From Labilithrix sp. (lineage in GTDB: Bacteria; Myxococcota_A; Polyangia; Polyangiales; Polyangiaceae): a DNA stretch of 64,000 bases. The stretch covers positions 29,383-93,382 of the forward strand of contig JAHBWF010000011.1 of assembly GCA_019637105.1 (NCBI GenBank), written 5' to 3'. This document shows positions 1 through 64,000 of the stretch, piece by piece; the first letter of the stretch is position 1; each line of letters starts with the position of its first letter. The position numbers were made by a program, and so were the translations under genes. Below the pieces are notes generated by a model. It was not told the DNA's origin. It searched no databases and saw nothing but the letters and a program-made list of their open reading frames with translations.

Positions 1-2
1 TC

Positions 3-812
3 ACCAAGGCGCTCACCGAGCTCACGGGCAAGCCCGATCTCGTGACCGCGGTCCAGCAGTTCGTCCACAAGGACGACGTCGTCGTCGTGAAGGTGAACGG
101 CATCGCGCAGTCGCAGATGGCGACGGGCAAGGAGCTCGTGTTGCCGTTCGTCGAGGCGATGATCGAGGGCGGCATCGACCCGGAGAAGATCACGCTGCTC
201 GAGCAGTACGCCGGCTTCTTCAACGCCACGCGGATCACCGCGCAGAACGCGCCGAAGGGCGTGAAGATCGCGACCCACGCGAACGGCAACGCCACGATGG
301 ACGACCGCCTCATCCCGGGCACCGGGACGCGGACGAAGTTCGTGCGCTGGCTCACCGAGGCCACCGCGGCGATCAACTTCGCGCTCATCAAGGATCACTC
401 GATCTGCGGCTACACCGGCGCGCTCAAGAACATGACGCACGGGTGCACCATCAACCCGCACGACTTCCACGTGCACCACGCGAGCCCGCAGATCGCGCTT
501 CTCTACGCGCAAGACGTCGTCAAGAGCCGCGTGCGCCTCTGCATCGCCGACGGCTTCAAGGTCATGGCCGACGGCGGACCGCTCTACAAGCGCCCCGAGT
601 TCGTGAAGCCTCACGACGCGGTCTACGTGTCGACCGATCCGGTCGCGATCGACACGATCGGCTGGGAGGTCGTCGAGAAGTACCGCGCCGACTTCAAGCT
701 CAAGACGCTGACCGAGGTGGGCCGCGAGCCGGCGTACATCAAGGCCGCCGCCGATCTCGGCCTCGGCATCCACGAGCGCGCGAAGATCCACCTGAAGGAA
801 GTCACGGTCTGA
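3..812 (+). CDS. DUF362 domain protein (5' end outside window)
   Basis: The reading frame is already open at base 3 (TKALTELTGKPDL...), so the gene begins before the window; the GTG at 42 is an internal codon. The product resembles the DUF362 family, proteins of unknown biochemical role that often occur near iron-sulfur or redox proteins. A characteristic stretch LKNMTHGCTINPHDFH is visible near the middle, and DAVYVSTDPVAIDTIGWEVV near the C-terminus matches the family's 'DPVAxDxxG' region. About 270 residues are visible. No ferredoxin-type CxxCxxC cluster is present in the visible part. Function cannot be inferred further. Confidence 0.8.
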   Translation, partial: TKALTELTGKPDLVTAVQQFVHKDDVVVVKVNGIAQSQMATGKELVLPFVEAMIEGGIDPEKITLLEQYAGFFNATRITAQNAPKGVKIATHANGNATMDDRLIPGTGTRTKFVRWLTEATAAINFALIKDHSICGYTGALKNMTHGCTINPHDFHVHHASPQIALLYAQDVVKSRVRLCIADGFKVMADGGPLYKRPEFVKPHDAVYVSTDPVAIDTIGWEVVEKYRADFKLKTLTEVGREPAYIKAAADLGLGIHERAKIHLKEVTV

Positions 813-928
813 CGCGCGTCCGGGCCGTCCGCCGCGCGGACGGCTCGAGGCAGGTCCGGGCCCGCGCGTGGGGTTTGCGCGTCGGATTGGGCCCGCCGTC
901 GCGTTCTCCCGTATCATGCGGCGTCGCC

Positions 929-1891
929 GTGGAGCCCAAGGACCAGACCCCTCCGGGCTCGCCGCCCGTCGTCATCGCCGACAAAGTCGATCCCCCTCGC
1001 GACCTGCGCGACGAGAGCGGGCGCGCGACGTTGCCCGACATCGAGGCGTTCAGCACGGCGCCGAAGTCCCGGGACCGCGCTTGCCTCGTCGTCATCTACG
1101 GTCCGGAGCTCGGCAAGCGCGCCGCGCTCGGCCACGGCACCTTCGAGATCGGCCGCTCGTCGCGCGCGGACCTCCCGATCGATCAGGAGAGCATCAGCCG
1201 TCACCACGCGCGGATCACGTTCGACGGCGACCGTCACGTGATCGAGGACCTCGGATCGACGAACGGCACGTTCGTCAACGACCAGAACCTGAAGCGGAGC
1301 CCGTTGAAGGACGGCGATCAGGTGAAGCTCGGTCGCTCGATCCTCAAGTACATGTCGGGCGACAACATCGAGGCGAACTACCACGAAGAGATCTACCGCC
1401 TGATGACGATGGACGCGCTCACGCAGACGCACAATCGTCGCTATTTCAACGAGGCGCTCGAGCGTGAGTACCAGCGGAGCCTCCGGTACCGGCGCGCGCT
1501 CTCCCTCGTCCTCTTCGACATCGATCACTTCAAGAAGATCAACGACACGTACGGTCACGTCGCGGGCGACAGCGTGCTCCGGCAGCTCGCGCGCGTGGTG
1601 AAGCCGCGTCTGCGCCAGCAGGACGTCCTCGCGCGGGTCGGCGGCGAGGAGTTCGCCGTCCTCTTGCCCGAGGTCGAGCCCGCGGGCGCGCTCGTCGCGG
1701 CCGAGAAGGTGCGCCGCCTCGTGGAGAGCGCCCGCTTCCTCGTCGACCAGAAGGAGTTCGGCTGCACCGTCAGCGTCGGCACCGCGTCCTTCGCCGCGCA
1801 GACGACGTCTCCGCAGATGCTCTACGAGGACGCGGACAAGAACCTCTACGAGGCGAAGCGCGGCGGCCGGAACCGCGTCGTCGGCGGTTGA
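929..1891 (+). CDS. FHA-GGDEF protein, probable active diguanylate cyclase
   Basis: Predicted to make cyclic-di-GMP from two GTP. I place the start at GTG 929 (VEPKDQTPPG, 320 aa), because upstream in-frame codons overlap the DUF362 gene and read as shadow sequence; no strong ribosome site decides it. An FHA domain (phosphothreonine-binding) spans roughly residues 70-135 with the core motifs GRSSRADLPI, SRHHARI and GSTNGTF. The GGDEF domain follows: LFDIDHFKKIND near residue 197 is the metal/substrate region, and the active-site motif is GGEEF at about 238-242. The feedback inhibition site RxxD is intact (RQQD, with VLARV between it and GGEEF). Regulation by a Ser/Thr kinase through the FHA domain is inference. 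No signal peptide or membrane segment is seen, so it is probably cytoplasmic. Confidence 0.88.
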   Translation: MEPKDQTPPGSPPVVIADKVDPPRDLRDESGRATLPDIEAFSTAPKSRDRACLVVIYGPELGKRAALGHGTFEIGRSSRADLPIDQESISRHHARITFDGDRHVIEDLGSTNGTFVNDQNLKRSPLKDGDQVKLGRSILKYMSGDNIEANYHEEIYRLMTMDALTQTHNRRYFNEALEREYQRSLRYRRALSLVLFDIDHFKKINDTYGHVAGDSVLRQLARVVKPRLRQQDVLARVGGEEFAVLLPEVEPAGALVAAEKVRRLVESARFLVDQKEFGCTVSVGTASFAAQTTSPQMLYEDADKNLYEAKRGGRNRVVGG

Positions 1892-1916
1892 CCGGACGGG
1901 CGCGGGCGCGTGACGT

Positions 1917-3116
1917 CTACGACCCGCCCGCGCCGGCGTCGGTCGCAGGGTCGGCGACGCCGCAGCCGCCGCACTCGCGGATCTCCGCGCCGCGCGCGAT
2001 CCAGATCCGGATCCGCTCGCGCTCCTGGAAGTCGAGCGGCGTGAGCTCGTACGCGGAGGGAGCGGGGTTCCCTGCGGTGGGAGGCGGCGGGACGTAGCTC
2101 TCCGGCGGGTACGGGTAGGGCATCTCGCGGCCCGCGACGTAGTCGCTCAGGATCGTCCGCTCGCGCTCGGCGGCGCTCGGGTGCAGGATCCGCGGAGCCA
2201 GCGGCGTGAACGCCGCGGCGGGCGCGGGGATCGCGAGGGCGCCCTCCGGCGGCGTGCAGACGACGTCGATGGCGGGTCCGGCGTCGACCACGGGCGGCCG
2301 CGCGAGCTCGAGCTTGTACGTGAGCCAGCTCGATCCGGGATCGCCGGGCTTGACGATCTCCATGTTCGCGCCGAAGAGCGAAGGCGTCGACTCGGGGCGC
2401 GTCGCGCTGGCGGCGGTGTTCGATCCTTGCGCGACCCTCCCGCGCGCGGTCACGCGGACGCCCTCCGAGGTGCCGAGGACGAGCCCCGCCGCGGCGCGCT
2501 CCGACGAACCGTGGCAGAGCGGACCGCTGCACTTCGTGAAGAAGATGGGCAGGACGTCCGCGCAGAAGTCGACGGCCGGCTCGAAGGTCTGCTGCCGTCG
2601 AGGCTCGCCGGCGCGGAAGACGAACTCGAGCTTCTGCCCCTCCGCGAGCGGCGCGCGATCGATGGCGCGGAAGCCGCCGATGTCGACCGCCGGATCCCGA
2701 GGGACGAGGAGCACGAGCTTGTACGACTGATCCGGCGTGAGCCACGCCGCGCCCGGCCCTCCGGGCCCGACGATCGTGACGGTGCGCGCCACCGGATCGT
2801 AGAGGGTCTTGATCGCGGCGTTGTCGAGCGGGGTGTTGGTGCTGTCGAGGACGACGTACGACTGGCGCGTGATCGTCGCCGGCAAGAGGTAGCGATCGAA
2901 CGCGAGCTGGATGACGCCGTCCGCCGCGACGACGCCGTCGTCGGCGTCGATCGTGTTGCTGACCACGAGGATCGGGGGCCCCGCGGTCGACTGGTCGTGC
3001 TGCGTCCCCTCGATGTCGCACGCGAACGCCGCCGCCGCGAGCGCGGAGGCAGCGAGCAGGACGGCGCGCCGCCGCGTGACTGCTCGCGCGCGGCGCGAGG
3101 CGGGGGAGAGCTTCAG
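1917..3116 (-). CDS. Lipoprotein with a CX4CH cytochrome-like motif
   Basis: A lipoprotein of about 399 aa: a basic N-terminus (RRR), a hydrophobic stretch LLAASALAAAAFAC and a lipobox cysteine. The middle contains DVLPIFFTKCSGPLCHGSSE, which resembles the 'vLpIL..kC..CH' haem-binding segment of small secreted c-type cytochromes, but with four residues between the cysteines (CX4CH instead of CX2CH). The C-terminus has ECGGCG. In this frame there is no ATG, GTG or TTG ahead of the signal peptide; the only credible start is CTG at 3116, which overlaps the stop of the upstream 84-residue gene (CTGA) and would be translationally coupled. A missed frameshift is the alternative. It lies last in a minus-strand redox cluster. 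Whether haem is bound is inference. Confidence 0.72.
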   Translation of the reverse strand: MKLSPASRRARAVTRRRAVLLAASALAAAAFACDIEGTQHDQSTAGPPILVVSNTIDADDGVVAADGVIQLAFDRYLLPATITRQSYVVLDSTNTPLDNAAIKTLYDPVARTVTIVGPGGPGAAWLTPDQSYKLVLLVPRDPAVDIGGFRAIDRAPLAEGQKLEFVFRAGEPRRQQTFEPAVDFCADVLPIFFTKCSGPLCHGSSERAAAGLVLGTSEGVRVTARGRVAQGSNTAASATRPESTPSLFGANMEIVKPGDPGSSWLTYKLELARPPVVDAGPAIDVVCTPPEGALAIPAPAAAFTPLAPRILHPSAAERERTILSDYVAGREMPYPYPPESYVPPPPTAGNPAPSAYELTPLDFQERERIRIWIARGAEIRECGGCGVADPATDAGAGGS

Positions 3117-3367
3117 CTCTCGGCGTACATCACGAGCTGCTCCTTCATCACCTGGTCGTTCACGCCCGTGCGGACGTGGTCCTTCAAGACATCGGCCAGG
3201 GTGATGAGGAGATCGTCGACGCCCTTGTCCTCGATCAGCTTCTGCAGGAGCGCCTTCGCCTCCCGGCTGTCGTCGCCCCGGAGGAATTGCCGCACCGTAT
3301 CGAGCGAGATCTCCCCCTGAAAGTCCACGTAGATGTTGTCCAAGAGGTATCGGACGAGCTCTTTCAT
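3113..3367 (-). CDS. Small conserved-looking helical protein, 84 aa, unknown function
   Basis: Starts MKELVRYLLDNIYVDFQGEI at ATG 3367 with a good ribosome site (AGGAG, 7 bases upstream). The product is 84 aa, acidic, mostly predicted helical, with no cysteines, signal peptide or membrane segment. I do not recognise the family. It sits between the 13-heme cytochrome and the haem-motif lipoprotein on the same strand. Its stop codon overlaps the start of the lipoprotein gene, so the two are likely co-translated. A role as an adaptor or regulator of the redox cluster would be guesswork. Confidence 0.75.
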   Translation of the reverse strand: MKELVRYLLDNIYVDFQGEISLDTVRQFLRGDDSREAKALLQKLIEDKGVDDLLITLADVLKDHVRTGVNDQVMKEQLVMYAES

Positions 3368-3413
3368 GGGGGGTCTCCTCAGGCAAAGGGCGGCAGGTGC
3401 CGAACGAGCAGCC

Positions 3414-3443
3414 CATATAGCCACCGTAGGCGTTGTCACACAA
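3414..3443 (-). promoter_or_regulatory. Possible sigma-70-type promoter for the 84-aa gene and lipoprotein
   Basis: On the minus strand TTGTGT (3438-3443), an 18-base spacer and TATATG (3414-3419) lie 47 bases upstream of the ATG at 3367, in a less GC-rich stretch of the 240-base gap after the cytochrome gene. Match to consensus is moderate, and nothing else in the gap looks coding. Confidence 0.3.
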
Positions 3444-3607
3444 CCCAAAACATGTGGATTGCGTGGCAAATCCCGCGGAGGGCGGGTTTGTCCGATCGAT
3501 CGGGCCGATCGGCCCGTCTCCGACGCTGGGATCCCGCGTCTCCCGTGGGTCCGTCTCTTGGCGGCTCGTCGTTGGGCGGCCCGTCGCGCCCGGCTCCACC
3601 GACCCCC

Positions 3608-4804
3608 TCATTGGCACCTCTGGAGGACGAACGCTCCGGGCTCGTGGCAGACGTAGCACGGCCGCGGGTTCCGGCGGAGCTGCGTGGCGCACCCGCCTGC
3701 GAAGCCGCCGCGGTGAGGGTTGAAGCCGCCGCCGATCCCCTGACCGCCGTGGCAGATGACGCAGTCGCGCTCGATATGGCAGCTCACGCACGCGTTGAGG
3801 TTGCGCATCGCCTCGAACGCGTGGTGCCCGGGGCGTCGCGGCGCGTCGCTCCACTCCTGCTTCGGCGGGTGGAAGCGGCCCGCCTCGCGGACGGCGGTGG
3901 GGCCGCTCATCGAGACGCCGAGCCGCTGGTGGCAGCCGAGGCAGAAGCTCTGCTCGCGGTGGCAGCTCGTGCACTTCTGCATCGCGAGCCGCGCCTCGGT
4001 GGCGTGCATGTTGAGGTAGTCCGCCGGGTGGATGCTCCGCGGACGGACCCGGCCGTCGTGGCACCCGGTGCAGTACTCTTCCTTGTGGCAGTTCGAGCAG
4101 AACTGCGAGTCGTTGGCGGCGACGTACTTGTGGCGCTGGACGAAGTCGGACGCGTGCTGGGCGTTGTGCATCCAACGCGGCGGGTTCATCACGCCGCTGG
4201 CGAACGTGGTCTTGAGGCGACCGCCTTCGGCGGCGCCGCCCTTGACGTGGCACGTGTCGCACGCGCTCTTCGCGTCGCCGCGCGCCACCGAGTCCGGGTG
4301 CTGATGGCAGCCGAAGCAGCCGCGCATCCGCGGGAGCTGGTCGCGCGTCGCGAGCTCGAGCTCCTGCACGTCGCCGTGGCACTGCTGGCACTGGATGTTC
4401 CGCGCGGCGTGCTTCTGGTGATCGAAGACCATGTTCGGCCGCGGGATGTGGAACTTCGCGACGCGGTTGCCGTGCCCCTCCTCGTAGCCGACGTGGCAGA
4501 ACTTGCACTCGCCCGAGGCCTCGTCGCCCGCTTGCACGGCGTTGAGGTCGGCGTGATCGCTGCCGTGGCAGCCGTCGCAGAGGGTCGGCTTCGGCGTGAG
4601 CACGTCGGCGACCGACCGGCTCGTCAGCGCCCCCGCGTGGCAGCTCTTGCACGTGAGCTTCTGCGCGCCGACGTGGAGCTTGTGGTTGAAGCGGATCGTC
4701 AGCTTCTGCGGCGGGTAGATCGCCGCCGAGGGCCCGGTGTCGTCCGCGAACGCGCCCGGGGGGAGCCACGCCAGCGGGACGCGCGCGTTGCCGGGGAGCG
4801 GCAC
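3608..4804 (-). CDS. Thirteen-heme c-type cytochrome
   Basis: Contains thirteen CXXCH haem-c motifs: CKSCH, CDGCH, CKFCH, CQQCH, CFGCH, CDTCH, CSNCH, CTGCH, CTSCH, CLGCH, CVSCH, CVICH, CYVCH. Additional histidines (FNHKLHVG, FDHQKHAA, NMHATEA) could be distal 'NHxxH' haem ligands as in MtrA/OmcA-type proteins. As written it starts at GTG 4804 with no signal peptide, which is impossible for a c-type cytochrome. The missing N-terminus is probably encoded immediately upstream in other frames: AHTAPAAEAPLTSGF just before VPLPGNARVPLAW, and a signal peptide at 4924-5067, broken by indels. It is adjacent to a beta-barrel gene, an arrangement like porin-cytochrome conduits that carry electrons across the outer membrane. 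It ends in LQRCQ. Haem count is seen; the conduit role is inference. Confidence 0.85.
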   Translation of the reverse strand: MPLPGNARVPLAWLPPGAFADDTGPSAAIYPPQKLTIRFNHKLHVGAQKLTCKSCHAGALTSRSVADVLTPKPTLCDGCHGSDHADLNAVQAGDEASGECKFCHVGYEEGHGNRVAKFHIPRPNMVFDHQKHAARNIQCQQCHGDVQELELATRDQLPRMRGCFGCHQHPDSVARGDAKSACDTCHVKGGAAEGGRLKTTFASGVMNPPRWMHNAQHASDFVQRHKYVAANDSQFCSNCHKEEYCTGCHDGRVRPRSIHPADYLNMHATEARLAMQKCTSCHREQSFCLGCHQRLGVSMSGPTAVREAGRFHPPKQEWSDAPRRPGHHAFEAMRNLNACVSCHIERDCVICHGGQGIGGGFNPHRGGFAGGCATQLRRNPRPCYVCHEPGAFVLQRCQ

Positions 4805-4923
4805 GAAAGCCCGACGTGAGCGGCGCCTCGGCGGCGGGCGCCGTGTGCGCGGGGCCGACGGGCGGAGAGCGCCGGCGCGGACGGCGCTTCGCTAACTCGG
4901 CGCTCTCCGCGGCCTTCGCGGTC

Positions 4924-5067
4924 TCAGGTCTCCGGCGGCGCGGGATCCTGCGCGAACGCCGTCGTCGCGCCGAAGAGCGCGACGACGAGCACGACGAGGG
5001 CGCCGAGGCGCCCGCGCCGCGTCTCCTCTTGCTCCTGCGTCGTGTCGTCGGTGGGGGCGGGGTTCAT
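4924..5067 (-). CDS. 47-aa signal-peptide ORF, probable true N-terminus of the 13-heme cytochrome
   Basis: ATG 5067 has AGGAA upstream and follows the beta-barrel stop by 27 bases. The product begins MNPAPTDDTTQEQEETRRGR, then has a hydrophobic segment GALVVLVVALFGATTAFA and the signal-peptidase-like site AFA-QDP, then stops at TGA 4924-4926. Between this stop and the cytochrome frame (4804) the other minus frame reads as plausible mature N-terminus (VGPAHTAPAAEAPLTSGF). The simplest reading is one cytochrome gene with a Sec signal peptide broken by about two single-base indels. The alternative is a separate tiny membrane protein. Confidence 0.6.
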   Translation of the reverse strand: MNPAPTDDTTQEQEETRRGRLGALVVLVVALFGATTAFAQDPAPPET

Positions 5068-5094
5068 CGGTGCGTTCCTGCGGCGTGACGCGGC

Positions 5095-6700
5095 TCAGTT
5101 GGCGAGCGCGAGGGTGACCCAGAGCATCGCGCGGAAGCGCTGCCCGGCGACGCGGTTCATGTCGTGCTGGAAGTCGGCGAGGACGAGCGACCGCGGGAAC
5201 AGCTTGTAGCCGACGCCGAGCACGTAGCCGAAGTTGGTCGCGTCGCGGTCGGCGCGCAGCTTGTCGTTCCAGTGCCAGACGCCGGTGCGCGCCTGGAGCA
5301 CGTAGCGCGTCTCGAGCGTGCGCTCGCCGTAGACGTCCGCGCCGACGCGATCGCCCGAGCGATGGACGTCGGCGACGCCGCGCGCCCCGAGGTGACCCTC
5401 GCCGATGCGGTAGCGGCCGGCGAGGTTCGCGCCGCCCATCGGATCGATGGAGCTCGACGGGTAGTAGTTCGCGTCGGCCAGGCCGTTCGGCGACGTCGCG
5501 AAGGAGAGGTCCCTCTCGGGCTCGGTCTGGAGCGTGAACGCGCGGGCGCGGAGGCCGCCCGAGACGCCGACGCGCGGGTGCGGATCCCACGACGCGCGGA
5601 GGCCGACGTCGTTCATCGGCATCGCCATGAAGAAATTCCAGATCGAGTCGGCGTCGAACGTCGGGCGGAAGTAGTCGTAGTCGACGCTCAGCGTGAGCTT
5701 GTCGCTCGAGTACCAGTCGATCGACGCGAAGACGTTCGCCATCTGCTTGACGTAGAGGTCGTACGCGAAGCCCGCCTTGACGCCGCCGATCGTGGGGAGC
5801 GAGCCCTCGACGGCGTAGCCGATGCGCTCCTGCGAGATGCGCGAGCCGTCGTAGGTCGCCGGAGCGCGCAGGGCGCTCGCGAACTGCGAGACGTTCGACG
5901 AGCCGGTGTTGTAGACGCGGCGGTACGTCAGCCTGCCGTGGAGCCAGGTGAAGCCGGCCGACTCCAGCGCGCCGCCGATCGCGGGCGCGATGTCGTTCGG
6001 CTGGAACGAGGGGTAGAGCGAGGGGTCGCGCTCGTAGCCGGAGCGGTCGCCGCGCCAGACGCCGTCGCGCTCGAAGCGCGACGTCGAGAGCGGGAGGCCG
6101 CCGCGCTGCTCGAGGCCGCCGTAGACCTCGAGGGCGAAGTAGTACGGGGTCGTGACCTTGATCTGCCCGCCGTCGAACGACCACCAGCCGAGCGCGTCCG
6201 TCACGTACTGGCGGCCGAGGCGGAAGCCAGCAGCCCGCCCAGAAGAAGCGCCGCCCCTCGACGTAGCCGTACATCAGGTCGACCGGCCCGCGGGAGAAGC
6301 CGGGGACGAGGCGGTCGGCGCGGGCGATCTCGGTCTCGTCGGCGCTGCCGCCGTAGTCGGCGTCGTAGCGGAGGCGCGCGCGGAAGGTGACCGTCGGCGC
6401 CCGCGGATCGTCGGCCTTGTCGAAGAGATCGTAGACCGCGACTCGAGCGTCGAGGTGAGGCGGCGGCGAGAGATGACGGTCTGGCCCGTGGGGCTCCTCA
6501 TCTCGTAAGAACTGCGCGGCGGTGTCGGTCGTGACCTCCGCGTCGATCGGCCGGCTCGTCGCCGCGAGCACCGCCGCAGGAAAGCGCCGGCGTCGGCGAA
6601 TCGCGGCGGCCACGTCGTCCGCGCGTGCGCCTCCCGCGACGAGCGTGGAGACGCCGACAGCGGTGCTGCCGAGGACGACCGCGAAGGAAGGAAGACGCAT
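5095..6700 (-). CDS. Outer-membrane beta-barrel (porin-like) protein, reading frame interrupted
   Basis: The N-terminal part starts at ATG 6700 (MRLPSFAVVLGSTAVGVSTL, signal peptide ending GGARA). The C-terminal 369 residues are in another frame (5095-6204), with alternating strands rich in Tyr/Trp/Gly and a barrel-like end LWVTLALAN. Around 6225-6240 the frames join naturally as EGRRFFWAG then GFRLGRQYVTDALGWWSFDGG. Near 6430-6510 SYEMRSPTGQTVISRR reads well in a third frame. So several single-base indels split one barrel of about 530 residues. Position immediately upstream of the 13-heme cytochrome supports an MtrB-like or Geobacter-type barrel that sheathes a cytochrome; no sequence signature proves that family. 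Frame breaks look like consensus errors, but real decay is possible. Confidence 0.7.
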
Positions 6701-6913
6701 CGAGAGACCGCGCGGCGACGCGCCTGCCGGCCACCGCGCGCGCAGCATCGGAACCGCTGTGCTCGTGTCAACGCCCGGGTCGCGCCTCGCCCGAGGGTGG
6801 GGGAGGAATGCGTCGAGGCCGATCGCGCACTCTCCGCCGGCCGAATGCCGAAGCGAAGTATTGGTTGACGCATCCGCGCGCGGCCCTGGGTGGCACGCTT
6901 CATGGGCCGCGGA

Positions 6914-8341
6914 ATGACCGAGAGCGCACAAAGATATCGCGTCGTCGAAAAGCTCGAGTCGGGCGGTATGGCCGAGGTGTTTCGCGCGGAGAGCGAGGGC
7001 CTCCAGGGCTTTCGCAAGCAGGTCGCGATCAAGCGCGTCCTCCCGCACCTCAGCGAGAAGAAGCGCTTCATCGCGATGTTCCTCGACGAGGCGCGCGTCA
7101 CCGCGCAGCTGACGCACTCGAACTGCGTCCAGGTCTTCGACATCGGCGTCGGCGACAACGCGTACTTCATCGTCATGGAGTACGTCGACGGAGCGAACCT
7201 CAAGTCGATCGCCGAGTCCCTGAAGAAGCAGGGCAAGGATTTTCCGGTCGCCGCCGCCGCGTTCATCGCCCACGAGATCTGCAAGGGCCTCAGCTACGCC
7301 CACGAGCTGACGGACCAGAACGGGATCCCGCTCAACATCGTCCACCGCGACATGTCTCCGCCGAACGTCCTCGTGACGAAGTACGGCGAGGTGAAGATCG
7401 TGGACTTCGGGCTCGCGAAGGCGAGCTCGCAGCTCGAGAAGAGCGAGCCCGGCATCATCAAGGGCAGAGTTCTCTACCTGGCCCGAGGCGGCGGTCGGGC
7501 AGGACGTCGACGCCAAGACCGGCGCATCTTCGCCGTCGGCATCATCCTCTGGGAGCTGCTCGCGGGCCAGCGGCTGTTCCTCGGCGAGACCGACTTCCAG
7601 ACCGTCAAGAAGGTCCAGCAGGCGCAGGTGCCGCCGATCTCCCAGGTGAACCGACGCGTGCCGCCGGAGCTCGAGCGCATCGTGAACAAGGCGCTCGCGA
7701 AGGACGTGCTCCACCGCTACGGCACGGCGCGCGAGCTCGGTCAGGACCTGAGCCGCTTCCTCTACGCCTACGGCCAGCCGATCAGCACGTTCGACGTCGC
7801 GACGATCGTGCAGAGCACGATGCGCGAGAAGCAGCGCGTCCGCCCGCCGCAAGGCTCGATCATCGACAAGCTGATCGAGGAGGCGCTCTTCGAGTTCACC
7901 TCGCTGAAGGAGGACGGCGCTCCCTCCGAGGGCGCGATCAAGATCGGCGCGGCGGCGCCGCTGAACCCCGGCCAGTTCGTCGATCCCACGAACTGGGCGG
8001 AGGAGATCGCGATCCAGGACAAGCGCCCGCAGCAGACGTTCGAGCAGATCCGTCACTCGCTCCCCGGCGAGGTCTTCGAGCAGGGCAACCTGTCGGCCCT
8101 CGAGGAGGAGCCGATGCCGTCGTCGGCGCCGCAGGTGCCGCCGTCGGCGCCGCCGATGCAGCTCGCCCCGATCGGGGCGGTCCCGCCGTCGAGCGGGCTC
8201 GCCGCCGCGCAGCGCGCCGGGCCGCACTCGTCGCGGGGCGGGGGAGGCGGGAGCAACGCGGCGATCGGCGTGGTGCTCTTCCTCGTCGTGGCGGCGGCCG
8301 CCGGCGCGGCGTGGTTCACGGGCCTGATACCCCATCAATAG
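6914..8341 (+). CDS. Membrane-anchored Ser/Thr protein kinase (PknB-type)
   Basis: ATG 6914 gives MTESAQRYRVVEKLESGGMA (475 aa); ATG 6902 is a possible alternative. Kinase motifs are the glycine loop ESGGMAEVF, VAIK (catalytic Lys), the catalytic loop HRDMSPPNVLV near residue 145 and DFGLAK near 164. HRDxSPxN is typical of myxobacterial kinases. After IIKG the activation segment should read like 'KFSYLAPEAAVGQDVDAKTD'; instead the frame gives GRVLYLARGGGRAGRRRQDRR, while neighbouring frames contain EAAVGQDVDAKT. The frame is restored at IFAVGIILWELLAG. So 7465-7530 carries compensating indels, and the APE motif is not readable. A Pro/Ala linker leads to one C-terminal transmembrane segment (AAIGVVLFLVVAAAAGAAWF). 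Likely an inner-membrane signalling kinase. Confidence 0.85.
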   Translation: MTESAQRYRVVEKLESGGMAEVFRAESEGLQGFRKQVAIKRVLPHLSEKKRFIAMFLDEARVTAQLTHSNCVQVFDIGVGDNAYFIVMEYVDGANLKSIAESLKKQGKDFPVAAAAFIAHEICKGLSYAHELTDQNGIPLNIVHRDMSPPNVLVTKYGEVKIVDFGLAKASSQLEKSEPGIIKGRVLYLARGGGRAGRRRQDRRIFAVGIILWELLAGQRLFLGETDFQTVKKVQQAQVPPISQVNRRVPPELERIVNKALAKDVLHRYGTARELGQDLSRFLYAYGQPISTFDVATIVQSTMREKQRVRPPQGSIIDKLIEEALFEFTSLKEDGAPSEGAIKIGAAAPLNPGQFVDPTNWAEEIAIQDKRPQQTFEQIRHSLPGEVFEQGNLSALEEEPMPSSAPQVPPSAPPMQLAPIGAVPPSSGLAAAQRAGPHSSRGGGGGSNAAIGVVLFLVVAAAAGAAWFTGLIPHQ

Positions 8342-8378
8342 TTGATCGCCGCGCGCGGCCGATGTAGGGCGAAGGCCC

Positions 8379-9149
8379 ATGGCCGCGCTCTACCGTCGCT
8401 CTGCCATCGTGTTGCTCGCCGCGACCGGCGCGTCGTGCTCCCTCTTCACCGCGAACAGCAGCGAGGGCCGCGGCGGCCCGTGTCCTTCGGGGATGGCGCA
8501 CATCACGACCGACGCCACGCCTCCGCGCTCGTACTGCATCGACCGCTGGGAGGGCTCGGTCGTCGAGCTCCGCGGCAAGAAGGAGGTCGGCCACGCCCCG
8601 TACGAGCCGGTCACCAAGCTCAAGGTCAAGGCCATCTCGAAGCCCGGCGTCGTCCCGCAGGGGTACATCTCGAAGAACGAGGCCGAGGCCGCGTGCAAGG
8701 CGGCGAAGAAGCGGCTCTGCACGGGCGAGGAGTGGCAGTTCGCGTGCCGCGGAAGGCAGCCGACGACGTTCCCCTACGGCGACGAGCGCAAGGACGGCTA
8801 CTGCAACGACTCCGGCCGCGCGCCCCTCGCGAGGCTGAACCCCGGTATGGGCGACGCCGTCTACGCCTCCCACGACGCGATGAACGATCCGCGCATCAAC
8901 CGCTCCGAGAACACCGTCGCGCGGACGGGAGCGTTCTCGAAATGCAAGAACGCGTTCGGCGTCTACGACATGGTCGGGAACCTCCACGAGTGGACCGCCG
9001 ACGTGAACGGATCACGCGGGGTGTTCCGCGGCGGCTACTACCAGGACACGCGCCTCAACGGCGACGGCTGCAAGTACAAGACGGTCGCGCACGACGTGAG
9101 CTACCACGACTACTCGACCGGCTTCCGCTGCTGCGCCGACGCGCGCTGA
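8379..9149 (+). CDS. SUMF1/formylglycine-generating-enzyme-like lipoprotein
   Basis: 256 aa. The N-terminus LLAATGASCSLF is a lipobox. The rest matches the SUMF1 (C-type-lectin-like) fold: CIDRWEGS, the KRLCTGEEWQFACRG block, and the C-terminal GVYDMVGNLHEWTAD, FRGGYY and GFRCC motifs. Genuine formylglycine-generating enzymes act on sulfatases. Many bacterial members, including myxobacterial lipoproteins next to kinases, have lost that role, and its location right after a Ser/Thr kinase fits the second pattern. The many cysteines suggest disulfides in the periplasm. Catalytic competence cannot be judged from sequence alone. Start ATG 8379 is 38 bases after the kinase stop, so the two are probably one transcription unit. 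Confidence 0.82.
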   Translation: MAALYRRSAIVLLAATGASCSLFTANSSEGRGGPCPSGMAHITTDATPPRSYCIDRWEGSVVELRGKKEVGHAPYEPVTKLKVKAISKPGVVPQGYISKNEAEAACKAAKKRLCTGEEWQFACRGRQPTTFPYGDERKDGYCNDSGRAPLARLNPGMGDAVYASHDAMNDPRINRSENTVARTGAFSKCKNAFGVYDMVGNLHEWTADVNGSRGVFRGGYYQDTRLNGDGCKYKTVAHDVSYHDYSTGFRCCADAR

Positions 9150-9209
9150 CCGCGCCGGGCCGCGGGCCTGCGCGCTCGCGCGGGGGCGGCGCCGTCGAGG
9201 CGCCCGCGG

Positions 9210-9932
9210 TCACCTGCAGTCGACGGGGCGGCCGGGGCGGTTCGTGACCGTGCAGGCGGTCTTGCAGGTGATCGACTTCGTGAAGACGCCGCCCTGGCAG
9301 ACGAGCTCCGTCCTTCCGTCGACGGAGCACACGACCTGCCCGGGGATCCCGCAAGGATCTCCGGCGAGCGACTGGGTCAGGTCGCACGAGGGCGTCTCGC
9401 CCCTGCTGAAGCAGCCGTACTGCCCGCGGCAGTAGCGGTAGAGCGTGAACTTGCCGTCGCGGCAGATGACCATCTGCTTCTGATCGCCGGAGCAGGCGAC
9501 GGCGCCTTGCGTCTTGCACGGATCGCCTCGCTCGGCGATCGACGTGTCGCACGAGACCGAGCGCCCGAGCATCGTGCAGCCGGCCTTGCCCCGGCACTCG
9601 AGCCACGGCTCGAACTTGCCGTTCTTGCAGACCACGGCGTGCTGCTTGTCGGGGGAGCACGCGTACTCGTCGTCGTCCTCGCCGAGGCACGGCTCGCCCG
9701 CGCTCGCGATCGACGTGTCGCAGCTCGCGTGGTCCTTGTACTTCGCGCAGCCCATCGGGCCCGCGCACGCGACCTCGACGAAGGTGCCGCCGTGGCAGGC
9801 GAGCGCCGTCTGCTTGTCGATGCAGGTCGACTCCGTGCCCTTGCAGCCGTCGCCGGCCTTCTTCCTGCATCCGGCGGCGAGGACCGCCACGACGGCGAAC
9901 GCGGACACGACGACGACGCGCGACTTGCTCAT
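9210..9932 (-). CDS. Cys-rich four-repeat lipoprotein
   Basis: 240 aa, MSKSRVVVVSAFAVVAVLAAGC lipobox start at ATG 9932. The mature protein is built of about four copies of a 50-residue unit with the pattern 'G-D/E-P-C ... ACS.D....V-C-.-GKF ... CRG..GC ... SCD.S.A' (for example AGEPCLGEDDDEYACSPDK and RGDPCKTQGAVACSGDQK). Six or so cysteines per repeat suggest a disulfide-locked surface or periplasmic protein. I do not recognise an enzyme. It faces the SUMF1-like gene convergently; the 60-base gap has a short GC-rich inverted repeat but no clear U-tract. Confidence 0.8.
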   Translation of the reverse strand: MSKSRVVVVSAFAVVAVLAAGCRKKAGDGCKGTESTCIDKQTALACHGGTFVEVACAGPMGCAKYKDHASCDTSIASAGEPCLGEDDDEYACSPDKQHAVVCKNGKFEPWLECRGKAGCTMLGRSVSCDTSIAERGDPCKTQGAVACSGDQKQMVICRDGKFTLYRYCRGQYGCFSRGETPSCDLTQSLAGDPCGIPGQVVCSVDGRTELVCQGGVFTKSITCKTACTVTNRPGRPVDCR

Positions 9933-9956
9933 GGCTCGAGGGGGCCCGGCGCTCGC

Positions 9957-11261
9957 TCACGGTCCGCCGGGATCAGGACAAGCGTAGAACGCGCCGAGCA
10001 CCTTGGTCATCATAAACGGGTCCTTCGCCCCACCGAGCTCGCGGACGGAGTGCATGCTGAGCATGGGGTTGCCGACGTCGACCGTTCGGATCCCCAGCAA
10101 CGTCGACGCGATCGGGCCGATGGTGCTCCCGCACGGCAGGTCGGTGCGGTGCGCGTAGTGCTGCACCGGGACCTCGGCCTTCGCGCAGAGATCGCGGAAG
10201 AGCACGGCCGTGGCGCCGGACGTCGCGTAGCGCTGCTGGGCGTTGACCTTGATGACGGGCCCGCCGTTGAGGACCGGCTTGTGGCGCGCCTCGTGGCGGC
10301 CCTCGTAGTTGGGGTGCACCGCGTGGGCCATGTCCGCCGACACGCAGAGCGAGCCGGCGAGCGCGCGGTGGTAGTCCTCGCGCGAGCCTCCGCGTCCGGT
10401 GACGATGCGCTCGAGCGCGCGCGGGAGGAAGCCCGAGTGGGCGCCGTACGCGGTCTCGCTGCCGACCTCCTCGTGATCGAAGAGGGCGACGACCGGGACG
10501 ACGTCGCCGGCCTGGGCCGCGGGGGCAGCGTCGATCAGCGCGCGGACGCCGGCGTGGCACATCGCGAGGTTGTCGAGGCGCGCGGAGAAGATCATCTCCT
10601 CGTCGCGGCCGCCGAGCGTCGGCGCGACGACGTCGTAGAGCATGAGGTCGCTCCCGGCGATCGCCTCGCGGGTCGTCGCGAGCTCCTCGGCGAGGATGGC
10701 GGTCAGGTCTCGCTCGCCGCCCGCGAGCCCGAAGATCGGCGCGAGGTGCTCCTGTCGGTTCAGCTTGAGGCCGTCGTTGACGTCGCGATCGAGGTGGATC
10801 GCGAGCTGGGCGACGCGGAGCATCGGCTTCGTGAAGCGCACGAGGCGCGTCTCGACGCGGTCGCCCTCGCGGACGAACACGCGGCCGGCGAGCGACAGGT
10901 CGCGGTCGAGCCACGACGCGAGCAGGACGCCGCCGTAGACCTCGACGCCGAGCTGCGCGTAGCCCTCCTTTTTGTACTCCGCGTTGGGCTTGAGGCGGAG
11001 GTTCGGGCTGTCGGTGTGCGCGCCGACGACGCGAAAGCCGGCGAGGCGCTTTCCCTCGGGGATGACGAACGCGAACAGGCTCGAGCCGCCGGGCGCGACC
11101 GTGTACCGGCCCGGGGCGAGGTCGGTCCACGCGTCGGTCTCGGCGATCGACCGGAAGCCGGCGGCGGCGAGGCGCTCGGTGGCGTTCGCCACGGCGTGGA
11201 AGGGCGTCGGGGAAGCCCCGAGAAACGCAAGGAGATCGTCGAGGAGCGGATCGTTGGTCAC
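9957..11261 (-). CDS. apeB: M18 family aspartyl aminopeptidase
   Basis: 434 aa, matching the full length of the M18 (DNPEP/ApeB) family, which are two-metal aminopeptidases removing N-terminal acidic residues, in the cytoplasm. Recognisable blocks are SPTPFHAV near the N-terminus, VGAHTDSPNLRLKP (metal-binding His and Asp), LFDHEEVGS (catalytic Glu pair and metal ligand), ADMAHAVHPNYEGRHE, and HRTDLPCGSTIGPI followed by MHSVRELGG near the C-terminus. No signal peptide. The upstream region of this minus-strand gene (11262-11374) faces the start of a small plus-strand ORF. Confidence 0.92.
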   Translation of the reverse strand: MTNDPLLDDLLAFLGASPTPFHAVANATERLAAAGFRSIAETDAWTDLAPGRYTVAPGGSSLFAFVIPEGKRLAGFRVVGAHTDSPNLRLKPNAEYKKEGYAQLGVEVYGGVLLASWLDRDLSLAGRVFVREGDRVETRLVRFTKPMLRVAQLAIHLDRDVNDGLKLNRQEHLAPIFGLAGGERDLTAILAEELATTREAIAGSDLMLYDVVAPTLGGRDEEMIFSARLDNLAMCHAGVRALIDAAPAAQAGDVVPVVALFDHEEVGSETAYGAHSGFLPRALERIVTGRGGSREDYHRALAGSLCVSADMAHAVHPNYEGRHEARHKPVLNGGPVIKVNAQQRYATSGATAVLFRDLCAKAEVPVQHYAHRTDLPCGSTIGPIASTLLGIRTVDVGNPMLSMHSVRELGGAKDPFMMTKVLGAFYACPDPGGP

Positions 11262-11374
11262 GGTGATCCGGATCCTAGTACCTCGACCGCGGTGGGGCCG
11301 AAGAACCGGCGTCCGGACGCTCGTCCGGCCCCCGGGGCTTGCGCGGCGGCCCGAGGGGAGTTAGTAACTCACGC

Positions 11375-11542
11375 ATGAGTGACGAGTCGGCGCTGACGCA
11401 GGAAATCCCGCTCGACCATGACGACACCTCGCGCGAGACCGTCGCGATCGACCGCGACGGCGAGCCTCGCGTGAGCCCGCGTCGCGGCGTCGCGCTGAGC
11501 GTCTTGTGGTGGGAAGAGGACGCGCGTCTTCCGACGTCGTAG
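11375..11542 (+). CDS. Small acidic hypothetical protein, 55 aa
   Basis: ATG 11375 (MSDESALTQEIPLDHDDTSR), ending DARLPTS at 11542. A purine-rich GAGGGGAG lies about 15 bases upstream, a little far for a ribosome site. The sequence is acidic with no cysteines or membrane segment. It lies between divergently oriented apeB and the end of the AHSA1-tail gene, whose stop it abuts. No family recognised; coding status is plausible from composition, not proven. Confidence 0.4.
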   Translation: MSDESALTQEIPLDHDDTSRETVAIDRDGEPRVSPRRGVALSVLWWEEDARLPTS

Positions 11543-12355
11543 CTACTTCTTCTTGGCCTTCGCCTTGGCCTTGGCCGGCTTGGCCGCCGGCTTCTTCGGG
11601 GCGGGCTTCTTGGCCGCGGGCTTCTTCGCGGCCGGCTTGCCTGCGCTCTTCGCGGGCTTGGCCGGCGCCTTGGCGGCGGGCTTCGCGGGCTTGGCCGGCG
11701 CCTTGGCGGGCTTGGCCGCGACCTTGGCGGGCTTGACCGGCGCCTTGGCGGCGGGCTTCGCGGGCTTGGCCGGCGCCTTGGCGGGCGGCGGCTTCGCGGC
11801 GACGACCTTCCCCTTGGCGGGCGTGACGACCTTCTTGCTCGACGGGGCCGCCTTCGCGGCGAGCTTCCCCTTCTTCGGCGTCTCGTCCTCGTCCTCGTCC
11901 TCGTCGTCCGGGGGCGGCGGCGGACGCCTCGGCGGAGGGGGCTTGCGCGGATCGGGGAGGTACTTGCTGAAGAAGGTGCGCATCGGGCCGAAGTACTTCT
12001 CGTTCCAGCTCTCGCGGCACTTCTCGCTCTGACCCTCGGGGATGTCCGTGTGCAGGACCGTCAGCCGCGTGCTGCCGCCGAGCGCTTCGAAGTGGACCTC
12101 CACGCGCGAGTCGGGAGCCTCGCGAGGAAAATCGGTCGTGCGCCAGCTCATGACGAGCCGCCGGCCGAGGTCGAGGATGACGAGCTTGCCGCTGATGTAC
12201 CCGTTCCAGGTGGTGAACTTCCCCCCGACCTGCGGATCGATCTTGGCGACCCCACCGGTCATCGCGCTGTGCTGCTCGGCGTTCAGCCAAGCGAGGTACA
12301 GCGTCGTGGGAGCCGTCGGCACCATCGTCGAGACGCGGATGGCCTCCTTCTTCAT
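11543..12355 (-). CDS. AHSA1/SRPBCC domain fused to a histone-H1-like Lys/Pro/Ala tail
   Basis: 270 aa from ATG 12355 (MKKEAIRVSTMVPTAPTTLY). Residues about 1-130 form an AHSA1/START-like ligand-binding domain (VGGKFTTWNGYISGKL, LVMSWRTTDFP, LTVLHTDIPEGQ, W...YF). An acidic patch DDEDEDEDE separates it from about 115 residues of repeated KPAKAPAKPAKPAAK, ending KAKAKKK. This is the composition of eukaryotic histone H1 tails and of bacterial AlgP/Hc1-like DNA-compacting proteins. Nucleic-acid binding by the tail is likely; coupling to the AHSA1 domain is unusual and its purpose unknown. It lies 61 bases downstream of the last tRNA of the array on the same strand and may share its transcript; a possible own promoter is TAGAAT at 12394-12399. 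Confidence 0.85.
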   Translation of the reverse strand: MKKEAIRVSTMVPTAPTTLYLAWLNAEQHSAMTGGVAKIDPQVGGKFTTWNGYISGKLVILDLGRRLVMSWRTTDFPREAPDSRVEVHFEALGGSTRLTVLHTDIPEGQSEKCRESWNEKYFGPMRTFFSKYLPDPRKPPPPRRPPPPPDDEDEDEDETPKKGKLAAKAAPSSKKVVTPAKGKVVAAKPPPAKAPAKPAKPAAKAPVKPAKVAAKPAKAPAKPAKPAAKAPAKPAKSAGKPAAKKPAAKKPAPKKPAAKPAKAKAKAKKK

Positions 12356-12416
12356 ACCGAGCAGCGTAACTCGCCCGGCGAAACGAGACCTAAATTCTAG
12401 CGCGTGATGCGCTTCG

Positions 12417-12503
12417 TGGATCGGGAGGGAATTGAACCCCCATCGTCATCGAAAGATCCTGTTTTACAGACAGGCGCGGCCAACCGATATCCGCCTCCGA
12501 TCC
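12417..12503 (-). tRNA. tRNA-Tyr (GTA)
   Basis: Anticodon arm CCTGT-CTGTAAA-ACAGG; acceptor GGATCGG/CCGATCC, discriminator A, long variable arm as expected for bacterial Tyr. T-loop TTC with D-loop GG. No encoded CCA. Last tRNA of the minus-strand array. Confidence 0.93.
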
Positions 12504-12512
12504 GGAGCGACA

Positions 12513-12524
12513 CTTGGCGCCAAG
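12513..12524. repeat. Perfect 12-bp palindrome CTTGGCGCCAAG (copy 1)
   Basis: An identical palindrome occurs at 18730-18741, near the other end of the tRNA array. Both lie in spacers between tRNAs. Could be protein-binding sites or RNA processing signals; role unknown. Confidence 0.6.
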
Positions 12525-12556
12525 AGATATGTCCTCATGGAGTGTTTTTTTTCGGG

Positions 12557-12640
12557 CGGAAGCCAGGCGACTCGAACACCATACCTCGCGGTACGCACCG
12601 GGTAGCGGCCGGGCCCGCGACCTTTCGCGGTTTGGCTTCC
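12557..12640 (-). tRNA. tRNA-Ser (GCT)
   Basis: Class II tRNA: acceptor GGAAGCC/GGCTTCC, loop CCGCTAC giving anticodon GCT, long variable arm (GTACC-GCGA-GGTAT), discriminator G as usual for Ser. Two weak pairs in T and anticodon stems. GG/TTC elbow type. Confidence 0.85.
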
Positions 12641-12701
12641 ATAAGCGAGGCGCGCGTCCTCGCCTCGTCGTGTCGCGTCCGCCCGCAGGGGCGGCGCGCG
12701 G

Positions 12702-12775
12702 TGCCGACGGGGGGATTCGCACCCCCAACTCGCCGGGTTTGAAGCGGCTGCCTCTGCTGGTTGGGCCACGTCGGC
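12702..12775 (-). tRNA. tRNA with anticodon CAA on a class I body (Leu anticodon, atypical)
   Basis: Acceptor GCCGACG/CGTCGGC, discriminator A. Anticodon arm GCCGC-TTCAAAC-CCGGC (one C.C mismatch). The variable region is only 5 nt (GAGTT), although bacterial tRNA-Leu is normally class II. Elbow type AG/TGC (D-loop ...CCAGCAG..., T-loop TGCGAAT). Shares acceptor and D-arm with the CAG tRNA at 15543. Charging identity is uncertain. Confidence 0.72.
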
Positions 12776-12882
12776 AGATCTCCATCGCGCGCCGCTCCGG
12801 CGTCGCCGCTCCGGCGCGCGCGGAGCGGCGGGCGGTCGGGGCGGCGGGCGCGCCGTCGGATCGCGGCGAGCTCGAGACGAGG

Positions 12883-12956
12883 TGCGGGGCGAGAGGATCG
12901 AACTCTCCTGATCCTGCGTGTGAGACAGGCGTCATCACCAGATGAGCGGGCCCCGC
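12883..12956 (-). tRNA. tRNA-Val (CAC)
   Basis: Acceptor GCGGGGC/GCCCCGC, discriminator A; anticodon arm CCTGT-CTCACAC-GCAGG. GG/TTC elbow type, no encoded CCA. Confidence 0.9.
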
Positions 12957-13034
12957 TCGGGGAGCGGCACGTGCTGCGTCGATGCGAAACACCACACCGA
13001 TCCGAGCGCCGGCGCGGGGCGCGGGCTCGATCGG

Positions 13035-13106
13035 CTCCGGAGGAGGGAGTTGCACCCCCACCCCGACGGTTCAAAGCCGTGGATCCTGCTGTTGGAACAC
13101 TCCGGA
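13035..13106 (-). tRNA. tRNA-Gln (TTG)
   Basis: Acceptor TCCGGAG/CTCCGGA, discriminator G as usual for Gln; anticodon arm CACGG-CTTTGAA-CCGTC. Elbow type AG/TGC: D-loop AACAGCAGG, T-loop TGCAACT. Confidence 0.87.
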
Positions 13107-13110
13107 TCGG

Positions 13111-13179
13111 TCGCCACGGGCGGAGTCGAACCGCCGGGGCCGCGCTTATGAGACGCGCCCTCCTCCGAGGATCGCAGCG
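13111..13179 (-). tRNA. tRNA with anticodon CAT (Met or Ile2), very short D-arm
   Basis: Acceptor CGCTGCG/CGTGGCG (two G.U pairs), discriminator A; anticodon arm CGCGT-CTCATAA-GCGCG; T-arm GGCGG-TTCGACT-CCGCC. D-arm CCTC-GGAG-GAGG has a 4-nt loop. The anticodon stem lacks the three G-C pairs of initiators, so elongator Met or a lysidine-type Ile. Confidence 0.75.
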
Positions 13180-13214
13180 AAGATCGGGCTCGCGAGGGCG
13201 AGCTTGCGCGTCGG

Positions 13215-13285
13215 AGCGGTGACCGAGAATCGCACTCGGATCTCGAGCGTGGCGGGCTCGGGTTCTACTCTTGAACTACCACCGC
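13215..13285 (-). tRNA. tRNA-Gly (GCC)
   Basis: Acceptor GCGGTGG/TCACCGC, discriminator U as expected for Gly; anticodon arm CGAGC-CCGCCAC-GCTCG, with C instead of U at position 33. Elbow type AG/TGC (D-loop AAGAGTA, T-loop TGCGATT). Confidence 0.87.
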
Positions 13286-13362
13286 GAAGTCGGGCCCTCG
13301 CGGGCCGGGGACGCCGCGCCGCGGGCGAAGGCATCCACCTTCACGCGGGCGCGGTCGTTTGG

Positions 13363-13436
13363 AGCCACCCGAGGGACTTGCACCCTCCTCGTTCCTCGTT
13401 ACCAGTGAGGTGCCCCGCTGTCTGGGCGTGGGCGGC
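13363..13436 (-). tRNA. tRNA-Thr (GGT)
   Basis: Acceptor GCCGCCC/GGGTGGC, discriminator U (A is usual); anticodon arm CCTCA-CTGGTAA-CGAGG. Elbow type AG/TGC (D-loop AGACAGCG, T-loop TGCAAGT). Confidence 0.86.
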
Positions 13437-13592
13437 GAGACGGGCTCGGAGCTCGCGCGCCGAGCCCGGCGACGAGACGTGACGCGGGATGGTTTCGTTC
13501 GGCGTCGTGTTCTCCTCTCCGAGCAGAGTGGTGGTCGAGCCGGACGCGCGTGCTCGCGCGCGAGGGCTCGGGTGCGTGACGTGGACGCGTGG

Positions 13593-13666
13593 CGTTCCCG
13601 ACGGGATTCGAACCCGTGTCGCTGGGTTGAGGGCCCAGGGTCCTTGGCCGTCTAGACGACGGGAAC
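13593..13666 (-). tRNA. tRNA-Glu (CTC), CCA encoded
   Basis: Acceptor GTTCCCG/CGGGAAC, discriminator G; anticodon arm CTGGG-CCCTCAA-CCCAG; GG/TTC elbow. The 3' CCA is encoded (13590-13592 on the plus strand as TGG), one of few in the array. Confidence 0.93.
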
Positions 13667-13710
13667 GGAGGGCCGACGGCGCGCGCCGGGAGCGCGCCCG
13701 CCGTCGGCGG

Positions 13711-13781
13711 GTGCAGCGACTGGAGTCGCACCAGCGTCTCGAGCTCATGAGGCTCGCGGGGTACTGCTCCCCCACGCTGCA
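13711..13781 (-). tRNA. tRNA with anticodon CAT (Met or Ile2)
   Basis: Acceptor TGCAGCG/CGCTGCA, discriminator C (unusual); anticodon arm CGAGC-CTCATGA-GCTCG. No initiator hallmarks (fully paired 1:72, no GGG/CCC anticodon stem). Elbow type AG/TGC (D-loop AGCAGTA, T-loop TGCGACT). Confidence 0.82.
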
Positions 13782-13820
13782 CGAGGGTGATGCGCGACGA
13801 CGACGAGCGATCCTCGCCGG

Positions 13821-13891
13821 CACCTCCGCCGGGAGTCGAACCCGGGGCGCGAGCTTCGGAGGCTCGCTCCTGATTCCGTCAGGACGAAGGT
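13821..13891 (-). tRNA. tRNA-Arg (CCG)
   Basis: Acceptor ACCTTCG/CGGAGGT, discriminator G; anticodon arm CGAGC-CTCCGAA-GCTCG. Compact D-loop containing GG; T-loop TTCGACT. Confidence 0.87.
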
Positions 13892-13897
13892 AGTCGG

Positions 13898-13968
13898 TCT
13901 CCTCGCTAGGAATCGAACCTAGACAACTGGCTTCGTAGACCAATGCGTGGTGCCACCACGACGAGGAG
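13898..13968 (-). tRNA. tRNA-Arg (ACG)
   Basis: Acceptor CTCCTCG/CGAGGAG, discriminator A; anticodon arm TTGGT-CTACGAA-GCCAG. A34 would normally be deaminated to inosine. Short D-loop TGGCA; GG/TTC type. Confidence 0.9.
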
Positions 13969-13983
13969 ATAGGGCGTGTCAAA

Positions 13984-14011
13984 GGCGCAACTCGGTTGCG
14001 CCGATCCCGAG
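13984..14011. repeat. Hairpin repeat, copy 1 (GGCGCAAC-TCG-GTTGCGCC then GATCCCGAG)
   Basis: Eight-bp stem with a 3-base loop followed by GATCCCGAG. Related copies at 18054-18082 and 28238-28267. The first two share the continuation GAGTGG. Role unknown. Confidence 0.6.
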
Positions 14012-14077
14012 TGGGCATCGGCACGAGCGAACGCGCCGGGCGAGGACGAGGCGGCCGTGTCGGAGGAAGCATGTCGG

Positions 14078-14163
14078 AGGAAGAAAGAGGTCTCGAACCC
14101 CACACCCTTCCGAGGTGCGCTTTGCTTTCGAGGCAAGCCCGGCTCCCAGCCGGTTTTTCTTCC
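14078..14163 (-). tRNA. tRNA-Ser (CGA)
   Basis: Class II: acceptor GGAAGAA/TTCTTCC, anticodon arm CTTGC-CTCGAAA-GCAAA, long variable arm. The discriminator reads U rather than the usual G. GG/TTC type. Confidence 0.88.
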
Positions 14164-14194
14164 GCGCGGCGTCGCGCGCGCGACGTCGTCTCGG

Positions 14195-14267
14195 TGGTCG
14201 GTGAGGGAATCGAACCCCCTACGCAGAGCTTTTCAAACTCCCGCTCTACCGATCGAGCTTACCGACC
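14195..14267 (-). tRNA. tRNA-Phe (GAA)
   Basis: Acceptor GGTCGGT/ACCGACC, discriminator A; anticodon arm GGAGT-TTGAAAA-GCTCT; D-arm GCTC-GATCGGTA-GAGC; T-loop TTCGATT. Canonical. Confidence 0.95.
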
Positions 14268-14293
14268 ATGATTCGGATACGATTCGGACACGG

Positions 14294-14379
14294 AGGAAGG
14301 CAGAGGACTCGAACCTCACGCGGACGCGCCGCGCGAATCGCGTTCCAGGCGATCTCCGCGCCTCGCGGATTTGCCTTCC
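14294..14379 (-). tRNA. tRNA-Ser (GGA)
   Basis: Class II: acceptor GGAAGGC/GCCTTCC, anticodon arm ATCGC-CTGGAAC-GCGAT, long variable arm. Discriminator U, as in the CGA Ser tRNA. GG/TTC type. Confidence 0.88.
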
Positions 14380-14398
14380 ACGTCGGAACGACGTTCGG

Positions 14399-14473
14399 TC
14401 AGGACGGCAGGACTCGAACCTGCGGTCTCCAGCCCCCCAGGCTGGCGCTTTCGCCGGACTAAGCTACGCCCTG
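14399..14473 (-). tRNA. tRNA-Pro (GGG)
   Basis: Acceptor CAGGGCG/CGTCCTG, discriminator A; anticodon arm CCAGC-CTGGGGG-GCTGG; D-loop with CGG; T-loop TTCGAGT. Followed (upstream in transcription) by a 220-base spacer with no gene that I can support before the HNH gene. Confidence 0.92.
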
Positions 14474-14695
14474 AGACGCCAGGCGATCCCGGCGATGCTT
14501 GCCGCGGCGGCGAGCGCCGCGGCCGAAGACGAACCTCGCTCGCCGCGCGAGCGGCGAGGAGGAACGGACGATAGGTGGTCCAGTTTCGCGTCATGGACCA
14601 GGACGCGGGAGTCTCGCCGCGAGCTCGCCGCCGGCGGTGCCGTCACGGCCCCCCCGCTCGACGCGGTCGTCGCCGTCGAACGAGCGGCGAGCGCC

Positions 14696-15229
14696 TCAGG
14701 CGGAGAGCGGCGCCGACGCAGCGCAGCCGTCGCAGTACGGCTGCCAGACGTCGGGCAGCTCACCCTCGTCGAGGCGGAGCGGCGGCACGACCGGCAGGGA
14801 CGCCGGCTTCTTCGGCTGCCGCAGCAGCTTCATGCCGGCCTGCTCGGGCGTGCGGCTCCCTTTGCGATCGTTGCACGCGTAGCAGGAGGTGACGATGTTC
14901 TCCCAAACGGTCTTTCCTCCCTGCACGCGCGGGATGACGTGGTCGTAGTTCAGCTGCCGGATGGGCTTCTTGTCGCCGCAGTATTGGCAGCGGAACTTGT
15001 CGCGCGTGAACACGTTCACGCGGGAGAAGCGGACCGACTGCTTCGTCGACACCGACCCCTTCTTCAGCCGAACGACGGCGGGCGCGAGCATCGCGACGCT
15101 CGGGGCGCGGAGCTCCGCGTCCCAGGTCTCGATGACCTCGACCTTGCCGAGCCAGGTCAGGACGACGGCGCGCTGCCACGAGATGATCTTGTGGGGCGCC
15201 ATCCAAGGGGTCAGCATCAGCGTTTGCAT
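14696..15229 (-). CDS. HNH endonuclease inside the tRNA array
   Basis: 177 aa from ATG 15229 (MQTLMLTPWMAPHKIISWQR). It has the signature of a widespread single-domain HNH family: an N-terminal 'WQRAVVLTWLGKVEVIETWD' region, then VFTRDKFRCQYCGD (first zinc CxxC), NYDHVIPRVQGG (catalytic DH), TVWENIVTSCYACNDRKG (HNH Asn plus second CxxC) and SRTPEQAGMKLLR. It is the only protein gene inside the array and lies on the same strand as the tRNAs. The family is common on chromosomes without a known role. A link to tRNA array mobility or to processing is possible but unproven. Codon use looks like the neighbouring chromosomal genes. Confidence 0.9.
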   Translation of the reverse strand: MQTLMLTPWMAPHKIISWQRAVVLTWLGKVEVIETWDAELRAPSVAMLAPAVVRLKKGSVSTKQSVRFSRVNVFTRDKFRCQYCGDKKPIRQLNYDHVIPRVQGGKTVWENIVTSCYACNDRKGSRTPEQAGMKLLRQPKKPASLPVVPPLRLDEGELPDVWQPYCDGCAASAPLSA

Positions 15230-15361
15230 GGGTCACCTTCTCTTTCTCTTCTTCACGGCTCATCTCCTCTCGGAGGGTGGGACGACGGCGCGTGGAGGCG
15301 CGCCGACGGGAGCTATTGGGGAGTAGACGAGGGCGACCGGCACCCCGGACGTGCGCGCTGG

Positions 15362-15446
15362 TGTCACCGGAGGGACTCGAACCCTCACACTCACGATGGA
15401 GCCCAGCACCTCAAGCTGGCGTGTATTCCAATTCCACCACGGTGAC
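15362..15446 (-). tRNA. tRNA-Leu (GAG), class II, CCA encoded
   Basis: Acceptor GTCACCG/CGGTGAC, discriminator A followed by encoded CCA (plus strand 15359-15361 TGG). Anticodon arm CCAGC-TTGAGGT-GCTGG; long variable arm; T-loop TTCGAGT. Canonical Leu. Confidence 0.95.
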
Positions 15447-15542
15447 GTATCGACGTCCTCGTCGCTCTCGGTCGAGCGCCCTCGTCGCCGTCGGGATCGA
15501 CGGCGGCGCGCGCGTAGGCGCTCAGGCGAGTCTGGACGTCGG

Positions 15543-15620
15543 TGCCGACGGAGGGATTCGAACCCTCACGAACACACAGCTTCTGAGGCTGCGGCCTCTA
15601 CCGGGTTGGGCCACGTCGGC
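15543..15620 (-). tRNA. tRNA with anticodon CAG on a near class I body (Leu anticodon, atypical)
   Basis: Acceptor GCCGACG/CGTCGGC and D-arm match the CAA tRNA at 12702. Anticodon arm GCAGC-CTCAGAA-GCTGT. The variable region is only about 8 nt, too short for normal Leu. GG/TTC type, discriminator A. Confidence 0.8.
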
Positions 15621-15649
15621 GTGAGGCGGCTCGCGAGAGAGCCGCGCGG

Positions 15650-15724
15650 TCTGTGCAGGAGGATTCGAACCTCCAATCCCTCCGACCCGAACGGAGTGCT
15701 CTAGCCAGGTTGAGCCATGCACAG
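15650..15724 (-). tRNA. tRNA-Pro (CGG)
   Basis: Acceptor CTGTGCA/TGCACAG, discriminator A; anticodon arm CTCCG-TTCGGGT-CGGAG; D-arm GCTC...GAGC with CTGG; T-loop TTCGAAT. Canonical fold. Confidence 0.93.
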
Positions 15725-15771
15725 GAAAGGACGGGCGGCGGGCCCGAGCTCGGGCCCGCGGCGCGTCGCGG

Positions 15772-15844
15772 TGGACGAGTCGGGAGTCGCACCCGATCCA
15801 TCTGCTTGCAAGGCAGACGTCTTCCCTCGAAGACAAGCCCGTAA
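15772..15844 (-). tRNA. tRNA-like, anticodon TGC (Ala), poorly paired acceptor
   Basis: Clear anticodon arm TCTGC-CTTGCAA-GCAGA and T-arm with TGCGACT. The best 5' acceptor strand (TTACGGG) pairs with CTCGTCC at only five of seven positions, and there is no G3.U70 Ala identity pair. D-arm GTCTTC-GAGG-GAAGAC has a 6-bp stem and 4-nt loop. AG/TGC elbow type. Possibly degenerate or affected by a base-call error. Confidence 0.6.
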
Positions 15845-15926
15845 GGACGTCGCTCTCGTGACGTCCGAGGTCGGTCGCCGCGTGGAGCGTGAGCGACGAT
15901 CGCGGGTCGAGCGCGGTCTCGACCGG

Positions 15927-15999
15927 TGCGGCGCGCAGGGATCGCACCTGCCTCCTCCTGCTCGTCGTGCAGGCGCAGTCGCTAGACTGCCAGCGCCGC
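15927..15999 (-). tRNA. tRNA-Val (GAC)
   Basis: Acceptor GCGGCGC/GCGCCGC, discriminator A; anticodon arm CCTGC-ACGACGA-GCAGG (C33). D-arm GCAGTC-TAGC-GACTGC: 6-bp stem, 4-nt loop. AG/TGC elbow type. Confidence 0.85.
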
Positions 16000-16016
16000 G
16001 CGCTGTTCGCGTGTCG

Positions 16017-16089
16017 TGGATCACCTGCGAATCGAACGCAGTGCAGGCTCCGTATCAGAGAGCCCAGGGTGACCAACCCGTCGTGATCC
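16017..16089 (-). tRNA. tRNA-Ile (GAT)
   Basis: Acceptor GGATCAC/GTGATCC, discriminator A; anticodon arm GCTCT-CTGATAC-GGAGC; short D-loop TGGTC; T-loop TTCGATT. Confidence 0.9.
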
Positions 16090-16163
16090 GAGTCGTGTGA
16101 AGAGCGGCGAGTCGCGTGAAGAGCGGCGGGTGGCCGAGCGGCCGCCCGGGTCTCGGACGATGG

Positions 16164-16232
16164 AGAGCCGAGAGGGAGTCGAACCCTCGCGCGCCGTGTT
16201 GCAGACGGCGATCCTCGCCGGAGAATCGGCTC
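16164..16232 (-). tRNA. tRNA-Cys (GCA), CCA encoded
   Basis: Acceptor GAGCCGA/TCGGCTC, discriminator U (Cys identity) followed by encoded CCA (plus strand 16161-16163). Anticodon arm GCCGT-CTGCAAC-ACGGC. Small D-loop with CGG; T-loop TTCGACT. Confidence 0.9.
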
Positions 16233-16335
16233 GCGTCGTGGCGCCTCACCGCGCCACGGTGGAGGTGAGAGAGCGGGCGCAGGTTCCCTGTAACGGCCGA
16301 CGCACGTGAACGCGTCGGAGGTCGGGGCTGCGCGG

Positions 16336-16406
16336 AGCGGGCAGAGGGAGTCGCACCCTCATTTTCAGTTTGGAAGACTGCGGTCCTGCTGTTGGACGAT
16401 GCCCGC
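16336..16406 (-). tRNA. tRNA-Gly (TCC)
   Basis: Acceptor GCGGGCA/TGCCCGC, discriminator U; anticodon stem CAGT/ACTG around loop CTTCCAA. Elbow type AG/TGC (D-loop AACAGCA, T-loop TGCGACT). Confidence 0.88.
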
Positions 16407-16414
16407 GTAGAGGG

Positions 16415-16487
16415 TGGAACCGGCCGGACTCGCACCGGCAACCTCCTCGATGCCGTCGAGGCGCTCTCCTCGCTGAGCTACGGTCCC
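16415..16487 (-). tRNA. tRNA-Ala (GGC)
   Basis: Acceptor GGGACCG/CGGTTCC contains the G3.U70 pair that defines Ala; discriminator A. Anticodon arm CCTCG-ACGGCAT-CGAGG (C33). AG/TGC elbow type (D-loop AGCGAGGA, T-loop TGCGAGT). Confidence 0.9.
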
Positions 16488-16520
16488 TTTTCGTTGCGTG
16501 TGTTCGTGTCCTGTCCTGGG

Positions 16521-16591
16521 TGGAGCGACGGGGAATCGCACCCCGATCCCTGCAGTGCGAGTGCAGCGTTCTCCTGTTGAACTATCGCCCC
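16521..16591 (-). tRNA. tRNA-Ala (CGC)
   Basis: Acceptor GGGGCGA/TCGCTCC with G3.U70; discriminator A; anticodon arm CTGCA-CTCGCAC-TGCAG. AG/TGC elbow type (D-loop AACAGGA, T-loop TGCGATT). Confidence 0.9.
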
Positions 16592-16655
16592 AGGCGTTCG
16601 TTCGACGACGCCCTCGTGACGCGCGAGGCTGCGCGGCGCCGGTGACGTCGCGCGG

Positions 16656-16726
16656 CAGGCCGCGGAGGAATCGAACCCCCTCTCCGGGTTTTGGAGGCCC
16701 GGCCGGTCACCATGACTCTGCGGCCC
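16656..16726 (-). tRNA. tRNA-Trp (CCA)
   Basis: Acceptor GGGCCGC/GCGGCCT (G1.U72), discriminator G as for Trp; anticodon loop CTCCAAA. D-arm with a very short TGG loop; T-loop TTCGATT. Confidence 0.87.
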
Positions 16727-16780
16727 GTGCGGGCGCGCGGGCCGCCCCCGACGCTCGAGGGCCGTCGAACGCGGCCCCGG

Positions 16781-16852
16781 CGCCTCGTACGGGAATCGAA
16801 CCCGTCTCACTCCATAGACAGTGGAGCTGCGACGCCAGTCGCATCACGAGGC
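16781..16852 (-). tRNA. tRNA-Asp (GTC)
   Basis: Acceptor GCCTCGT/ACGAGGC, discriminator G; anticodon arm CTCCA-CTGTCTA-TGGAG. D-arm TGCGAC-TGGC-GTCGCA has a 6-bp stem and 4-nt loop. GG/TTC type. Confidence 0.9.
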
Positions 16853-16876
16853 ACGTCGTGTCGTCGATCGCGGTCG

Positions 16877-16949
16877 AGTCCTCGGCAGGAGTCGAACCTG
16901 CGTTCACCCGGTTTAGAAGACCGGCGCCTCTCCGTTCGGCCACGAGGAC
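16877..16949 (-). tRNA. tRNA-Arg (TCT)
   Basis: Acceptor GTCCTCG/CGAGGAC, discriminator U; anticodon arm CCGGT-CTTCTAA-ACCGG. Nearly identical body to the CCT tRNA at 17010, so a recent duplication with anticodon change. Confidence 0.92.
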
Positions 16950-17009
16950 GCGGGCGGCGTCGGCCGACGCGAAGCCCGCGGCGGACGCGACCGTCCGTCG
17001 ACCCCGCGG

Positions 17010-17082
17010 CGTCCTCGGCAGGAGTCGAACCTGCGTCGAACCGGCTTAGGAGGCCGGCGCCTCTCCGCTCGGCCACGAGGAC
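17010..17082 (-). tRNA. tRNA-Arg (CCT)
   Basis: Acceptor GTCCTCG/CGAGGAC, discriminator G; anticodon arm CCGGC-CTCCTAA-GCCGG. GG/TTC type; paralogue of the TCT tRNA at 16877. Confidence 0.92.
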
Positions 17083-17131
17083 GAAAGCGCGTCCGCGCGC
17101 CCGGGCGAGAGAAGGCGAACCGCGCGATCGG

Positions 17132-17204
17132 GGTAGCGTACGGGGATCGCACCCGCCTCCACTGAGTCACAATCAGCCCTCGTCACTAGACGAGCAACGC
17201 TACC
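17132..17204 (-). tRNA. tRNA-His (GTG)
   Basis: Anticodon arm GCTGA-TTGTGAC-TCAGT. Acceptor GTAGCGT/ACGCTAC with an extra encoded G(-1) opposite C73, the His identity element. D-arm CTCGTC-TAGT-GACGAG (6-bp stem, 4-nt loop); AG/TGC elbow type. Confidence 0.9.
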
Positions 17205-17209
17205 ATGAT

Positions 17210-17237
17210 ATTGTGTGCATAATGCACTCTTTGTCAA
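17210..17237 (-). promoter_or_regulatory. Promoter-like sequence with internal palindrome upstream of tRNA-His
   Basis: On the minus strand a perfect -35 hexamer TTGACA (17232-17237) and CACAAT (17210-17215) with 16-base spacing, in an AT-rich island unusual for this region. The spacer contains the palindrome GTGCATTATGCAC, a possible operator. Transcription would start almost at the tRNA 5' end. Confidence 0.4.
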
Positions 17238-17243
17238 CTGCCT

Positions 17244-17265
17244 GTCGGGCGATTTTGGGCCCGAC
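17244..17265. other. Hairpin between tRNA-Glu(TTC) and tRNA-His
   Basis: GTCGGGC and GCCCGAC form a 7-bp stem around an 8-base loop (GATTTTGG on the plus strand). No U-tract follows on the minus strand, so it is not a standard terminator. It separates the promoter-like site above from the upstream tRNAs. Confidence 0.4.
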
Positions 17266-17278
17266 GTCCGTGTGGCGG

Positions 17279-17350
17279 CACTCCCGATCGGAATCGAACC
17301 GATACCTTCCGCTTGAAAGGCGGAGATCCTGACCACTAGATGACGGGAGC
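17279..17350 (-). tRNA. tRNA-Glu (TTC)
   Basis: Acceptor GCTCCCG/CGGGAGT (G1.U72), discriminator G; anticodon arm CTCCGC-CTTTCAA-GCGGA; T-loop TTCGATT, D-loop with TGG. Confidence 0.92.
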
Positions 17351-17357
17351 GAGAGAG

Positions 17358-17496
17358 GTTCGTCCGAGTGTGAAGGCCGTGTCTTTCGACGGCTGACTGG
17401 CCGGTGTCTTTCCAGTTGACTACGCTGACGATTCGTCAGCGGTTGGATTCGAACCAACATACCCATTGCGTGTTGGGCCTACGCGGTCGGACGAAG
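17358..17496 (-). tRNA. Permuted tRNA unit A (3' half precedes 5' half), anticodon unclear
   Basis: Transcription order on the minus strand: leader P1 CTTCGTCCG, ACC, P2 GCGTAGGCC, CAACACGCA..., T-arm GTTGG-TTCGAAT-CCAAC, acceptor 3' strand CGCTGAC, G, four bases (AATC), acceptor 5' strand GTCAGCG, D-arm with TGG, anticodon region, P2' GGCCTTCAC, ACT, P1' CGGACGAAC. The acceptor pairs perfectly although its strands are in reversed order with almost no spacer. The anticodon stem (CGGC-CAGTCA-GCCG) has a 6-nt loop; anticodon perhaps GTC, and a base may be missing. Confidence 0.75.
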
Positions 17497-17616
17497 AGAG
17501 CGGCATCGCGAGGGAGGAGACGCCGGGAGCGGTCGCGCGTGCGCGGGCTCGCTCGCGGCTCTCGCGAGGCCGAGGTCCGTCGATCGGTGCGTGAATCGAC
17601 GTGACCCGAAAGGGGC

Positions 17617-17820
17617 CATCGCCCGAGTGAGGAAACCAGGTGCGTTTTCGTTCCGTAGACGAATGCCTTGTCCACTAGGCTACTGGCACGTGAGCTCGAG
17701 GGCTCGGCGAGCGAGCGCTCGGGCGGAGCGCGCGCAGCCGGGGCTGCGCGGCGCTCGGGGTGCCAGGTTGGATTCGAACCAACGTAGGTTTGCGTGTAGG
17801 GTCTCTTCGAGCGGGCGATG
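17617..17820 (-). tRNA. Permuted tRNA unit B, anticodon ACG (Arg)
   Basis: Leader P1 CATCGCCCG, CTC, P2 GAAGAGACC, CTACACGCA..., T-arm GTTGG-TTCGAAT-CCAAC, acceptor 3' strand CTGGCAC, then about 70 bases of spacer, acceptor 5' strand GTGCCAG (7 of 7 pairs), D-arm GCC...GGC with TGG, anticodon arm TTCGT-CTACGGA-ACGAA, P2' GGTTTCCTC, ACT, P1' CGGGCGATG. The intact anticodon and acceptor show it is a tRNA whose halves are in reversed order, broken in the variable region. Confidence 0.8.
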
Positions 17821-17997
17821 AGCATCGTGTCGCGCCGTGGTCGGCGCAGAGCGTGAGCGGGACGCGCTCGAGCGATCGTCGAGGCGCGTCGGGCGGGAGA
17901 GGTAGCGCCGGGTCAGGCGGGGCCTGCCCGGCGTGGAGCTCGCGGTGAGCTCGGCGAGCGGGCGCGTCGAGGCGCGACGCGTCGCTGCGGGAGTGTT

Positions 17998-18213
17998 CCT
18001 TCGTCCGAGTGGAGGAGCCGGTCGTCTTCTCAGGACGAGGCCTCACCGATGAAGGCGCGGCTCGGTTTGCGCCGATCCTGAGTGGCGTTGGGCTGCGCCG
18101 ATCGCTGCGTGAGGACGTCGGCGGGCGGGGTGCGTCAGGCTGGAGAGCCGCCAGCGCGGCGAGTCCGAACCACCATCTCGCGTGGCGAGTCGACGTCTCC
18201 AGGCGGGGGAAGG
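17998..18213 (-). tRNA. Permuted tRNA unit D, anticodon GAG (Leu), degenerate
   Basis: Leader P1 CCTTCCCCCG (8 of 10 pairs), CCT, P2 GGAGACGTC (7 of 9), T-arm GGTGG-TTCGGAC-TCGCC, six extra bases, acceptor 3' strand GCGGCTC, U and encoded CCA; spacer; acceptor 5' strand GAGCCGC, D-arm CTTC-ATCGGT-GAGG, anticodon arm TCGTC-CTGAGAA-GACGA, P2' GGCTCCTCC, ACT, P1' CGGACGAAGG. The encoded CCA supports the 3' end. Weaker helices and the 6-base insert suggest decay or sequence error. Confidence 0.6.
18054..18082. repeat. Hairpin repeat, copy 2
   Basis: GGCGCGGCTCGGTTTGCGCC followed by GATCCTGAG; the stem is GGCGC/GCGCC. It overlaps the 5' acceptor strand of permuted unit D. Related to 13984-14011 and 28238-28267. 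Confidence 0.5.
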
Positions 18214-18248
18214 CGGGCGCTCGGCCGATCGAGCTGCGTGGGCGAGGG

Positions 18249-18320
18249 AGCCCACGTCCGGAATCGAACCGGATCCTCCCGAGTACGAGGCGGGCGCTCG
18301 GCCAATCGAGCTGCGCGGGC
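18249..18320 (-). tRNA. tRNA-Thr (CGT)
   Basis: Acceptor GCCCGCG/CGTGGGC, discriminator U as in the other Thr tRNA here; anticodon arm CCCGC-CTCGTAC-TCGGG; GG/TTC type. A near copy of its 5' half (acceptor, D-arm, GCCCGCC) occurs at 18212-18242, apparently a broken duplicate. Confidence 0.88.
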
Positions 18321-18402
18321 AGGGTGCTCGCGGTGCGCGCGTCTCGCCCGCTGCGCGAGGCAGAGAGCGAGACGCGCGCCGGCGCGAGCAGAGTGAGAAG
18401 GT

Positions 18403-18552
18403 GTTCGTCCGAGTGAAGAAGCCGTTGCGATGTGCTCGTGCTTGAAACGAGTGCCTTTACCGTTTGGCTAGCGGCCCGGCCTTGCGGCGTGTGGGCCACG
18501 TTGGAGTCGAACCAACATGGGGTGCGTGTAGGGACTCTTCGGGCGGACGAAG
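18403..18552 (-). tRNA. Permuted tRNA unit C, anticodon CAA (Leu)
   Basis: Leader P1 CTTCGTCCG, CCC, P2 GAAGAGTCC, CTACACGCA..., T-arm GTTGG-TTCGACT-CCAAC, acceptor 3' strand GTGGCCC, A, about 14 bases, acceptor 5' strand GGGCCGC (7 of 7 with one G.U), D-arm GCC...GGC with CGG, anticodon arm CTCGT-TTCAAGC-ACGAG, connector, P2' GGCTTCTTC, ACT, P1' CGGACGAAC. Three bases separate it from tRNA-Asn upstream. Confidence 0.8.
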
Positions 18553-18555
18553 GAG

Positions 18556-18627
18556 CTCCAGCGGAAGGAATCGAACCTTCGAAGGGCCGGTTAACAGCCG
18601 GCGGCCTGACCATTCGGCTTCGCTGGA
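18556..18627 (-). tRNA. tRNA-Asn (GTT)
   Basis: Acceptor TCCAGCG/CGCTGGA, discriminator G; anticodon arm GCCGG-CTGTTAA-CCGGC; GG/TTC type. Confidence 0.94.
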
Positions 18628-18729
18628 ATGTGCGCTCGCCGCGTACGCACGTGCTGCTGCCGTCTCGCCGCGTCCGATCTCTTGCGAGGCGGAACGACGA
18701 AGCGGTCAGCGCGGGCGTACGCGACGAGC

Positions 18730-18741
18730 CTTGGCGCCAAG
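18730..18741. repeat. Perfect 12-bp palindrome CTTGGCGCCAAG (copy 2)
   Basis: Identical to 12513-12524. Sits in the spacer between tRNA-Asn and tRNA-Gln. Confidence 0.6.
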
Positions 18742-18781
18742 TTGTCAGAGAGCGAGGGCCCTTCGTGCGAGGGGCCGACAG

Positions 18782-18853
18782 TTCCGGGCACAGGATTCGA
18801 ACCTGTCTTTCTGGGTTCAGAGGCCAGCGTCCTGCCAGCTAGACGATCCCGGA
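18782..18853 (-). tRNA. tRNA-Gln (CTG)
   Basis: Acceptor TCCGGGA/GCCCGGA with one mismatch at the stem base; anticodon arm CTGGC-CTCTGAA-CCCAG; discriminator A (G is usual for Gln). GG/TTC type. Confidence 0.87.
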
Positions 18854-18920
18854 GCAGGAGGACGGCGTGGCGAGCGCGAGCGCGCGCACGTCGTCGAGGC
18901 CGCGTCGTGAGACGCGGCGG

Positions 18921-18993
18921 TAGGTCCGGAGGGGATCGAACCCTCACCTTCCCGGGTAAGAGCCGGGTACGCTTCCAGTTGCGTTACGGACCC
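18921..18993 (-). tRNA. tRNA-Lys (CTT)
   Basis: Acceptor GGGTCCG/CGGACCT, discriminator A; anticodon arm CCCGG-CTCTTAC-CCGGG; D-loop AACTGGA; T-loop TTCGATC. Confidence 0.93.
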
Positions 18994-19125
18994 GCGTGGA
19001 GGCCGCTTCACCGTCCGTGCTCGGGCCCGATCGAGCGAGTCGGTCGAGCGGAGGAGCGAACGTCGAGCGGGAGGCGAGCTGTTCGAGCGGGACGCGGGCG
19101 AGTCGACCTCGACCGCGCGGCTCGG

Positions 19126-19198
19126 TGGGACGCGAGGGAGTCGAACCCTCATCCCTCGGCTTAAAAGGCCGGTGCTCGACCGATTGAGCTAGCGCCCC
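19126..19198 (-). tRNA. tRNA-Lys (TTT), first tRNA of the array
   Basis: Acceptor GGGGCGC/GCGTCCC, discriminator A; anticodon arm CCGGC-CTTTTAA-GCCGA; canonical D and T arms. The AT-rich stretch just upstream (19205-19300 on the minus strand) is the likely promoter region of the array, though I see no strong hexamer pair. Confidence 0.94.
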
Positions 19199-20278
19199 GG
19201 CCGTGGTGGCCGACTTTGTAACCATTGAAAAATGAAGTATTGCCCTAGATACCGAGCTTAAGAAACATGATTGATTCTCCCCAAGAAATTCGATTGAAAG
19301 CACGGCTTTCGTGCCGCGCTGCAGCGTCGGTGCGGGGAGGTGAGCCGCATGTGGGCCGGCTTGGCGGATCGGGACCCGACGTCCCTGCTCGAGCTCCCGC
19401 CGAGCGGCGGGCCCCTCGAGCTCCGTCCCCGGCGATGCCGGCCAGGCGGGCCGGACCTGTCGCGGGAGAGCCGAGACCCAAATGACGAAGGCCACCTCGG
19501 GGGAACCCCGGGCGGCCTCGACGAACGGCTCCGATGGAGACGATGTGAGGGACCGCTAGGGGTCGGCCTCCTCCGGCTTGGTGCTCGGATCGAACGGGGA
19601 GGAGGCAGTGAACATGCGGCTCTCGGTCTGCTGGAGACCGACAAGACCGCCGAAGACGAAGAGGGCGCCCTGGCTCGCGCTCGGGCGCGCAAAGGAGCTC
19701 GAGCGGTTCAGGCCAGCGATTCGCCCGCCGTAAGCGAGCGAACGCCGCGCGCGATGCAACCGCGCCTCGGACGCGCGACACGCCGCGCCGTTGCGCCAAG
19801 GCGCCGCGACCGTCGTTGTCTTTTCGTCGAGGGAGAGGATCACGCGGAACGTGCACGCCCGGGGGCTCCGGGACATGCCTCCATGGGAGGTCGTTGTTCG
19901 TAGACGTTCCCGACAGGAACGCCATTCAAGGAATAGCTCGCGGACTGCACCCGCGCAAGTATTTAAATCAAAATGGCGTCGAATCGCGCCCGGACGAAGA
20001 ACAGAGAACAAACGCGGTTCTTTGGATCAACCACCGTCGCGGCCGTCGAGCTCGTCGGATGGAGGGCTCCGCGCCGTCGAGCGCGACCGCCGCGACGAGC
20101 GCTCCGCCGCCGCGGTGCTCCGCGGCGCGCTGCTCGCCGAGGGTGACCCGGCGGCGCCTTGTCTGGTTCCCCCGGCCCTCGGGCCGGCACGAGGTGGCCC
20201 GGGCCAGGGCCGCGCCGCGCCAACCTGCGGGAATCACGAACGCCTGCTCGTGGCACGTGCATCGCAGCTCGGCTCGTC
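19199..20278. other. Long intergenic region without a supported gene
   Basis: About 1.1 kb between the first tRNA and comM. The first 100 bases are AT-rich (probable array promoter). A second AT-rich patch lies at 19950-19975 (TATTTAAATCAAAATGG). A 39-codon ORF starts at ATG 19614 after GGAGGAGG but shows no recognisable family. I looked for RNase P, SRP and tmRNA hallmarks and found none. A structured RNA cannot be excluded. Confidence 0.4.
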
Positions 20279-21835
20279 ATGCTGGCGATTGCGCAGAGCG
20301 CGGTCCTCGTCGGGATCGCGTCGTTCCCCGTTCGTGTCGAGGTCCAGGCCGAGCGCGGGATCCCGACGTTCGAGCTCGTCGGCCTCGCGGAGGCCGCCGT
20401 CCGCGAGAGCCGCGTCCGGGTGAAGAGCGCGCTCGCCGGCGTCGGCGTCGACATCAGCGAGTGTCGCGTCACGGTCAACCTCGCCCCCGCCGACGTGAAG
20501 AAGAGCGGCAGCTCGTTCGACCTCGCGATCGCGCTCGGGACGCTGGTCGCGCTCGGGGTGATCCCGGAGGAGTCGATCGCGAACGTCCTGTTGCTCGGCG
20601 AGCTCTCGCTCAACGGCGGGACGCAGAGCCTGCGGGGCGTCGTCGCGCACCTGCTCGGCGCCAAGGAGCGCGGCGTCGTCCGCGCGATCGTGCCGCGGGC
20701 GAACGAGCGCGAGGCGGCGCTGGTCGACGGCGTCGAGGTCGAGCTCGCATCGACGCTCGGGGAGATCGTCGACGCCCTCCGGGGCGCGGCGGCGCTCGGC
20801 CGGCCGCGGGCGCAGGAGGCGGCGCCGACGACGCCTCCGATCGACGACCTCGCGGACGTTCGCGGTCAGCACGGCGCGCGGCGCGCGCTCGAGATCGCCG
20901 CCAGCGGCGCGCACAACCTCCTCATGGTCGGTCCGCCGGGCGCCGGGAAGACGATGCTCGCGCGGCGGCTCGCCGGGATCCTCCCGCGCCTGTCGCGCGA
21001 GGAGGCGCTCGAGGTGCTCGCGATCCACGGCGTCGCAGGCCTCCTCTCGGCGTCGTCGAGCCTCGCCGTCGAGCGTCCCTTTCGTGCTCCGCATCACACG
21101 GCGAGCGACGTGGCGCTCGTCGGCGGGGGGGAGCACTCGCGCCCCGGCGAGGTGAGCCTCGCGCATCACGGCGTGCTCTTCCTCGACGAGCTCAGCGAGC
21201 TCCGGAGAACCGCGCTCGAGGCGCTCCGCCAGCCGCTCGAGGACGGCTTCGTCACCGTCTGCCGGATGCGCCTGACAGTGACGTTCCCCGCGCGGCCGAT
21301 GCTCGTGGGCGCGACGAACCCGTGCGCCTGCGGGAACTACGGTGACGGGACGAACCGCTGCGGATGCAGCCCGGAGGCGGTCCGCCAATACCGCCGGCGG
21401 CTCAGCGGCCCGCTGCTCGATCGGCTGGATCTGCACGTCACGTTGCCGCGCGTCGACCTGCTCGAGCTCCAGTCCGCGTCCGGCGGAGAGTCGAGCGCGA
21501 TCGTCCGCGCCCGCGTCGAGCGCGCGCGCGCCGTGCAACGCGCGCGCTATCGCGCGGGCGAGGTCTCGGCGCAGGCGAACGCGCACCTCTCGCAGCGGGA
21601 CGTCGAGCGCGTCTGCAAGCTCGAGACGAAGGGGAAGGAGGTGCTCGCGCAGGCCGTCGAGCGACGCGGCCTCTCCGCGCGGGCGTACGGCAAGGTGCTC
21701 CGCCTCGCGCGGACGATCGCCGACATGGACGGCGCGCCGGCGATCGGCGCGAGGCACGTGACCGAGGCTGTGCTCGGCCGCGTCCTCGATCGCGATCCGA
21801 CGAACGGTCGCCCACGGGCCGAGACGGCCGCCTGA
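20279..21835 (+). CDS. comM: ComM/YifB-type Mg-chelatase-like AAA+ ATPase
   Basis: 518 aa from ATG 20279 ([20 protein letters not shown]), the family's usual N-terminus and length. In competent bacteria ComM is a hexameric helicase that promotes branch migration during integration of transforming DNA. Domain order: N-terminal Lon-protease-like fold ([20 protein letters not shown]), Walker [10 protein letters not shown] near residue 222, [13 protein letters not shown], Walker [10 protein letters not shown], the CxC zinc-like motif [10 protein letters not shown]...CGC, and a C-terminal domain with [18 protein letters not shown]. It precedes recA by 109 bases on the same strand, a logical pairing for recombination. 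Confidence 0.93.
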
Positions 21836-21944
21836 GCGGCGTGGGCGCGGCGGCGCGAGGAGTCGAGGGAAGTCCAGCGGAGGCGTCGCGATCGCCGGCG
21901 ACGCGCTCCGAGAGGTGTCGTGGCGAGCGAAGGAGACAAGCAAG

Positions 21945-22973
21945 ATGCTCGAGCAGATCGCAGAGAAGATGAAGGTCCTCAAGGGGGTCGTGGTCTCGGT
22001 GGAGAAGCAGTTCGGCAAGGGCTCCATCATGTCGCTCGGCGACGAGGGCGCCCACGAGGCGGTCCCGACGATCCCGACGGGCTCGCTCGCGCTCGACCTC
22101 GCGACCGGCGTCGGCGGCTACCCGCGCGGCCGCGTCGTCGAGATCTACGGCCCGGAGTCGAGCGGGAAGACGACGCTCTCGCTGCACGCGATCGCCCAGG
22201 CGCAGCGCGGCGGCGGCGCGTGCGCGTTCATCGACGCCGAGCACGCGTTCGACGTCGCCTACGCGCGGTCGATCGGCGTCGAGACCGACAAGCTCCTCGT
22301 CTCGCAGCCGGACACGGGCGAGCAGGCGCTCGACATCGTCGACATCCTCGTCCGCTCGGGCGCGGTCGACCTCGTGGTCATCGACTCGGTCGCCGCGCTC
22401 GTGCCGCGCGCGGAGATCGAGGGGGAGATGGGCGACAGCCACATGGGCCTCCAGGCGCGGCTGATGAGCCAGGCGCTCCGCAAGCTGACGGCGATCGCGC
22501 ACCGAACGAACACGACGATCATGTTCATCAACCAGCTCAGGCAGAAGATCGGCGTCACGTTCGGGAACCCCGAGACGACGACGGGCGGCAACGCGCTCAA
22601 ATTCTACGCGTCGATGCGCCTCGACGTCCGGCGGATCGGTCAGGTTAAGGTCGGCGACGAGCTCGTCGGCGGTCGGACGCGCGTGAAGCTCGCGAAGAAC
22701 AAGCTCGCGCCGCCGTTCTGCGAGGCGGAGTTCGAGATCCGGTACGGGCGCGGGGTCGACGGGCTGAGCGAGCTCATCGATCTCGGGCTGGCGCGCGGGC
22801 TCGTCGAGAAGAACGGCAACCACCTGGCGTTCGCGGGGACGACGCTGGGCAACGGCCGCGAGCGCTCGCGCGAGACGATCGGGGCGAGCGCCGAGCTCCA
22901 GACCACGCTGCGTCAGGCCATCCTCGCGTCCGGGCCGGTGCGGCCGGGTCGCCGCGCCGACGGCGACGCGTAG
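21945..22973 (+). CDS. recA: RecA recombinase
   Basis: 342 aa from ATG 21945 ([20 protein letters not shown]) with AAGGAG 9 bases upstream. It is the ATP-dependent strand-exchange protein of homologous recombination and the SOS response. Seen: KQFGKGSIM, Walker [39 protein letters not shown] (Walker B and L1), [11 protein letters not shown] and [12 protein letters not shown] (L2 and C-core). The first helix is slightly short of the usual form. A GTG at 21920 reading MASEGDKQ is a natural RecA-like start but lies in another frame, so one missing or extra base may hide a longer N-terminus. A strong hairpin follows the stop. Confidence 0.95.
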
Positions 22974-23002
22974 GGACCGCGCCCGCCGCCGGGGCGGGTG
23001 CG

Positions 23003-23032
23003 GCGCCCCGAGGGACGCGACCCTCGGGGCGC
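23003..23032. terminator. Perfect 12-bp hairpin downstream of recA
   Basis: GCGCCCCGAGGG and CCCTCGGGGCGC flank a 6-base loop 30 bases after the recA stop. No T-tract on either strand, so it would be a Rho-assisted or stabilising hairpin rather than a classic intrinsic terminator. Confidence 0.5.
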
Positions 23033-23033
23033 T

Positions 23034-23093
23034 GTCCGGGGCGAGGCGGCTCGTCGCCTCCGATCGCGGCGACGAGATCGCCTCGCCCCGGAC
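23034..23093. repeat. Long inverted repeat after recA
   Basis: Fifteen-base arms GTCCGGGGCGAGGCG / CGCCTCGCCCCGGAC, with a second nested pair CTCGTCGCC / GGCGACGAG, forming a long nearly continuous hairpin directly after the one above. Confidence 0.6.
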
Positions 23094-23103
23094 GAGCCGC
23101 GAG

Positions 23104-23139
23104 AAAAAAGAAGCCCCTCCGGGGGGAGCCGGGAGGGGC
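23104..23139 (-). terminator. Intrinsic terminator for the PLD-like gene
   Basis: On the minus strand GCCCCTCCC / GGAGGGGC form a stem, followed by TTCTTTTTT. This is the right shape and direction to end transcription of the gene at 23424-24863, about 285 bases past its stop. Confidence 0.65.
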
Positions 23140-23159
23140 GGAGCCGAGCGCACGCGGAG

Positions 23160-23365
23160 TGGGAGGGAGGAGGAGGAGGAGAGCTCCGTCGTACGTCAGC
23201 GAAGTCGGGGAAAATGCGCGTCGACGTCCGAGCGCGCGGCGAGGAGGCGGGAGGCGAGGAGGTGGCGGGAGGCGAAGAGGAAGAAGAGGAGGAGGGGTGC
23301 GAAGAGGAAGAGACGGAGGGATACGAAGAGACGGAGGGATGCGAAGAGACGGAGGACGCTGACGA
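23160..23365. repeat. Purine-rich tract with short tandem repeats
   Basis: The plus strand is nearly all G and A, with the tandem unit GCGAAGAGACGGAGGGAT repeated near 23330-23360 and shorter GAGGAGGAG and GGAAGAAGAGG runs. Strong strand asymmetry suggests possible triplex or slippage-prone DNA. I see no gene in it. Confidence 0.6.
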
Positions 23366-23423
23366 GGCGGCGAGCGGGTGGGGGACGCGCTCGGCCGCGC
23401 CACGCGGCGAGGTGGAGCGCGGG

Positions 23424-24863
23424 TCACTGGGTCGGAGGGCGGACGTTGGTCGTGGGGAGATCCGCCTGGGCCGTGCCGAGCGCGAAGAGGTGCTCCTGCT
23501 GCGCCTTCATCGCCTCGACCACGTGCGGGATCGTGATGAGGTAGAAGTTCTCGAAGTTGTCCGTGAACGCCGTCCCCGTGAAGTTGCCGGCGCCCGTGAA
23601 GACGCTGTCGCCTTGCGGGGTCTCGAAGACGATGAACTTGTTGTGGTGGAGGTAGCCGCTGCCCTGGTTGGTCTCCAGGTACCGGACGTCGACGCCGGCC
23701 GCGGCGAGCGGCTGGACGATCGCGAACTCCGCGGGCGTGTTCGGGACGTTCTCGGCGCCCTGACCGGCCCACCAGAGATCGTCGTCGACGATGAGCTTCA
23801 CCTCGGGCGGGGTCGGGCTCGCGAGGCGCGCCTCGAGCTCGGTGCGGAGGAGACGGTACGAGAAGCGATGCGCGTTGATGCCGATGAACGACGCCCGGCG
23901 GACGCCGCTCTGGATCTCCTTGCCGGCGCGTCCGCCGTCGCCGGGGACGAAGAACGTCTTGACGTCGGACTCCTCGCCGACACCGGCGTCGTCGCGGCAC
24001 GCCTTGATGTACGTCGAGTACTCCTTCTTGGTTCGGTAGTGCTCGAGCATGCCGTCCATCAGACAGACGTGCGCCTTCGCGAAGTGCGTGCGCGCCGGGG
24101 CGCGGATGAAGTGCCAGTTCTCGTGATGGAGGACGACGCCGGACGTCAGGTTCCCGCTCGAGAAGACGATCCGCGGCGCCTCGGACCGCGGGTTGATCAT
24201 GAAGACCTTGTTGTGCGCGTAGCCGATCGTCGCGTCGTGGCCGCGGAGCTCGAGCCGCGGCGCGAAGCTCGGATCGCCGTTGCCCGGCTGGCACGCGAGC
24301 ACCTGGTTGGCCGTCGAGAGATCGGTCTCGCGATCGAGCACCATCGTGATCTTCACGTTGCGCTCGGTCACGGCCTTGCAGAGCTCGGCGGAGACCACCT
24401 TGTTCGAGAACGAGAGGTACGTGAAGAAGATCTCCTTCGTCTCCGGATCCGCGATCCAGTCGACGAGCTTCTTCTGCGGTGACGAGTCCCGCGCGCCCGA
24501 CGCGGCGGCGTCGGACGGAGCGCAGAAGACGTTCTCGGGCTTGTGGGTCAGGCGCGCGCCCGCGTTCGAGAAGACCTCCTGGTCTTCGTCGTACGCGTAC
24601 TTCTTGCAGATCGGGTTCGTGAAGAGGACCGTGTACTCGTCGAAGGCGAGCTTCGGGCCCGTGCCGAACTCCTGGACGTCGCCTTCGATCGCGTCGTCGC
24701 CCGCGCGTGCGACGTCGTCCGCGCACGCGACGAGCCCCGCGCACGCGACGAGGGTGACGGACAACGACAGTGAAGCTCGGAGGAACGAGGTGGCGCGCAA
24801 GGGATCTCCGGACGGTGACCCGCCGGCGAGCGCCGGCGGGGCGTGTGGCTCGAATGCATACAT
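23424..24863 (-). CDS. Phospholipase-D-like lipoprotein
   Basis: 479 aa; the signal segment SLSVTLVACAGLVAC carries a lipobox, so the true start may lie a little after ATG 24863. Two HKD-type half sites are visible: AHNKVFMINP...FSSGNLTSG and HHNKFIVFETPQGDSVFTGAGNFTG. Both have the H-x-K and following G-x-GNxT segments of the PLD superfamily, although the Asp of HxK(x4)D is not obvious in the first copy. Catalysis would be phosphodiester hydrolysis or transfer on lipid or nucleic acid at the cell surface; substrate unknown. Transcribed away from the next lipoprotein gene by about 110 bases of spacer, same strand. Confidence 0.8.
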   Translation of the reverse strand: MYAFEPHAPPALAGGSPSGDPLRATSFLRASLSLSVTLVACAGLVACADDVARAGDDAIEGDVQEFGTGPKLAFDEYTVLFTNPICKKYAYDEDQEVFSNAGARLTHKPENVFCAPSDAAASGARDSSPQKKLVDWIADPETKEIFFTYLSFSNKVVSAELCKAVTERNVKITMVLDRETDLSTANQVLACQPGNGDPSFAPRLELRGHDATIGYAHNKVFMINPRSEAPRIVFSSGNLTSGVVLHHENWHFIRAPARTHFAKAHVCLMDGMLEHYRTKKEYSTYIKACRDDAGVGEESDVKTFFVPGDGGRAGKEIQSGVRRASFIGINAHRFSYRLLRTELEARLASPTPPEVKLIVDDDLWWAGQGAENVPNTPAEFAIVQPLAAAGVDVRYLETNQGSGYLHHNKFIVFETPQGDSVFTGAGNFTGTAFTDNFENFYLITIPHVVEAMKAQQEHLFALGTAQADLPTTNVRPPTQ

Positions 24864-24971
24864 GTAGTATGCCGAGCCCGGGACCGCGCCTCGAGCCGGG
24901 TTTTCCCGCGGTTCGTCGGCGGGCCGACGCGGCTTCCGGGCCGCTCATGGACGAAAGACGATCCGGCGTCG

Positions 24972-25946
24972 TCACCGCGGCGCGCGTCGGTCGGCGGGGG
25001 CGGCCGCCTCTTCGTCTTGCTTGTCCCAGCGCGCCTTCAGCCACGGGTACATCGTCTCGCCCATCGCGTGGAGCTGCTTCACGTGATCGGAGGCCTGGGT
25101 ACCCTCGAAGCCGCGGACGTGAAAGCCGCCGTCGTCGACCGCGTAGATCTGGTGCATGTCGCGGGGGCCGAGCGCGACCGCGGGCGTCTTCGCCATGTCG
25201 ATCATCGAGAGCAGCTTCGCCACGCACTCCTGCACGCTCGGGTAGGGCCCCGTGGGGATCGTCGTGTGCGTGATCGCGAAGAGCTTGTCGCCTCGCCGCG
25301 CGGCCTCGGCGTACCTCGCGAACTTCTCGAGGCCCGCCGCGTTCACCGTGCGCTTCTTTGGATCGGTGAAGTGGGTGAAGAAGCCGTCCGCCAGGAGGAC
25401 CGCGTCGACGCGAGGCGTGAAGCTTTCGGTCATGACGCGGGAGACCGAGCTGAAGCCGGCGCTCCAAGCCGACAGCGCGATGCGACGCAGCTGGGCGCCC
25501 TCGGCGCGGCCGCTCTTCGCCACCTCGGCCTGCGTGTCCGTCAGGAGACGGTCGAAGGCGTCCGGGGACTTGAACGCCTTCGCGTAGGGATCGGTGCCCG
25601 CGCCGAGGTTGACGCTCACGACGGCGACGTTCAGCTTCGCGTGCTCGACGTTCGCCTGTTGCCAGCGGCCTTCGCCGTGAAAGTGAACGATGAGGTCGTA
25701 GCCGCCGCGCTTCGGCGCGAACCACGGCGGCAGGTACAGCTCCGCGCCCCGACCGACGCTCGCGCGGTACGCCGTCGCGGCCTCCATCTGCTTGGGCGTC
25801 TCGACCTCGGCGGTGCGCGGCGATCGCTCCGGAGGGCTCGCCGAGCGCGCCGGAGCCGGCGTCGGCCGGTCGTGCGAGCACGCGCCGAGCGCGCCCGCGC
25901 CGAGCGCGCTCGCGCCGAGCGTCGCGACGAGCGCGGCGACGTGCAT
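24972..25946 (-). CDS. Alpha/beta-hydrolase-like lipoprotein
   Basis: 324 aa from ATG 25946 (MHVAALVATLGASALGAGAL, lipobox LGAC); a longer reading to 26033 has an unlikely Arg-rich start. After a low-complexity linker, LYLPPWFAPKRGGYDLIVHFHGEG resembles the oxyanion-hole 'HFHG' of alpha/beta hydrolases, ALSAWSAGFSSVS a nucleophile elbow (GxSxG-like, with Ala-Trp-Ser-Ala-Gly) and DMHQIY.. / GFHVRGFEG late histidines. Enzymatic role and substrate unknown. It is on the same strand as the PLD-like gene and may form an operon with it. Confidence 0.7.
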   Translation of the reverse strand: MHVAALVATLGASALGAGALGACSHDRPTPAPARSASPPERSPRTAEVETPKQMEAATAYRASVGRGAELYLPPWFAPKRGGYDLIVHFHGEGRWQQANVEHAKLNVAVVSVNLGAGTDPYAKAFKSPDAFDRLLTDTQAEVAKSGRAEGAQLRRIALSAWSAGFSSVSRVMTESFTPRVDAVLLADGFFTHFTDPKKRTVNAAGLEKFARYAEAARRGDKLFAITHTTIPTGPYPSVQECVAKLLSMIDMAKTPAVALGPRDMHQIYAVDDGGFHVRGFEGTQASDHVKQLHAMGETMYPWLKARWDKQDEEAAAPADRRAPR

Positions 25947-26440
25947 GGCTCGGCGCGGCGTCCGGCAAACGCCGCGCGCGCGGGCGCGCGGATGGCGCGC
26001 GGCGCGGTCGTCCGTCGGACGTCTGCGCGTCACGGCGAGGCCCCCCGTCGCGGCGCGCCCTGGAACGTGCAGAATGCATTATTCCGATGCCAGAAGAGCG
26101 CATGGCCGGCCGTGCTCATCGGACTTTTCCCGTGTGCTTTCAGCAACGCAGCGCTCTCTGAGTGACAGCGACAGCAGGGTGATGGACTTCCGACTCAGGC
26201 AGGTGCCGGTCGGGCTCCACGTGGTCGGCAAATTGTGACGGAAGTTCGCGGGGGATCAAGTTAGCGGCGTTCGGGCATCACCCTTGCCTACGCACATGTC
26301 GTCATGCCGAAGGTCGAAGTTGCCGTACACGGCAATTTCCGCCGGCTCGGATCGGCATGCGTTCTCCCAATCCGCTCACGCGCCCACCGAAGGGGAACCG
26401 ATCTCGCGCTCGGATCGGCGGCCCCTCCCTGAGAGATCGT
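25947..26440. other. Intergenic region upstream of divergent genes
   Basis: Divergent promoter space between the hydrolase-like lipoprotein (minus) and the FHA/sigma-54 activator (plus). Local composition drops in GC at 26060-26090 (AATGCATTATT) and 26225-26260. No gene supported. Confidence 0.4.
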
Positions 26441-28111
26441 ATGGCCCATCCGAAGATGCCCGCTCGACCCCAGACCCCGTCCGCGCCCGTGGCGCCGATG
26501 GCGCCGCAGATCCCGCTCGCGGGGAGGAGCGCGTCCGGAATCGCTCCGCGGAGCCCTCAGGCGCCGTTGCCTCCGTCGGTGCCGCCCCCGCCGCCGTTGC
26601 CGGGGAACCTCGGCGCGAGCGGCCTGCCGGCGACGGGCAGCTTGCCGCCTCCGCCTGCGCTCCCGAAAGCGGCGCCGGCCGCGGCGTCGCCGAACCCGAC
26701 GATGCCCGACATCCAGACGGAGCGGGCGGGGAAGAACATCCACACCGTTCGCCAGCTCATCGAGACCGTCGCCGTGCCGCGCATGTCCCTCGGCGTCGAG
26801 CGCGAGGGCGGGATGCCCGTCCAGCGGACGCTCGTGCACGACGGCGATCTCTGCAAGATCGGCTCGCACGCCTCGAACGACGTCGTCCTCCGCGATCCGA
26901 TGGTCTCGCGCTTCCACTGCCGCCTCGTCCGCGAGGACGGCGTGTGGAGGCTCCGCGACTCGGGCTCGATGAACGGCACGAAGCTCGACGGCGTGCGCAT
27001 CCGTGACGCCGACATCCTCGAGGGCGGCGTTTTGACGATCGGCGAGTCGGTCGTGCGCCTCCGCGCGGGCGCGCCGCAGAAGGAAGACCTCGTCCCGATG
27101 CTCCCCTCGTTCGGCGCGCTCGTCGGGACGAGCCTGCCGATGCGTCGGATGTTCGGCTTGCTCGACAAGATCGCGCAGAGCGACATCAACGTGCTCATCG
27201 AGGGCGAGAGCGGCACCGGGAAGGAGCTCGTCGCCACGGAGATCATGCAGCGCAGCTCGCGCGCGGACAGGCCGTTCGTCGTCGTCGACTGCGGGGCGAT
27301 CAGCCCGAACCTCGTCGAGAGCGAGCTCTTCGGTCACGTGCGCGGCGCGTTCACCGGCGCCGATCGCGATCGCATGGGCGCCTTCGAGGCCGCCGACGGC
27401 GGCACCGTGTTCCTCGACGAGATCGGCGAGCTGCCCCTCGAGCTGCAGCCGAAGCTCCTCCGCGCCCTCGAGGCGCGCGAGATCCGCCGCGTCGGCGAGA
27501 CGCGCGCGCGGCGCGTGAACGTCCGCGTCATCTCCGCGACGAACCGCGACCTCGAGCGCGAGGTCAACAAGGGTCGCTTCCGCGAGGACCTCTACTTCCG
27601 CCTCGCCGTCATCAGCGCGCGCGTGCCGCCGCTCCGCGAGCGGCTCGACGACATGCTCATCCTCGTCCGCACGTTCCTCCAGCAGCTCGGCGTGCCGGAG
27701 GAGGAGCGCCTGTTCCCGCCGCAGGTGCTGCAGGACATGGCGAAGCACGACTGGCCGGGCAACGTCCGCGAGCTGCGGAACTACGTCGAGCGCAGCGTCG
27801 TGCTCCAGTCGGCGAGCCCCACGCTCCGCCGCGGGCAGGGCGCCGGCCCGCCGGTCGCGGGGCCCTCCAGCGGGATCGATCTGTCGGTCCCCTTCCGCAT
27901 CGCGAAGGACGCCGTCATCGACTCGTTCGAGCGCTCGTACCTCTCGCAGCTGCTCGAGGCGGCGGGCGGCAACATGAGCAAGGCGGCCCGCATGGCGGGC
28001 ATGGACCGCATGTACCTCCACCGCCTCGTGCAGAAGCACGGGCTCCGCGGCGGTCGCGGTCAGGGCGGCTCGGGCGAGCACGCGATCCGCGTCGGCGCGA
28101 TGAAGGACTGA
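26441..28111 (+). CDS. FHA-domain sigma-54-dependent transcription activator
   Basis: 556 aa from ATG 26441 ([20 protein letters not shown]); an in-frame ATG at 26357 is possible. A Pro/Ala-rich N-terminus of about 110 residues precedes an FHA domain ([31 protein letters not shown]), then the AAA+ domain of bacterial enhancer-binding proteins: Walker A GESGTGKE, the sigma-54 contact loop GAFTGAD, Walker [13 protein letters not shown], arginine finger region REDLYFRL, and a C-terminal Fis-like helix-turn-helix ([20 protein letters not shown]). The FHA domain in place of a receiver domain is characteristic of myxobacteria, where Ser/Thr kinases signal to such activators. Targets are unknown. 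Confidence 0.93.
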
Positions 28112-28237
28112 CCGGCTCGCGTCCGCGCCGTTTCGACGACGTACGCCCGACGGGCGTCGCGCCCGGGCTCCGCGCGGACGCCCCGCCGCCCGGCGCCGGA
28201 AGGCCCGCCGTCCTCCGCCTCGGGCGCGCGCCGCCGA

Positions 28238-28267
28238 GGCGCAAACTCGGCTGCGCCGGATCCCGAG
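28238..28267. repeat. Hairpin repeat, copy 3
   Basis: GGCGCAAACTCGGCTGCGCC followed by GGATCCCGAG, in the gap between the convergent activator and flippase genes. Related to copies in the tRNA array. Confidence 0.55.
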
Positions 28268-28358
28268 CGTCGTCGGGATGAGCCGATCGCGTCGTCGCGA
28301 GCCTACGTTTCGGGCGCTCGCTCCACAGGGCGTCCGAACGCAGGCACTCGGCGGGCGA

Positions 28359-29984
28359 TCACGGCCGTGGCTTCTTCGGCCGGACGATCGCGAGGACCAT
28401 CGCGAGGTCGCTCTTTCCGAGCTCGCCGGTGACGACGAGCGCGGCGACGTACGCGAGGGCGAGCGCGGGGGCGACGGCGATCGTCACCAACTTGCCGAAG
28501 CGCGGCAGGTACAGGCCGGCGAGCGCCGCGCCGGCGATGCACGCGCCCACGCGGAGGGCCGTCTTCAGCGGGACGAACGCCCCCGCGGTCCGCCGCGCGG
28601 CGACGACGCCGAGGACGAGCGAGAGGCCGAGCGCCGCCGCGGCGGCGGTGGCCGCGGCGTCGATCTGGGGACGCCCGAACGGCGCGCTCGGGACGAAGAG
28701 GACGCACGTCCCGACGAGGAGCGCCAGCGCGAGCGCCGTGAGCGTCATCGCGACGCGCTCGCGGCCGAGGCTCACGAGGATGGTCGTGGAGAGACCGAGC
28801 ATCGCGAACGCCGACTGCCCGAGCACGAGGACGCGGAGCGCCGGCGCGCCCGACGCCGCGATCTCCGCGTCGTACGCCAGGCGGATGAGCGACTCCGGTA
28901 TCGCGACGATCACCACCACCATGAGGCCGCAGGCGATCGCGCCGATGCGCGACCCGCGCGACACGAGCTCGGCGACGCGCGCGTCGCCCTCCTCCTGCTT
29001 CGCGCGCGCGAGCATCGGGAAGAGCACCTGCGTGACGCTGAAGAGCAGCTGGTAGGGGAGGAACGCGAAGAGCTGGCACGCGCGGTAGACGGCGACCCAC
29101 TCGTTGGCGGCGGTGGCCGGCTCGGCGGCGATCCCGCCCGGCGTGATCGGCGAGGGGAGCGCCGCGGCCGCGAGCGAGAGGTAGCGGCCGAGCATGAAGA
29201 TGTCCGCCTGCATCAGCCCGTTGACGAAGAGCTGAGCGATCATCACCGGCACGATCAGCTTCACGTAGGCGCGGGTCGCGGGGACGCCCGGCGGCCTCGC
29301 GCCGGCGAAGCCCTCGCCCGTGCCGGTCCAGCGGAGCGCGAGGAGCAAGATGCCGATCGCCGCCATGACCGCGCCGACGGCGGCGCCGAGCATCCCCGGC
29401 AGCGTGCCGATCGCGGCCGCGAGCGCGCTCGGCCCGCTGCGGGTGAAGAACCAGCCGAGCCCGAGCATGCCGGCGGTGCGGAGCGTCGCGGCGACCATGT
29501 CGAGCGTCGCCTGCCTCGCGAACATCCGCCGGCCGTTGATGTACCCGACGAGCGGCGCGTAGACGCCGTACACCGCGAGCACGCCGCTCATCACGGCGAG
29601 CGGCGCCAGCACCTCCGGGGCGCTCTGGAAGTGCGCCACCAGCGGCGCCGCGAGGAGCAAGACGCCCGTGGCGATCGCGGCGATCGCGACGTGGGTGCGC
29701 AGGGTCGCGCGGAGCGCCTCGCGCTCGTGCGCCCCCGCCGCCGCGACGGTGCGGCTCACGCCTTGCGTCGAGCTGGCGACGATGACGTTGTTGAAGACGT
29801 TCGAGACCGCGAAGACGCGCGCGAGCGCGCCGTAGTCCGCGCGCCCGATCGCGCGCGGGAGCAGCGCCTGCTGGACGAGGCCGGTGAGGATGAAGAAGAC
29901 CTTCGCCGCGAGGACGGCGAGGCCGCCTCGCCCGGCCCGCTTCTGCTCGTCCTCGGCTCCGCTGGCGACGCTCGCGTTCGTCAT
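28359..29984 (-). CDS. Polysaccharide/lipid flippase (Wzx/MurJ-like MATE family)
   Basis: 541 aa from ATG 29984 (MTNASVASGAEDEQKRAGRG). About 12-14 hydrophobic segments run through the protein (for example VFFILTGLVQQALLPRAIG, LAVMSGVLAVYGVYAPLVGY, AIACGLMVVVIVAIP, VTIAVAPALALAYVAALVV), the pattern of MOP-superfamily exporters that flip lipid-linked oligosaccharides across the inner membrane. Its start overlaps the stop of the upstream lipoprotein by four bases (ATGA), so the two are coupled. No glycosyltransferases are nearby, so the substrate cannot be guessed. Confidence 0.85.
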   Translation of the reverse strand: MTNASVASGAEDEQKRAGRGGLAVLAAKVFFILTGLVQQALLPRAIGRADYGALARVFAVSNVFNNVIVASSTQGVSRTVAAAGAHEREALRATLRTHVAIAAIATGVLLLAAPLVAHFQSAPEVLAPLAVMSGVLAVYGVYAPLVGYINGRRMFARQATLDMVAATLRTAGMLGLGWFFTRSGPSALAAAIGTLPGMLGAAVGAVMAAIGILLLALRWTGTGEGFAGARPPGVPATRAYVKLIVPVMIAQLFVNGLMQADIFMLGRYLSLAAAALPSPITPGGIAAEPATAANEWVAVYRACQLFAFLPYQLLFSVTQVLFPMLARAKQEEGDARVAELVSRGSRIGAIACGLMVVVIVAIPESLIRLAYDAEIAASGAPALRVLVLGQSAFAMLGLSTTILVSLGRERVAMTLTALALALLVGTCVLFVPSAPFGRPQIDAAATAAAAALGLSLVLGVVAARRTAGAFVPLKTALRVGACIAGAALAGLYLPRFGKLVTIAVAPALALAYVAALVVTGELGKSDLAMVLAIVRPKKPRP

Positions 29985-31183
29985 CGGGGTCGTGGGGGCT
30001 CGGCGGCGCGGAGCGCGACGGGGCTCTGCGGCAGGTCGAGCGAGCGACCGGTGCTCGTCAGCGCGCAGCGGCCCGTTCGCTCGAGCACGCGCACGGCGTA
30101 CCCCGTCGCGCCGGGGCGGCGATCGCCGACGTAGAGGTTCTCGCCGCGCCAGGCGAGGCCCTGGAGATCGTAGCCCGGCGTGGGGCCGAGGACGGGGGCC
30201 TGGAAGGTCGACAGGACCTCGCCGCTGTCGGGATCGAACGTGACGACGGCGGTCGGGTTCACCGTCGGCTGCGGCCCCGCGACGATCGCGGCGCCGCAGC
30301 CCTCGGTCACGGCGACCTCGGCGACGCTCCCGCCGAGGTCTCGCTCGCGCACGAGCAGGCGCGACGTCGACGTCGCCGTGTCGAAGCGCTCGACGCCGGC
30401 GAGCTCGTCGTCGGCGGCGTCGAAGTTCCCGGGCTCGGCCATGAAGAGCGCGCCCGCGAGCTCCGACATCGGGTTGAACGGGTTCCGCCCGACGAGGTCG
30501 ATCACGGCCTCGACCGAGCGCGTCGCGACGTCGACGCGGAGCATCTGCGACGTCTGCTTCGAGCGGAGGTAGTCGTCGTCGTCGAGGCGCTCGAGCGTGA
30601 CGAACGCCTTCGCCGCGCCGTCGACCGTGACGACGCTGACGGCGTCGGCCTGCGGGTTGCCGTCGGCGTCGTACGGCGACAGATCGATCGACGTGTCCTC
30701 GAGCGCGCCGTCCTTGAAGAACACGAGCCGCGCGGCGTTGTAGAGAGGGACGACGACCGTGCCGTCGGGAGCGGCGGCGGCGTCGTGCGGGTTCGCGGCG
30801 CGCCGCAGGCCGGTGCCCGGATCGCTCAGCCCGAACGACGCGACGCTCAGCCGGGACGTCGGCTTGCCGCACGACGCGTCGACCTCGAAGAGGAGATCGG
30901 TGTCGCGGGCGAGGAAGAAGCACCGCCCGTTGCTCATCGCGAGCATGGGATCCCCGCCGAGGTCGGCTCCGTGCGCGCACTCGCCCGGCGCCCCGCAGAC
31001 CACGCTCGACTCGTAGTTGCTGCTGCCGGCCGCGATGAGCTCGACGCCGGCGCAGCTCCCGGCGGGGGCGGCGGGCGCCTCGGCGGAGCCGCACGCCGGG
31101 ACCGCCGCGGTCGCGGCGACGAGGCCGCCGGCGGACGACGCGGCGAGCCAGCGGGGCGACCGCACGGGGAGCGGGGACGGCAC
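29981..31183 (-). CDS. Secreted lipoprotein with propeller-like repeats
   Basis: 400 aa; the N-terminus has a basic region, LVAATAAVPACG lipobox, then GSCAGVELIAAGSSNYESSV. Repeated blade-like segments occur (FFLARDTDLLFEVD, TVVVPLYNAARLVFFKDG, AKAFVTLERLDDD, AVVTFDPDSGEVLSTFQ, NLYVGDRRPG), suggesting an NHL or YncE-type beta-propeller. Cysteine pairs may form disulfides. Function unknown. Translationally coupled to the flippase gene downstream. Confidence 0.75.
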   Translation of the reverse strand: MPSPLPVRSPRWLAASSAGGLVAATAAVPACGSAEAPAAPAGSCAGVELIAAGSSNYESSVVCGAPGECAHGADLGGDPMLAMSNGRCFFLARDTDLLFEVDASCGKPTSRLSVASFGLSDPGTGLRRAANPHDAAAAPDGTVVVPLYNAARLVFFKDGALEDTSIDLSPYDADGNPQADAVSVVTVDGAAKAFVTLERLDDDDYLRSKQTSQMLRVDVATRSVEAVIDLVGRNPFNPMSELAGALFMAEPGNFDAADDELAGVERFDTATSTSRLLVRERDLGGSVAEVAVTEGCGAAIVAGPQPTVNPTAVVTFDPDSGEVLSTFQAPVLGPTPGYDLQGLAWRGENLYVGDRRPGATGYAVRVLERTGRCALTSTGRSLDLPQSPVALRAAEPPRPR

Positions 31184-31198
31184 GCCCCGTGTTCTACC

Positions 31199-31729
31199 TC
31201 ACTCCAAATGCTTCGGGTCGATAAGCTTTCCGTCCGGCGTCATCCCCGCCTTCCGCCAGCGATCCTCGTCCGTGAGACCAGGCTCTTCCGGAGGGCGGGT
31301 CAGGTCGTTGATCACCATCTGGCTGCGGAACGGGCCGGTGCGCGGCGCGGAGCGGATCTGGATGCTGAGCGTCCGGGACGGGTCCTTCACCACGACGACC
31401 CGGTCGAACCGCGTCTCGGTCGCTCCGGACGAGGTCGTGCCGTCCTTCACCCTCACGCGGACGAAGTTCGAGAGCTCTTCCAGCGTGTGCGACGAGGCGA
31501 CGTGCACGCTGCCGGGGAAGGTCGCCTTGACCGACGAGTGAAGCGGCAGCGGGAGCGTGTACGCGCGCTCCTTGCCCTCGGGGATCTCCCCCGGCGCGAG
31601 CCGATCGGCGCTCGGGCGCGCGGAGGGAGCCGGCCTGGCGGCGTCGTCCTTTCGTTTGCACGCGGGGACGCCGCCCAGCGCCAGCGACGCGAGCGCGACG
31701 CCGGCGATCAGTCGACGACGAGCGCCCAC
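31199..31729 (-). CDS. Small lipoprotein after pilY1
   Basis: 176 aa from GTG 31729, which lies inside the end of pilY1 (22-base overlap). Sequence begins MGARRRLIAGVALASLALGG with lipobox PAC, then a Lys/Asp/Pro/Ala-rich linker and a compact domain (VHVASSHTLEELSNFVRVRV...FDRVVVVKDPSRTLSIQIR). It is the last gene of the minus-strand pilus operon, so it may assist pilus assembly, but it matches no named pilus protein that I recognise. Confidence 0.72.
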   Translation of the reverse strand: MGARRRLIAGVALASLALGGVPACKRKDDAARPAPSARPSADRLAPGEIPEGKERAYTLPLPLHSSVKATFPGSVHVASSHTLEELSNFVRVRVKDGTTSSGATETRFDRVVVVKDPSRTLSIQIRSAPRTGPFRSQMVINDLTRPPEEPGLTDEDRWRKAGMTPDGKLIDPKHLE

Positions 31730-34700
31730 GCGTTCACCGTCGTCGCGACGCGCGGCAGCGGCCGCGCGGAGGAGCGCGTCAGCGCCGCGGGCGGCAGACC
31801 CGCCCCCGGCGTCCGAGCCTTCGGGACGCCGAAGGAGAGCTCGAACTGGCTGGGCGTCATCGACTCGAAGCCGGTCCCCGTGCCCTCGCCGAGATCGGCG
31901 AGCCTCGAGCACGCCTGCGTCGGACGGAGCGTGACGCCGGGGATGACGTACCCGGCGATGTCGGCGGGCGCGGCCTCGTTCTTCACCATCCCGCCCGAGC
32001 AGACCCCGGTGGCCGTCACGTTGGTGCACCACATCGGCAGCGCCGGCGAGTTGGGGGAGCCGGGGCTCTCCCCCTCCATGTAGTGCAGGCCCCAGAGGCG
32101 CGCGACGCCGGCGTTCTCGCACTGGCCGGCCGCCGGGATGTGAGGCGCGAAGGTCGCGAAGTAGAGCGTGCGGTCGAACACCGTCATCGGTCCGGTCACG
32201 CGCTCGCCGTTGTCGAGCACCTCGACCCACTGCGTCTGCGCGCGGGGAGCCGGGGTGTCGATCGGGCGCTTCTCGAGGATCGACCAGACGTAGTTCTTCT
32301 CGCCGGTCCGATAGACGAGGTCGTCCTGGTCACCGGTCGCCGCGTTGACCACGAGCGCGCCGTGCGGATCGAGCGACAGGATCGGCGTGACCTGGATGGG
32401 CTGGCTCTCCGCCGCCGTCGAGCCCAGGACGAGGTCCGCGAAGAGCATCGCCTTCCATTGGGTAGGGTCGGTGCTGCTGACGTCGATGCGCCAGAGCGTC
32501 CCGTCGGCGTCGCCGATGAAGATCTTCTGCCCGACCGCGCCGGTGGTCTGCGGATAGACGACCGGGGTGCCGATCATCGGCGAGTCGAACGGCGTCGGCG
32601 CGACGACGTTCGCGTTGCGGATGCGCTCGGGCACGTCGTCGTGCCGGCCGAAGTGGCGGAGGATCTCGCCGGTGTCGAGGCGCACGATCGTGACGCCGCG
32701 CCCGGGGACGGCGGCGTTCGCGTTGGTCGACGTGGTGCTGGTGCTGCACTCCCGCGCCCATTGGCGGACGACGGGGCGGTAGCCCTGCGTGACGTCGTGC
32801 GCCTCGTCGGTCGTGGCGAGCGTGCGCGGGCAGCTCCCGTTCTTCACGGGCGGTCCGTCGATGCCCCCGGGGAGGACCGCGACGCCGATCTGGCGGTTGC
32901 CGATCTGCAGCGTCGTGATCGCGGGCGTCCCGGTGGTGCGCCCGAAGAGCGCCACCATGTCGTGCCCGTCGCGCGCGCGCCGCGTGACGCGCGCGGGGTC
33001 GGTGGCGGCGCTCATCCGCTCGACGTCGGTGAGCTGCCAGAGGAAGTGGGGGCCGCGCCGCGCGACCCCGGCGTCGTAGTCGCCCGCGCCGGCCGTGAGG
33101 AGGTCGTAGGCCGTCGGCGCCTGGTAGCCCGTGGCGCCCGTGTCGACCCTGCACTCGTCGACCGTCGAGCCGGCGAGGGCGTCGCAGTCCGAGTCCGTGA
33201 CGTTGACCGCGTAGTAGCCGCCGCCCGAGGCGCCGAGCCCGGCGACGAGGGTGGTGTGCCACTTGGCTCCGGGGGGCGTCGCGCCGCCGACGTCGAGATC
33301 GCCGAGCGCGCGATCCCAGACCGTGTCGCGCAGGACCGGCGAGCCGTCGAGGAGGATCTGGTTGCCGGCGGGGTAGTTGCTCGCCAGGCGCGGGAGCACG
33401 GCGGGCGGGATGAACGACCAGAGCTCGTGGTGCGCGCCCGGCGTCGTCTCGATGGCCTTGAAGGCGTGGAGGATGCCGTCGGTCGTGGCGGCGAAGAGGG
33501 TGGGCTTGCGCCGCGCGCGCCGCGCCTGGAAGTCCCGGTAGCCCGCGTCGCGGAGCAGCGCGTCGGGCGGCCCGTTGACGACCGGGTTGGCGCGGAAGAT
33601 CGCGCCGAGCGGCGCGCAGTCGGGGACGCAGACCTGACCCGGGATCGGATCGCACGCCGACGGCGCCGCGACCGCGCACGCGACGTTCGTGATCGAGCAG
33701 CGGCCGGAGTCGGGCGACGCCGTCGAGGAGATGCAGCGGGTGTTGAAGTCGTGGGACGCCGTCGCGCCGCCCGTGACCGTGCCCGACCTCGTGATCGGCC
33801 CGACGTGCGCCGTCGTGAACCCGAGGACGACGTCCCTGCACGCCTCGCCGCTGTCTTGGTCGAGCGCCGGGATCTCGAGCGTCCCGGTCGGGCCCGAGCC
33901 GACGGCTCGGCCGCGCTTGCAGGTGGTCCGCTCGATGTCGAGCGCGAGCCTCATGTCGGGGACGTCCTTGAGGTCCCAGTCCGAGGCCGCCGCCTCCGTG
34001 GCGCGGTGGACGGGGATCCCGTCGGCGGTGGCGTCGGCGACGAACGGCCGCGTCGTCCGCGCGGAGTCGACCACGCCGCTCACGTTGTCGGCGACCGCCG
34101 TGATGAAGAGGCGGTTGGCCGCCGACTGCGTCGCGAGGTTGATCGCCATGCTGTCGCCCGCGGTGATCGACGTCGGCTGCGCGTTCGCGCCGAACGGCGC
34201 GCCGCCGCACATCGAGCGCTCGCGCAGGATCTCGCCGGACCACGGCTTCTGCGCGTTCGGGATGAACGAGCCGAGGAACTGCGCCGTCGTGGCGCCGTCG
34301 CCGAAGCCGGTCTCCGAGTACACGGCGGGCGTGAACGCGGGGACGGTGCGGGTGGAGACCGACTTCGTGATGGACGCGAGGATCTTGCCGAACGACAGCG
34401 TGATGTCCGCCTGCGACTCGGCGAAGAACGCGCCGACCGCGTCGGTCGGGTTGGACGCGCCGCCGGAGCCCTCGTACGCGATCCGGTTGAGCTCGCAGCA
34501 CGCCTCGGCCGTGGTGCCCGGCGCCGGGACGTCCGCCGCGCACGCGGCGGCCATGCCCGCCGCGGTGTTGCCGGCCAAGGCGTACCACGCCTTGCAGTTT
34601 CGCTGGGCGGGGTCCGTGATGGCCGGCGGGAAGCCGTCGCCGCCCGTAGGGCTCGAGCCGTTGACCGAGAACCCGATGACGAACGTCGTCACGCGCCGCG

Positions 34701-36069
34701 TCGGGTCGGCGTAGAGCGCGGCGGCGGTCTGCGACGCGGTGTTCGGGAACGGGCAGATCCCGGTCCCCGTCTGACACGACGGGCGGAGGTTCAGGTTCGG
34801 CGCGCCGTCGGTCAAAAGGATGATGTACTGCTCGCGGCAGTTCGCGGTGGCGACGTACGCGTCCGTCTTCGGGCCGCTCGCGTGGTACCAGAAGTAGTCA
34901 CGCGCGTCGTCCATCATGCCGTCGATCGGCGTCGCGCCGTACGGGCGCGTCGACAGGAGGACCTGCTGGATGTGCTCGTTCGTCCGCTGGATGTCGTAGA
35001 GCGACGCGTCCTCGGGCGGGAACTCGACCATCCGCCCTTCCCACGGAGGCGCGCCGTAGTGACGCGCGCCGACCTCGAACGCCTGGTGCGGGGGCGCGCA
35101 GAGATCGGGCAGGCCGTCGGCGGCGCCGGGGATGAGCGCGCTCAGGCTGTAGTCGGGGTTCGACGGGTCGCGCCGGTAGCTCCACAGACCGAGGAACGGC
35201 AGGGTCGTCCCGCCGGAGGTCTGGACCGTGCCCTGGGGAGGCCAGGTCCCGCCGTTGACGCCGATCGAGGCGTCCTCCTCGTTGTCGAACGTCATCAGTC
35301 CGAAGCGCACGTAGTCGCGCGCGGCGTCGAGCTGTCCGTCGGGGGCTTGATCGAAGACGCACGCCTCCGCGCCGAGCGACGCCGCGAGCGGCGAGTTCGA
35401 CGCGTACTGGCCCTGCAGGTAGGGGTACCTGGCCGTGACCAACGCGTCGTCCGGGAAGTCGCGCACGTCGCCGCCCTGACCCGCGGGCGCGGCGTAGCCG
35501 AGCGCGGCGGGGCCGACGCCCGTCGTGCCGCTCGCCGCGCCGGGGAGCCGGTACGGACCGATCGCGCACACCGAGCTGGTCACGGCCGTCCCGGTGAGCG
35601 GCCGGTGGTACGGCAGGAAATAGTCGGTGTCGTAAGGGGCGATCCCGGCGATCTTGTACTCGTTGCGGAAGGCCACGCCCGCCGGCCCGGACGAGCGGTT
35701 CACCTCGGCGCAGCTGTAGTAGGGCTGCATGTTGCCGGTGAGCGCCTGGAGGAGCATGCCCCAGCGGTTCGGGTTCGACTCGTTCCCCGGGCTGCAGGCG
35801 TTCGGCACGCCGCCGGGCGGCACGCCCACGTTCGCGCTGGGGAGCGAGTTGTCGGGCATGCGCTCCATCGACCCCGAGGTGTCGACGAGGAGCAGGACGT
35901 TCGGCATCGGCTTCTGCGTGGCGCCGCTCTGCGCCTGCGCGTCACGCGCGACGCCGAGCGACGTCGCCGCGCCGAGGAGCCCGAGCACGAGGGGCCTCGC
36001 CAGCCCTCCGCGGCTCACCTTCGCTGCGCTCGCTCGCCGTCTCGGACACATCTTCAGCTCCGCTCGCAT
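31708..36069 (-). CDS. pilY1: PilY1/PilC-like type IV pilus tip adhesin
   Basis: 1453 aa. The signal peptide ends near DAQAQS. The N-terminal part has a von Willebrand A fold with an intact MIDAS start (VLLLVDTSGSM) and YIILLTDGAPN. The C-terminal half is the PilY1 beta-propeller (RKPTLFAATTDGILHAFKA, WSFIPPAVLPRL, HTTLVAGLGASGGGYYAVNV, KIFIGDADGTLWRIDV), whose calcium-binding loop in Pseudomonas controls retraction. Many cysteines. PilY1 sits at the pilus tip with minor pilins and takes part in assembly, adhesion and twitching. It follows pilX by 13 bases in an operon. Confidence 0.92.
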   Translation of the reverse strand: MRAELKMCPRRRASAAKVSRGGLARPLVLGLLGAATSLGVARDAQAQSGATQKPMPNVLLLVDTSGSMERMPDNSLPSANVGVPPGGVPNACSPGNESNPNRWGMLLQALTGNMQPYYSCAEVNRSSGPAGVAFRNEYKIAGIAPYDTDYFLPYHRPLTGTAVTSSVCAIGPYRLPGAASGTTGVGPAALGYAAPAGQGGDVRDFPDDALVTARYPYLQGQYASNSPLAASLGAEACVFDQAPDGQLDAARDYVRFGLMTFDNEEDASIGVNGGTWPPQGTVQTSGGTTLPFLGLWSYRRDPSNPDYSLSALIPGAADGLPDLCAPPHQAFEVGARHYGAPPWEGRMVEFPPEDASLYDIQRTNEHIQQVLLSTRPYGATPIDGMMDDARDYFWYHASGPKTDAYVATANCREQYIILLTDGAPNLNLRPSCQTGTGICPFPNTASQTAAALYADPTRRVTTFVIGFSVNGSSPTGGDGFPPAITDPAQRNCKAWYALAGNTAAGMAAACAADVPAPGTTAEACCELNRIAYEGSGGASNPTDAVGAFFAESQADITLSFGKILASITKSVSTRTVPAFTPAVYSETGFGDGATTAQFLGSFIPNAQKPWSGEILRERSMCGGAPFGANAQPTSITAGDSMAINLATQSAANRLFITAVADNVSGVVDSARTTRPFVADATADGIPVHRATEAAASDWDLKDVPDMRLALDIERTTCKRGRAVGSGPTGTLEIPALDQDSGEACRDVVLGFTTAHVGPITRSGTVTGGATASHDFNTRCISSTASPDSGRCSITNVACAVAAPSACDPIPGQVCVPDCAPLGAIFRANPVVNGPPDALLRDAGYRDFQARRARRKPTLFAATTDGILHAFKAIETTPGAHHELWSFIPPAVLPRLASNYPAGNQILLDGSPVLRDTVWDRALGDLDVGGATPPGAKWHTTLVAGLGASGGGYYAVNVTDSDCDALAGSTVDECRVDTGATGYQAPTAYDLLTAGAGDYDAGVARRGPHFLWQLTDVERMSAATDPARVTRRARDGHDMVALFGRTTGTPAITTLQIGNRQIGVAVLPGGIDGPPVKNGSCPRTLATTDEAHDVTQGYRPVVRQWARECSTSTTSTNANAAVPGRGVTIVRLDTGEILRHFGRHDDVPERIRNANVVAPTPFDSPMIGTPVVYPQTTGAVGQKIFIGDADGTLWRIDVSSTDPTQWKAMLFADLVLGSTAAESQPIQVTPILSLDPHGALVVNAATGDQDDLVYRTGEKNYVWSILEKRPIDTPAPRAQTQWVEVLDNGERVTGPMTVFDRTLYFATFAPHIPAAGQCENAGVARLWGLHYMEGESPGSPNSPALPMWCTNVTATGVCSGGMVKNEAAPADIAGYVIPGVTLRPTQACSRLADLGEGTGTGFESMTPSQFELSFGVPKARTPGAGLPPAALTRSSARPLPRVATTVNAWALVVD

Positions 36070-36082
36070 GCGTCCTCCAAAA

Positions 36083-36799
36083 TCACTGCCGGAAGTACGG
36101 GCCGACGGTGAGCCGGCCTCGACCCTGCACCACGGTCCTCGCGGGCGTGTTGGGTGCGGTGGTCGGATCGGCGTCCTTCATGTCGACGAAGGTCGTCACC
36201 GTCACTTGCGTGAAGGTAAATCGATCGTTGAGCCCCGTGCCCGGCGGCGGCGGGATGTCCACGGGGTTGGTCACCTCGACGCGGATGAACGCGCGCTCGG
36301 GCACGTCACCGAAGCTCTCGGGCGAGAACGTCGACTTCGCGGCGGTGTCGTACGTGGCCGTCCAGGCGTTCACGCCGTTCGCGATGTTCGCCATCTCCTG
36401 CGGGCTCCAGGAGAGGCAGGCCTGCGCGGCGCGGTACATCGGCTCTCCGGTGTAGGCGTTCGCCGTCTTGCACGACGTCGACTGGACGGTGTTCCCGGCC
36501 TGCATCGCCTTCACGATCTCGCCGGCGGTGCCCGGGGTGAAGCTCTCGGCGGTGAGCATGAGCGCGTGCTCGGCCGCGCTCTGCGCCTGCGCGGCCTCGC
36601 GGAGGTGACCGGCCGCGCGGATGTCGACCGCCGTCGCGCTGAGGCCGTAGACGCCCATCGCGGCGAGGATGCCGAGGGTGATCGCGACGATGAACATCGC
36701 CGCGCCGGCGCTGTCCCGCCGCGCTCGGGCGCGGGCGAGGGCGCCGCGCGCGCGGGCGGCGGGGGAAGGCGAGCGAAGCGGGGCCCGGCTCGTGCGCAT
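36083..36799 (-). CDS. pilX: PilX-like minor pilin protein
   Basis: 238 aa from ATG 36799. An Arg-rich leader is followed by RRDSAGAAMFIVAITLGILAAMGVY, the hydrophobic N-helix of PilX proteins, then HLREAAQAQSAAEHALMLTAE. PilX joins the priming complex of type IV pili. Conserved cysteines in the globular part (SCKTANAYTGEPMYRAAQACL). Start is two bases after the pilW stop, consistent with one operon. Confidence 0.85.
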   Translation of the reverse strand: MRTSRAPLRSPSPAARARGALARARARRDSAGAAMFIVAITLGILAAMGVYGLSATAVDIRAAGHLREAAQAQSAAEHALMLTAESFTPGTAGEIVKAMQAGNTVQSTSCKTANAYTGEPMYRAAQACLSWSPQEMANIANGVNAWTATYDTAAKSTFSPESFGDVPERAFIRVEVTNPVDIPPPPGTGLNDRFTFTQVTVTTFVDMKDADPTTAPNTPARTVVQGRGRLTVGPYFRQ

Positions 36800-36801
36800 C
36801 G

Positions 36802-38193
36802 TCAGTCCACCTTTGCCTGGTTGAAGAGCGCGACCTCCGAGATCACCGTCCGAACGCGCGCGTAGTCGTTCCCGTTCATCCGGTAGCGCGAGAGGTACGG
36901 GGGACCGCCCGGCATCGGCAGGTCCGCCCGCCGATCGGGGAACGCCGTGCGGAAGGCGAGCCGGTAGCGGACGGAGCGGATCCGGTGGGGACCGACCTGG
37001 GGCAGCGTGGCGGTGGTGACCGGGCCGGCCCACTGCGCGAAGAGGGCGTCGTCGCCCTCGAAGTCGACGTTCGTCGTCGACGGTACGCCGGGGAGGCTGC
37101 TGTCGACGTACAACCCGAGCTTCAGATCGATCGCGTACTCGGCGATGAGCTCGGGCGGCCCGACCGGGGTGTCGCCGTCCGCGGCGAGGAGCTGGCGGTA
37201 GAGGTTGAACTTGTCGGGAGCCGTCCCGCCCGTGCCCTCGAGCACGGTGTCGATGCGCCGCGGATCGTCTTCGACCGCCATGCTCCAGCGCACGCGCTGG
37301 ATCGGCGCGACCGCGACCTCCTCCATGATGCGCGCGCCGCAGACGTCTCCGCCGGTGTCCGTGGGCGTCAGGAGCCCGCGCGCGGGGTCGCCGGAGAGCT
37401 GCAGGAAGACGGTCTCCGGCTGCGTCGCGTCGGCGTCGACGCGGCAGATCGTCATGTAGTGGAAGCAGCCGCGCATATCCATGACCTGGACGGCGTACTC
37501 GACGCCGGTCACCGGCGGGTTCATCCGCTCGCCGGGCATGAAGGCGAGCTGGGTCATCTGCTGCTGCGCCGTCGCGTTCGTCTCACCGTTGAAGAGGCGG
37601 CGGACGGCGGGATCGGCCAGCCCGTCCAGGCGCACCTCGGCGCCGCCGGCCCCGCACGCCGCGCCGGTCGATCCGTCCCGCGTGAACACGCCGCGGTAGA
37701 CGTCGTTGGTCGTGAGGTTGCCCGCGATGAAGACCTCTTGCGGGGTGAGGTTGTTGTTGGCCGAGAACGCGTGCGCGCGGACGACGTCGGCGGGGGCGAC
37801 GCGGAGCCCCTGGAGGTTCTGGAGCGCGACGACGCGGTACGGCACGCCCTCCGAGTCCGGCGGGACCGCGACCTTGCGATCGAACCGGATGTTCGGCGAC
37901 GACATGAACGAGACGCGCGAGAGGTCGTTGCGGAAGCGCTCGGAGGCCGCGCGCACGTTCGCCTCGACGCCGGAGATGCGCGCCTGCTCGAAGAACGTCG
38001 TGGTCGCGGTGCGCGAGAGGCCGACCGCCGCGAGGGCGACGATGAGGCCCATCACGAGCGAGACCATCAGCTCGACGAGGGTGAAGCCGCGCGCCTCTCG
38101 GCGCGCGCGCGTCGAGCGGCGGAGGCGGAGCCGCACGCTGTCCGGCGCGCCGAGCGTCACGCGGCGTTCGCTGAGGTCGCGGCGCTGCATCAT
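36802..38193 (-). CDS. pilW: PilW-like minor pilin
   Basis: 463 aa from ATG 38193, which overlaps the pilV stop by four bases (ATGA). The type III leader and helix read EARGFTLVELMVSLVMGLIV with cleavage after Gly before Phe and the key Glu at +5. The long C-terminal domain is typical of PilW. It belongs to the minor-pilin priming complex that starts pilus assembly and holds PilY1. Confidence 0.9.
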   Translation of the reverse strand: MMQRRDLSERRVTLGAPDSVRLRLRRSTRARREARGFTLVELMVSLVMGLIVALAAVGLSRTATTTFFEQARISGVEANVRAASERFRNDLSRVSFMSSPNIRFDRKVAVPPDSEGVPYRVVALQNLQGLRVAPADVVRAHAFSANNNLTPQEVFIAGNLTTNDVYRGVFTRDGSTGAACGAGGAEVRLDGLADPAVRRLFNGETNATAQQQMTQLAFMPGERMNPPVTGVEYAVQVMDMRGCFHYMTICRVDADATQPETVFLQLSGDPARGLLTPTDTGGDVCGARIMEEVAVAPIQRVRWSMAVEDDPRRIDTVLEGTGGTAPDKFNLYRQLLAADGDTPVGPPELIAEYAIDLKLGLYVDSSLPGVPSTTNVDFEGDDALFAQWAGPVTTATLPQVGPHRIRSVRYRLAFRTAFPDRRADLPMPGGPPYLSRYRMNGNDYARVRTVISEVALFNQAKVD

Positions 38194-38804
38194 TCCTTGG
38201 GGTTCCCGCGGATGGCGGTGGTCACGTTCACGATGTGGTGCCGCTCGCGGGTGCCGGCGGCGGTGATCGCGAGGTCGGAGCAGTCCGGCGGACCGAACTC
38301 GAGGCGCGACCAGAACACGCGGATCTCCGCGCGGATGAGGCCGGTGATGTTCGAGCCGCTTTGGTTGTCGGCGATCCACGCGAGGCGGTACTGGACGCAG
38401 AAGACGCGATCCGGACTGTTGGGGGCGACGTCGCGGCCGAGGAGATCGAACGCCGCCGAGTTGCCCGCGAGCGGGGTCGTCACCGCGGGGACCAGCCACG
38501 TGTTGTTGATGTTGGCGTTGTGGAGCCAGACCGTGTTGTCGATGTTCGAGGAGGTGACGAGGCTGTTCGGCTGCGTCCACGCGAGCGCGTCGCGCTGGAG
38601 GCGGTGCTGCCATTCGCGGGCGATGTTCGTGGCGGTGTCGAAGTTCCGGGCGTCGGCGCCGCCCTGGATCGTCACGCGCTGCATCCCGATGACGCCCGCC
38701 GCGCCGATGGCGAAGAGCGTCATCGCGCTCATGACCTCGACGACGGTGTAGCCGCGTCGCGCGCGCCGCGTCGCGGCGCGCAGCCTGGCGAGGGAGCTCG
38801 TCAT
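38190..38804 (-). CDS. pilV: PilV-like minor pilin
   Basis: 204 aa from ATG 38804, four-base overlap with the fimT-like stop. The prepilin signal is RRARRGYTVVEVMSAMTLFA: cleavage after Gly before Tyr, Glu at +5. Remaining sequence is a small pseudopilin-like domain with DTATNIAREWQHRLQRDAL. Member of the minor pilin operon. Confidence 0.88.
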   Translation of the reverse strand: MTSSLARLRAATRRARRGYTVVEVMSAMTLFAIGAAGVIGMQRVTIQGGADARNFDTATNIAREWQHRLQRDALAWTQPNSLVTSSNIDNTVWLHNANINNTWLVPAVTTPLAGNSAAFDLLGRDVAPNSPDRVFCVQYRLAWIADNQSGSNITGLIRAEIRVFWSRLEFGPPDCSDLAITAAGTRERHHIVNVTTAIRGNPKE

Positions 38805-39538
38805 TCCGACCTCAAGCGGGGAGCGCCGCCCCCCGAAATCGTCACGAGGCGCCGGAGGCCGACGGCGCCGCGCTGGATGCGCGCCTCGGCGACGCCGGTG
38901 AACGGCGGCGCCGCGCGCATCGCGGTCACGGCCTCGGACGCGCTGCCGCCGCTGCCGACGTAGGTGACGCCCGCCGGCGTGATGCACACGGCGAGGTACG
39001 TGGTGGGGGCCGACGCGACGCCGGCTCCGCCCTCGCCGTAGGTCAACGTCGCGCGCAGGTCCATGCTGACGTTGACGCCCTCGCGGTTGAGCTCGGCGAA
39101 GTTGATGAAGCGAACGCGCCGGCCGGCCCCGGGCACGAGGTGATCGAGACGGTAGTCGGTGATCTCCGGCTCCGCGGCCGCCCACTGGTCGGGCGCGGCC
39201 TTGCAGGACGAGACGGGGTTCGGTCCGCCCGGCGGGCCCGTGTCGTCGAGCGACGCGTAGAGGCGGATGACCCCGCGTCCGCCGGTGCCCGGCGTGAGCA
39301 GCGCGAGGTGGGCCGAGCCGGTCCCGGCCGCCCGCGCGCGGCCCTGGACCAGGATCTGCTGGTACTGGCGCGCGTAGTCGAAGGCGATGCGGTCATCGCG
39401 CGCCTCGGTGAACGAGGGCGTGGCGAGCAAGGCGACGATGGAGATGAGCACCACCACGACCATGAGCTCGACGAGCGTGAACGCGCGGCTCGCGCGCCTC
39501 GCTCGACTGCGACGGAGTGCTCCTCGCGCCTTCATCAT
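38801..39538 (-). CDS. fimT: FimT/GspH-like minor pilin
   Basis: 245 aa from ATG 39538 (MMKARGALRRSRARRASRAF). Prepilin leader SRAFTLVELMVVVVLISIVALLA, where Ala rather than Gly precedes the Phe. The C-terminal domain is GspH-like (IAFDYARQYQQILVQGRARA). It is the first gene of the fimT-pilV-pilW-pilX-pilY1 operon. Confidence 0.85.
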   Translation of the reverse strand: MMKARGALRRSRARRASRAFTLVELMVVVVLISIVALLATPSFTEARDDRIAFDYARQYQQILVQGRARAAGTGSAHLALLTPGTGGRGVIRLYASLDDTGPPGGPNPVSSCKAAPDQWAAAEPEITDYRLDHLVPGAGRRVRFINFAELNREGVNVSMDLRATLTYGEGGAGVASAPTTYLAVCITPAGVTYVGSGGSASEAVTAMRAAPPFTGVAEARIQRGAVGLRRLVTISGGGAPRLRSE

Positions 39539-39766
39539 CCGCTGACCCGCAGCGGTCCAAGCAAGCGGTGTGCCCCCGTAAGTCATGGGCATCGAAGGGA
39601 GAACACATGGGAATTTCGGCCGAGGAGGCGCTCTCCCTACGTCGAATCCTTTGCGGAGCTACGAAAAAAAGTTCGAGTCGCCGCCGCCGGTCCTCTCGGG
39701 TCGACGTCCGAGCCGAGCACACCTCTGCTCGCGTCGGTGGGCCCTCTTCCGGTATGAACACGGCCC

Positions 39767-40978
39767 ATGACGTCGCGCTCGCTGGTGGCTTCGCTCCTCT
39801 TCCTCTCCGCGGCCTGCACCTCGTGCAAGGACGACAAGCCGAGGTCGGACACTCCCCCACCGCCGCCGCCGCCGGTCGCCCCGGCGGCGGGCGCCTGCAG
39901 CAGCGGAGGCGGCGATCTCACCGACGCCGTCTCGGCGCCGTTCTTCGCGAAGAGCGCCGGGGGCTACTGCGTCGATCCGCAGGGCGAGATCAAGACGTAC
40001 GGCGAGAAGGGGAAGCTCTCGATGGACGAGGTCTGCACGACCGCGTTCGACGGCGAGTGCGAGGTCTACAAGCGCTTCGGGCTCAAGCGGGTCGTCTCGC
40101 TCCACTACGTGGACGGGAGCGGCAAGGGCGGCACCGTGGAGGTGAACCTCTCGCAGTTCGGCGACGTGCCTGGCGCGTACGGCATGTTCACGCTCCGCGT
40201 CGTCGCGGGCGATCCCGCCGAGCCGTCGACGCCGAAGCCGCTCGCGGCCGGCGCCGCCGCGGCCATCGGCACGGGCCGCGCGTACGTCTGGCGCGGCCAG
40301 CACCTCGCCGAGCTGCAGTACGTCAACGAGAACGAGTCGCCGGAGCAGCTCGCGAAGTCGAGCGAGGCGATCCTGACCACGGTCGGCAAGGAGATCGGCG
40401 ATCGGTTGCCGGGCCCGACGACGCTCCCGCCCGCCGCGCAGCTCCTCCCGGTCGACAAACGCGTCGCGAACGGCGTCGTCTTCCATCCGAAGGACGTCCT
40501 CGGCTGGCCGGCGACCGGGCCCGGCGCGGTCGGCTACTACAAGGACGGAGATCGCCGCTGGCGCGTCCTCTCGATCGTGAAGGACGACGCGGATCAGGCG
40601 AAGGACGCGTTCAAGACGATCAAGTCGAAGCCCGGCACCCTCCCGGTCGCGGCCACCGGCGACGAGGCCGCGCACGTCGTCGTCCCGTCCGCCGGCGAGG
40701 ACAAGGCGAGCGCGCCGAAGGTCGAGATGCTCGTCGCGCGCAAGGGCAACGTCGTGTGGGGCGTCGCCGACGAGGAGTACGCGCTGCGCGCGGCCTCGGG
40801 CCCCGATCGCGACAAGGCGCGCCTCTCCAAGGAGGAGGCCGTCGCCAAGATGAAGGAGCTGCTCGCGAGCCCCGCGCCGTCCGCGGCGGCCGACGGCGGC
40901 GCGGCGGAGGCCCCGGCGGGCGCGGGCCCGAAGCCCGCCCCGAGCGCGGCCCCCGACGGCGCCGCCCCGACGAAGTAG
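39767..40978 (+). CDS. DUF6599-like lipoprotein
   Basis: 403 aa from ATG 39767; SLVASLLFLSAACTSC lipobox start followed by a Pro-rich linker. The body (VYKRFGLKRVVSLHYVDG, VNLSQFGDVPGAYGMFTLRV, VWRGQHLAELQYVNENES) resembles DUF6599 proteins of unknown function, which are common in delta-proteobacteria. An Ala/Pro-rich C-terminus. Its stop faces the convergent RNase HII-like gene 7 bases away. Family assignment is by eye. Confidence 0.65.
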   Translation: MTSRSLVASLLFLSAACTSCKDDKPRSDTPPPPPPPVAPAAGACSSGGGDLTDAVSAPFFAKSAGGYCVDPQGEIKTYGEKGKLSMDEVCTTAFDGECEVYKRFGLKRVVSLHYVDGSGKGGTVEVNLSQFGDVPGAYGMFTLRVVAGDPAEPSTPKPLAAGAAAAIGTGRAYVWRGQHLAELQYVNENESPEQLAKSSEAILTTVGKEIGDRLPGPTTLPPAAQLLPVDKRVANGVVFHPKDVLGWPATGPGAVGYYKDGDRRWRVLSIVKDDADQAKDAFKTIKSKPGTLPVAATGDEAAHVVVPSAGEDKASAPKVEMLVARKGNVVWGVADEEYALRAASGPDRDKARLSKEEAVAKMKELLASPAPSAAADGGAAEAPAGAGPKPAPSAAPDGAAPTK

Positions 40979-40985
40979 CTCCGCC

Positions 40986-42044
40986 TCAGGTCCCGGCGAG
41001 CGCGGCCTCCTTCTTCCCGATCGACGTGCGCTCGAAGCAGCGCGGATCCACGCGGAGCTTCTTGCGGACGAGGGACGTCGCCTCGATGAACCGCGACGAG
41101 ACGGGGTCGTGGTAGCCGCTCGCGTCGGGCGCGTCGGGGACGTGCGCGCGATGCCAGCGCACCACGCGCCGCATCAGGTGATCGCGCGCCCACTTCCCGA
41201 CGAGGGAGGCGAGCCCGACGATGAGGTGGGTGTCGTCCGCGTCTCGCAGGAACGCGAGGCGGCCGACGCCCGGGAGCTGGTACTCGCTCCTCGCGCGGCC
41301 CTCGCAGAGGACGGTGTGGAGGCGGCCTCCGAGCGGGCCGAAGCGGTCGCCGTAGAAGTCGAAGCCGCCGACCTTCCCGCAGAACGCGTAGACGTCCTCG
41401 CCGGCGTCGGCGCGCGCGGCCAGCGCGAGGCGCTCCATCGTGTGGAGGTCGACGTCGAAGCGCGAGAGCCCGGCCTCGACCGCGTCGTTGAGCTTGCGCG
41501 TGCACACGATCGCGACGCGCACGCCGAGCACGTCGAGCCCGCGGGCCGCGAGGCGCTCGAGGTCCTTGGCGCAGCCCGCGACGGCCTCCGCGCTCGCGGC
41601 GAACGCCTCGCCGTCGGACGCCCAGCAGAGGTCGGCGTGGTGCGAGGGGCACGGCGCGCGCAGCGTCGCGTCGGAGTCGAGCGCGAGGGCTTCGAGCAGG
41701 GCCGCCGGCGCCCGCGGCGCGCTCGTCGTCCCCGCGGGCGCCGAGCGCGCGGCGATCGCGCGGGCCCAGGCCTCCCCGAGCGTGCTGTCGCCGCCGGCGA
41801 AGAGCTTCTTCGAGTCGCCGATCCGTTCGGCGAACGCGCGGCTCGGCTTCGTCGCGGCGATCTTCGCGCCGCGCTCGGCGTCGGCGCGCGCGAGCACCGA
41901 CGTGACGATGAGCGGCCCGAGGCGGGGGCCCATGCCGTTCTCGTCGATGCCCACGTAGTGCGAGCCGGACCAGGGGAACGCCTTGGGCGCGCGCGGCGTG
42001 GAGGGCACGGACGAGGCGCTACCGTGGTGACCTCGGCGGAACAA
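40986..42044 (-). CDS. Divergent ribonuclease HII-like protein
   Basis: 352 aa. After about 25 residues the sequence SGSHYVGIDENGMGPRLGPL matches the RNase HII/HIII start 'G.DE.G.GP..GP' with the catalytic Asp-Glu, followed later by GDSKKL. The later catalytic aspartate may be in FDVDLHTMERL or VGGFDFYGDRFGPL, and DPVSSRFIEATS parallels the C-terminal region. RNase HII cuts RNA in RNA-DNA hybrids, but this protein is much longer than typical HII (about 200 aa) and has M in place of R in the DExGRG motif. A conserved paralogue with altered activity is likely; substrate unknown. Confidence 0.7.
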   Translation of the reverse strand: MFRRGHHGSASSVPSTPRAPKAFPWSGSHYVGIDENGMGPRLGPLIVTSVLARADAERGAKIAATKPSRAFAERIGDSKKLFAGGDSTLGEAWARAIAARSAPAGTTSAPRAPAALLEALALDSDATLRAPCPSHHADLCWASDGEAFAASAEAVAGCAKDLERLAARGLDVLGVRVAIVCTRKLNDAVEAGLSRFDVDLHTMERLALAARADAGEDVYAFCGKVGGFDFYGDRFGPLGGRLHTVLCEGRARSEYQLPGVGRLAFLRDADDTHLIVGLASLVGKWARDHLMRRVVRWHRAHVPDAPDASGYHDPVSSRFIEATSLVRKKLRVDPRCFERTSIGKKEAALAGT

Positions 42045-42210
42045 GAGGCCGCGGCGCCCGGTTGATCGACGACACGCGCCGCCCGGTGGTATTCAGAGGT
42101 AGGCTTCTTGCTCGGAGACGCCCGATCGGTCGGGCTCGGTCGCCCGCGCTTCCTTCGAAAACCCCCACGAAAACGACAAGCTCGAGGGTGACGATTCCTC
42201 ACACAGCGCG

Positions 42211-42239
42211 TTGACCTTACAGAACCCGATGTTTAAGGT
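42211..42239 (+). promoter_or_regulatory. Sigma-70-type promoter for dksA
   Basis: TTGACC (42211-42216), 17-base spacer, TAAGGT (42234-42239), in a low-GC patch 91 bases upstream of the dksA start. Good -35 and spacing, fair -10. Confidence 0.55.
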
Positions 42240-42329
42240 GTCGGGCCCTTTGGGGGACGGTTACTCTCACGAGCTTCACACGGCTCAGCTCTGCGCGGGG
42301 TGAGGACCCCGCGCGCCGGAGGCAGGCGG

Positions 42330-42692
42330 ATGAACAAGGTCCAGCTCAAGAAGTTCAAGACGCTGCTCACGGAGAAGCGCGACGAGATCGTCAAGAAGGC
42401 GAAGCAGACGCTCGAAGAGGACATGACCCTCGACTCGAACGATCTCCCGGACGAGATGGACCTCGCGTCGAGCGAGTACCTCCAGTCCTTCACGTTTCGC
42501 CTTCGCGGCCGCGAGAAGGTCTTCCTCGACAAGATCGAGAAGGCCCTCCGTAAGATCGAGGACGGCAGCTTCGGTGTCTGCGAGGAGTGCGGTGAAGAAA
42601 TCTCCGTCAAGCGGCTCGAGGCGCGCCCGGAGACGACGCTCTGCATCCGCTGCAAGGAGGATCAGGAGCACCACGAGAAGAACTACACCTGA
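42330..42692 (+). CDS. dksA: DksA/TraR-family zinc-finger transcription factor
   Basis: 120 aa from ATG 42330 (MNKVQLKKFKTLLTEKRDEI) with GGAGG upstream. DksA binds in the RNA polymerase secondary channel and with ppGpp adjusts rRNA and amino-acid promoters. Seen: a long coiled-coil hairpin with DLPDEMDLAS at the tip, then the four-cysteine zinc finger FGVCEECGEEIS...LCIRCKE. Length is typical of the short DksA form. Monocistronic, as uvrA downstream is on the other strand. Confidence 0.92.
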   Translation: MNKVQLKKFKTLLTEKRDEIVKKAKQTLEEDMTLDSNDLPDEMDLASSEYLQSFTFRLRGREKVFLDKIEKALRKIEDGSFGVCEECGEEISVKRLEARPETTLCIRCKEDQEHHEKNYT

Positions 42693-42821
42693 CGGGCGCT
42701 CGGGCTTCGGCCCGCGGCTCGGACGAGGGGCGCCGTCTGCCGTCGCAAGGCAGAGGCGCCCGTGCCTCATTTGGGCCGTACGTCCGCTTCGGCTCGCTCG
42801 CCTCTGGCGCGAGCGCGGACG

Positions 42822-45746
42822 TCAGCGCGCCTCGGCGGCGGCGCCCTTCTTCTTCGACGTCTTCGCCTCCGCGCCCCGGCCGAGCACCTCGGCGAGGTAC
42901 GGCGCGGTGTGGGACTGCTTGCACGCCGCGACGGCCTCCGGCGTCCCCGCGGTGACGATGGTGCCGCCCTTGTCGCCGCCCTCCGGCCCGAGGTCGATGA
43001 CCCAGTCGGCGCACGCGACGACGTCGAGGTTGTGCTCGATGACCACGACCGTGTTGCCCTGATCGCGGAGCTCGAGGATCGCGCCCAGCAGGACCTCGAT
43101 GTCGGTGAAGTGCAGGCCCGTCGTGGGCTCGTCGAGCACGTAGAGCGTCCGGCCCGTGGCCTTGCGCGCGAGCTCGCGGGCGAGCTTCACGCGCTGGGCC
43201 TCGCCGCCCGAGAGGGTGGTCGCCGGCTGGCCGAGCGTGAGGTACCCGAGGCCGACCCGGCGGAGCGCGTCGAGGCGATCGCGCACGCGCGGGATCGTCT
43301 CGAAGAGCGGCAGCGCCTGCTCGACCGTCACCTCGAGCGCGTCCGCGATCGAGAGGCCGCGGTATCTCACCTCGAGCGTCTCGCGGTTGTAGCGCTTGCC
43401 GCCGCAGGTGTCGCAGGTGACGAAGATGTCCGGGAGGAAGTGCATCTCCACCCGGAGCACGCCGTCCCCCTGGCAGGCCTCGCAGCGCCCGCCCTTCACG
43501 TTGAAGGAGAAGCGCCCGGCCTTGTAGCCGCGCGCGCGCGCCTCCGGCAGGCCCGCGTAGAGCTCGCGGAGGAGCGAGAACACGCCCGTGTACGTCGCCG
43601 GGTTCGAGCGCGGTGTCCGGCCGATCGGCGCCTGGTCGATCGAGATGACCTTGTCGACGTGGTCGAGCCCTTCGACCGCGTCGCACTCGCCGATCGGCGC
43701 GGTCGCGGAGTAGAGCTTGGCGCGCGCGGCGGGCAAGAGCGTGTCGACGACGAGGCTCGACTTCCCGCTGCCGGACACCCCGGTGAAGCACGTGAAGAGC
43801 CCGGTGGGGACCTCGACGGTGACGTTCTTCAGGTTGTGCGCGCGGGCGCCCGCGATGCGCACAACGCCCTTGCCGCGGCTCTTGCGCGTCCGCGGGATGG
43901 GCAGGCGCTTCTTGCCGCTCAGCCAGGGCCCGGTGATCGACGCCGGGTCCTCCATGAGCTTCTTCGGCGTGCCCTGCGCGACGATCTGGCCGCCGTGGAC
44001 GCCGGCGCCCGGTCCCATGTCGACGACGTGGTCGGCGGAGAGGATCGCCTCGCGATCGTGCTCGACCACGAACACCGTGTTGCCGAGGTCGCGGAGGCGC
44101 GCCTGCGCCTCGATGAGGCGGGCGTTGTCGCGCGCGTGGAGGCCGACCGAGGGCTCGTCGAGGACGTACAGGACGCCGACGAGCGCCGCGCCGATCTGCG
44201 TGGCGAGGCGGATGCGCTGGCCCTCGCCGCTCGAGAGCGTCTGCGCGCTCCGGTCGAGCGAGAGGTAGTCGAGGCCGACGTCGATGAGGAAGCCGAGCCG
44301 CGCCGTGACCGCGCGGAGGAGCGGCTCGGCGACGGCGCCCTCCCGCGCCGAGAACTGCTGCGGCCCGCCGTCCTCGCCGAGGGTCGCGAGGAACGCGCGC
44401 AGCTTCTCGAGCGGCATCCGCCCGAGCTCGGCGACGTCCCGCTCGCCGAGCTTCACCGCGAGCGCCTCCGGCCTGAGCCTCCGGCCCTTGCAGGCACCGC
44501 ACGTGCGCGTGACGAGGAAGCGGCCGATCTCCTCGTCGCCGATCGCGCCCTCGTCCTCGTCGAGGTCGTCGAGGTCGTCGCGGGCGCCGATCGCGCCGCC
44601 GCCCTCCTCGAGGCGCGCCTCGAGGCGCGTCACGATGCCGACGTAGTTCTTCTTCGCCGCGCCGCGCCCGCGCGCCTTGCCCTTGCCGTCGACGTCCCCG
44701 CCGCCGAGGAGGAGCGCGCGCTTCGCGTCGTCGGGCTGCTTGCTCCACGGCTTGTCCGGGTCGACGCCGAGCGCCTCGACGGCGCGCGCGAGCTCGGTGG
44801 CGAGCGCGACCGAGCCGCGCCGGCCCCACGCCAGGATGACGCCCTCGCGGAGCGTGCGCTGCGGATCGCCGATGACGCGCTCGGGATCGACGACGGTGCG
44901 CGCCCCGAGGCCGTCGCACGACGGGCACGCTCCGTGCGGGCCGTTGAAGGAGAACATCCGCGGCTCGATCGGCGGCAGCGAGATCCCGCAGTCGACGCAG
45001 GCGAAGCGCTCCGAGAGCCAGAACGGCTCCTCGCCCTCGACCGCGACGAGCAGGCGGCCTTCGCCCGTCTTCAGCGCGAGCTCCACGCTGTCGGTGAGGC
45101 GGCCCTTCACGCCGTCCTTCAGCACGATCCGGTCGACCACGACGTCGAGATCGTGCGCCTTGCTCCGGTCGAGCTCGATCGGATCGCCGAGGTCGACGAC
45201 GGCGCCGTCGACGCGCGCGCGGACGAAGCCGTCTCGGCGGAGGCGCTCGAGCTCGAGCTTGAGCTCGCCCTTGCGCGCGCGCGCGACCGGCGCGAGGACG
45301 CTGAACCGCGACCCCTCGGGGAGCGCGAGGATACGGTCGACGATCTGCTGGACGGTCTGCGCCTCGATGCGCTTGCCGCAGCTCGGGCAGTGCGGGATGC
45401 CGACGCGCGCGAAGAGCAGGCGGAGGTAGTCGGCGATCTCCGTGACGGTCCCCACGGTGGAGCGCGGCGACTTCGAGAGCGGTCGCTGCTCGATCGCGAT
45501 CGCCGGCGAGAGCCCCTCGATGCGATCGACGTTGGGCTTCGCCAGCTGCTCGAGGAACTGGCGCGCGTACGCGGAGAGCGACTCGACGTAGCGCCGCTGA
45601 CCCTCGGCGTAGATCGTGTCGAACGCGAGCGACGACTTGCCCGACCCGCTCGGGCCCGTGAAGACGACGAGCTTTCCGCGCGGGAGCGATACGCTCACGT
45701 CGCGGAGGTTGTGCTGCCTCGCTCCTGTGACCACCAGGCGGTCCAT
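42822..45746 (-). CDS. uvrA: Excinuclease ABC subunit A
   Basis: 974 aa from ATG 45746 (MDRLVVTGARQHNLRDVSVS). UvrA is the damage-recognition ATPase of nucleotide excision repair, working with UvrB and UvrC. Both ABC modules are complete: Walker A GPSGSGKSSLAFDT and GVSGSGKSSLVVD, signatures LSSGEGQRIRLA and LSGGEAQRVKLA, Walker B LYVLDEPSVGLH and LYVLDEPTTGLH. Zinc modules CPSC.., CVDCGISLP...CPSCDG and CEACQGDGV...CDTCGGKRYN are present. A short Lys/Ala tail ends the protein. No frame breaks. Confidence 0.97.
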   Translation of the reverse strand: MDRLVVTGARQHNLRDVSVSLPRGKLVVFTGPSGSGKSSLAFDTIYAEGQRRYVESLSAYARQFLEQLAKPNVDRIEGLSPAIAIEQRPLSKSPRSTVGTVTEIADYLRLLFARVGIPHCPSCGKRIEAQTVQQIVDRILALPEGSRFSVLAPVARARKGELKLELERLRRDGFVRARVDGAVVDLGDPIELDRSKAHDLDVVVDRIVLKDGVKGRLTDSVELALKTGEGRLLVAVEGEEPFWLSERFACVDCGISLPPIEPRMFSFNGPHGACPSCDGLGARTVVDPERVIGDPQRTLREGVILAWGRRGSVALATELARAVEALGVDPDKPWSKQPDDAKRALLLGGGDVDGKGKARGRGAAKKNYVGIVTRLEARLEEGGGAIGARDDLDDLDEDEGAIGDEEIGRFLVTRTCGACKGRRLRPEALAVKLGERDVAELGRMPLEKLRAFLATLGEDGGPQQFSAREGAVAEPLLRAVTARLGFLIDVGLDYLSLDRSAQTLSSGEGQRIRLATQIGAALVGVLYVLDEPSVGLHARDNARLIEAQARLRDLGNTVFVVEHDREAILSADHVVDMGPGAGVHGGQIVAQGTPKKLMEDPASITGPWLSGKKRLPIPRTRKSRGKGVVRIAGARAHNLKNVTVEVPTGLFTCFTGVSGSGKSSLVVDTLLPAARAKLYSATAPIGECDAVEGLDHVDKVISIDQAPIGRTPRSNPATYTGVFSLLRELYAGLPEARARGYKAGRFSFNVKGGRCEACQGDGVLRVEMHFLPDIFVTCDTCGGKRYNRETLEVRYRGLSIADALEVTVEQALPLFETIPRVRDRLDALRRVGLGYLTLGQPATTLSGGEAQRVKLARELARKATGRTLYVLDEPTTGLHFTDIEVLLGAILELRDQGNTVVVIEHNLDVVACADWVIDLGPEGGDKGGTIVTAGTPEAVAACKQSHTAPYLAEVLGRGAEAKTSKKKGAAAEAR

Positions 45747-45855
45747 GGGGAACAGCCTTGTTAGCACGGTACAAAGCGGCGCGCTCAGGGAACCCCGCGA
45801 GCGGCCGCGCTCCCGAAATGTGCCGATCGGGATGGACGTCGAGGCCCGCGCGCGC

Positions 45856-47085
45856 TCAGCCGAGCGCGCGATCGAAATCGGCGACGAGGTCCGCCGTGCC
45901 TTCGAGCCCGCAGCTCACGCGGAGCAGGCCGTCCGCGATCCCCGCGAGCCGCCGCGCCTCGGCCGGCATGGTCGAGTGCGTCGTCGACGCGGGGTGGACG
46001 ACCAGCGTCCTCACGTCTCCGAGGCTGACGGCGTGCGTCGCGACCCGGAGCGACTCGAGCACGTCGCGGCCGCGACGAACGACGTCGCCGCCGCCCGGTC
46101 CGGCGGCGAGCTCGAACGACAGGAGCGCGCCGTAGGCGAACATCTGCCGCGTCGCGAGCGCGTGACCGGGGTGCGAGCTCAGCGACGGGTGATGGACCCT
46201 CGCGACGCGCGGGTGGCCCGCGAGGTGAGCCGCGAGCGCGGCCGCGGTGGCGCACGCCCGCTCCTGCCGGATCGCGAACGTCCGGAGGCCGCGCGCGACG
46301 AGCCAGGCCGACATCGGGGAGAGGACGCCGCCGAACCCCTTGATCACGGCGTCGCGGACCGCGGCCACGCGCGGCGCGCTGCCGGCGACGACGCCTCCGA
46401 TGACGTCCCCGTGACCGCCGATCCCCTTCGTCATCGAGTGGACGACGAGGTCGGCGCCGTGGGCGAGGGGAGCCTGGGCGAAGGGCGTCGCGAACGTCCC
46501 GTCGACCAGGACCGCCGGCCGCCCGGGGGCGTCGCGCGCGAGGCCGGCGATCGCGCCGATGTCGACGACGCCGAGCGTCGGGTTCGACGGCGTCTCCACG
46601 TAGAGCAGGCGCGTTCGCGGGTTCATCGCGTCGGCGTAGGCGGTCGCGTCGCCGTCGACGAACGTCGTCTCGATGCCGAGCTTCGGGAGGCGCTCGCGGA
46701 AGAGGCGCGCGCTCTCTGCGTACATCGATCGCGGCGCGACGACGTGGTCGCCGGCCTCGCACGTCGCGAGGACCGCGCCGGCGATCGCGGCCATCCCGCT
46801 CGCCGTCGCGCAGGCGGCCTCGGCGCCCTCGAGCGCGGCGAGCTTCGACTCCAGCGCGGCCACCGTCGGGTTCCCCCAGCGGCCGTAGATCCACGCGTCC
46901 TCCTCGCCGCGGAACGCGCGCGCGGCGTGCTCGGCGCTCGCGAAGGCGAACGCGCTCGACATCACGATCGGCGGATCCAACGATCCGTCCGCGGCGGGCG
47001 CCTCGCCGGCGTGGACGCAGAGGGTCGCGAGCGCGTCGGCGCGCCTCCGGAGCTGCTCGGTGTACGCGACGGCGGGATCGATCAT
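45856..47085 (-). CDS. Cys/Met-metabolism PLP enzyme (cystathionine gamma-lyase/synthase family)
   Basis: 409 aa. Fold type I PLP enzyme of the trans-sulfuration family: PPIVMSSAFAF, YGRWGNPTVAALESKLAALEG, ATASGMAAIAGAVL, YVETPSNPT, LVDGTFATPFAQAPLAHGAD and the PLP lysine in VVHSMTKGIGGHGD, with LVVHPASTTHS near the end. It could be cystathionine gamma-lyase, methionine gamma-lyase or O-acyl-homoserine sulfhydrylase; the sequence alone does not settle which. Stands alone between uvrA and the zinc-ribbon gene. Cytoplasmic. Confidence 0.9.
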   Translation of the reverse strand: MIDPAVAYTEQLRRRADALATLCVHAGEAPAADGSLDPPIVMSSAFAFASAEHAARAFRGEEDAWIYGRWGNPTVAALESKLAALEGAEAACATASGMAAIAGAVLATCEAGDHVVAPRSMYAESARLFRERLPKLGIETTFVDGDATAYADAMNPRTRLLYVETPSNPTLGVVDIGAIAGLARDAPGRPAVLVDGTFATPFAQAPLAHGADLVVHSMTKGIGGHGDVIGGVVAGSAPRVAAVRDAVIKGFGGVLSPMSAWLVARGLRTFAIRQERACATAAALAAHLAGHPRVARVHHPSLSSHPGHALATRQMFAYGALLSFELAAGPGGGDVVRRGRDVLESLRVATHAVSLGDVRTLVVHPASTTHSTMPAEARRLAGIADGLLRVSCGLEGTADLVADFDRALG

Positions 47086-47285
47086 GAGGCGAAGCTACCC
47101 CACAGCCGCCTCCGGGAGGGCAGCGCCGGCGAGCGGCAGGAGGCGAAGCGCCCCCGCGCCGCGAGCCCGACCGTCGCGCCGCCGGTCTGCGCCGCCGGAC
47201 GACAGGAACGGGACGAGACGAAGAGAGCGGAGAAAGGTCAGGGGTTTCGCGATGGGTTTCGTGCCTGTGATACCCTGAGAACGCC

Positions 47286-50200
47286 ATGCTCAAGGTCGAG
47301 TGCGAGTCGTGCAAGGCGCCCTACCAGGTCGACGAACGGCGCGTCCCGCCGACCGGGCTGAAGATGCGTTGCCCCAAGTGCGGGCACACGTTCCTCGTCA
47401 CCGATCCGTCGAAGGGCGCCGCGCCCGCGGAGGGCGGCGCGGCGCCGAAGCCGCCGCCGAAGAAGGCGACGATGGTCGGCCTCGCGCCGAAGCCTCCTCC
47501 GAGCGCGGCGGCGAAGGCCGCGCCGCCGGCGCCGATCGCCGCGGCGCCGTCCGTCCCGACGTGAAGCCAGCTGCGCCGCCGCGCCGAGCTTCGCCGCGAA
47601 AGCCCACGGCGCCCGCGATGCCCGCCGCGGCGCCGCCCGCCGTGCCGCCGTTCCCCGGCCTCGATGACCTCGACCTGCCTGCGCTCGCCGGCGACGCGTC
47701 GGCCTCCTCTACAGTGAACCGAGCGCCTGCGAAGGGCGCCCCGAAGGCTGTCCGAAGCCCCGTCGCGCGCCGCGCCCGCGCCCGCGCCCGGCTCCATGGG
47801 GGCCGCCGCAGTTCAGCTTCGGGGTCGATCTCCCCGGCCCTCGCGCCTCCCGCCTGCGGCATCATGCCGGCCAGCGAGGCGCTGGAACATCGACCTCCGG
47901 CGCCGAAAAAGCAGAGCGTCACCGCCGACCTCCCACGCGGTGGAGGAGGCGGTGGCGGCAGGTTCGGTGGCCGGCGATCTCCCGGCGTCGACCGGCGGCG
48001 GGTTCGGCAGCTTCGGCGATCTCCCGGCGTCGACCGGCGGCAGGTTCAGTGGCTTCAGCGATCTCCCGGCGGCGAAGGGCGGCGGCTTCGGCGATCTCGA
48101 TGGCGCTTCCCGGCGGCGATGCGCTCCCGATGGCGGGCGGCAGCTTCAGCGAGATCGATCTCCCCGTCGCTGCAGAACGATCTTTGCGCTCAGACCGCGG
48201 GCGCGGGCGCGCACCTCCCGTCGCCCGCGGGCGCGGGCGCGCACCTCCCGTCGCCCGCGGGCGCGGGCGCGCACTTGCCGAGCCCGTTCGACGCCGGCGC
48301 GCATCTGCCGACGGCGATGGGCGCGGGCGCGCATCTGCCGACGGCGATGGGCGCGGGCTCGCACTTGCCTGCGGCGATGAGCCCGAACGCGCACCTGCCG
48401 ACGGCGATGGGCGCGGGCTCGCATCTCCCTTCGCTCCCCGGCGGCAACGCCCACATGCCGATGGCCGTCTCCGACGATCGATTGCTCCCGAACAACCCGG
48501 GCCCCGCGCCGATCGCCTTCGGCGAGCTCGATCTCCCGCTCGTCGGCGGCGGCGAACCGCTCGGCGCGCCTCCGCCGCGTCCGCTCGGCGGGTTCGGCGA
48601 GGTGGACCTCCCGTCCGACAACGGGCCGCCCGCTTCCCTGTCGACGCCGAGCAGCGCGCCGGGCGCGGGCGGGATGGCGTTCGGCGAGGTCGACCTCGGA
48701 GGCAGCTCGGACTCCGGCACGCCGCTCGGACCGCCGCCGGCGACGAGCGCAGGGACGTTCGCGTTCCAGGAGGCGTCGCTCGACGCCGCCGGACCCGCCC
48801 CGGCCGCCGCCACGCCCGGCCGGCTGCGCCAGAGCGCGATCGACCGCCCGTCGTCGAAGCTGCCGAAGATCATCGGCGCCGCGCTCGTCGTCGTGGTCGT
48901 CGGCGGCGCGGCGCTCCAGCTCACGCCGCTCGGCGCGTTCGGCTACGTGTGGCTCGGCGACAAGCTCCACTCCGGGGAGAACGTCGCCGACGCGACGGCG
49001 AAGGCCGACGTCGCCCGCGCCAAGCTCGCGGCCGACACCTTCGCCGACGCGCAGCAAGCGGCCGACGACCTCGTCGAGGCGCGGAAGCGCGCGCCGCGCT
49101 CTCGGCCGCTCGGCGCGTACGCGGCGTTCGTCGAGTACATGAACCAGATCCGCTTCGGGATCGATCCCGCGCGCGCGGCGCGGGTCAGCACGTACCTCAC
49201 CGACATCCCGCCGGACGTCCAGGTCCCGTACCTGGCGGCGGCGCAGGCGGCGCAGGCGGCGCAGGCGGGCGACTGGAAGAAGGCGAAGGCCGCCGTCGGC
49301 ACGGCGGTCGCCAAGGAGCCGGCGGACGGCATCCAGCACGAGCTGTCGATCCTCAAGGGCGAGATCGCGCTCGCCGAGAAGGACCACGCCGCGGCGCTCG
49401 CCGCGTTCAGCGCGGCGCACGCGACGGGGGGCTCCGCGCGGACGTTCTTCGGGATCGCCCGCGCGCACGTCCTCGCCGGCGCGTACCCGAAGGCGCTCGA
49501 GGCCGTCGAGAGCACGCTCAAGGCGACGCCCACCCACGCCGGCGCGCTGACGCTCCGCGCGCAGCTCGTCTGGGAGACGCAGCGCGACGAGACGCCGGCC
49601 ACCAGGGACCTCGACGCCGTCCTCGACGAGAAGAACCGCAAGAACCTCGGCTCGGCGGAGCTTTCGTACGCGCTCTCGGCGAAGGGGTGGATCATGCTGG
49701 CGCGCGACCGCGCCGGTGAGGCGCGCGCCGCGTTCGACGAGGCCGTCAAGGTCGATCCGCGCAACGTGAGCGCGCTCGTCGGGCAAGGCGAGGTGCTCTA
49801 CGCGGACGGGCGGCACACCGAGGCCCTCACGCGCTTCGACGAGGCCGTGACGAAGGACCCGTCCAGCGTCGCCGCGGTCCTCGGCTCGGCGAAGACCAAG
49901 ATCTCGCTCGAGCGCCTCGCGGACGCGAAGGCGCAGCTCACCGCGGCCAGGCAGAAGGCGCCGAAGGACATGAACGTCGCCCTCTGGCTGGCGCGCGCCG
50001 AGGAGGCGCTCGGCAACAAAAAGGCGGCCGACGATCTGTACTCGACCGCGATCGATCTCGCCGATCCGCAGAACCCGGAGGCGATCGCCGCGTACGCCGC
50101 GTACGCGAAGTTCCTCGCGTCGCAAGGCAAGGCGGCCGAGGCCGCCGCGAAGCTCGAGGAGGCGCGGACCAAGCTTCCCGACACCGCGGCGCTCCACCGC

Positions 50201-51307
50201 GCGATGGGCGAGGTCGCGGTCGCGCAGGGGCAGTTCGACGAGGCGCTCGCGCACTTCGAGGCGGCGCTCCAGAAGAACCCGCACGACCTCGGCACGCGCT
50301 TCCACCTCGGCCAGACGTACCGCAAGATGCACAAGCTCGATCTCGCGGCGAAGTCGCTCGACGACGTCGCGGCGATCGACAAGGAGTACCCCGGGATCGC
50401 GCTCGAGCGCGGCCTCCTGTTCGAGGAGTCGGGCGACGTCCAGAAGGCGCTCGAGCAGTTCCAGAGCGCCTTGCAGAAGGCGCCGAACGACGTCGACCTG
50501 ATGCTCCGCGTCGGCGCCGCGTACGTCGCCATCGGCGAGGTCGACAAGGCCCTGCCGAACCTGATCAAGGTGAAGGACCAGCGACCGAACAGCGCCGAGG
50601 CGAACCACTTCGTCGGCCGCGCGTACCTGAAGCAGGGCGGGCTCGAGGCGGCGGCGGCGATGCGCTACCTCCAGCGCGCCGTCGCGCTCGATCCGAACAA
50701 GGCCGAGTACCACCTCTACGTCGCGTGGGCGGCGAACGAGGCGACGCCCGCGCAGCTCGGCCTCGCGCGGACGCACATCGACAAGGCGCTCTCGCTCGAC
50801 AAGCTGCTCGCCGACGCCTACTGGCAGCGCGGCGTGCTCCTCCGCAAGGAGGGCCAGGTCAACGACGCGATCAAGGACCTGAAGCGCGCGCTCGAGCTCA
50901 AGCCCTCGCGCCACGAGGCCCACGCGACGCTGGCGGAGGCCTACGAGGACAAGAACGACGTCGCGTCGGCCACCGCGGAGTGGCAGCGGGCGATCGCCGG
51001 CGACGAGAAGCCGCCGTACTGGCGTTGGAAGTACGGAAAGATCCTCGCGGACCGCGGCTCGAACGCCGAGGCGGCCAAGCACCTCGTCTACGCCGTCGCT
51101 CAAGGACGCGCCGCGCAGCCGCGCCCGGGGTGGCTCGGGCCGGCGGCGTTCGAGGCGGGCGAGGTGCTCCAGAAGACCGGACAGAAGAACGAGGCGTGCG
51201 AGCACTACCAGCTCTTCATGGAGCTCGCGGCGCCGACGTCGCCGGATCGCCGCGACGCGATCAAGGCGCAGAACGACCTCGGCTGCCCGTGGGAGGGCGG
51301 TCACTGA
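47286..51307 (+). CDS. Zinc-ribbon / low-complexity / TPR membrane protein, frame-broken in the linker
   Basis: Starts at ATG 47286 with an MJ0042-type zinc ribbon (CESCKAPYQV...MRCPKCGHTFLV), then a Pro/Ala-rich linker. The first frame stops at 47562-47564, but the same protein style continues in other frames: LPALAGDASASS, then FGDLPASTGGRFSGF, then GSFSEIDLPVAA, and from about 48190 a 10-residue repeat (GAGAHLPSPA / GAGAHLPTAM). So several indels occur between 47560 and 48190. After a single transmembrane segment (IIGAALVVVVVGGAALQL) come about 15 tetratricopeptide repeats to the end (VPYLAAAQAAQ..., FHLGQTYRKMHKLDLAAKSL..., NHFVGRAYLKQGG). Likely cytoplasmic zinc ribbon and a periplasmic TPR scaffold, as in some myxobacterial motility or envelope proteins. 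Function unknown. Confidence 0.8.
48196..48465 (+). repeat. Tandem 30-bp coding repeat
   Basis: About nine 30-base units (GCGCGGGCGCGCACCTCCCG and variants) coding for the decapeptide GAG(A/S)HLP(S/T)xx. The first three units are nearly identical at the DNA level and the later ones diverge. Confidence 0.85.
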
Positions 51308-51341
51308 CCGTCGCGCGGCGCGCGCGCCGCGCGGGCCAGGC

Positions 51342-52006
51342 TCAGCGGTTGGCGACGACGTACGCGTAGACGAGCGCGGCGACGCCGAGCGCCAGCGGGA
51401 CGAGCACGAGCGGTTCGAACGGCCTCCCGGCGGTCTCTTCAGGCGCGCCGCCGCGCGGGCGCGGCGCGTCGTCGCCGGCCGGCGCAGCCGCGCGGCGCGC
51501 CTGGGCGTGACGCCGATCGGCGGCGTCGCGTCGCGGCGCTCGCCGGCGGCGCTCGTCGCCGGCGCGTCGGGGGCGGCGCTCGCCGCGGTCGGCGGGAGCG
51601 TGGCCCGGCCGGCGCCGACGGCGAGGAGGTCCTCGCGCGTGATGTCGACCGCCGGCGTCGGCACGCTCACGCTCTCTGGCTCGGGGGCGGCCCTCCGCGT
51701 CGCGCCCGACGAGGGGGGATCGGCGTCGGCGCTCAAGCGCGCGAGCGCCTCGGCCAGCCGAAAAGGCGGGATCTTCGCGGTGGCCGCGGGCGCCGCGTCG
51801 CGCCCGGTCCCGTCCCGCGCCGCCCGCACCGCGGCCGCGAGATCGAGCGCGGCCCCCTCGTCTCCGCGGGCGGCGTCGGGCGGCCGAGCGGTGCTCCGCG
51901 CGCCGGTCGGCTCCGGGCTCTCGGCTCCACTCTCGGCGTCTCGACGCGGCGATGCCCTGCTCACGGTACCGGAGGGCAGCTTAGGACAACCTCCGTCGGA
52001 AAGCAC
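51342..52006 (-). CDS. Low-complexity protein with C-terminal membrane anchor, frame-shifted
   Basis: Starts at GTG 52006 (MLSDGGCPKLPSG) or GTG 51964 (VSRASPRRDAESG). An Ala/Pro-rich region contains AKIPPFRLAEALARLSADAD and VPTPAVDITREDLLAV. Near 51490 the frame changes, and the natural C-terminus is in another frame: FEPLVLVPLALGVAALVYAYVVANR, one hydrophobic anchor, ending at 51342. A single indel explains it. Looks like a tail-anchored inner-membrane protein with a disordered cytoplasmic part. No family recognised. Confidence 0.55.
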
Positions 52007-52064
52007 TATCGGGATAGCTCGAGGCCGCCCGCGGAGGCGCCGAGACGCAGCTCGGCGTGAGCGA

Positions 52065-52922
52065 TCACGGGCCGTCCTCGGCGGCGAGGTGCGCCGCCAT
52101 TCGCGCGAACGCCTCGACGTCGAGCGTCTCTCCGCGGGCGTCGAGCGAGACGCCCGCGCGCGCGGCGGCCTCCGCGAGGCGCGGCGCGTCGGCGACCCTC
52201 GACCACGCGTTCCGGAGCGTCTTGCGGCGCGCGCCGAAGGCGCCCTTCACGAGCGCGCGAAACGTCTCGGTCTCTTCGGCGAGTCGCGGCCGGCGCGGCT
52301 CGAGCAGGACGACGGCGCTCGTGACGTCGGGGGCGGGGTGGAACGAGCCGCGCGACACGTCGAAGAGCTTCGTCACGCGGAACGCCGCGCGGACGAAGAC
52401 CGTGAGCGCGCCGTACGTCTTCGTCCCCGGCGACGCGGCGAGCCGATCGGCCACCTCGAGCTGCACCATGAAGACGACGCGATCGAGCGCGTCGGCGTGG
52501 GCCACGGCGCGCTCGAGCAGACGCCCCGTGATCTGGTACGGGAGGTTCCCCGCGAGGACGCGGGGCGAGGCGGGATCCGCGTCGCCGAGGAGCTCGCGCG
52601 GTTCCACGGCTTGGGCGTCGCCCTCGACGACGCGCACGCGGCCGCCGTCGACGTGCGGGGCGAGCTCCGCGGCGAGCACCGGCACGAGGTCGCGATCCCG
52701 CTCGACGGCGACGACCGCGCGCGAGCGCTCCGCGAGCGCGCGCGTCAGGACGCCGAGGCCCGCGCCCAGCTCGAGCACCCGCGCGGCGCCGACCTCGCCG
52801 TCGGGCACGCACGCGCGCGCGATCGCGTCGACGACGTGCGGCGACACGAGGAAGTTCTGGCCGAAGCTCTTCTTCGGCGCGAGCCCGACGCGCCGGAGGA
52901 CGGCGCGGGCGTCCGCGCTCAC
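52065..52922 (-). CDS. rsmA: 16S rRNA dimethyladenosine transferase RsmA (KsgA)
   Basis: 285 aa from GTG 52922, overlapping the upstream DUF58 stop (GTGA). Makes the two N6,N6-dimethyladenosines at the 3' end of 16S rRNA using S-adenosylmethionine. Seen: LAPKKSFGQNFLVSPHVV, SAM motif I VLELGAGLGVLTRAL, VAVERDRDLVPVL, the catalytic motif NLPYQITGRLL, FMVQLEVADRLAASPGTKTYGALTV and SFHPAPDVTSAVVLLEPR. Length typical. Last gene of the coupled DUF4350-MoxR-DUF58-rsmA operon. Confidence 0.94.
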   Translation of the reverse strand: MSADARAVLRRVGLAPKKSFGQNFLVSPHVVDAIARACVPDGEVGAARVLELGAGLGVLTRALAERSRAVVAVERDRDLVPVLAAELAPHVDGGRVRVVEGDAQAVEPRELLGDADPASPRVLAGNLPYQITGRLLERAVAHADALDRVVFMVQLEVADRLAASPGTKTYGALTVFVRAAFRVTKLFDVSRGSFHPAPDVTSAVVLLEPRRPRLAEETETFRALVKGAFGARRKTLRNAWSRVADAPRLAEAAARAGVSLDARGETLDVEAFARMAAHLAAEDGP

Positions 52923-54592
52923 CGGCGGACCTCGGCCGGCTCGGCGCGCGGATCGCTCGACGCGTCGGCCGCGTCGCCGCCGGCGCGCCGGCGGACCTCG
53001 ATCGCCTTCGAGCGGACGCCCATGCCGCGCATCGCCCGCTCGGCCCGGACCTGCGACGCGCGCACGCGGAGGCGCACCGCGTCGCGGACGACGTCGACCA
53101 CGGCCTCCGGGCCGCCGTCGCGCACCTCGAGGGCCGGCTCGAAGGCGGGCATGGTCCAGCGCACCTCGACGTGACGCGCGCGGAGCCTCCGCACGGCGCG
53201 CTCGATCGTCGCGGGCGAGCCGCCGGCCGCGTCGCTCCCCGGGACCGGCGCGTCGCTCCCCGGGCCGGGCGCCGGCGCCCAGACGTGCGCGATGCTCGCC
53301 TTCGTCCGCTTCTCGCGCGCGATCTTCTCGAGGACGTTGGCGAGCGTCGCCTCGGCCTTCTCGCGTTCGCCGTCCACGCGCGGCGGCACCTCGACGCCGA
53401 ACGCGGCGAGGTAGTGACGGAGGCGCTGCTCGCGCGGCGTCGCCGCCTGCGGGAGGCGCGGCGCGAACGGGGCGCGGACGCGCATCGCCTCGGCGCGCGT
53501 CGCGAGCGCGTCGAGGTTCCCGCGCGGGACGTCGGCGAGCCCGCGCGGATCGAGCGGGCGGAGGTGCTCGGCCACGCGGGCCGCGAGCTCCAGCTCGTCG
53601 AGCTCGCAGCGGTCGGCGTCGACGGCGCTCGCGGCGCTCGCGAGCGCCGCGACGATCCGCGTCGCCTGGACCGGGCCCGCCTCCGGCGCGAGCCACGTGC
53701 GAATGCGCGACGCGAACACGACGAGGCCGACCTTGTCGCCGCGCGCGAGGTGGCGCGCCGCGACGCCGCCGACCTCCTCCACGGCGATGTCGAGCGGCGC
53801 GCGCCCGTCGTCGCCCGCCCAGAGCTCGACCGACGCGTCGAGGATCAGCCAGACGACGTCGCGCTCCTCCCGCTCCATCTCGCGGACGAGGAGCTGGCCG
53901 CGCCGCGCGCTCGCCTTCCACGCGATCCGCTTGAACGGATCGCCGGGCACGTGCTGGCGCAGCTCCTTCAGCGTCTCGCCCTCGCCCGGCAGGCGCGCCG
54001 GCCGACCGGCGGGGGCGAGCGCGCGCGCCCGCCCGCCGCGCGCGCTCTCGTGCATCGCGAAGAGCGGCTTCGGCACGACCTCGACGCCGTGCGGGTTCGC
54101 GAACATCAGCGGCACCTCGTAGAGCCCCTCGCCGCCGAGCGGCGTGCCGCGCACCTCGAGCGCGATGCCGTGGACGCCCCAGCGCCCGACCCGCCGCGCG
54201 CGCACGCGGAGCTCGAAGCGCACCTTCGACGCCGCGGGCAGGTCGACGACCGCGGGGTGGATCGTGACGTCGAGCATGCTCGACGCGACGGGCCGCAGGT
54301 TCACGCCGCGCGCGTCGTCGAACCCGCGGTTGCGGAGCTCGGCCACGAGCACGACCTCGCCGCCGCGCTCGATCCGCGTCACGCGTCTCGTCATGCCCCA
54401 GACCATCTCGAAGCCCGAGGCGCGGATCCGCGTGACCGTGGAGAGGGCGAGCGCGCGGCCGAGCGTGACGGCGAGGAGCATCGCGCCGCCGAACGCGACG
54501 GCGGCGCTCACCTTGGCGGCGACGCCCACGGCGACCATCGCGGCGCCCGCGAGAGCGACCTGGAACGTGGCGCGCGTCGGGTGAAGCTGCAC
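52919..54592 (-). CDS. DUF58 protein with N-terminal membrane segments
   Basis: 557 aa, start 54592 (MQLHPTRATFQVALAGAAMV). Two hydrophobic segments (VALAGAAMVAVGVAAKVSAAVAFGGAMLLAVTLG) anchor it; the core GETLKELRQHVPGDPFKRIAWKASARRGQLLVREMEREER is the diagnostic DUF58 motif, followed by a vWA-like fold (VWLILDASVELWAGDDGRAPL). DUF58 proteins always travel with MoxR ATPases, as here, and are thought to act together in envelope or protein-complex maturation. The C-terminal 130 residues are an additional charged extension. Confidence 0.9.
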   Translation of the reverse strand: MQLHPTRATFQVALAGAAMVAVGVAAKVSAAVAFGGAMLLAVTLGRALALSTVTRIRASGFEMVWGMTRRVTRIERGGEVVLVAELRNRGFDDARGVNLRPVASSMLDVTIHPAVVDLPAASKVRFELRVRARRVGRWGVHGIALEVRGTPLGGEGLYEVPLMFANPHGVEVVPKPLFAMHESARGGRARALAPAGRPARLPGEGETLKELRQHVPGDPFKRIAWKASARRGQLLVREMEREERDVVWLILDASVELWAGDDGRAPLDIAVEEVGGVAARHLARGDKVGLVVFASRIRTWLAPEAGPVQATRIVAALASAASAVDADRCELDELELAARVAEHLRPLDPRGLADVPRGNLDALATRAEAMRVRAPFAPRLPQAATPREQRLRHYLAAFGVEVPPRVDGEREKAEATLANVLEKIAREKRTKASIAHVWAPAPGPGSDAPVPGSDAAGGSPATIERAVRRLRARHVEVRWTMPAFEPALEVRDGGPEAVVDVVRDAVRLRVRASQVRAERAMRGMGVRSKAIEVRRRAGGDAADASSDPRAEPAEVRR

Positions 54593-54607
54593 GCGCGCGG
54601 TCTCCGA

Positions 54608-55588
54608 TCAGACCGCGCGGAAGCCGCGGCGGTAGCCGACCTTCTGCAGCGCGTCCTCGATGATCTGCTCGCGCGCGCGGTTGTCGCCTTCGACGTCGGC
54701 GACGAGCACGAGGCGGTGCGCGAGGACGGCGGGCGCGACGGCGCGGATGTCCTCGGGGACGACGTACGTGCGCGCGGCCAGCAACGCGTGCGCCTTCGCG
54801 GCCTGGACGAGGCCGAGCGTGGCGCGCGGGCTCGCGCCGAGCGCCACCTTGGGGTGCGTGCGCGTGAACCCGGTGATCGCCACCGCGTAGTCGTGGAGGT
54901 CGTCGTCGACGTGGATGCGCGAGCAGATCCCCTGGAGCGAGACGACGTCCTGCGGGTTCGACACGGCGCGGACGGCCGGCGCCTCGACGCCGTGCGTGCG
55001 GAGCATCTGCGACTCGTCCCGCGCCGACGGGTAGCCCATCGAGACGCGCACGAGGAAGCGGTCGATCTGCGCCTCGGGCAGCGGGTAGGTGCCCTCGAGA
55101 TCGATCGGGTTCTGCGTCGCGAGGACGAGGAAGGGCAGGGGCAGCTCGAAGCGGTCGCCCTCGATGGTGACCTGGCGCTCCTGCATCGCCTCGAGCAGCG
55201 CCGACTGCGTCTTGGCGGGCGCCCGGTTGATCTCGTCCGCGAGCACGACGTTGGCGAAGATCGGACCGGCGCGCAGGCTGAACGTGCCGTCGCGCGGCGA
55301 GAGCACGTAGGTCCCGGTGATGTCCGCGGGGAGGAGATCCGGGGTGAACTGGATGCGCCGCGCGGAGCAGCCGAGCGCGGTCGCGAACGCCTTCACGAGC
55401 GTCGTCTTCGCGACGCCCGGCACGCCCTCGAGCAGGACGTGGCCGCGCGCGAGGAAGGCGATCATCATCATGTCGAGCGCGCGGGCGGAGCCCACGTAGA
55501 CGCGCTGGACCTCGCGGCGGAGCTCCTCGACGCGCTCCTTCGCCGCCGTGACCTCCTGCGCGCCCTGGTGCATGGGCTGCGTGCTCAT
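54608..55588 (-). CDS. MoxR-family AAA+ ATPase
   Basis: 326 aa from ATG 55588 (MSTQPMHQGAQEVTAAKERV). Walker A LLEGVPGVAKTTL (MoxR-type GxPGxAKT), the IQFTPDLLPADITGTYVL block, Walker B VVLADEINRAPAKTQSALLEAMQER, sensor ATQNPIDLEGTYPLPEAQIDRF and GASPRATLGLVQAAKA. A chaperone-like ATPase for vWA partners; the downstream DUF58 gene is its partner. Its start overlaps the DUF4350 stop by four bases. Confidence 0.95.
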   Translation of the reverse strand: MSTQPMHQGAQEVTAAKERVEELRREVQRVYVGSARALDMMMIAFLARGHVLLEGVPGVAKTTLVKAFATALGCSARRIQFTPDLLPADITGTYVLSPRDGTFSLRAGPIFANVVLADEINRAPAKTQSALLEAMQERQVTIEGDRFELPLPFLVLATQNPIDLEGTYPLPEAQIDRFLVRVSMGYPSARDESQMLRTHGVEAPAVRAVSNPQDVVSLQGICSRIHVDDDLHDYAVAITGFTRTHPKVALGASPRATLGLVQAAKAHALLAARTYVVPEDIRAVAPAVLAHRLVLVADVEGDNRAREQIIEDALQKVGYRRGFRAV

Positions 55589-56943
55589 CCCGCCTCCGCC
55601 GCTCCGTGGGGCGCCGCGCCGTCCGCCGGTCGCGCGTCGAGCGAGCGCGTGTGAAGGCCGGCCGCGCCGGCCTCGGCGGCGGCGAGGAGCTGCTTCACCG
55701 TGCGCGCGATCGACACGACCTCGTTGTCGCGCACCGACTGCACCATCCCACCGCTGCGCTGGAAGACGACCATGGTCTCGACGTTCGACATTCGTAGCAG
55801 AAGGCGGCGGAGCGTGTGCACCCCTTCGGCGTCGAGCAGCCCGCGAGCGCCGATTTGAGAGAGCAGCTCCTGGTGCCCGGGGACCTTGGAGAGGCCGAGC
55901 AGCGTGGTGAGCTGCTCCTCGAGCGCGCTCTTCAACTCGAGCACCGCGAGCACGCGCGTCGTCTGCGGCGCCCCGATGACCGCGGCGTGCCCGGCGACGC
56001 CGCCCTGCGCGACGGCCGGAACGCGGCGGACGAACCGCGGGACGATCGGCTTGTGGAGGCGGCCCGCGCGCGAGCCGACCCAGACGACGAGCGCGAGCCC
56101 GAGCGCGATCGACGCGGCCCAGGCGAGGATCGAAGGCAGGCCCTCCTTGCGGATTTGGTCGAGCAGGTCCTCGAGGTCGCGGAACCACTCGGACAGCGCG
56201 TTGTGCTCGCCCCCGTACGAGCCCGTCTGCTCGAAGCTGCCCGAGGCGATGAAGAGCCTGCCGCCGCGCTTTCCCCAGGCGTCGCCGTCGACCGCGTAGC
56301 GGACGAGCCCGCGGGCGAACGTCTTGTTGCCCGAGTAGCGGAGCATCGAGTTCATCACGATCGACGGGTCGCCGACCGCGAGCAGGCGCCCCTGACCGAC
56401 CGCGCCCGCGACCGCCACCGTGACGTCGGGCTCGCCCGCGGTCGCCCGGATCTTCAGCACCGGCGAGAGGTCGGGGTGCCCGAGCCCGGTCGGGTGGTTC
56501 GTGACGACGCGGTTCACCTCGGCGACCACCGGGTGCGCGCTCGCCGCCTCCGCGAGCGCGAGCTGAGGGTTGTGACGGAGCGACTCCGCCGGGTGACGCG
56601 GGCTCGGCACGCGCTTCATCCCGAAGGTCGACAAGAGCGACTCGCCGCGGCCGAAGTCGTCGAGCATGATGACGCGCCCGCCCGCGCGCATGAACTTCGT
56701 GAGCTCGTCGACGTCGAGCGAGCGCTCCGGGTAGAGGACGAGGAGGCCGTCGTCCGGGGTCAGCTCGGCGAAGTCGATCCGCGTCGTCGCCACCACGCGC
56801 GCGGCGCCGAGCTCCGCCCGGGCGAGGCGCACGAGCTCCGTGCCCCCCTCCCAGTCGCTCCCCGCCAGATCGAACGGGATCGCCGAGGCGCTCCGAGGCA
56901 CGAACGAGACCACCACGAGGAGCAAGAGCGCGACGCGCCACAT
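55585..56943 (-). CDS. DUF4350-type membrane protein of the MoxR operon
   Basis: 452 aa from ATG 56943 (MWRVALLLLVVVSFVPRSAS, signal peptide). The periplasmic part contains LLVLYPERSLDVDELTKFMRAGGRVIMLDDFGRGE, a class I glutamine-amidotransferase-like fold typical of DUF4350, and a second membrane segment (ILAWAASIALGLALVVWVG) precedes a cytoplasmic C-terminal domain of about 170 residues. First gene of the coupled DUF4350-MoxR-DUF58-rsmA operon. Function unknown; probably an envelope partner of the MoxR system. Confidence 0.85.
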   Translation of the reverse strand: MWRVALLLLVVVSFVPRSASAIPFDLAGSDWEGGTELVRLARAELGAARVVATTRIDFAELTPDDGLLVLYPERSLDVDELTKFMRAGGRVIMLDDFGRGESLLSTFGMKRVPSPRHPAESLRHNPQLALAEAASAHPVVAEVNRVVTNHPTGLGHPDLSPVLKIRATAGEPDVTVAVAGAVGQGRLLAVGDPSIVMNSMLRYSGNKTFARGLVRYAVDGDAWGKRGGRLFIASGSFEQTGSYGGEHNALSEWFRDLEDLLDQIRKEGLPSILAWAASIALGLALVVWVGSRAGRLHKPIVPRFVRRVPAVAQGGVAGHAAVIGAPQTTRVLAVLELKSALEEQLTTLLGLSKVPGHQELLSQIGARGLLDAEGVHTLRRLLLRMSNVETMVVFQRSGGMVQSVRDNEVVSIARTVKQLLAAAEAGAAGLHTRSLDARPADGAAPHGAAEAG

Positions 56944-57319
56944 GGTGCGAGGTCTCGCGCGCCACGTCGCGCGTCGTCGCTGCAGCGCATCAGGCGGCGT
57001 CGTCGCCGAGGTCGAGGGCATTTCCGGCGTCGAGTCCAGCGCCACGAGAGAGCTCCACGCGCCGCGCCATCGGGCCGTCGCCCCCGCGGGCGGACGCGTC
57101 ATGGTCGGACACCGGCGAACGGCCGAGCTTTTGGGCCCGTCGAGGGGCCGCGAAGCGGGAGAGCCGGACGCACGCGTCATCGCTCCATTGCACACTATCG
57201 GATAGCGGCGCCCATGTTCCATAACTGGTCGCCTACTTGACCGATGGGACCGGGTTGCTAGCTTCCATGTGAGTAGCCGGAGCTTGTTCCGCCGTTCCTT
57301 TTTGGAGGAGGACTCAGGG
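56944..57319. other. Divergent intergenic region
   Basis: Promoter space between the MoxR operon (minus) and a small plus-strand gene. A low-GC patch at 57195-57275 holds a promoter-like pair; no gene supported. Confidence 0.4.
57237..57264 (+). promoter_or_regulatory. Promoter-like site for the 55-aa gene
   Basis: TTGACC (57237-57242), 16-base spacer, TAGCTT (57259-57264), 56 bases before the small gene's ATG. Confidence 0.4.
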
Positions 57320-57487
57320 ATGCTCCCTCCTTTCATCATCGAGCAGATTCGCAAGCGCGAGGAAGAAGAGCGGAAGCGGTACGAGCAGCCGCAGCTGGAT
57401 CTTCCGCTCGCCCCGCCCGGGCCGGCCAAGCGCCGCGATGAGAGCGACGAGAGCGGACAGCGCGGCGTGATCATCGTCGAGCTCTGA
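57320..57487 (+). CDS. Small conserved-type protein, 55 aa (MLPPFIIEQIRKREEEER)
   Basis: ATG 57320 has a strong ribosome site (GGAGGAG, 9 bases upstream). An N-terminal hydrophobic-charged helix LPPFIIEQIRKREEEERKRY, a Pro-rich middle and an ending RGVIIVEL. Composition and motif match short proteins that I recall as common in myxobacteria, with no assigned role. GC-rich inverted repeats follow the stop, with CTTTTCT at 57572, possibly a weak terminator. Confidence 0.75.
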   Translation: MLPPFIIEQIRKREEEERKRYEQPQLDLPLAPPGPAKRRDESDESGQRGVIIVEL

Positions 57488-57625
57488 CGGCGCGTTGCCC
57501 CGCGCTCCGTCGTGCGGCCCGCGGGCGCGCCGCGGGGGGAGGCCGGCGGTGTCGGGCCGGCGGCGGGCAGGCTTTTCTAAAGGCTGTACGAACCGGGGGC
57601 CCGCTGTACTAGGCTCCCGGCCGAT

Positions 57626-59461
57626 ATGGGCTTGCTTCGCGGATGGCAGCGATCGGTTGCCGTTCTTCCCCTTCTCCTGATCGGGTTGGCGGCGGACAGC
57701 GGTTGCTACGACACCGGCGACGGGAGCGCTCCGCCGCTCGAGAGCTTCTACTTCCCCGTGGGCCTCCGGGTCTCGCACGGCGGCACGGTTCTCTACGCGG
57801 TCAACTCGAACTTCGACCTCCAGTACAACGGCGGGACGCTCCAGTCGTACGATCTCCGCCTCATCCGTCAGCACGCCGTCCTCGCCATCGCGGACCCGAC
57901 GAACCCGAACCTCCCGCTCCTCCGCCGGGACTCCCCCGCGGGCTGCCCCGACGATCCCCCGATCTTCCGGGAAGGCGAGCCCGGGCGCCAGCCGCTCGGG
58001 GAGACGTGCGCTCCGCCGGTGGACTCGAAGGCGTACTTCCGCGACTCGGCGGTGATCGGCGCGTTCGCGACCGATCTGCTCCTCTCGCAGCCGCCCTCCG
58101 CGTTGCAGGGCGACTTCATCGTCCCGGACGACCGCTGCGCGTCGCCGCCGTGCCGCCAGAGCACGAAGGTCCACGCCGACGATCCGCCGGTCCCGCCCGG
58201 CAACTCGCGGCACGACCGCCTGTTCGCCCCCGTGCGCGGGAACGCGACCGTGACCTGGGCCTCGGTCGAGCGCGACAGCTTCGAGAGCACGCCCACCGCC
58301 GCGGACACGCGTGACACGTATGCGCCGTTCCGGATCGACTGCGGCCAGGACGCGTCGCGGCGGTGCGACGCCGTCCACCAGATCGGCGAGGACCCCAACG
58401 AAGAGGGGAACACGCGGCACATCACGATGCCGGGCGAGCCGTTCGGCGCGACGATCAGCGACGACGGCACGTCGCTCCTGATCACGCACCAGAACGACAC
58501 GAAGACGACGCTCTTCTCGACCGGGCTCTCGCGCACGCGCGACGACGACGCGCGCGACCGGCCGCTGCCCGCGATCCAGTTCGTCGTCGACAACGTCCCG
58601 GTGGGCGGCGTCGGCATCGCCGGCGTGCCGCACGATCCCGACGCGTTCCTCGGCGCGCTCGGCCTCCCGCGCCCCGCGTTCCTCCAGACGAGCCGCGCGG
58701 TCCCCGAGGTGAGCCTCCTCCGCCGCTACTCCGACGAGGAGGGCGGCGTGGGCCCGTCGGTCCCGCGGCCGTTCCTCGACGTCGAGACCGCCTTCCCGAT
58801 CACCGCGAGCGCGGGCGGCGCCGATTCACGCGGCATCGCGATCGATCCGACGCCGCGCCTCGCCTGCAAGGCGCGCGTGGCCCCGGTCGGGCCCGGGCAG
58901 ACCGCGGAGGACCGCGATCGGCAGATGCAAGCCTGCGCGCGCAAGCCTGCGCGCGCGTTCATCGCCAACCGCTCGCCCGCCGCGCTCCTCATCGGCGACG
59001 TGGGCGTCTCGGAGGGGATCGACGGCACGTACGATCCCGACCGCCTCACGATCCACACGTCGATCCCGCTCACCGCGGGTCCGTCGAAGGTCTACCTCGC
59101 CCCGATCGTCGACACGGACGGCGCCTACGCGCTGCGCGTCTTCATCGTCTGCTTCGACTCGGCGACGATCTTCGTCTACGACCCGGACGTCGGCGACATG
59201 GAGAGCGTCATCCGCGTCGCGCCGGGGCCGTTTGCGATGGCGTTCGATCCGTTCTCGTTCGAGGACGTCGCCACCCACGTCGAGGTGCCGTTCGACCAGC
59301 GCGACGGCGGCGGCCTCCGGCGCTACCGCTTCGCCTACCTCGCGAGCTTCACGCAGTCGTTCGTGCAGCTCGTCGATCTCGACAAGACGGTGCGATCCCC
59401 GGCGACCTTCTCGCGGGTCGTCTTCACCCTCGGTCGTCCGACCAACCCGAAGGGCTCGTGA
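57626..59461 (+). CDS. Surface lipoprotein with beta-propeller repeats (first of a pair)
   Basis: 611 aa from ATG 57626; SVAVLPLLLIGLAADSGC lipobox. Blade-like segments include YFPVGLRVSHGGTVLYAVNSNFDLQYNGG, GEPFGATISDDGTSLLITHQNDTKTTLF, KPARAFIANRSPAALLIGD and APIVDTDGAYALRVFIVCFDSATIFVYDPD, reminiscent of YncE-type 40-residue beta-propellers. Paired cysteines (CASPPC). Stop TGA overlaps the next start (TGATG), so translationally coupled with the second lipoprotein. Role unknown; similar large propeller lipoproteins are frequent in Polyangiales. Confidence 0.82.
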   Translation: MGLLRGWQRSVAVLPLLLIGLAADSGCYDTGDGSAPPLESFYFPVGLRVSHGGTVLYAVNSNFDLQYNGGTLQSYDLRLIRQHAVLAIADPTNPNLPLLRRDSPAGCPDDPPIFREGEPGRQPLGETCAPPVDSKAYFRDSAVIGAFATDLLLSQPPSALQGDFIVPDDRCASPPCRQSTKVHADDPPVPPGNSRHDRLFAPVRGNATVTWASVERDSFESTPTAADTRDTYAPFRIDCGQDASRRCDAVHQIGEDPNEEGNTRHITMPGEPFGATISDDGTSLLITHQNDTKTTLFSTGLSRTRDDDARDRPLPAIQFVVDNVPVGGVGIAGVPHDPDAFLGALGLPRPAFLQTSRAVPEVSLLRRYSDEEGGVGPSVPRPFLDVETAFPITASAGGADSRGIAIDPTPRLACKARVAPVGPGQTAEDRDRQMQACARKPARAFIANRSPAALLIGDVGVSEGIDGTYDPDRLTIHTSIPLTAGPSKVYLAPIVDTDGAYALRVFIVCFDSATIFVYDPDVGDMESVIRVAPGPFAMAFDPFSFEDVATHVEVPFDQRDGGGLRRYRFAYLASFTQSFVQLVDLDKTVRSPATFSRVVFTLGRPTNPKGS

Positions 59462-62400
59462 TGTCGAGAGCACGCTCGGTCCTGACCGTCATCTCCGCCC
59501 TCGCGGCCGCCCTCGCCCTCGCGGCGGTGTTCTTCGCCTGCTCGCAGACGCCGACGAGCGTGCCGATCCGTACCTTCGAGCGCGCGCAGAAGGTGGACGT
59601 CATCTGCCTCCGCGTCTTCGGGGAGAACGCGCCCGAGCCGTTGAAACAGGAGGAGTGCGCGCCGGTGCCGCCGAACGTCAACGGCGGCAACCTCGACAAC
59701 CAGCTCTTCGCGCTCGTCACGCAGACGAGCCGCGGCGAGGTCGCGGTCGTCGACCTCTCGGCCGGTGTCATCATCGATCAGAGCCAGGCCGTGCCCGGCT
59801 TGAACTTCCTCCCGGTCGGCGCGAACCCCACGGACATCACGGCGACGCCCGACGGGCGGATGGCGTTCGTCGCCTCGGCGGAGCCGAACAAGTTCGCGAT
59901 CTACGGCATCCCCGGCCACCGCATCCTCGGCGACAAGGCCGGCCGCCGCGATCCCGAGGGCGCGATCACGCTCTCGTCGTGGCCTGTCTGCGCGCTCCCG
60001 CAGCGCCCCGGCTCGCTCACGGTGGTGCCGCGGCGGACGCTCACCCTCGCGCCGGACGGCGGCGCCGGCGACGGCGGCGCAGAGACCGTCGTGACCGAGC
60101 TGCCCTACGAGCTCGTCGCGGTGCTCCCGGGCGATCGTATGAACTCGGCGAAGGTCATCACGATCGATCCGCGGCCGTTCCTCCGCGCGTCGCCGCGGCT
60201 CGGCGCGGACGGCCAGCCCCTCGACGACTTCGGCGAGGGCGACGTCCTCGCGCCCGGCCAGCTCCAGGCTTGCCCGATCACCGCGGCGATGGAGCTCTCG
60301 GGCGAGGAGGCGGTCCCGGACGCCTTCCGCGAGGGCGAGGAGTGGGACGACGGCGTGAAGTGGGTCGACGGCGGCGTCGACCTCTCCTGCGAGACGCCCG
60401 ACAGGCCGGCGCGCTGCGGACTCCGCCCGTGCAGGTGCAAGGACCCGACGACCGGGGCCGACGCCGGCGACGTGATCAACGGCGCGGACGGCGGCGTGAT
60501 CGCGCTGCCCGCGTGCGATCCGGACGCGGGCGGCGACGACGAGGGCGCCCTGCGCGCGCTCGAGTTCGGTCCGCTCGATCCGCCGAGGCCGCTCGCGATC
60601 GCGCGCGACGACCAGATGCTCTACGTCGCGGACGACGGCATCCCGCTGATCCACGTCGTCGACCTCTCGGTGCCCGGCGCGCCGCGCGAGCTCGCGCCGT
60701 TCGTCGTCTCGAGCTCGGTCGAGCCGACGAAGGCCGTCTCGGTCCGCGCCCTCGCGGTCAGCCCGCCGACGCGCGAGTACAAGCGGTTCCTCTACGCCGT
60801 CGACCACAAGGAGGGCTCGATCGCGGTCTTCGACGTGACCGATCCGCGGAGCGCCGATCGCTCCCCGATGCGCCGGCCGCACGCCGAGCTGAACCCGTTC
60901 CAGCCGCCCGATCGCATCGCGTTCGCCGCGCCGGTGGTGGCCGTCGCGTTCGCGCGCCACGACTTCCCGCTGACGCGCATCGACGGCGTCTCCCAGCCGA
61001 ACGCGCAGACCGGCCTGCTCTGCAACCCCAACCCGAACGTCGACCCGGCGAGCGGCGAGGGCGCCGCCGACTACGGCGTCTTCTACCGCGCCGACTCGCG
61101 CAACCTCGACGTCGGGCTCGGGCCGGCTCGGCTCCGCGGCGTCTTCGCGTTCGCGACGCTCTTGAACGGGCAGATCGTGGCGATCGACGTGGACGACTGG
61201 GACGCGCCGTGCCGCCGCCCGCAGGACCTCGCCGCCAGCGCCGCGACGTCCGAGGGCATCTCGGTGTCGCTCCCCGCGCTCGCCGTCGCGCAGCCCGCGC
61301 CGGGCCCCGGCGACCTCGATCCGTACCACGCGCCGTTCGCGCCGCCCGAGAGCGTCTCGCAGGAGGTCTTCTTCCCGGTCTCCGCTCCGCACCGGATGCG
61401 CTCGAACTTCCTCCTCCGCGACGACTCGCGGAGCGGGAGGCACACGCCGTTCCTCCAGTCCACGCCGACGATCACCTCGACCGGCGCGGTCACCCCGCCG
61501 CTCGTCGGGCCGGGGAGCGAGTCGACGCCGAAGATGCGCCCCACCGCGGCGCGCCCGGGAGGGGCCGCGAGCGGGACCGAGGACGTCGGCGTGCGTTTCT
61601 CGTTCGACACGCCGGACGTGCACTTCGACCAGGAGTGGACGGTCACCTACGAGGGCAAGCTGCCGGGCTTCGAGGGCCTGCCGGTCACGATGTCGACGAC
61701 GGACGGGTACGCGTCGCTCGTCCTGACGCAGCCGCAGGGACGCTTCTGCGCGCGCGGCGTCGAGGACTGGGCGATCGGCGGAGAGCGCGCGAACGCGATC
61801 ACGAACGCGCTGGCGGCCGCGGGCCGCGCTCCGTACCCCGAGCGCCTCGACCGCCGGATGGTCGACTACGTCCAGGTCAAGGACGAGCTGTTGCCCGCGA
61901 ACGACGCGTACTGGCGGCAGGCCGACGTGCCGGAGCCGAACAGCTGCTGGGACGATCGTCTGAACCCGGCCAACCCCGCGGACGCGAGCCAGGTCGAGGC
62001 CGCCGCCCGCGCGCGCTTCGAGGTCTGTTCGAACGTCTTCGGCCGCGTCGACCAGGAGAGCGTGAGCCGGGACTTTCCGATCCTCGAGGCCTACGAGGAT
62101 CACCTCGTCGTCGGCCGCTTCGTGAAGTTCTCGGACGAGGCCTCGCGCGAGGTCGTCTACGCGGACCCGTCGAACGCCGCGTACCTGAAGCTCCTCCGCT
62201 GCTGCTTCCACCACCAGGTGCGCTTCGACGTGCGCGCCGCCTCGCAGTGGGTGACGATCGGCTCGGGCGTCGGGCTGCTCAACCACGTGACGCGCGGCGA
62301 GGGCGGGCGCTGCGTGGCGTCGTGCGATCCGCGCGAGGCGCTCCTCAACGCGCGCGCGCCGTCGCTGCCGTTCGGCACGCCCTCCTTCGGGGCGCCCGAT

Positions 62401-62736
62401 TTCGCGCCCTTCCGCGACAGCCCGCTCGCGATGAGGAACCCGGCGTTCTCGTTCTTCATCCAGAACGGGCAGAAGAGCCCCGAAGCCCAGCAGGCGCAGA
62501 CCGGGCTGCGGACGCCGGATCAGCCGCCGGTGCGCGACATGACCTTCCGGTTCCAGACGCGCGGGCAGTTCCAGCCGCTCGTCATCAACCTCGCGGCGTC
62601 GACCACGGCCGTGAACCCGCAGTCGATGCGCTTCATCGAGTCGCTCGGTCAGATCGCCGTCGTCGACGGCGCGTCCCAGGGGCTCGTCCTCATCGACCTG
62701 GCCGGGGTCACCATTGCGCGCGCGCCCTACTTCTGA
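59461..62736 (+). CDS. Large surface lipoprotein with beta-propeller (second of the pair)
   Basis: 1091 aa from ATG 59461 (MSRARSVLTVISALAAALAL; lipobox VFFAC). Propeller-like blades: GEVAVVDLSAGVIIDQSQAV, GANPTDITATPDGRMAFVAS, FAIYGIPGHRIL, ALEFGPLDPPRPLAIARDDQMLYVADDGIPLIHVVDL, ALAVSPPTREYKRFLYAVDHKEGSIAVFDV. A second half has aspartate-rich loops and disulfide-like cysteines (CGLRPCRCKD, LLRCCFHH). It ends IAVVDGASQGLVLIDLAGV. Together with the preceding protein it probably forms an outer-membrane or secreted complex; nothing suggests an enzyme. Confidence 0.82.
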   Translation: MSRARSVLTVISALAAALALAAVFFACSQTPTSVPIRTFERAQKVDVICLRVFGENAPEPLKQEECAPVPPNVNGGNLDNQLFALVTQTSRGEVAVVDLSAGVIIDQSQAVPGLNFLPVGANPTDITATPDGRMAFVASAEPNKFAIYGIPGHRILGDKAGRRDPEGAITLSSWPVCALPQRPGSLTVVPRRTLTLAPDGGAGDGGAETVVTELPYELVAVLPGDRMNSAKVITIDPRPFLRASPRLGADGQPLDDFGEGDVLAPGQLQACPITAAMELSGEEAVPDAFREGEEWDDGVKWVDGGVDLSCETPDRPARCGLRPCRCKDPTTGADAGDVINGADGGVIALPACDPDAGGDDEGALRALEFGPLDPPRPLAIARDDQMLYVADDGIPLIHVVDLSVPGAPRELAPFVVSSSVEPTKAVSVRALAVSPPTREYKRFLYAVDHKEGSIAVFDVTDPRSADRSPMRRPHAELNPFQPPDRIAFAAPVVAVAFARHDFPLTRIDGVSQPNAQTGLLCNPNPNVDPASGEGAADYGVFYRADSRNLDVGLGPARLRGVFAFATLLNGQIVAIDVDDWDAPCRRPQDLAASAATSEGISVSLPALAVAQPAPGPGDLDPYHAPFAPPESVSQEVFFPVSAPHRMRSNFLLRDDSRSGRHTPFLQSTPTITSTGAVTPPLVGPGSESTPKMRPTAARPGGAASGTEDVGVRFSFDTPDVHFDQEWTVTYEGKLPGFEGLPVTMSTTDGYASLVLTQPQGRFCARGVEDWAIGGERANAITNALAAAGRAPYPERLDRRMVDYVQVKDELLPANDAYWRQADVPEPNSCWDDRLNPANPADASQVEAAARARFEVCSNVFGRVDQESVSRDFPILEAYEDHLVVGRFVKFSDEASREVVYADPSNAAYLKLLRCCFHHQVRFDVRAASQWVTIGSGVGLLNHVTRGEGGRCVASCDPREALLNARAPSLPFGTPSFGAPDFAPFRDSPLAMRNPAFSFFIQNGQKSPEAQQAQTGLRTPDQPPVRDMTFRFQTRGQFQPLVINLAASTTAVNPQSMRFIESLGQIAVVDGASQGLVLIDLAGVTIARAPYF

Positions 62737-62750
62737 CAGACCTTCTCGCG

Positions 62751-64000
62751 ATGTCTGCGACGTCAGGGGGCTCGCGTCCCTCGAATCCGCCGAGCTCGGC
62801 CGCTCCCCGCGCGTCGTCGAAGGGGCACGGCGCCGACACGCCCGTGATGCGGCAGTTCCTCGCCGCGAAGGCGGCGTACCCGGACGCCATCCTCTTCTTC
62901 CGCCTGGGTGACTTCTACGAGCTCTTCTTCGACGACGCCGTCGTCGCGGCGAAGATCTGCGACCTGACGCTGACGAGCCGCAACAAGTCGGCGGAGGATC
63001 CGATCCCGATGTGCGGGGCGCCGTACCACGCCGCGAGCGGGTACATCCAGAAGCTCCTCGACGCGGGCCACAAGGTCGCGATCTGCGAGCAGATGGCCGA
63101 TCCGGCGACGGTGAAGGGGATCGTCCCGCGCGAGGTCGTGCGCGTCGCCACGCCGGCGCTGGCGTACGACGACGCCGGGCTCGACTCGAAGAAGAACCTC
63201 TTCTTGATGGGCGTCGAGGTCGAAGGCGCGCGGGATCGCGTCGGCGTCGCGGTCCTCGACTTCTCGACGGGCGAGCTCCTCGCGTGCGAGGCCGAGAGCG
63301 GAGAGGCGGCGCTCTCGGAGATCGTGCGGCTCGACCCGCGCGAGGTGCTCCTCGGGCTCGACGCCGGGCCGATCGGCGCCACGATCCGGACCGCGCTCCC
63401 GCGCGCCGCGGTGCGCGAAGAGTCCGCCGCGCTCGACGTCGAGCAGGCGATCGCCGTCCTCGACTCGGTGCTCGGCGCCGGTCAGGCGCGGAGGGCGTGC
63501 ACGAGCGATCTCGCGCTCCGCGCCGCCGCGCGCTGCGTCGCGCTGGCGAAGGCGTGCGAGCCCGGACGGAAGCTCCCGATCTCGCGGCTCGCGGAGTATC
63601 CCCTCGGCGACACGCTCGTGCTCGACGACGCCACGCAGCGCCACCTCGAGCTCGTGAGGACGATGGACGGCGAGACCAAGGGATCGCTGCTCGATCAGAT
63701 CGACGCCACCAGGACGTCCCCCGGCGCGCGCCTCCTCCGTCGCCGCCTCCTCGCGCCGCGCACCGGCGTCGCGGAGATCCGTCGCCGCCTCGACGGCGTC
63801 GAGCTCTTCGTCACGCAGCCGGGCCTCCGCGCGGACATCCGCGCGCGGCTGGCGAAGGTGGGGGACGTCGAGCGCCTCGCGGTGAAGCTCGCCGTCGAGC
63901 GCGTCGGCCCGCGCGAGCTGTCGCTCCTCCGCGCGTCGCTCGCGGAGCTGCCGGCGATCGACGACGCGCTCGCGGCCTGCCCGGATCCGACGACGCGCGA
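62751..64000 (+). CDS. mutS: DNA mismatch repair protein MutS (3' end outside window)
   Basis: Starts at ATG 62751 (MSATSGGSRPSNPPSSAAPR), 14 bases after the upstream stop, and runs to the window end. MutS recognises mismatches and recruits MutL. Seen: the mismatch-binding motif YPDAILFFRLGDFYELFFDDA (the 'F-x-E' wedge as FYE), TLTSRNKSAEDPIPMCGAPYHAASGYI, KVAICEQMADP, DDATQRHLELV and SLLDQIDATRTSPGARLLRRRLLAP. About 417 residues visible; the ATPase domain lies beyond the window. Confidence 0.95.
   Translation, partial: MSATSGGSRPSNPPSSAAPRASSKGHGADTPVMRQFLAAKAAYPDAILFFRLGDFYELFFDDAVVAAKICDLTLTSRNKSAEDPIPMCGAPYHAASGYIQKLLDAGHKVAICEQMADPATVKGIVPREVVRVATPALAYDDAGLDSKKNLFLMGVEVEGARDRVGVAVLDFSTGELLACEAESGEAALSEIVRLDPREVLLGLDAGPIGATIRTALPRAAVREESAALDVEQAIAVLDSVLGAGQARRACTSDLALRAAARCVALAKACEPGRKLPISRLAEYPLGDTLVLDDATQRHLELVRTMDGETKGSLLDQIDATRTSPGARLLRRRLLAPRTGVAEIRRRLDGVELFVTQPGLRADIRARLAKVGDVERLAVKLAVERVGPRELSLLRASLAELPAIDDALAACPDPTTR

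Follow-up and report, generated by a model that had tools for sequence, protein, structure and literature searches.

Permuted tRNA-like units in a myxobacterial tRNA array resemble Y RNAs and co-occur with a predicted Ro60-fold protein

Results

Three whole permuted units and one interrupted unit lie in a tRNA array

The stretch of DNA analysed here (the window) comprises 64,000 nucleotides from Labilithrix sp. and carries an array in which ARAGORN finds 32 tRNAs in normal order. Four units, A to D, lie among them, all on the minus strand of positions 17358-18552. The Rfam tRNA model adds two tRNAs missed by ARAGORN (15772-15840 and 16415-16487, minus strand). The array also contains a gene for an HNH endonuclease of 177 aa (14696-15229, minus strand), belonging to a cluster present in eight of the compared loci, the window among them. 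Rfam searches for small or self-splicing ribozymes gave no match at gathering level in the window and none at E ≤ 10 within 17300-18600.

Units A (17358-17496), B (17617-17820) and D (18403-18552) are whole permuted tRNA-like RNAs, and their location and organization agree with a preliminary description of this DNA: the T-arm and the 3' acceptor strand come ahead of the 5' acceptor strand, the D-arm and the anticodon arm, and the two acceptor strands form seven base pairs. Two features had escaped that description. An outer stem, made of helix P1, a 3x3 internal loop and helix P2, pairs the 5' end of each RNA with its 3' end, and the motifs CYACACGCA and CACUCGG bracket the units. The full order is thus P1, loop, P2, a junction with CYACACGCA, T-arm, 3' acceptor strand and linker, followed by the 5' acceptor strand, D-arm, anticodon arm, a second junction, P2', ACU and P1'. 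The linker measures 5 nt in unit A, 70 nt in unit B (17690-17759) and 15 nt in unit D.

Unit D illustrates this layout on the minus strand, with helices that recur in the covariation alignment described below. The 5' strand of P1, UUCGUCCG, occupies 18544-18551, and its pairing covaries across 101 units; it is followed by the 5' strand of P2 (18532-18540), the conserved junction CUACACGCA (18517-18531), the T-arm (18500-18516) and the 3' acceptor strand GUGGCCC (18493-18499). Beyond the linker come the 5' acceptor strand GGGCCGC (18471-18477), the D-arm (18453-18468), the anticodon arm (18435-18451) and finally the 3' strand of P2, ACU and the 3' strand of P1 with the CACUCGG motif (18404-18423). 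A CCA had been read in this unit; it is not found at positions 74-76, where the acceptor GUGGCCC runs into ACAC.

The three units share 61-69% pairwise identity, and two P1 pairs of unit B differ on both sides from those of A and D with the helix kept. The minimum free energy fold contains all six helices in unit D, all six with a shifted anticodon loop in unit B, and part of the structure only in unit A. Against 200 dinucleotide shuffles, the folding z-scores are -6.6 for B, -3.7 for A and -2.9 for D.

The preliminary description counted four units, which holds for A, B and D. Unit C (17998-18213, minus strand) can be aligned with orthologous units in two other loci (L036:674-867 and L037:8962-9155) and has an additional stretch within the region of the 5' acceptor strand and D-arm, which makes it a diverged or broken copy. 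It is found whole by neither of our two models: R1, built from units A, B and D with an artificial linker of 5 nt, does not match it at E ≤ 10, and R2 gives only a partial match of 25 bits (18196-18273, E 0.05). The anticodons ACG in B (loop CUACGGA), CAA in D (loop UUCAAGC) and GAG in C are readable as had been proposed; the loop of A is irregular. The sequence CACTCRGGATCGGCGCAA occurs twice in the window, at 13996-14013 and 18067-18084 (minus strand), the latter within interrupted unit C. CACTCGGGATCGGCGCAA is found in unit C with one mismatch and in one further copy in the array, and a longer form of its pattern has a single occurrence in the whole genome.

The units are conserved and their helices covary

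The proposal that a distinct permuted tRNA family exists in this lineage is borne out by related genomes, which keep the units. Searching 184 genomes of the order with R1 yielded matches at E ≤ 0.01 in 26 genomes and 16 of 83 genera. Setting aside the seven genomes with E above 1e-6, there remain 19 "strong carriers", that is the genome of the window and 18 others, under a limit which, like the full-length and 70-bit limits used below, was set after the tables had been seen. The best match in a foreign genome reaches E 2.8e-19.

Aligning 101 units (99 distinct) showed covariation in each of the six helices, with 93.8% of cells paired and 32 of the 37 pairs changed on both sides; this result is favored by an alignment that had been fitted to the structure. 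Cells with double changes number 869, against 81-125 in slid controls, and none of 500 shuffles scored as high. Helix 6, the anticodon stem, contributes five pairs with double changes. Three R1 matches (L046:6893-6976, L043:7269-7365 and L056:1814-1939) display the outer stem and the junction motif with no recognizable tRNA part, and may represent a shortened version of the RNA.

A vWA protein co-occurs with the units

Beside seven loci devoid of TROVE genes, we found a conserved gene for a protein of about 580-600 aa with a C-terminal vWA domain. Full-length matches to this protein are present in 21 of the 184 genomes, namely 18 of the 19 strong carriers and 3 of the 165 others (p 6e-21), a count that leaves out 17 of 38 genomes whose best match covers the vWA part only (34 bits or less). 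When the seven discovery genomes are removed, 11 of 12 carriers have the protein. The exceptions are one genome with units and no protein (G154) and three with the protein and no strong unit (G136, G155 and G170), among which G155 has a weak R2 match of 37 bits upstream of the gene. In the window's genus, where the units sit in the tRNA array, none of the eight carriers has them on the contig of the full-length vWA gene; in the genome of the window the two contigs are C13 and C223, the gene lying at G000:C223:58396-60219 (protein P0002). Across 377 genomes of the phylum, the protein is present in 9 of 9 genomes with an R2 match above 70 bits, of which two do not belong to the order; a further 26 of the 35 genomes matched by R2 scored under 70 bits and were left out. 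A divergent subfamily, 8 of the 17 carriers of the protein in the phylum, comes without strong units.

The predicted structure of the vWA protein (pLDDT 84) points to a Ro60 fold over the whole chain. Its best eight Foldseek matches are all Ro60/TROVE proteins (E 4.7e-9 to 6.1e-7, TM 0.40-0.51), and 419-447 of 578 residues of the model align to 9kop, 9nep and 1yvp. As in Ro60 and Rsr, a helical N-terminal part is joined to a vWA domain with a D-x-SGS-M motif, and the D-x-S-x-S motif of the metal site is present as FLIDKSGSM in the aligned rows. Unlike Ro60 and Rsr, the protein has no TROVE match in Pfam, where only vWA is matched, and its sequence similarity to them is mostly C-terminal. Its profile retrieved mainly vWA-containing proteins from the sequences of solved structures, at E 2e-6 or worse.

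Units and vWA gene are linked in many loci

We compiled 71 named loci, whose titles are mostly from Myxococcota with a few from Planctomycetota, Verrucomicrobia, proteobacterial and unclassified sources. All 93 R1 matches in these loci are on the strand of the vWA gene. A unit is found at most 2 kb upstream of this gene in 45 of the 71, a layout that the window itself does not have. Two or more units are present in 26 loci and as many as seven in one (L153); Myxococcus xanthus AM003 (L134) carries two, at L134:4723-4850 and 5593-5732, upstream of its vWA gene.

Downstream frames, clustered in 49 of the 71 loci, include a protein of ~315 aa (41 loci), a JAB-like protein (40) and a ThiF-like protein (18). 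The ~315-aa protein is conserved downstream of the vWA gene, for instance at L134:7677-8666 (plus strand) and in relatives; its representatives match nothing in Pfam or NCBIfam, the copies of L134 and L120 both being without a Pfam match, and PADLOC has no family for it or for the vWA protein. Representatives of the JAB-like cluster reach 21-22 bits with Prok-JAB, for which the cut-off is 25, and those of the ThiF-like cluster exceed the ThiF cut-off. One locus (L110) has a frame of 82 aa that is ubiquitin-like by eye only and matches no family.

Units and vWA genes occur on contigs classed as viral

A pattern scan of IMG/VR returned 39 loci, with strong R2 units in four: L193, L194, L196 and L212. 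In the stretches read, ARAGORN finds 38, 35, 4 and 1 tRNAs respectively, and L196 and L212 encode a vWA protein besides the unit. A first protein scan of viral contigs had given one locus; with a profile from a broader alignment we obtained 50, of which 44 are strong, the six with weak matches being left out, on contigs of up to 619 kb. Some of these stretches are near duplicates and their viral status is the call of IMG/VR; at E ≤ 1e-6, 33 units are spread over 24 of the 44, and all 33 are on the strand of the vWA gene. These units (30 distinct) have 92.3% of cells paired and 344 double-change cells against 32-74 in controls. Their anticodon loop has seven bases in 26 of 33 cases, with a purine at position 37 in all 26 and U33 in only 15. 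The plasmid collection that we searched gave no match. Some jumbo phages are reported to have TROVE proteins whose partner is tRNA-like (PMC7824862).

Comparison with YrlA and other permuted RNAs

A review describes YrlA as resembling the D, T and acceptor arms of a tRNA, its stem being occupied by Rsr and its tRNA-like domain by PNPase (PMC8394870; also PMC7790460 and PMC4726728); a decoy role of this domain is proposed, not shown (PMC7790460). The Rfam YrlA model (RF02553) runs from a stem through a T-arm, a closed acceptor hairpin and a D-arm back to the stem, without an anticodon arm. The units have the same end-to-end outer stem, whose helices P1 and P2 covary in the 101-unit alignment, and the same permuted succession of T-arm, closed acceptor hairpin and D-arm, and many of their genes sit beside a gene for a protein of predicted Ro60 fold. 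They differ from YrlA in carrying a full anticodon arm, in the CUACACGCA junction and in having another candidate partner protein. Their scores fall under the RF02553 gathering cut-off of 69 bits: the M. xanthus unit reaches 43.8 bits (E 4e-8), RF02553 and R1 match identical units in three genomes (G169, G106 and G105), again below the cut-off, and RF02553 has no match in the window at gathering level and none on A, B or D at E ≤ 10. In two loci, L041 (G121:C81:27169-27311) and L059 (G128:C566:8719-8828), sub-cut-off RF02553 matches lie in or beside the array.

The permuted two-piece tmRNA (RF04321) is likewise a bacterial permuted tRNA-like RNA. Its model has no gathering-level match in the window and gives only 16.3 bits, against a cut-off of 47, on the units of L153.

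Circularly permuted tRNA genes, in which the 3' half of the tRNA precedes the 5' half as it does here, are known from red algae and archaea. The units differ from these genes in their mostly short, closed acceptor loops, their variable triplets and their conserved outer stem.

Discussion

In appearance the units are small structural RNAs akin to Y RNAs, each with a whole tRNA built in inside out, and they do not resemble tRNAs that decode. The preliminary description had taken them for a set of tRNA genes, and a form of this idea in which RNase P and 3' processing cut the linker, yielding a two-piece or ligated decoding tRNA, could draw on the complete permuted cloverleaf, on the position of the window units among tRNA genes and on the anticodon loops: 84 of 101 units have a seven-base loop, with U33 in 68 of the 84 and a purine at position 37 in 74. 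NCCA, which begins 14 of the 101 linkers, several of them in close relatives within Myxococcus, also fits this idea and may have some significance. Yet the linker is only 3-9 nt long in 75 of the 101 units, leaving the acceptor mostly a closed hairpin; within the window's genus, linkers reach up to 70 nt. There is no stable anticodon identity: the 84 loops display 36 triplets, 12 with A34, stop anticodons occur in 4 of the 84, and array position D reads CAA, CAA, CGU, CGU, GUC and UUU across orthologues, plus one six-base loop. The same array already supplies normal-order tRNAs, the conserved outer stem would be superfluous for a tRNA, and co-occurrence with one protein also counts against this idea. 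We therefore reject the decoding reading as very improbable. That the units are degenerate tRNA duplicates, or chance pairings in a GC-rich tRNA array, is a possibility we consider negligible: unit C is indeed diverged and interrupted and the normal tRNAs of the array match the models of the units weakly, but for A, B and D the strength of the matches in other genomes and a covariation far exceeding the slid controls refute it.

The units could also be YrlA RNAs of the classical type, merely divergent, whose partner is the known Ro60/TROVE protein (Rsr). The permuted order and the outer stem are shared, and five sister genomes (L037, L038, L041, L044 and L059) carry a TROVE gene inside the same array. 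The array has no TROVE gene in the window (region 13285-13590) or in L042. Across the order, the TROVE profile matches 59 of 184 genomes and is not associated with the units (4 of 19 strong carriers vs 55 of 165 others, p 0.44), so that we discarded the known protein as their partner. The genome of the window (91.5% complete) has no TROVE profile match, and the units possess an anticodon arm. Divergent YrlA RNAs are on this evidence a very unlikely explanation.

Our preferred reading is that the units are probably noncoding RNAs of the Y RNA class, a branch standing beside YrlA, and serve as non-translating tRNA mimics held by a Ro60-like ring protein. We judge that units and vWA protein together make up a genuine variant of the Ro60/Y RNA particle, and we infer that the protein binds the RNA. 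The 5' and 3' ends pair into a stem of P1, the 3x3 internal loop and P2, with CUACACGCA and CACUCGG, and this outer stem is the most likely binding site of the ring. The permuted order would then exist because the ends of the molecule form the outer stem. The remainder of the unit is a complete tRNA cloverleaf opened in the variable region, with its acceptor closed as a hairpin, mimicking the elbow and the anticodon arm of a tRNA without translating. The probable partner is the divergent protein that is helical in its N-terminal part, ends in a vWA domain and is predicted to have a Ro60 fold; in many myxobacteria its gene follows immediately after one to seven units. By analogy with Rsr, YrlA and PNPase, the RNA may tether the ring to an enzyme that recognizes the shape of tRNA, or may instead bait enzymes that cut or handle tRNA; either role would be played in RNA quality control or in conflict.

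A broader proposal is conceivable, if doubtful: a second, so far undescribed Ro60-class RNP in Myxococcota and huge phages, with a divergent ring and several full-length permuted tRNA mimics that mostly keep U33 and R37 and vary the triplet, coupled in some loci to a ubiquitin-like conjugation cassette, and serving, where phages and bacteria are in conflict, as bait, decoy or sensor for enzymes that cut tRNA. The literature searched, in which subscription papers are mostly absent, did not turn up an RNA-protein pair of this kind, and this is weak evidence of novelty.

If the Y RNA reading is right, it would account for a whole permuted tRNA in bacteria with no need of a splicing endonuclease, since its ends are required for a stem that binds protein. 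It would also mean that a new candidate partner protein joins the Ro60/Y RNA system and that this system reaches genomes in which no recognizable Ro60 was found; among them is Myxococcus xanthus AM003, a relative of a laboratory organism, which makes the system directly testable. The variable anticodons, the location in tRNA arrays and the presence on large viral contigs would tie Y RNAs to tRNA damage and to conflict with phages.
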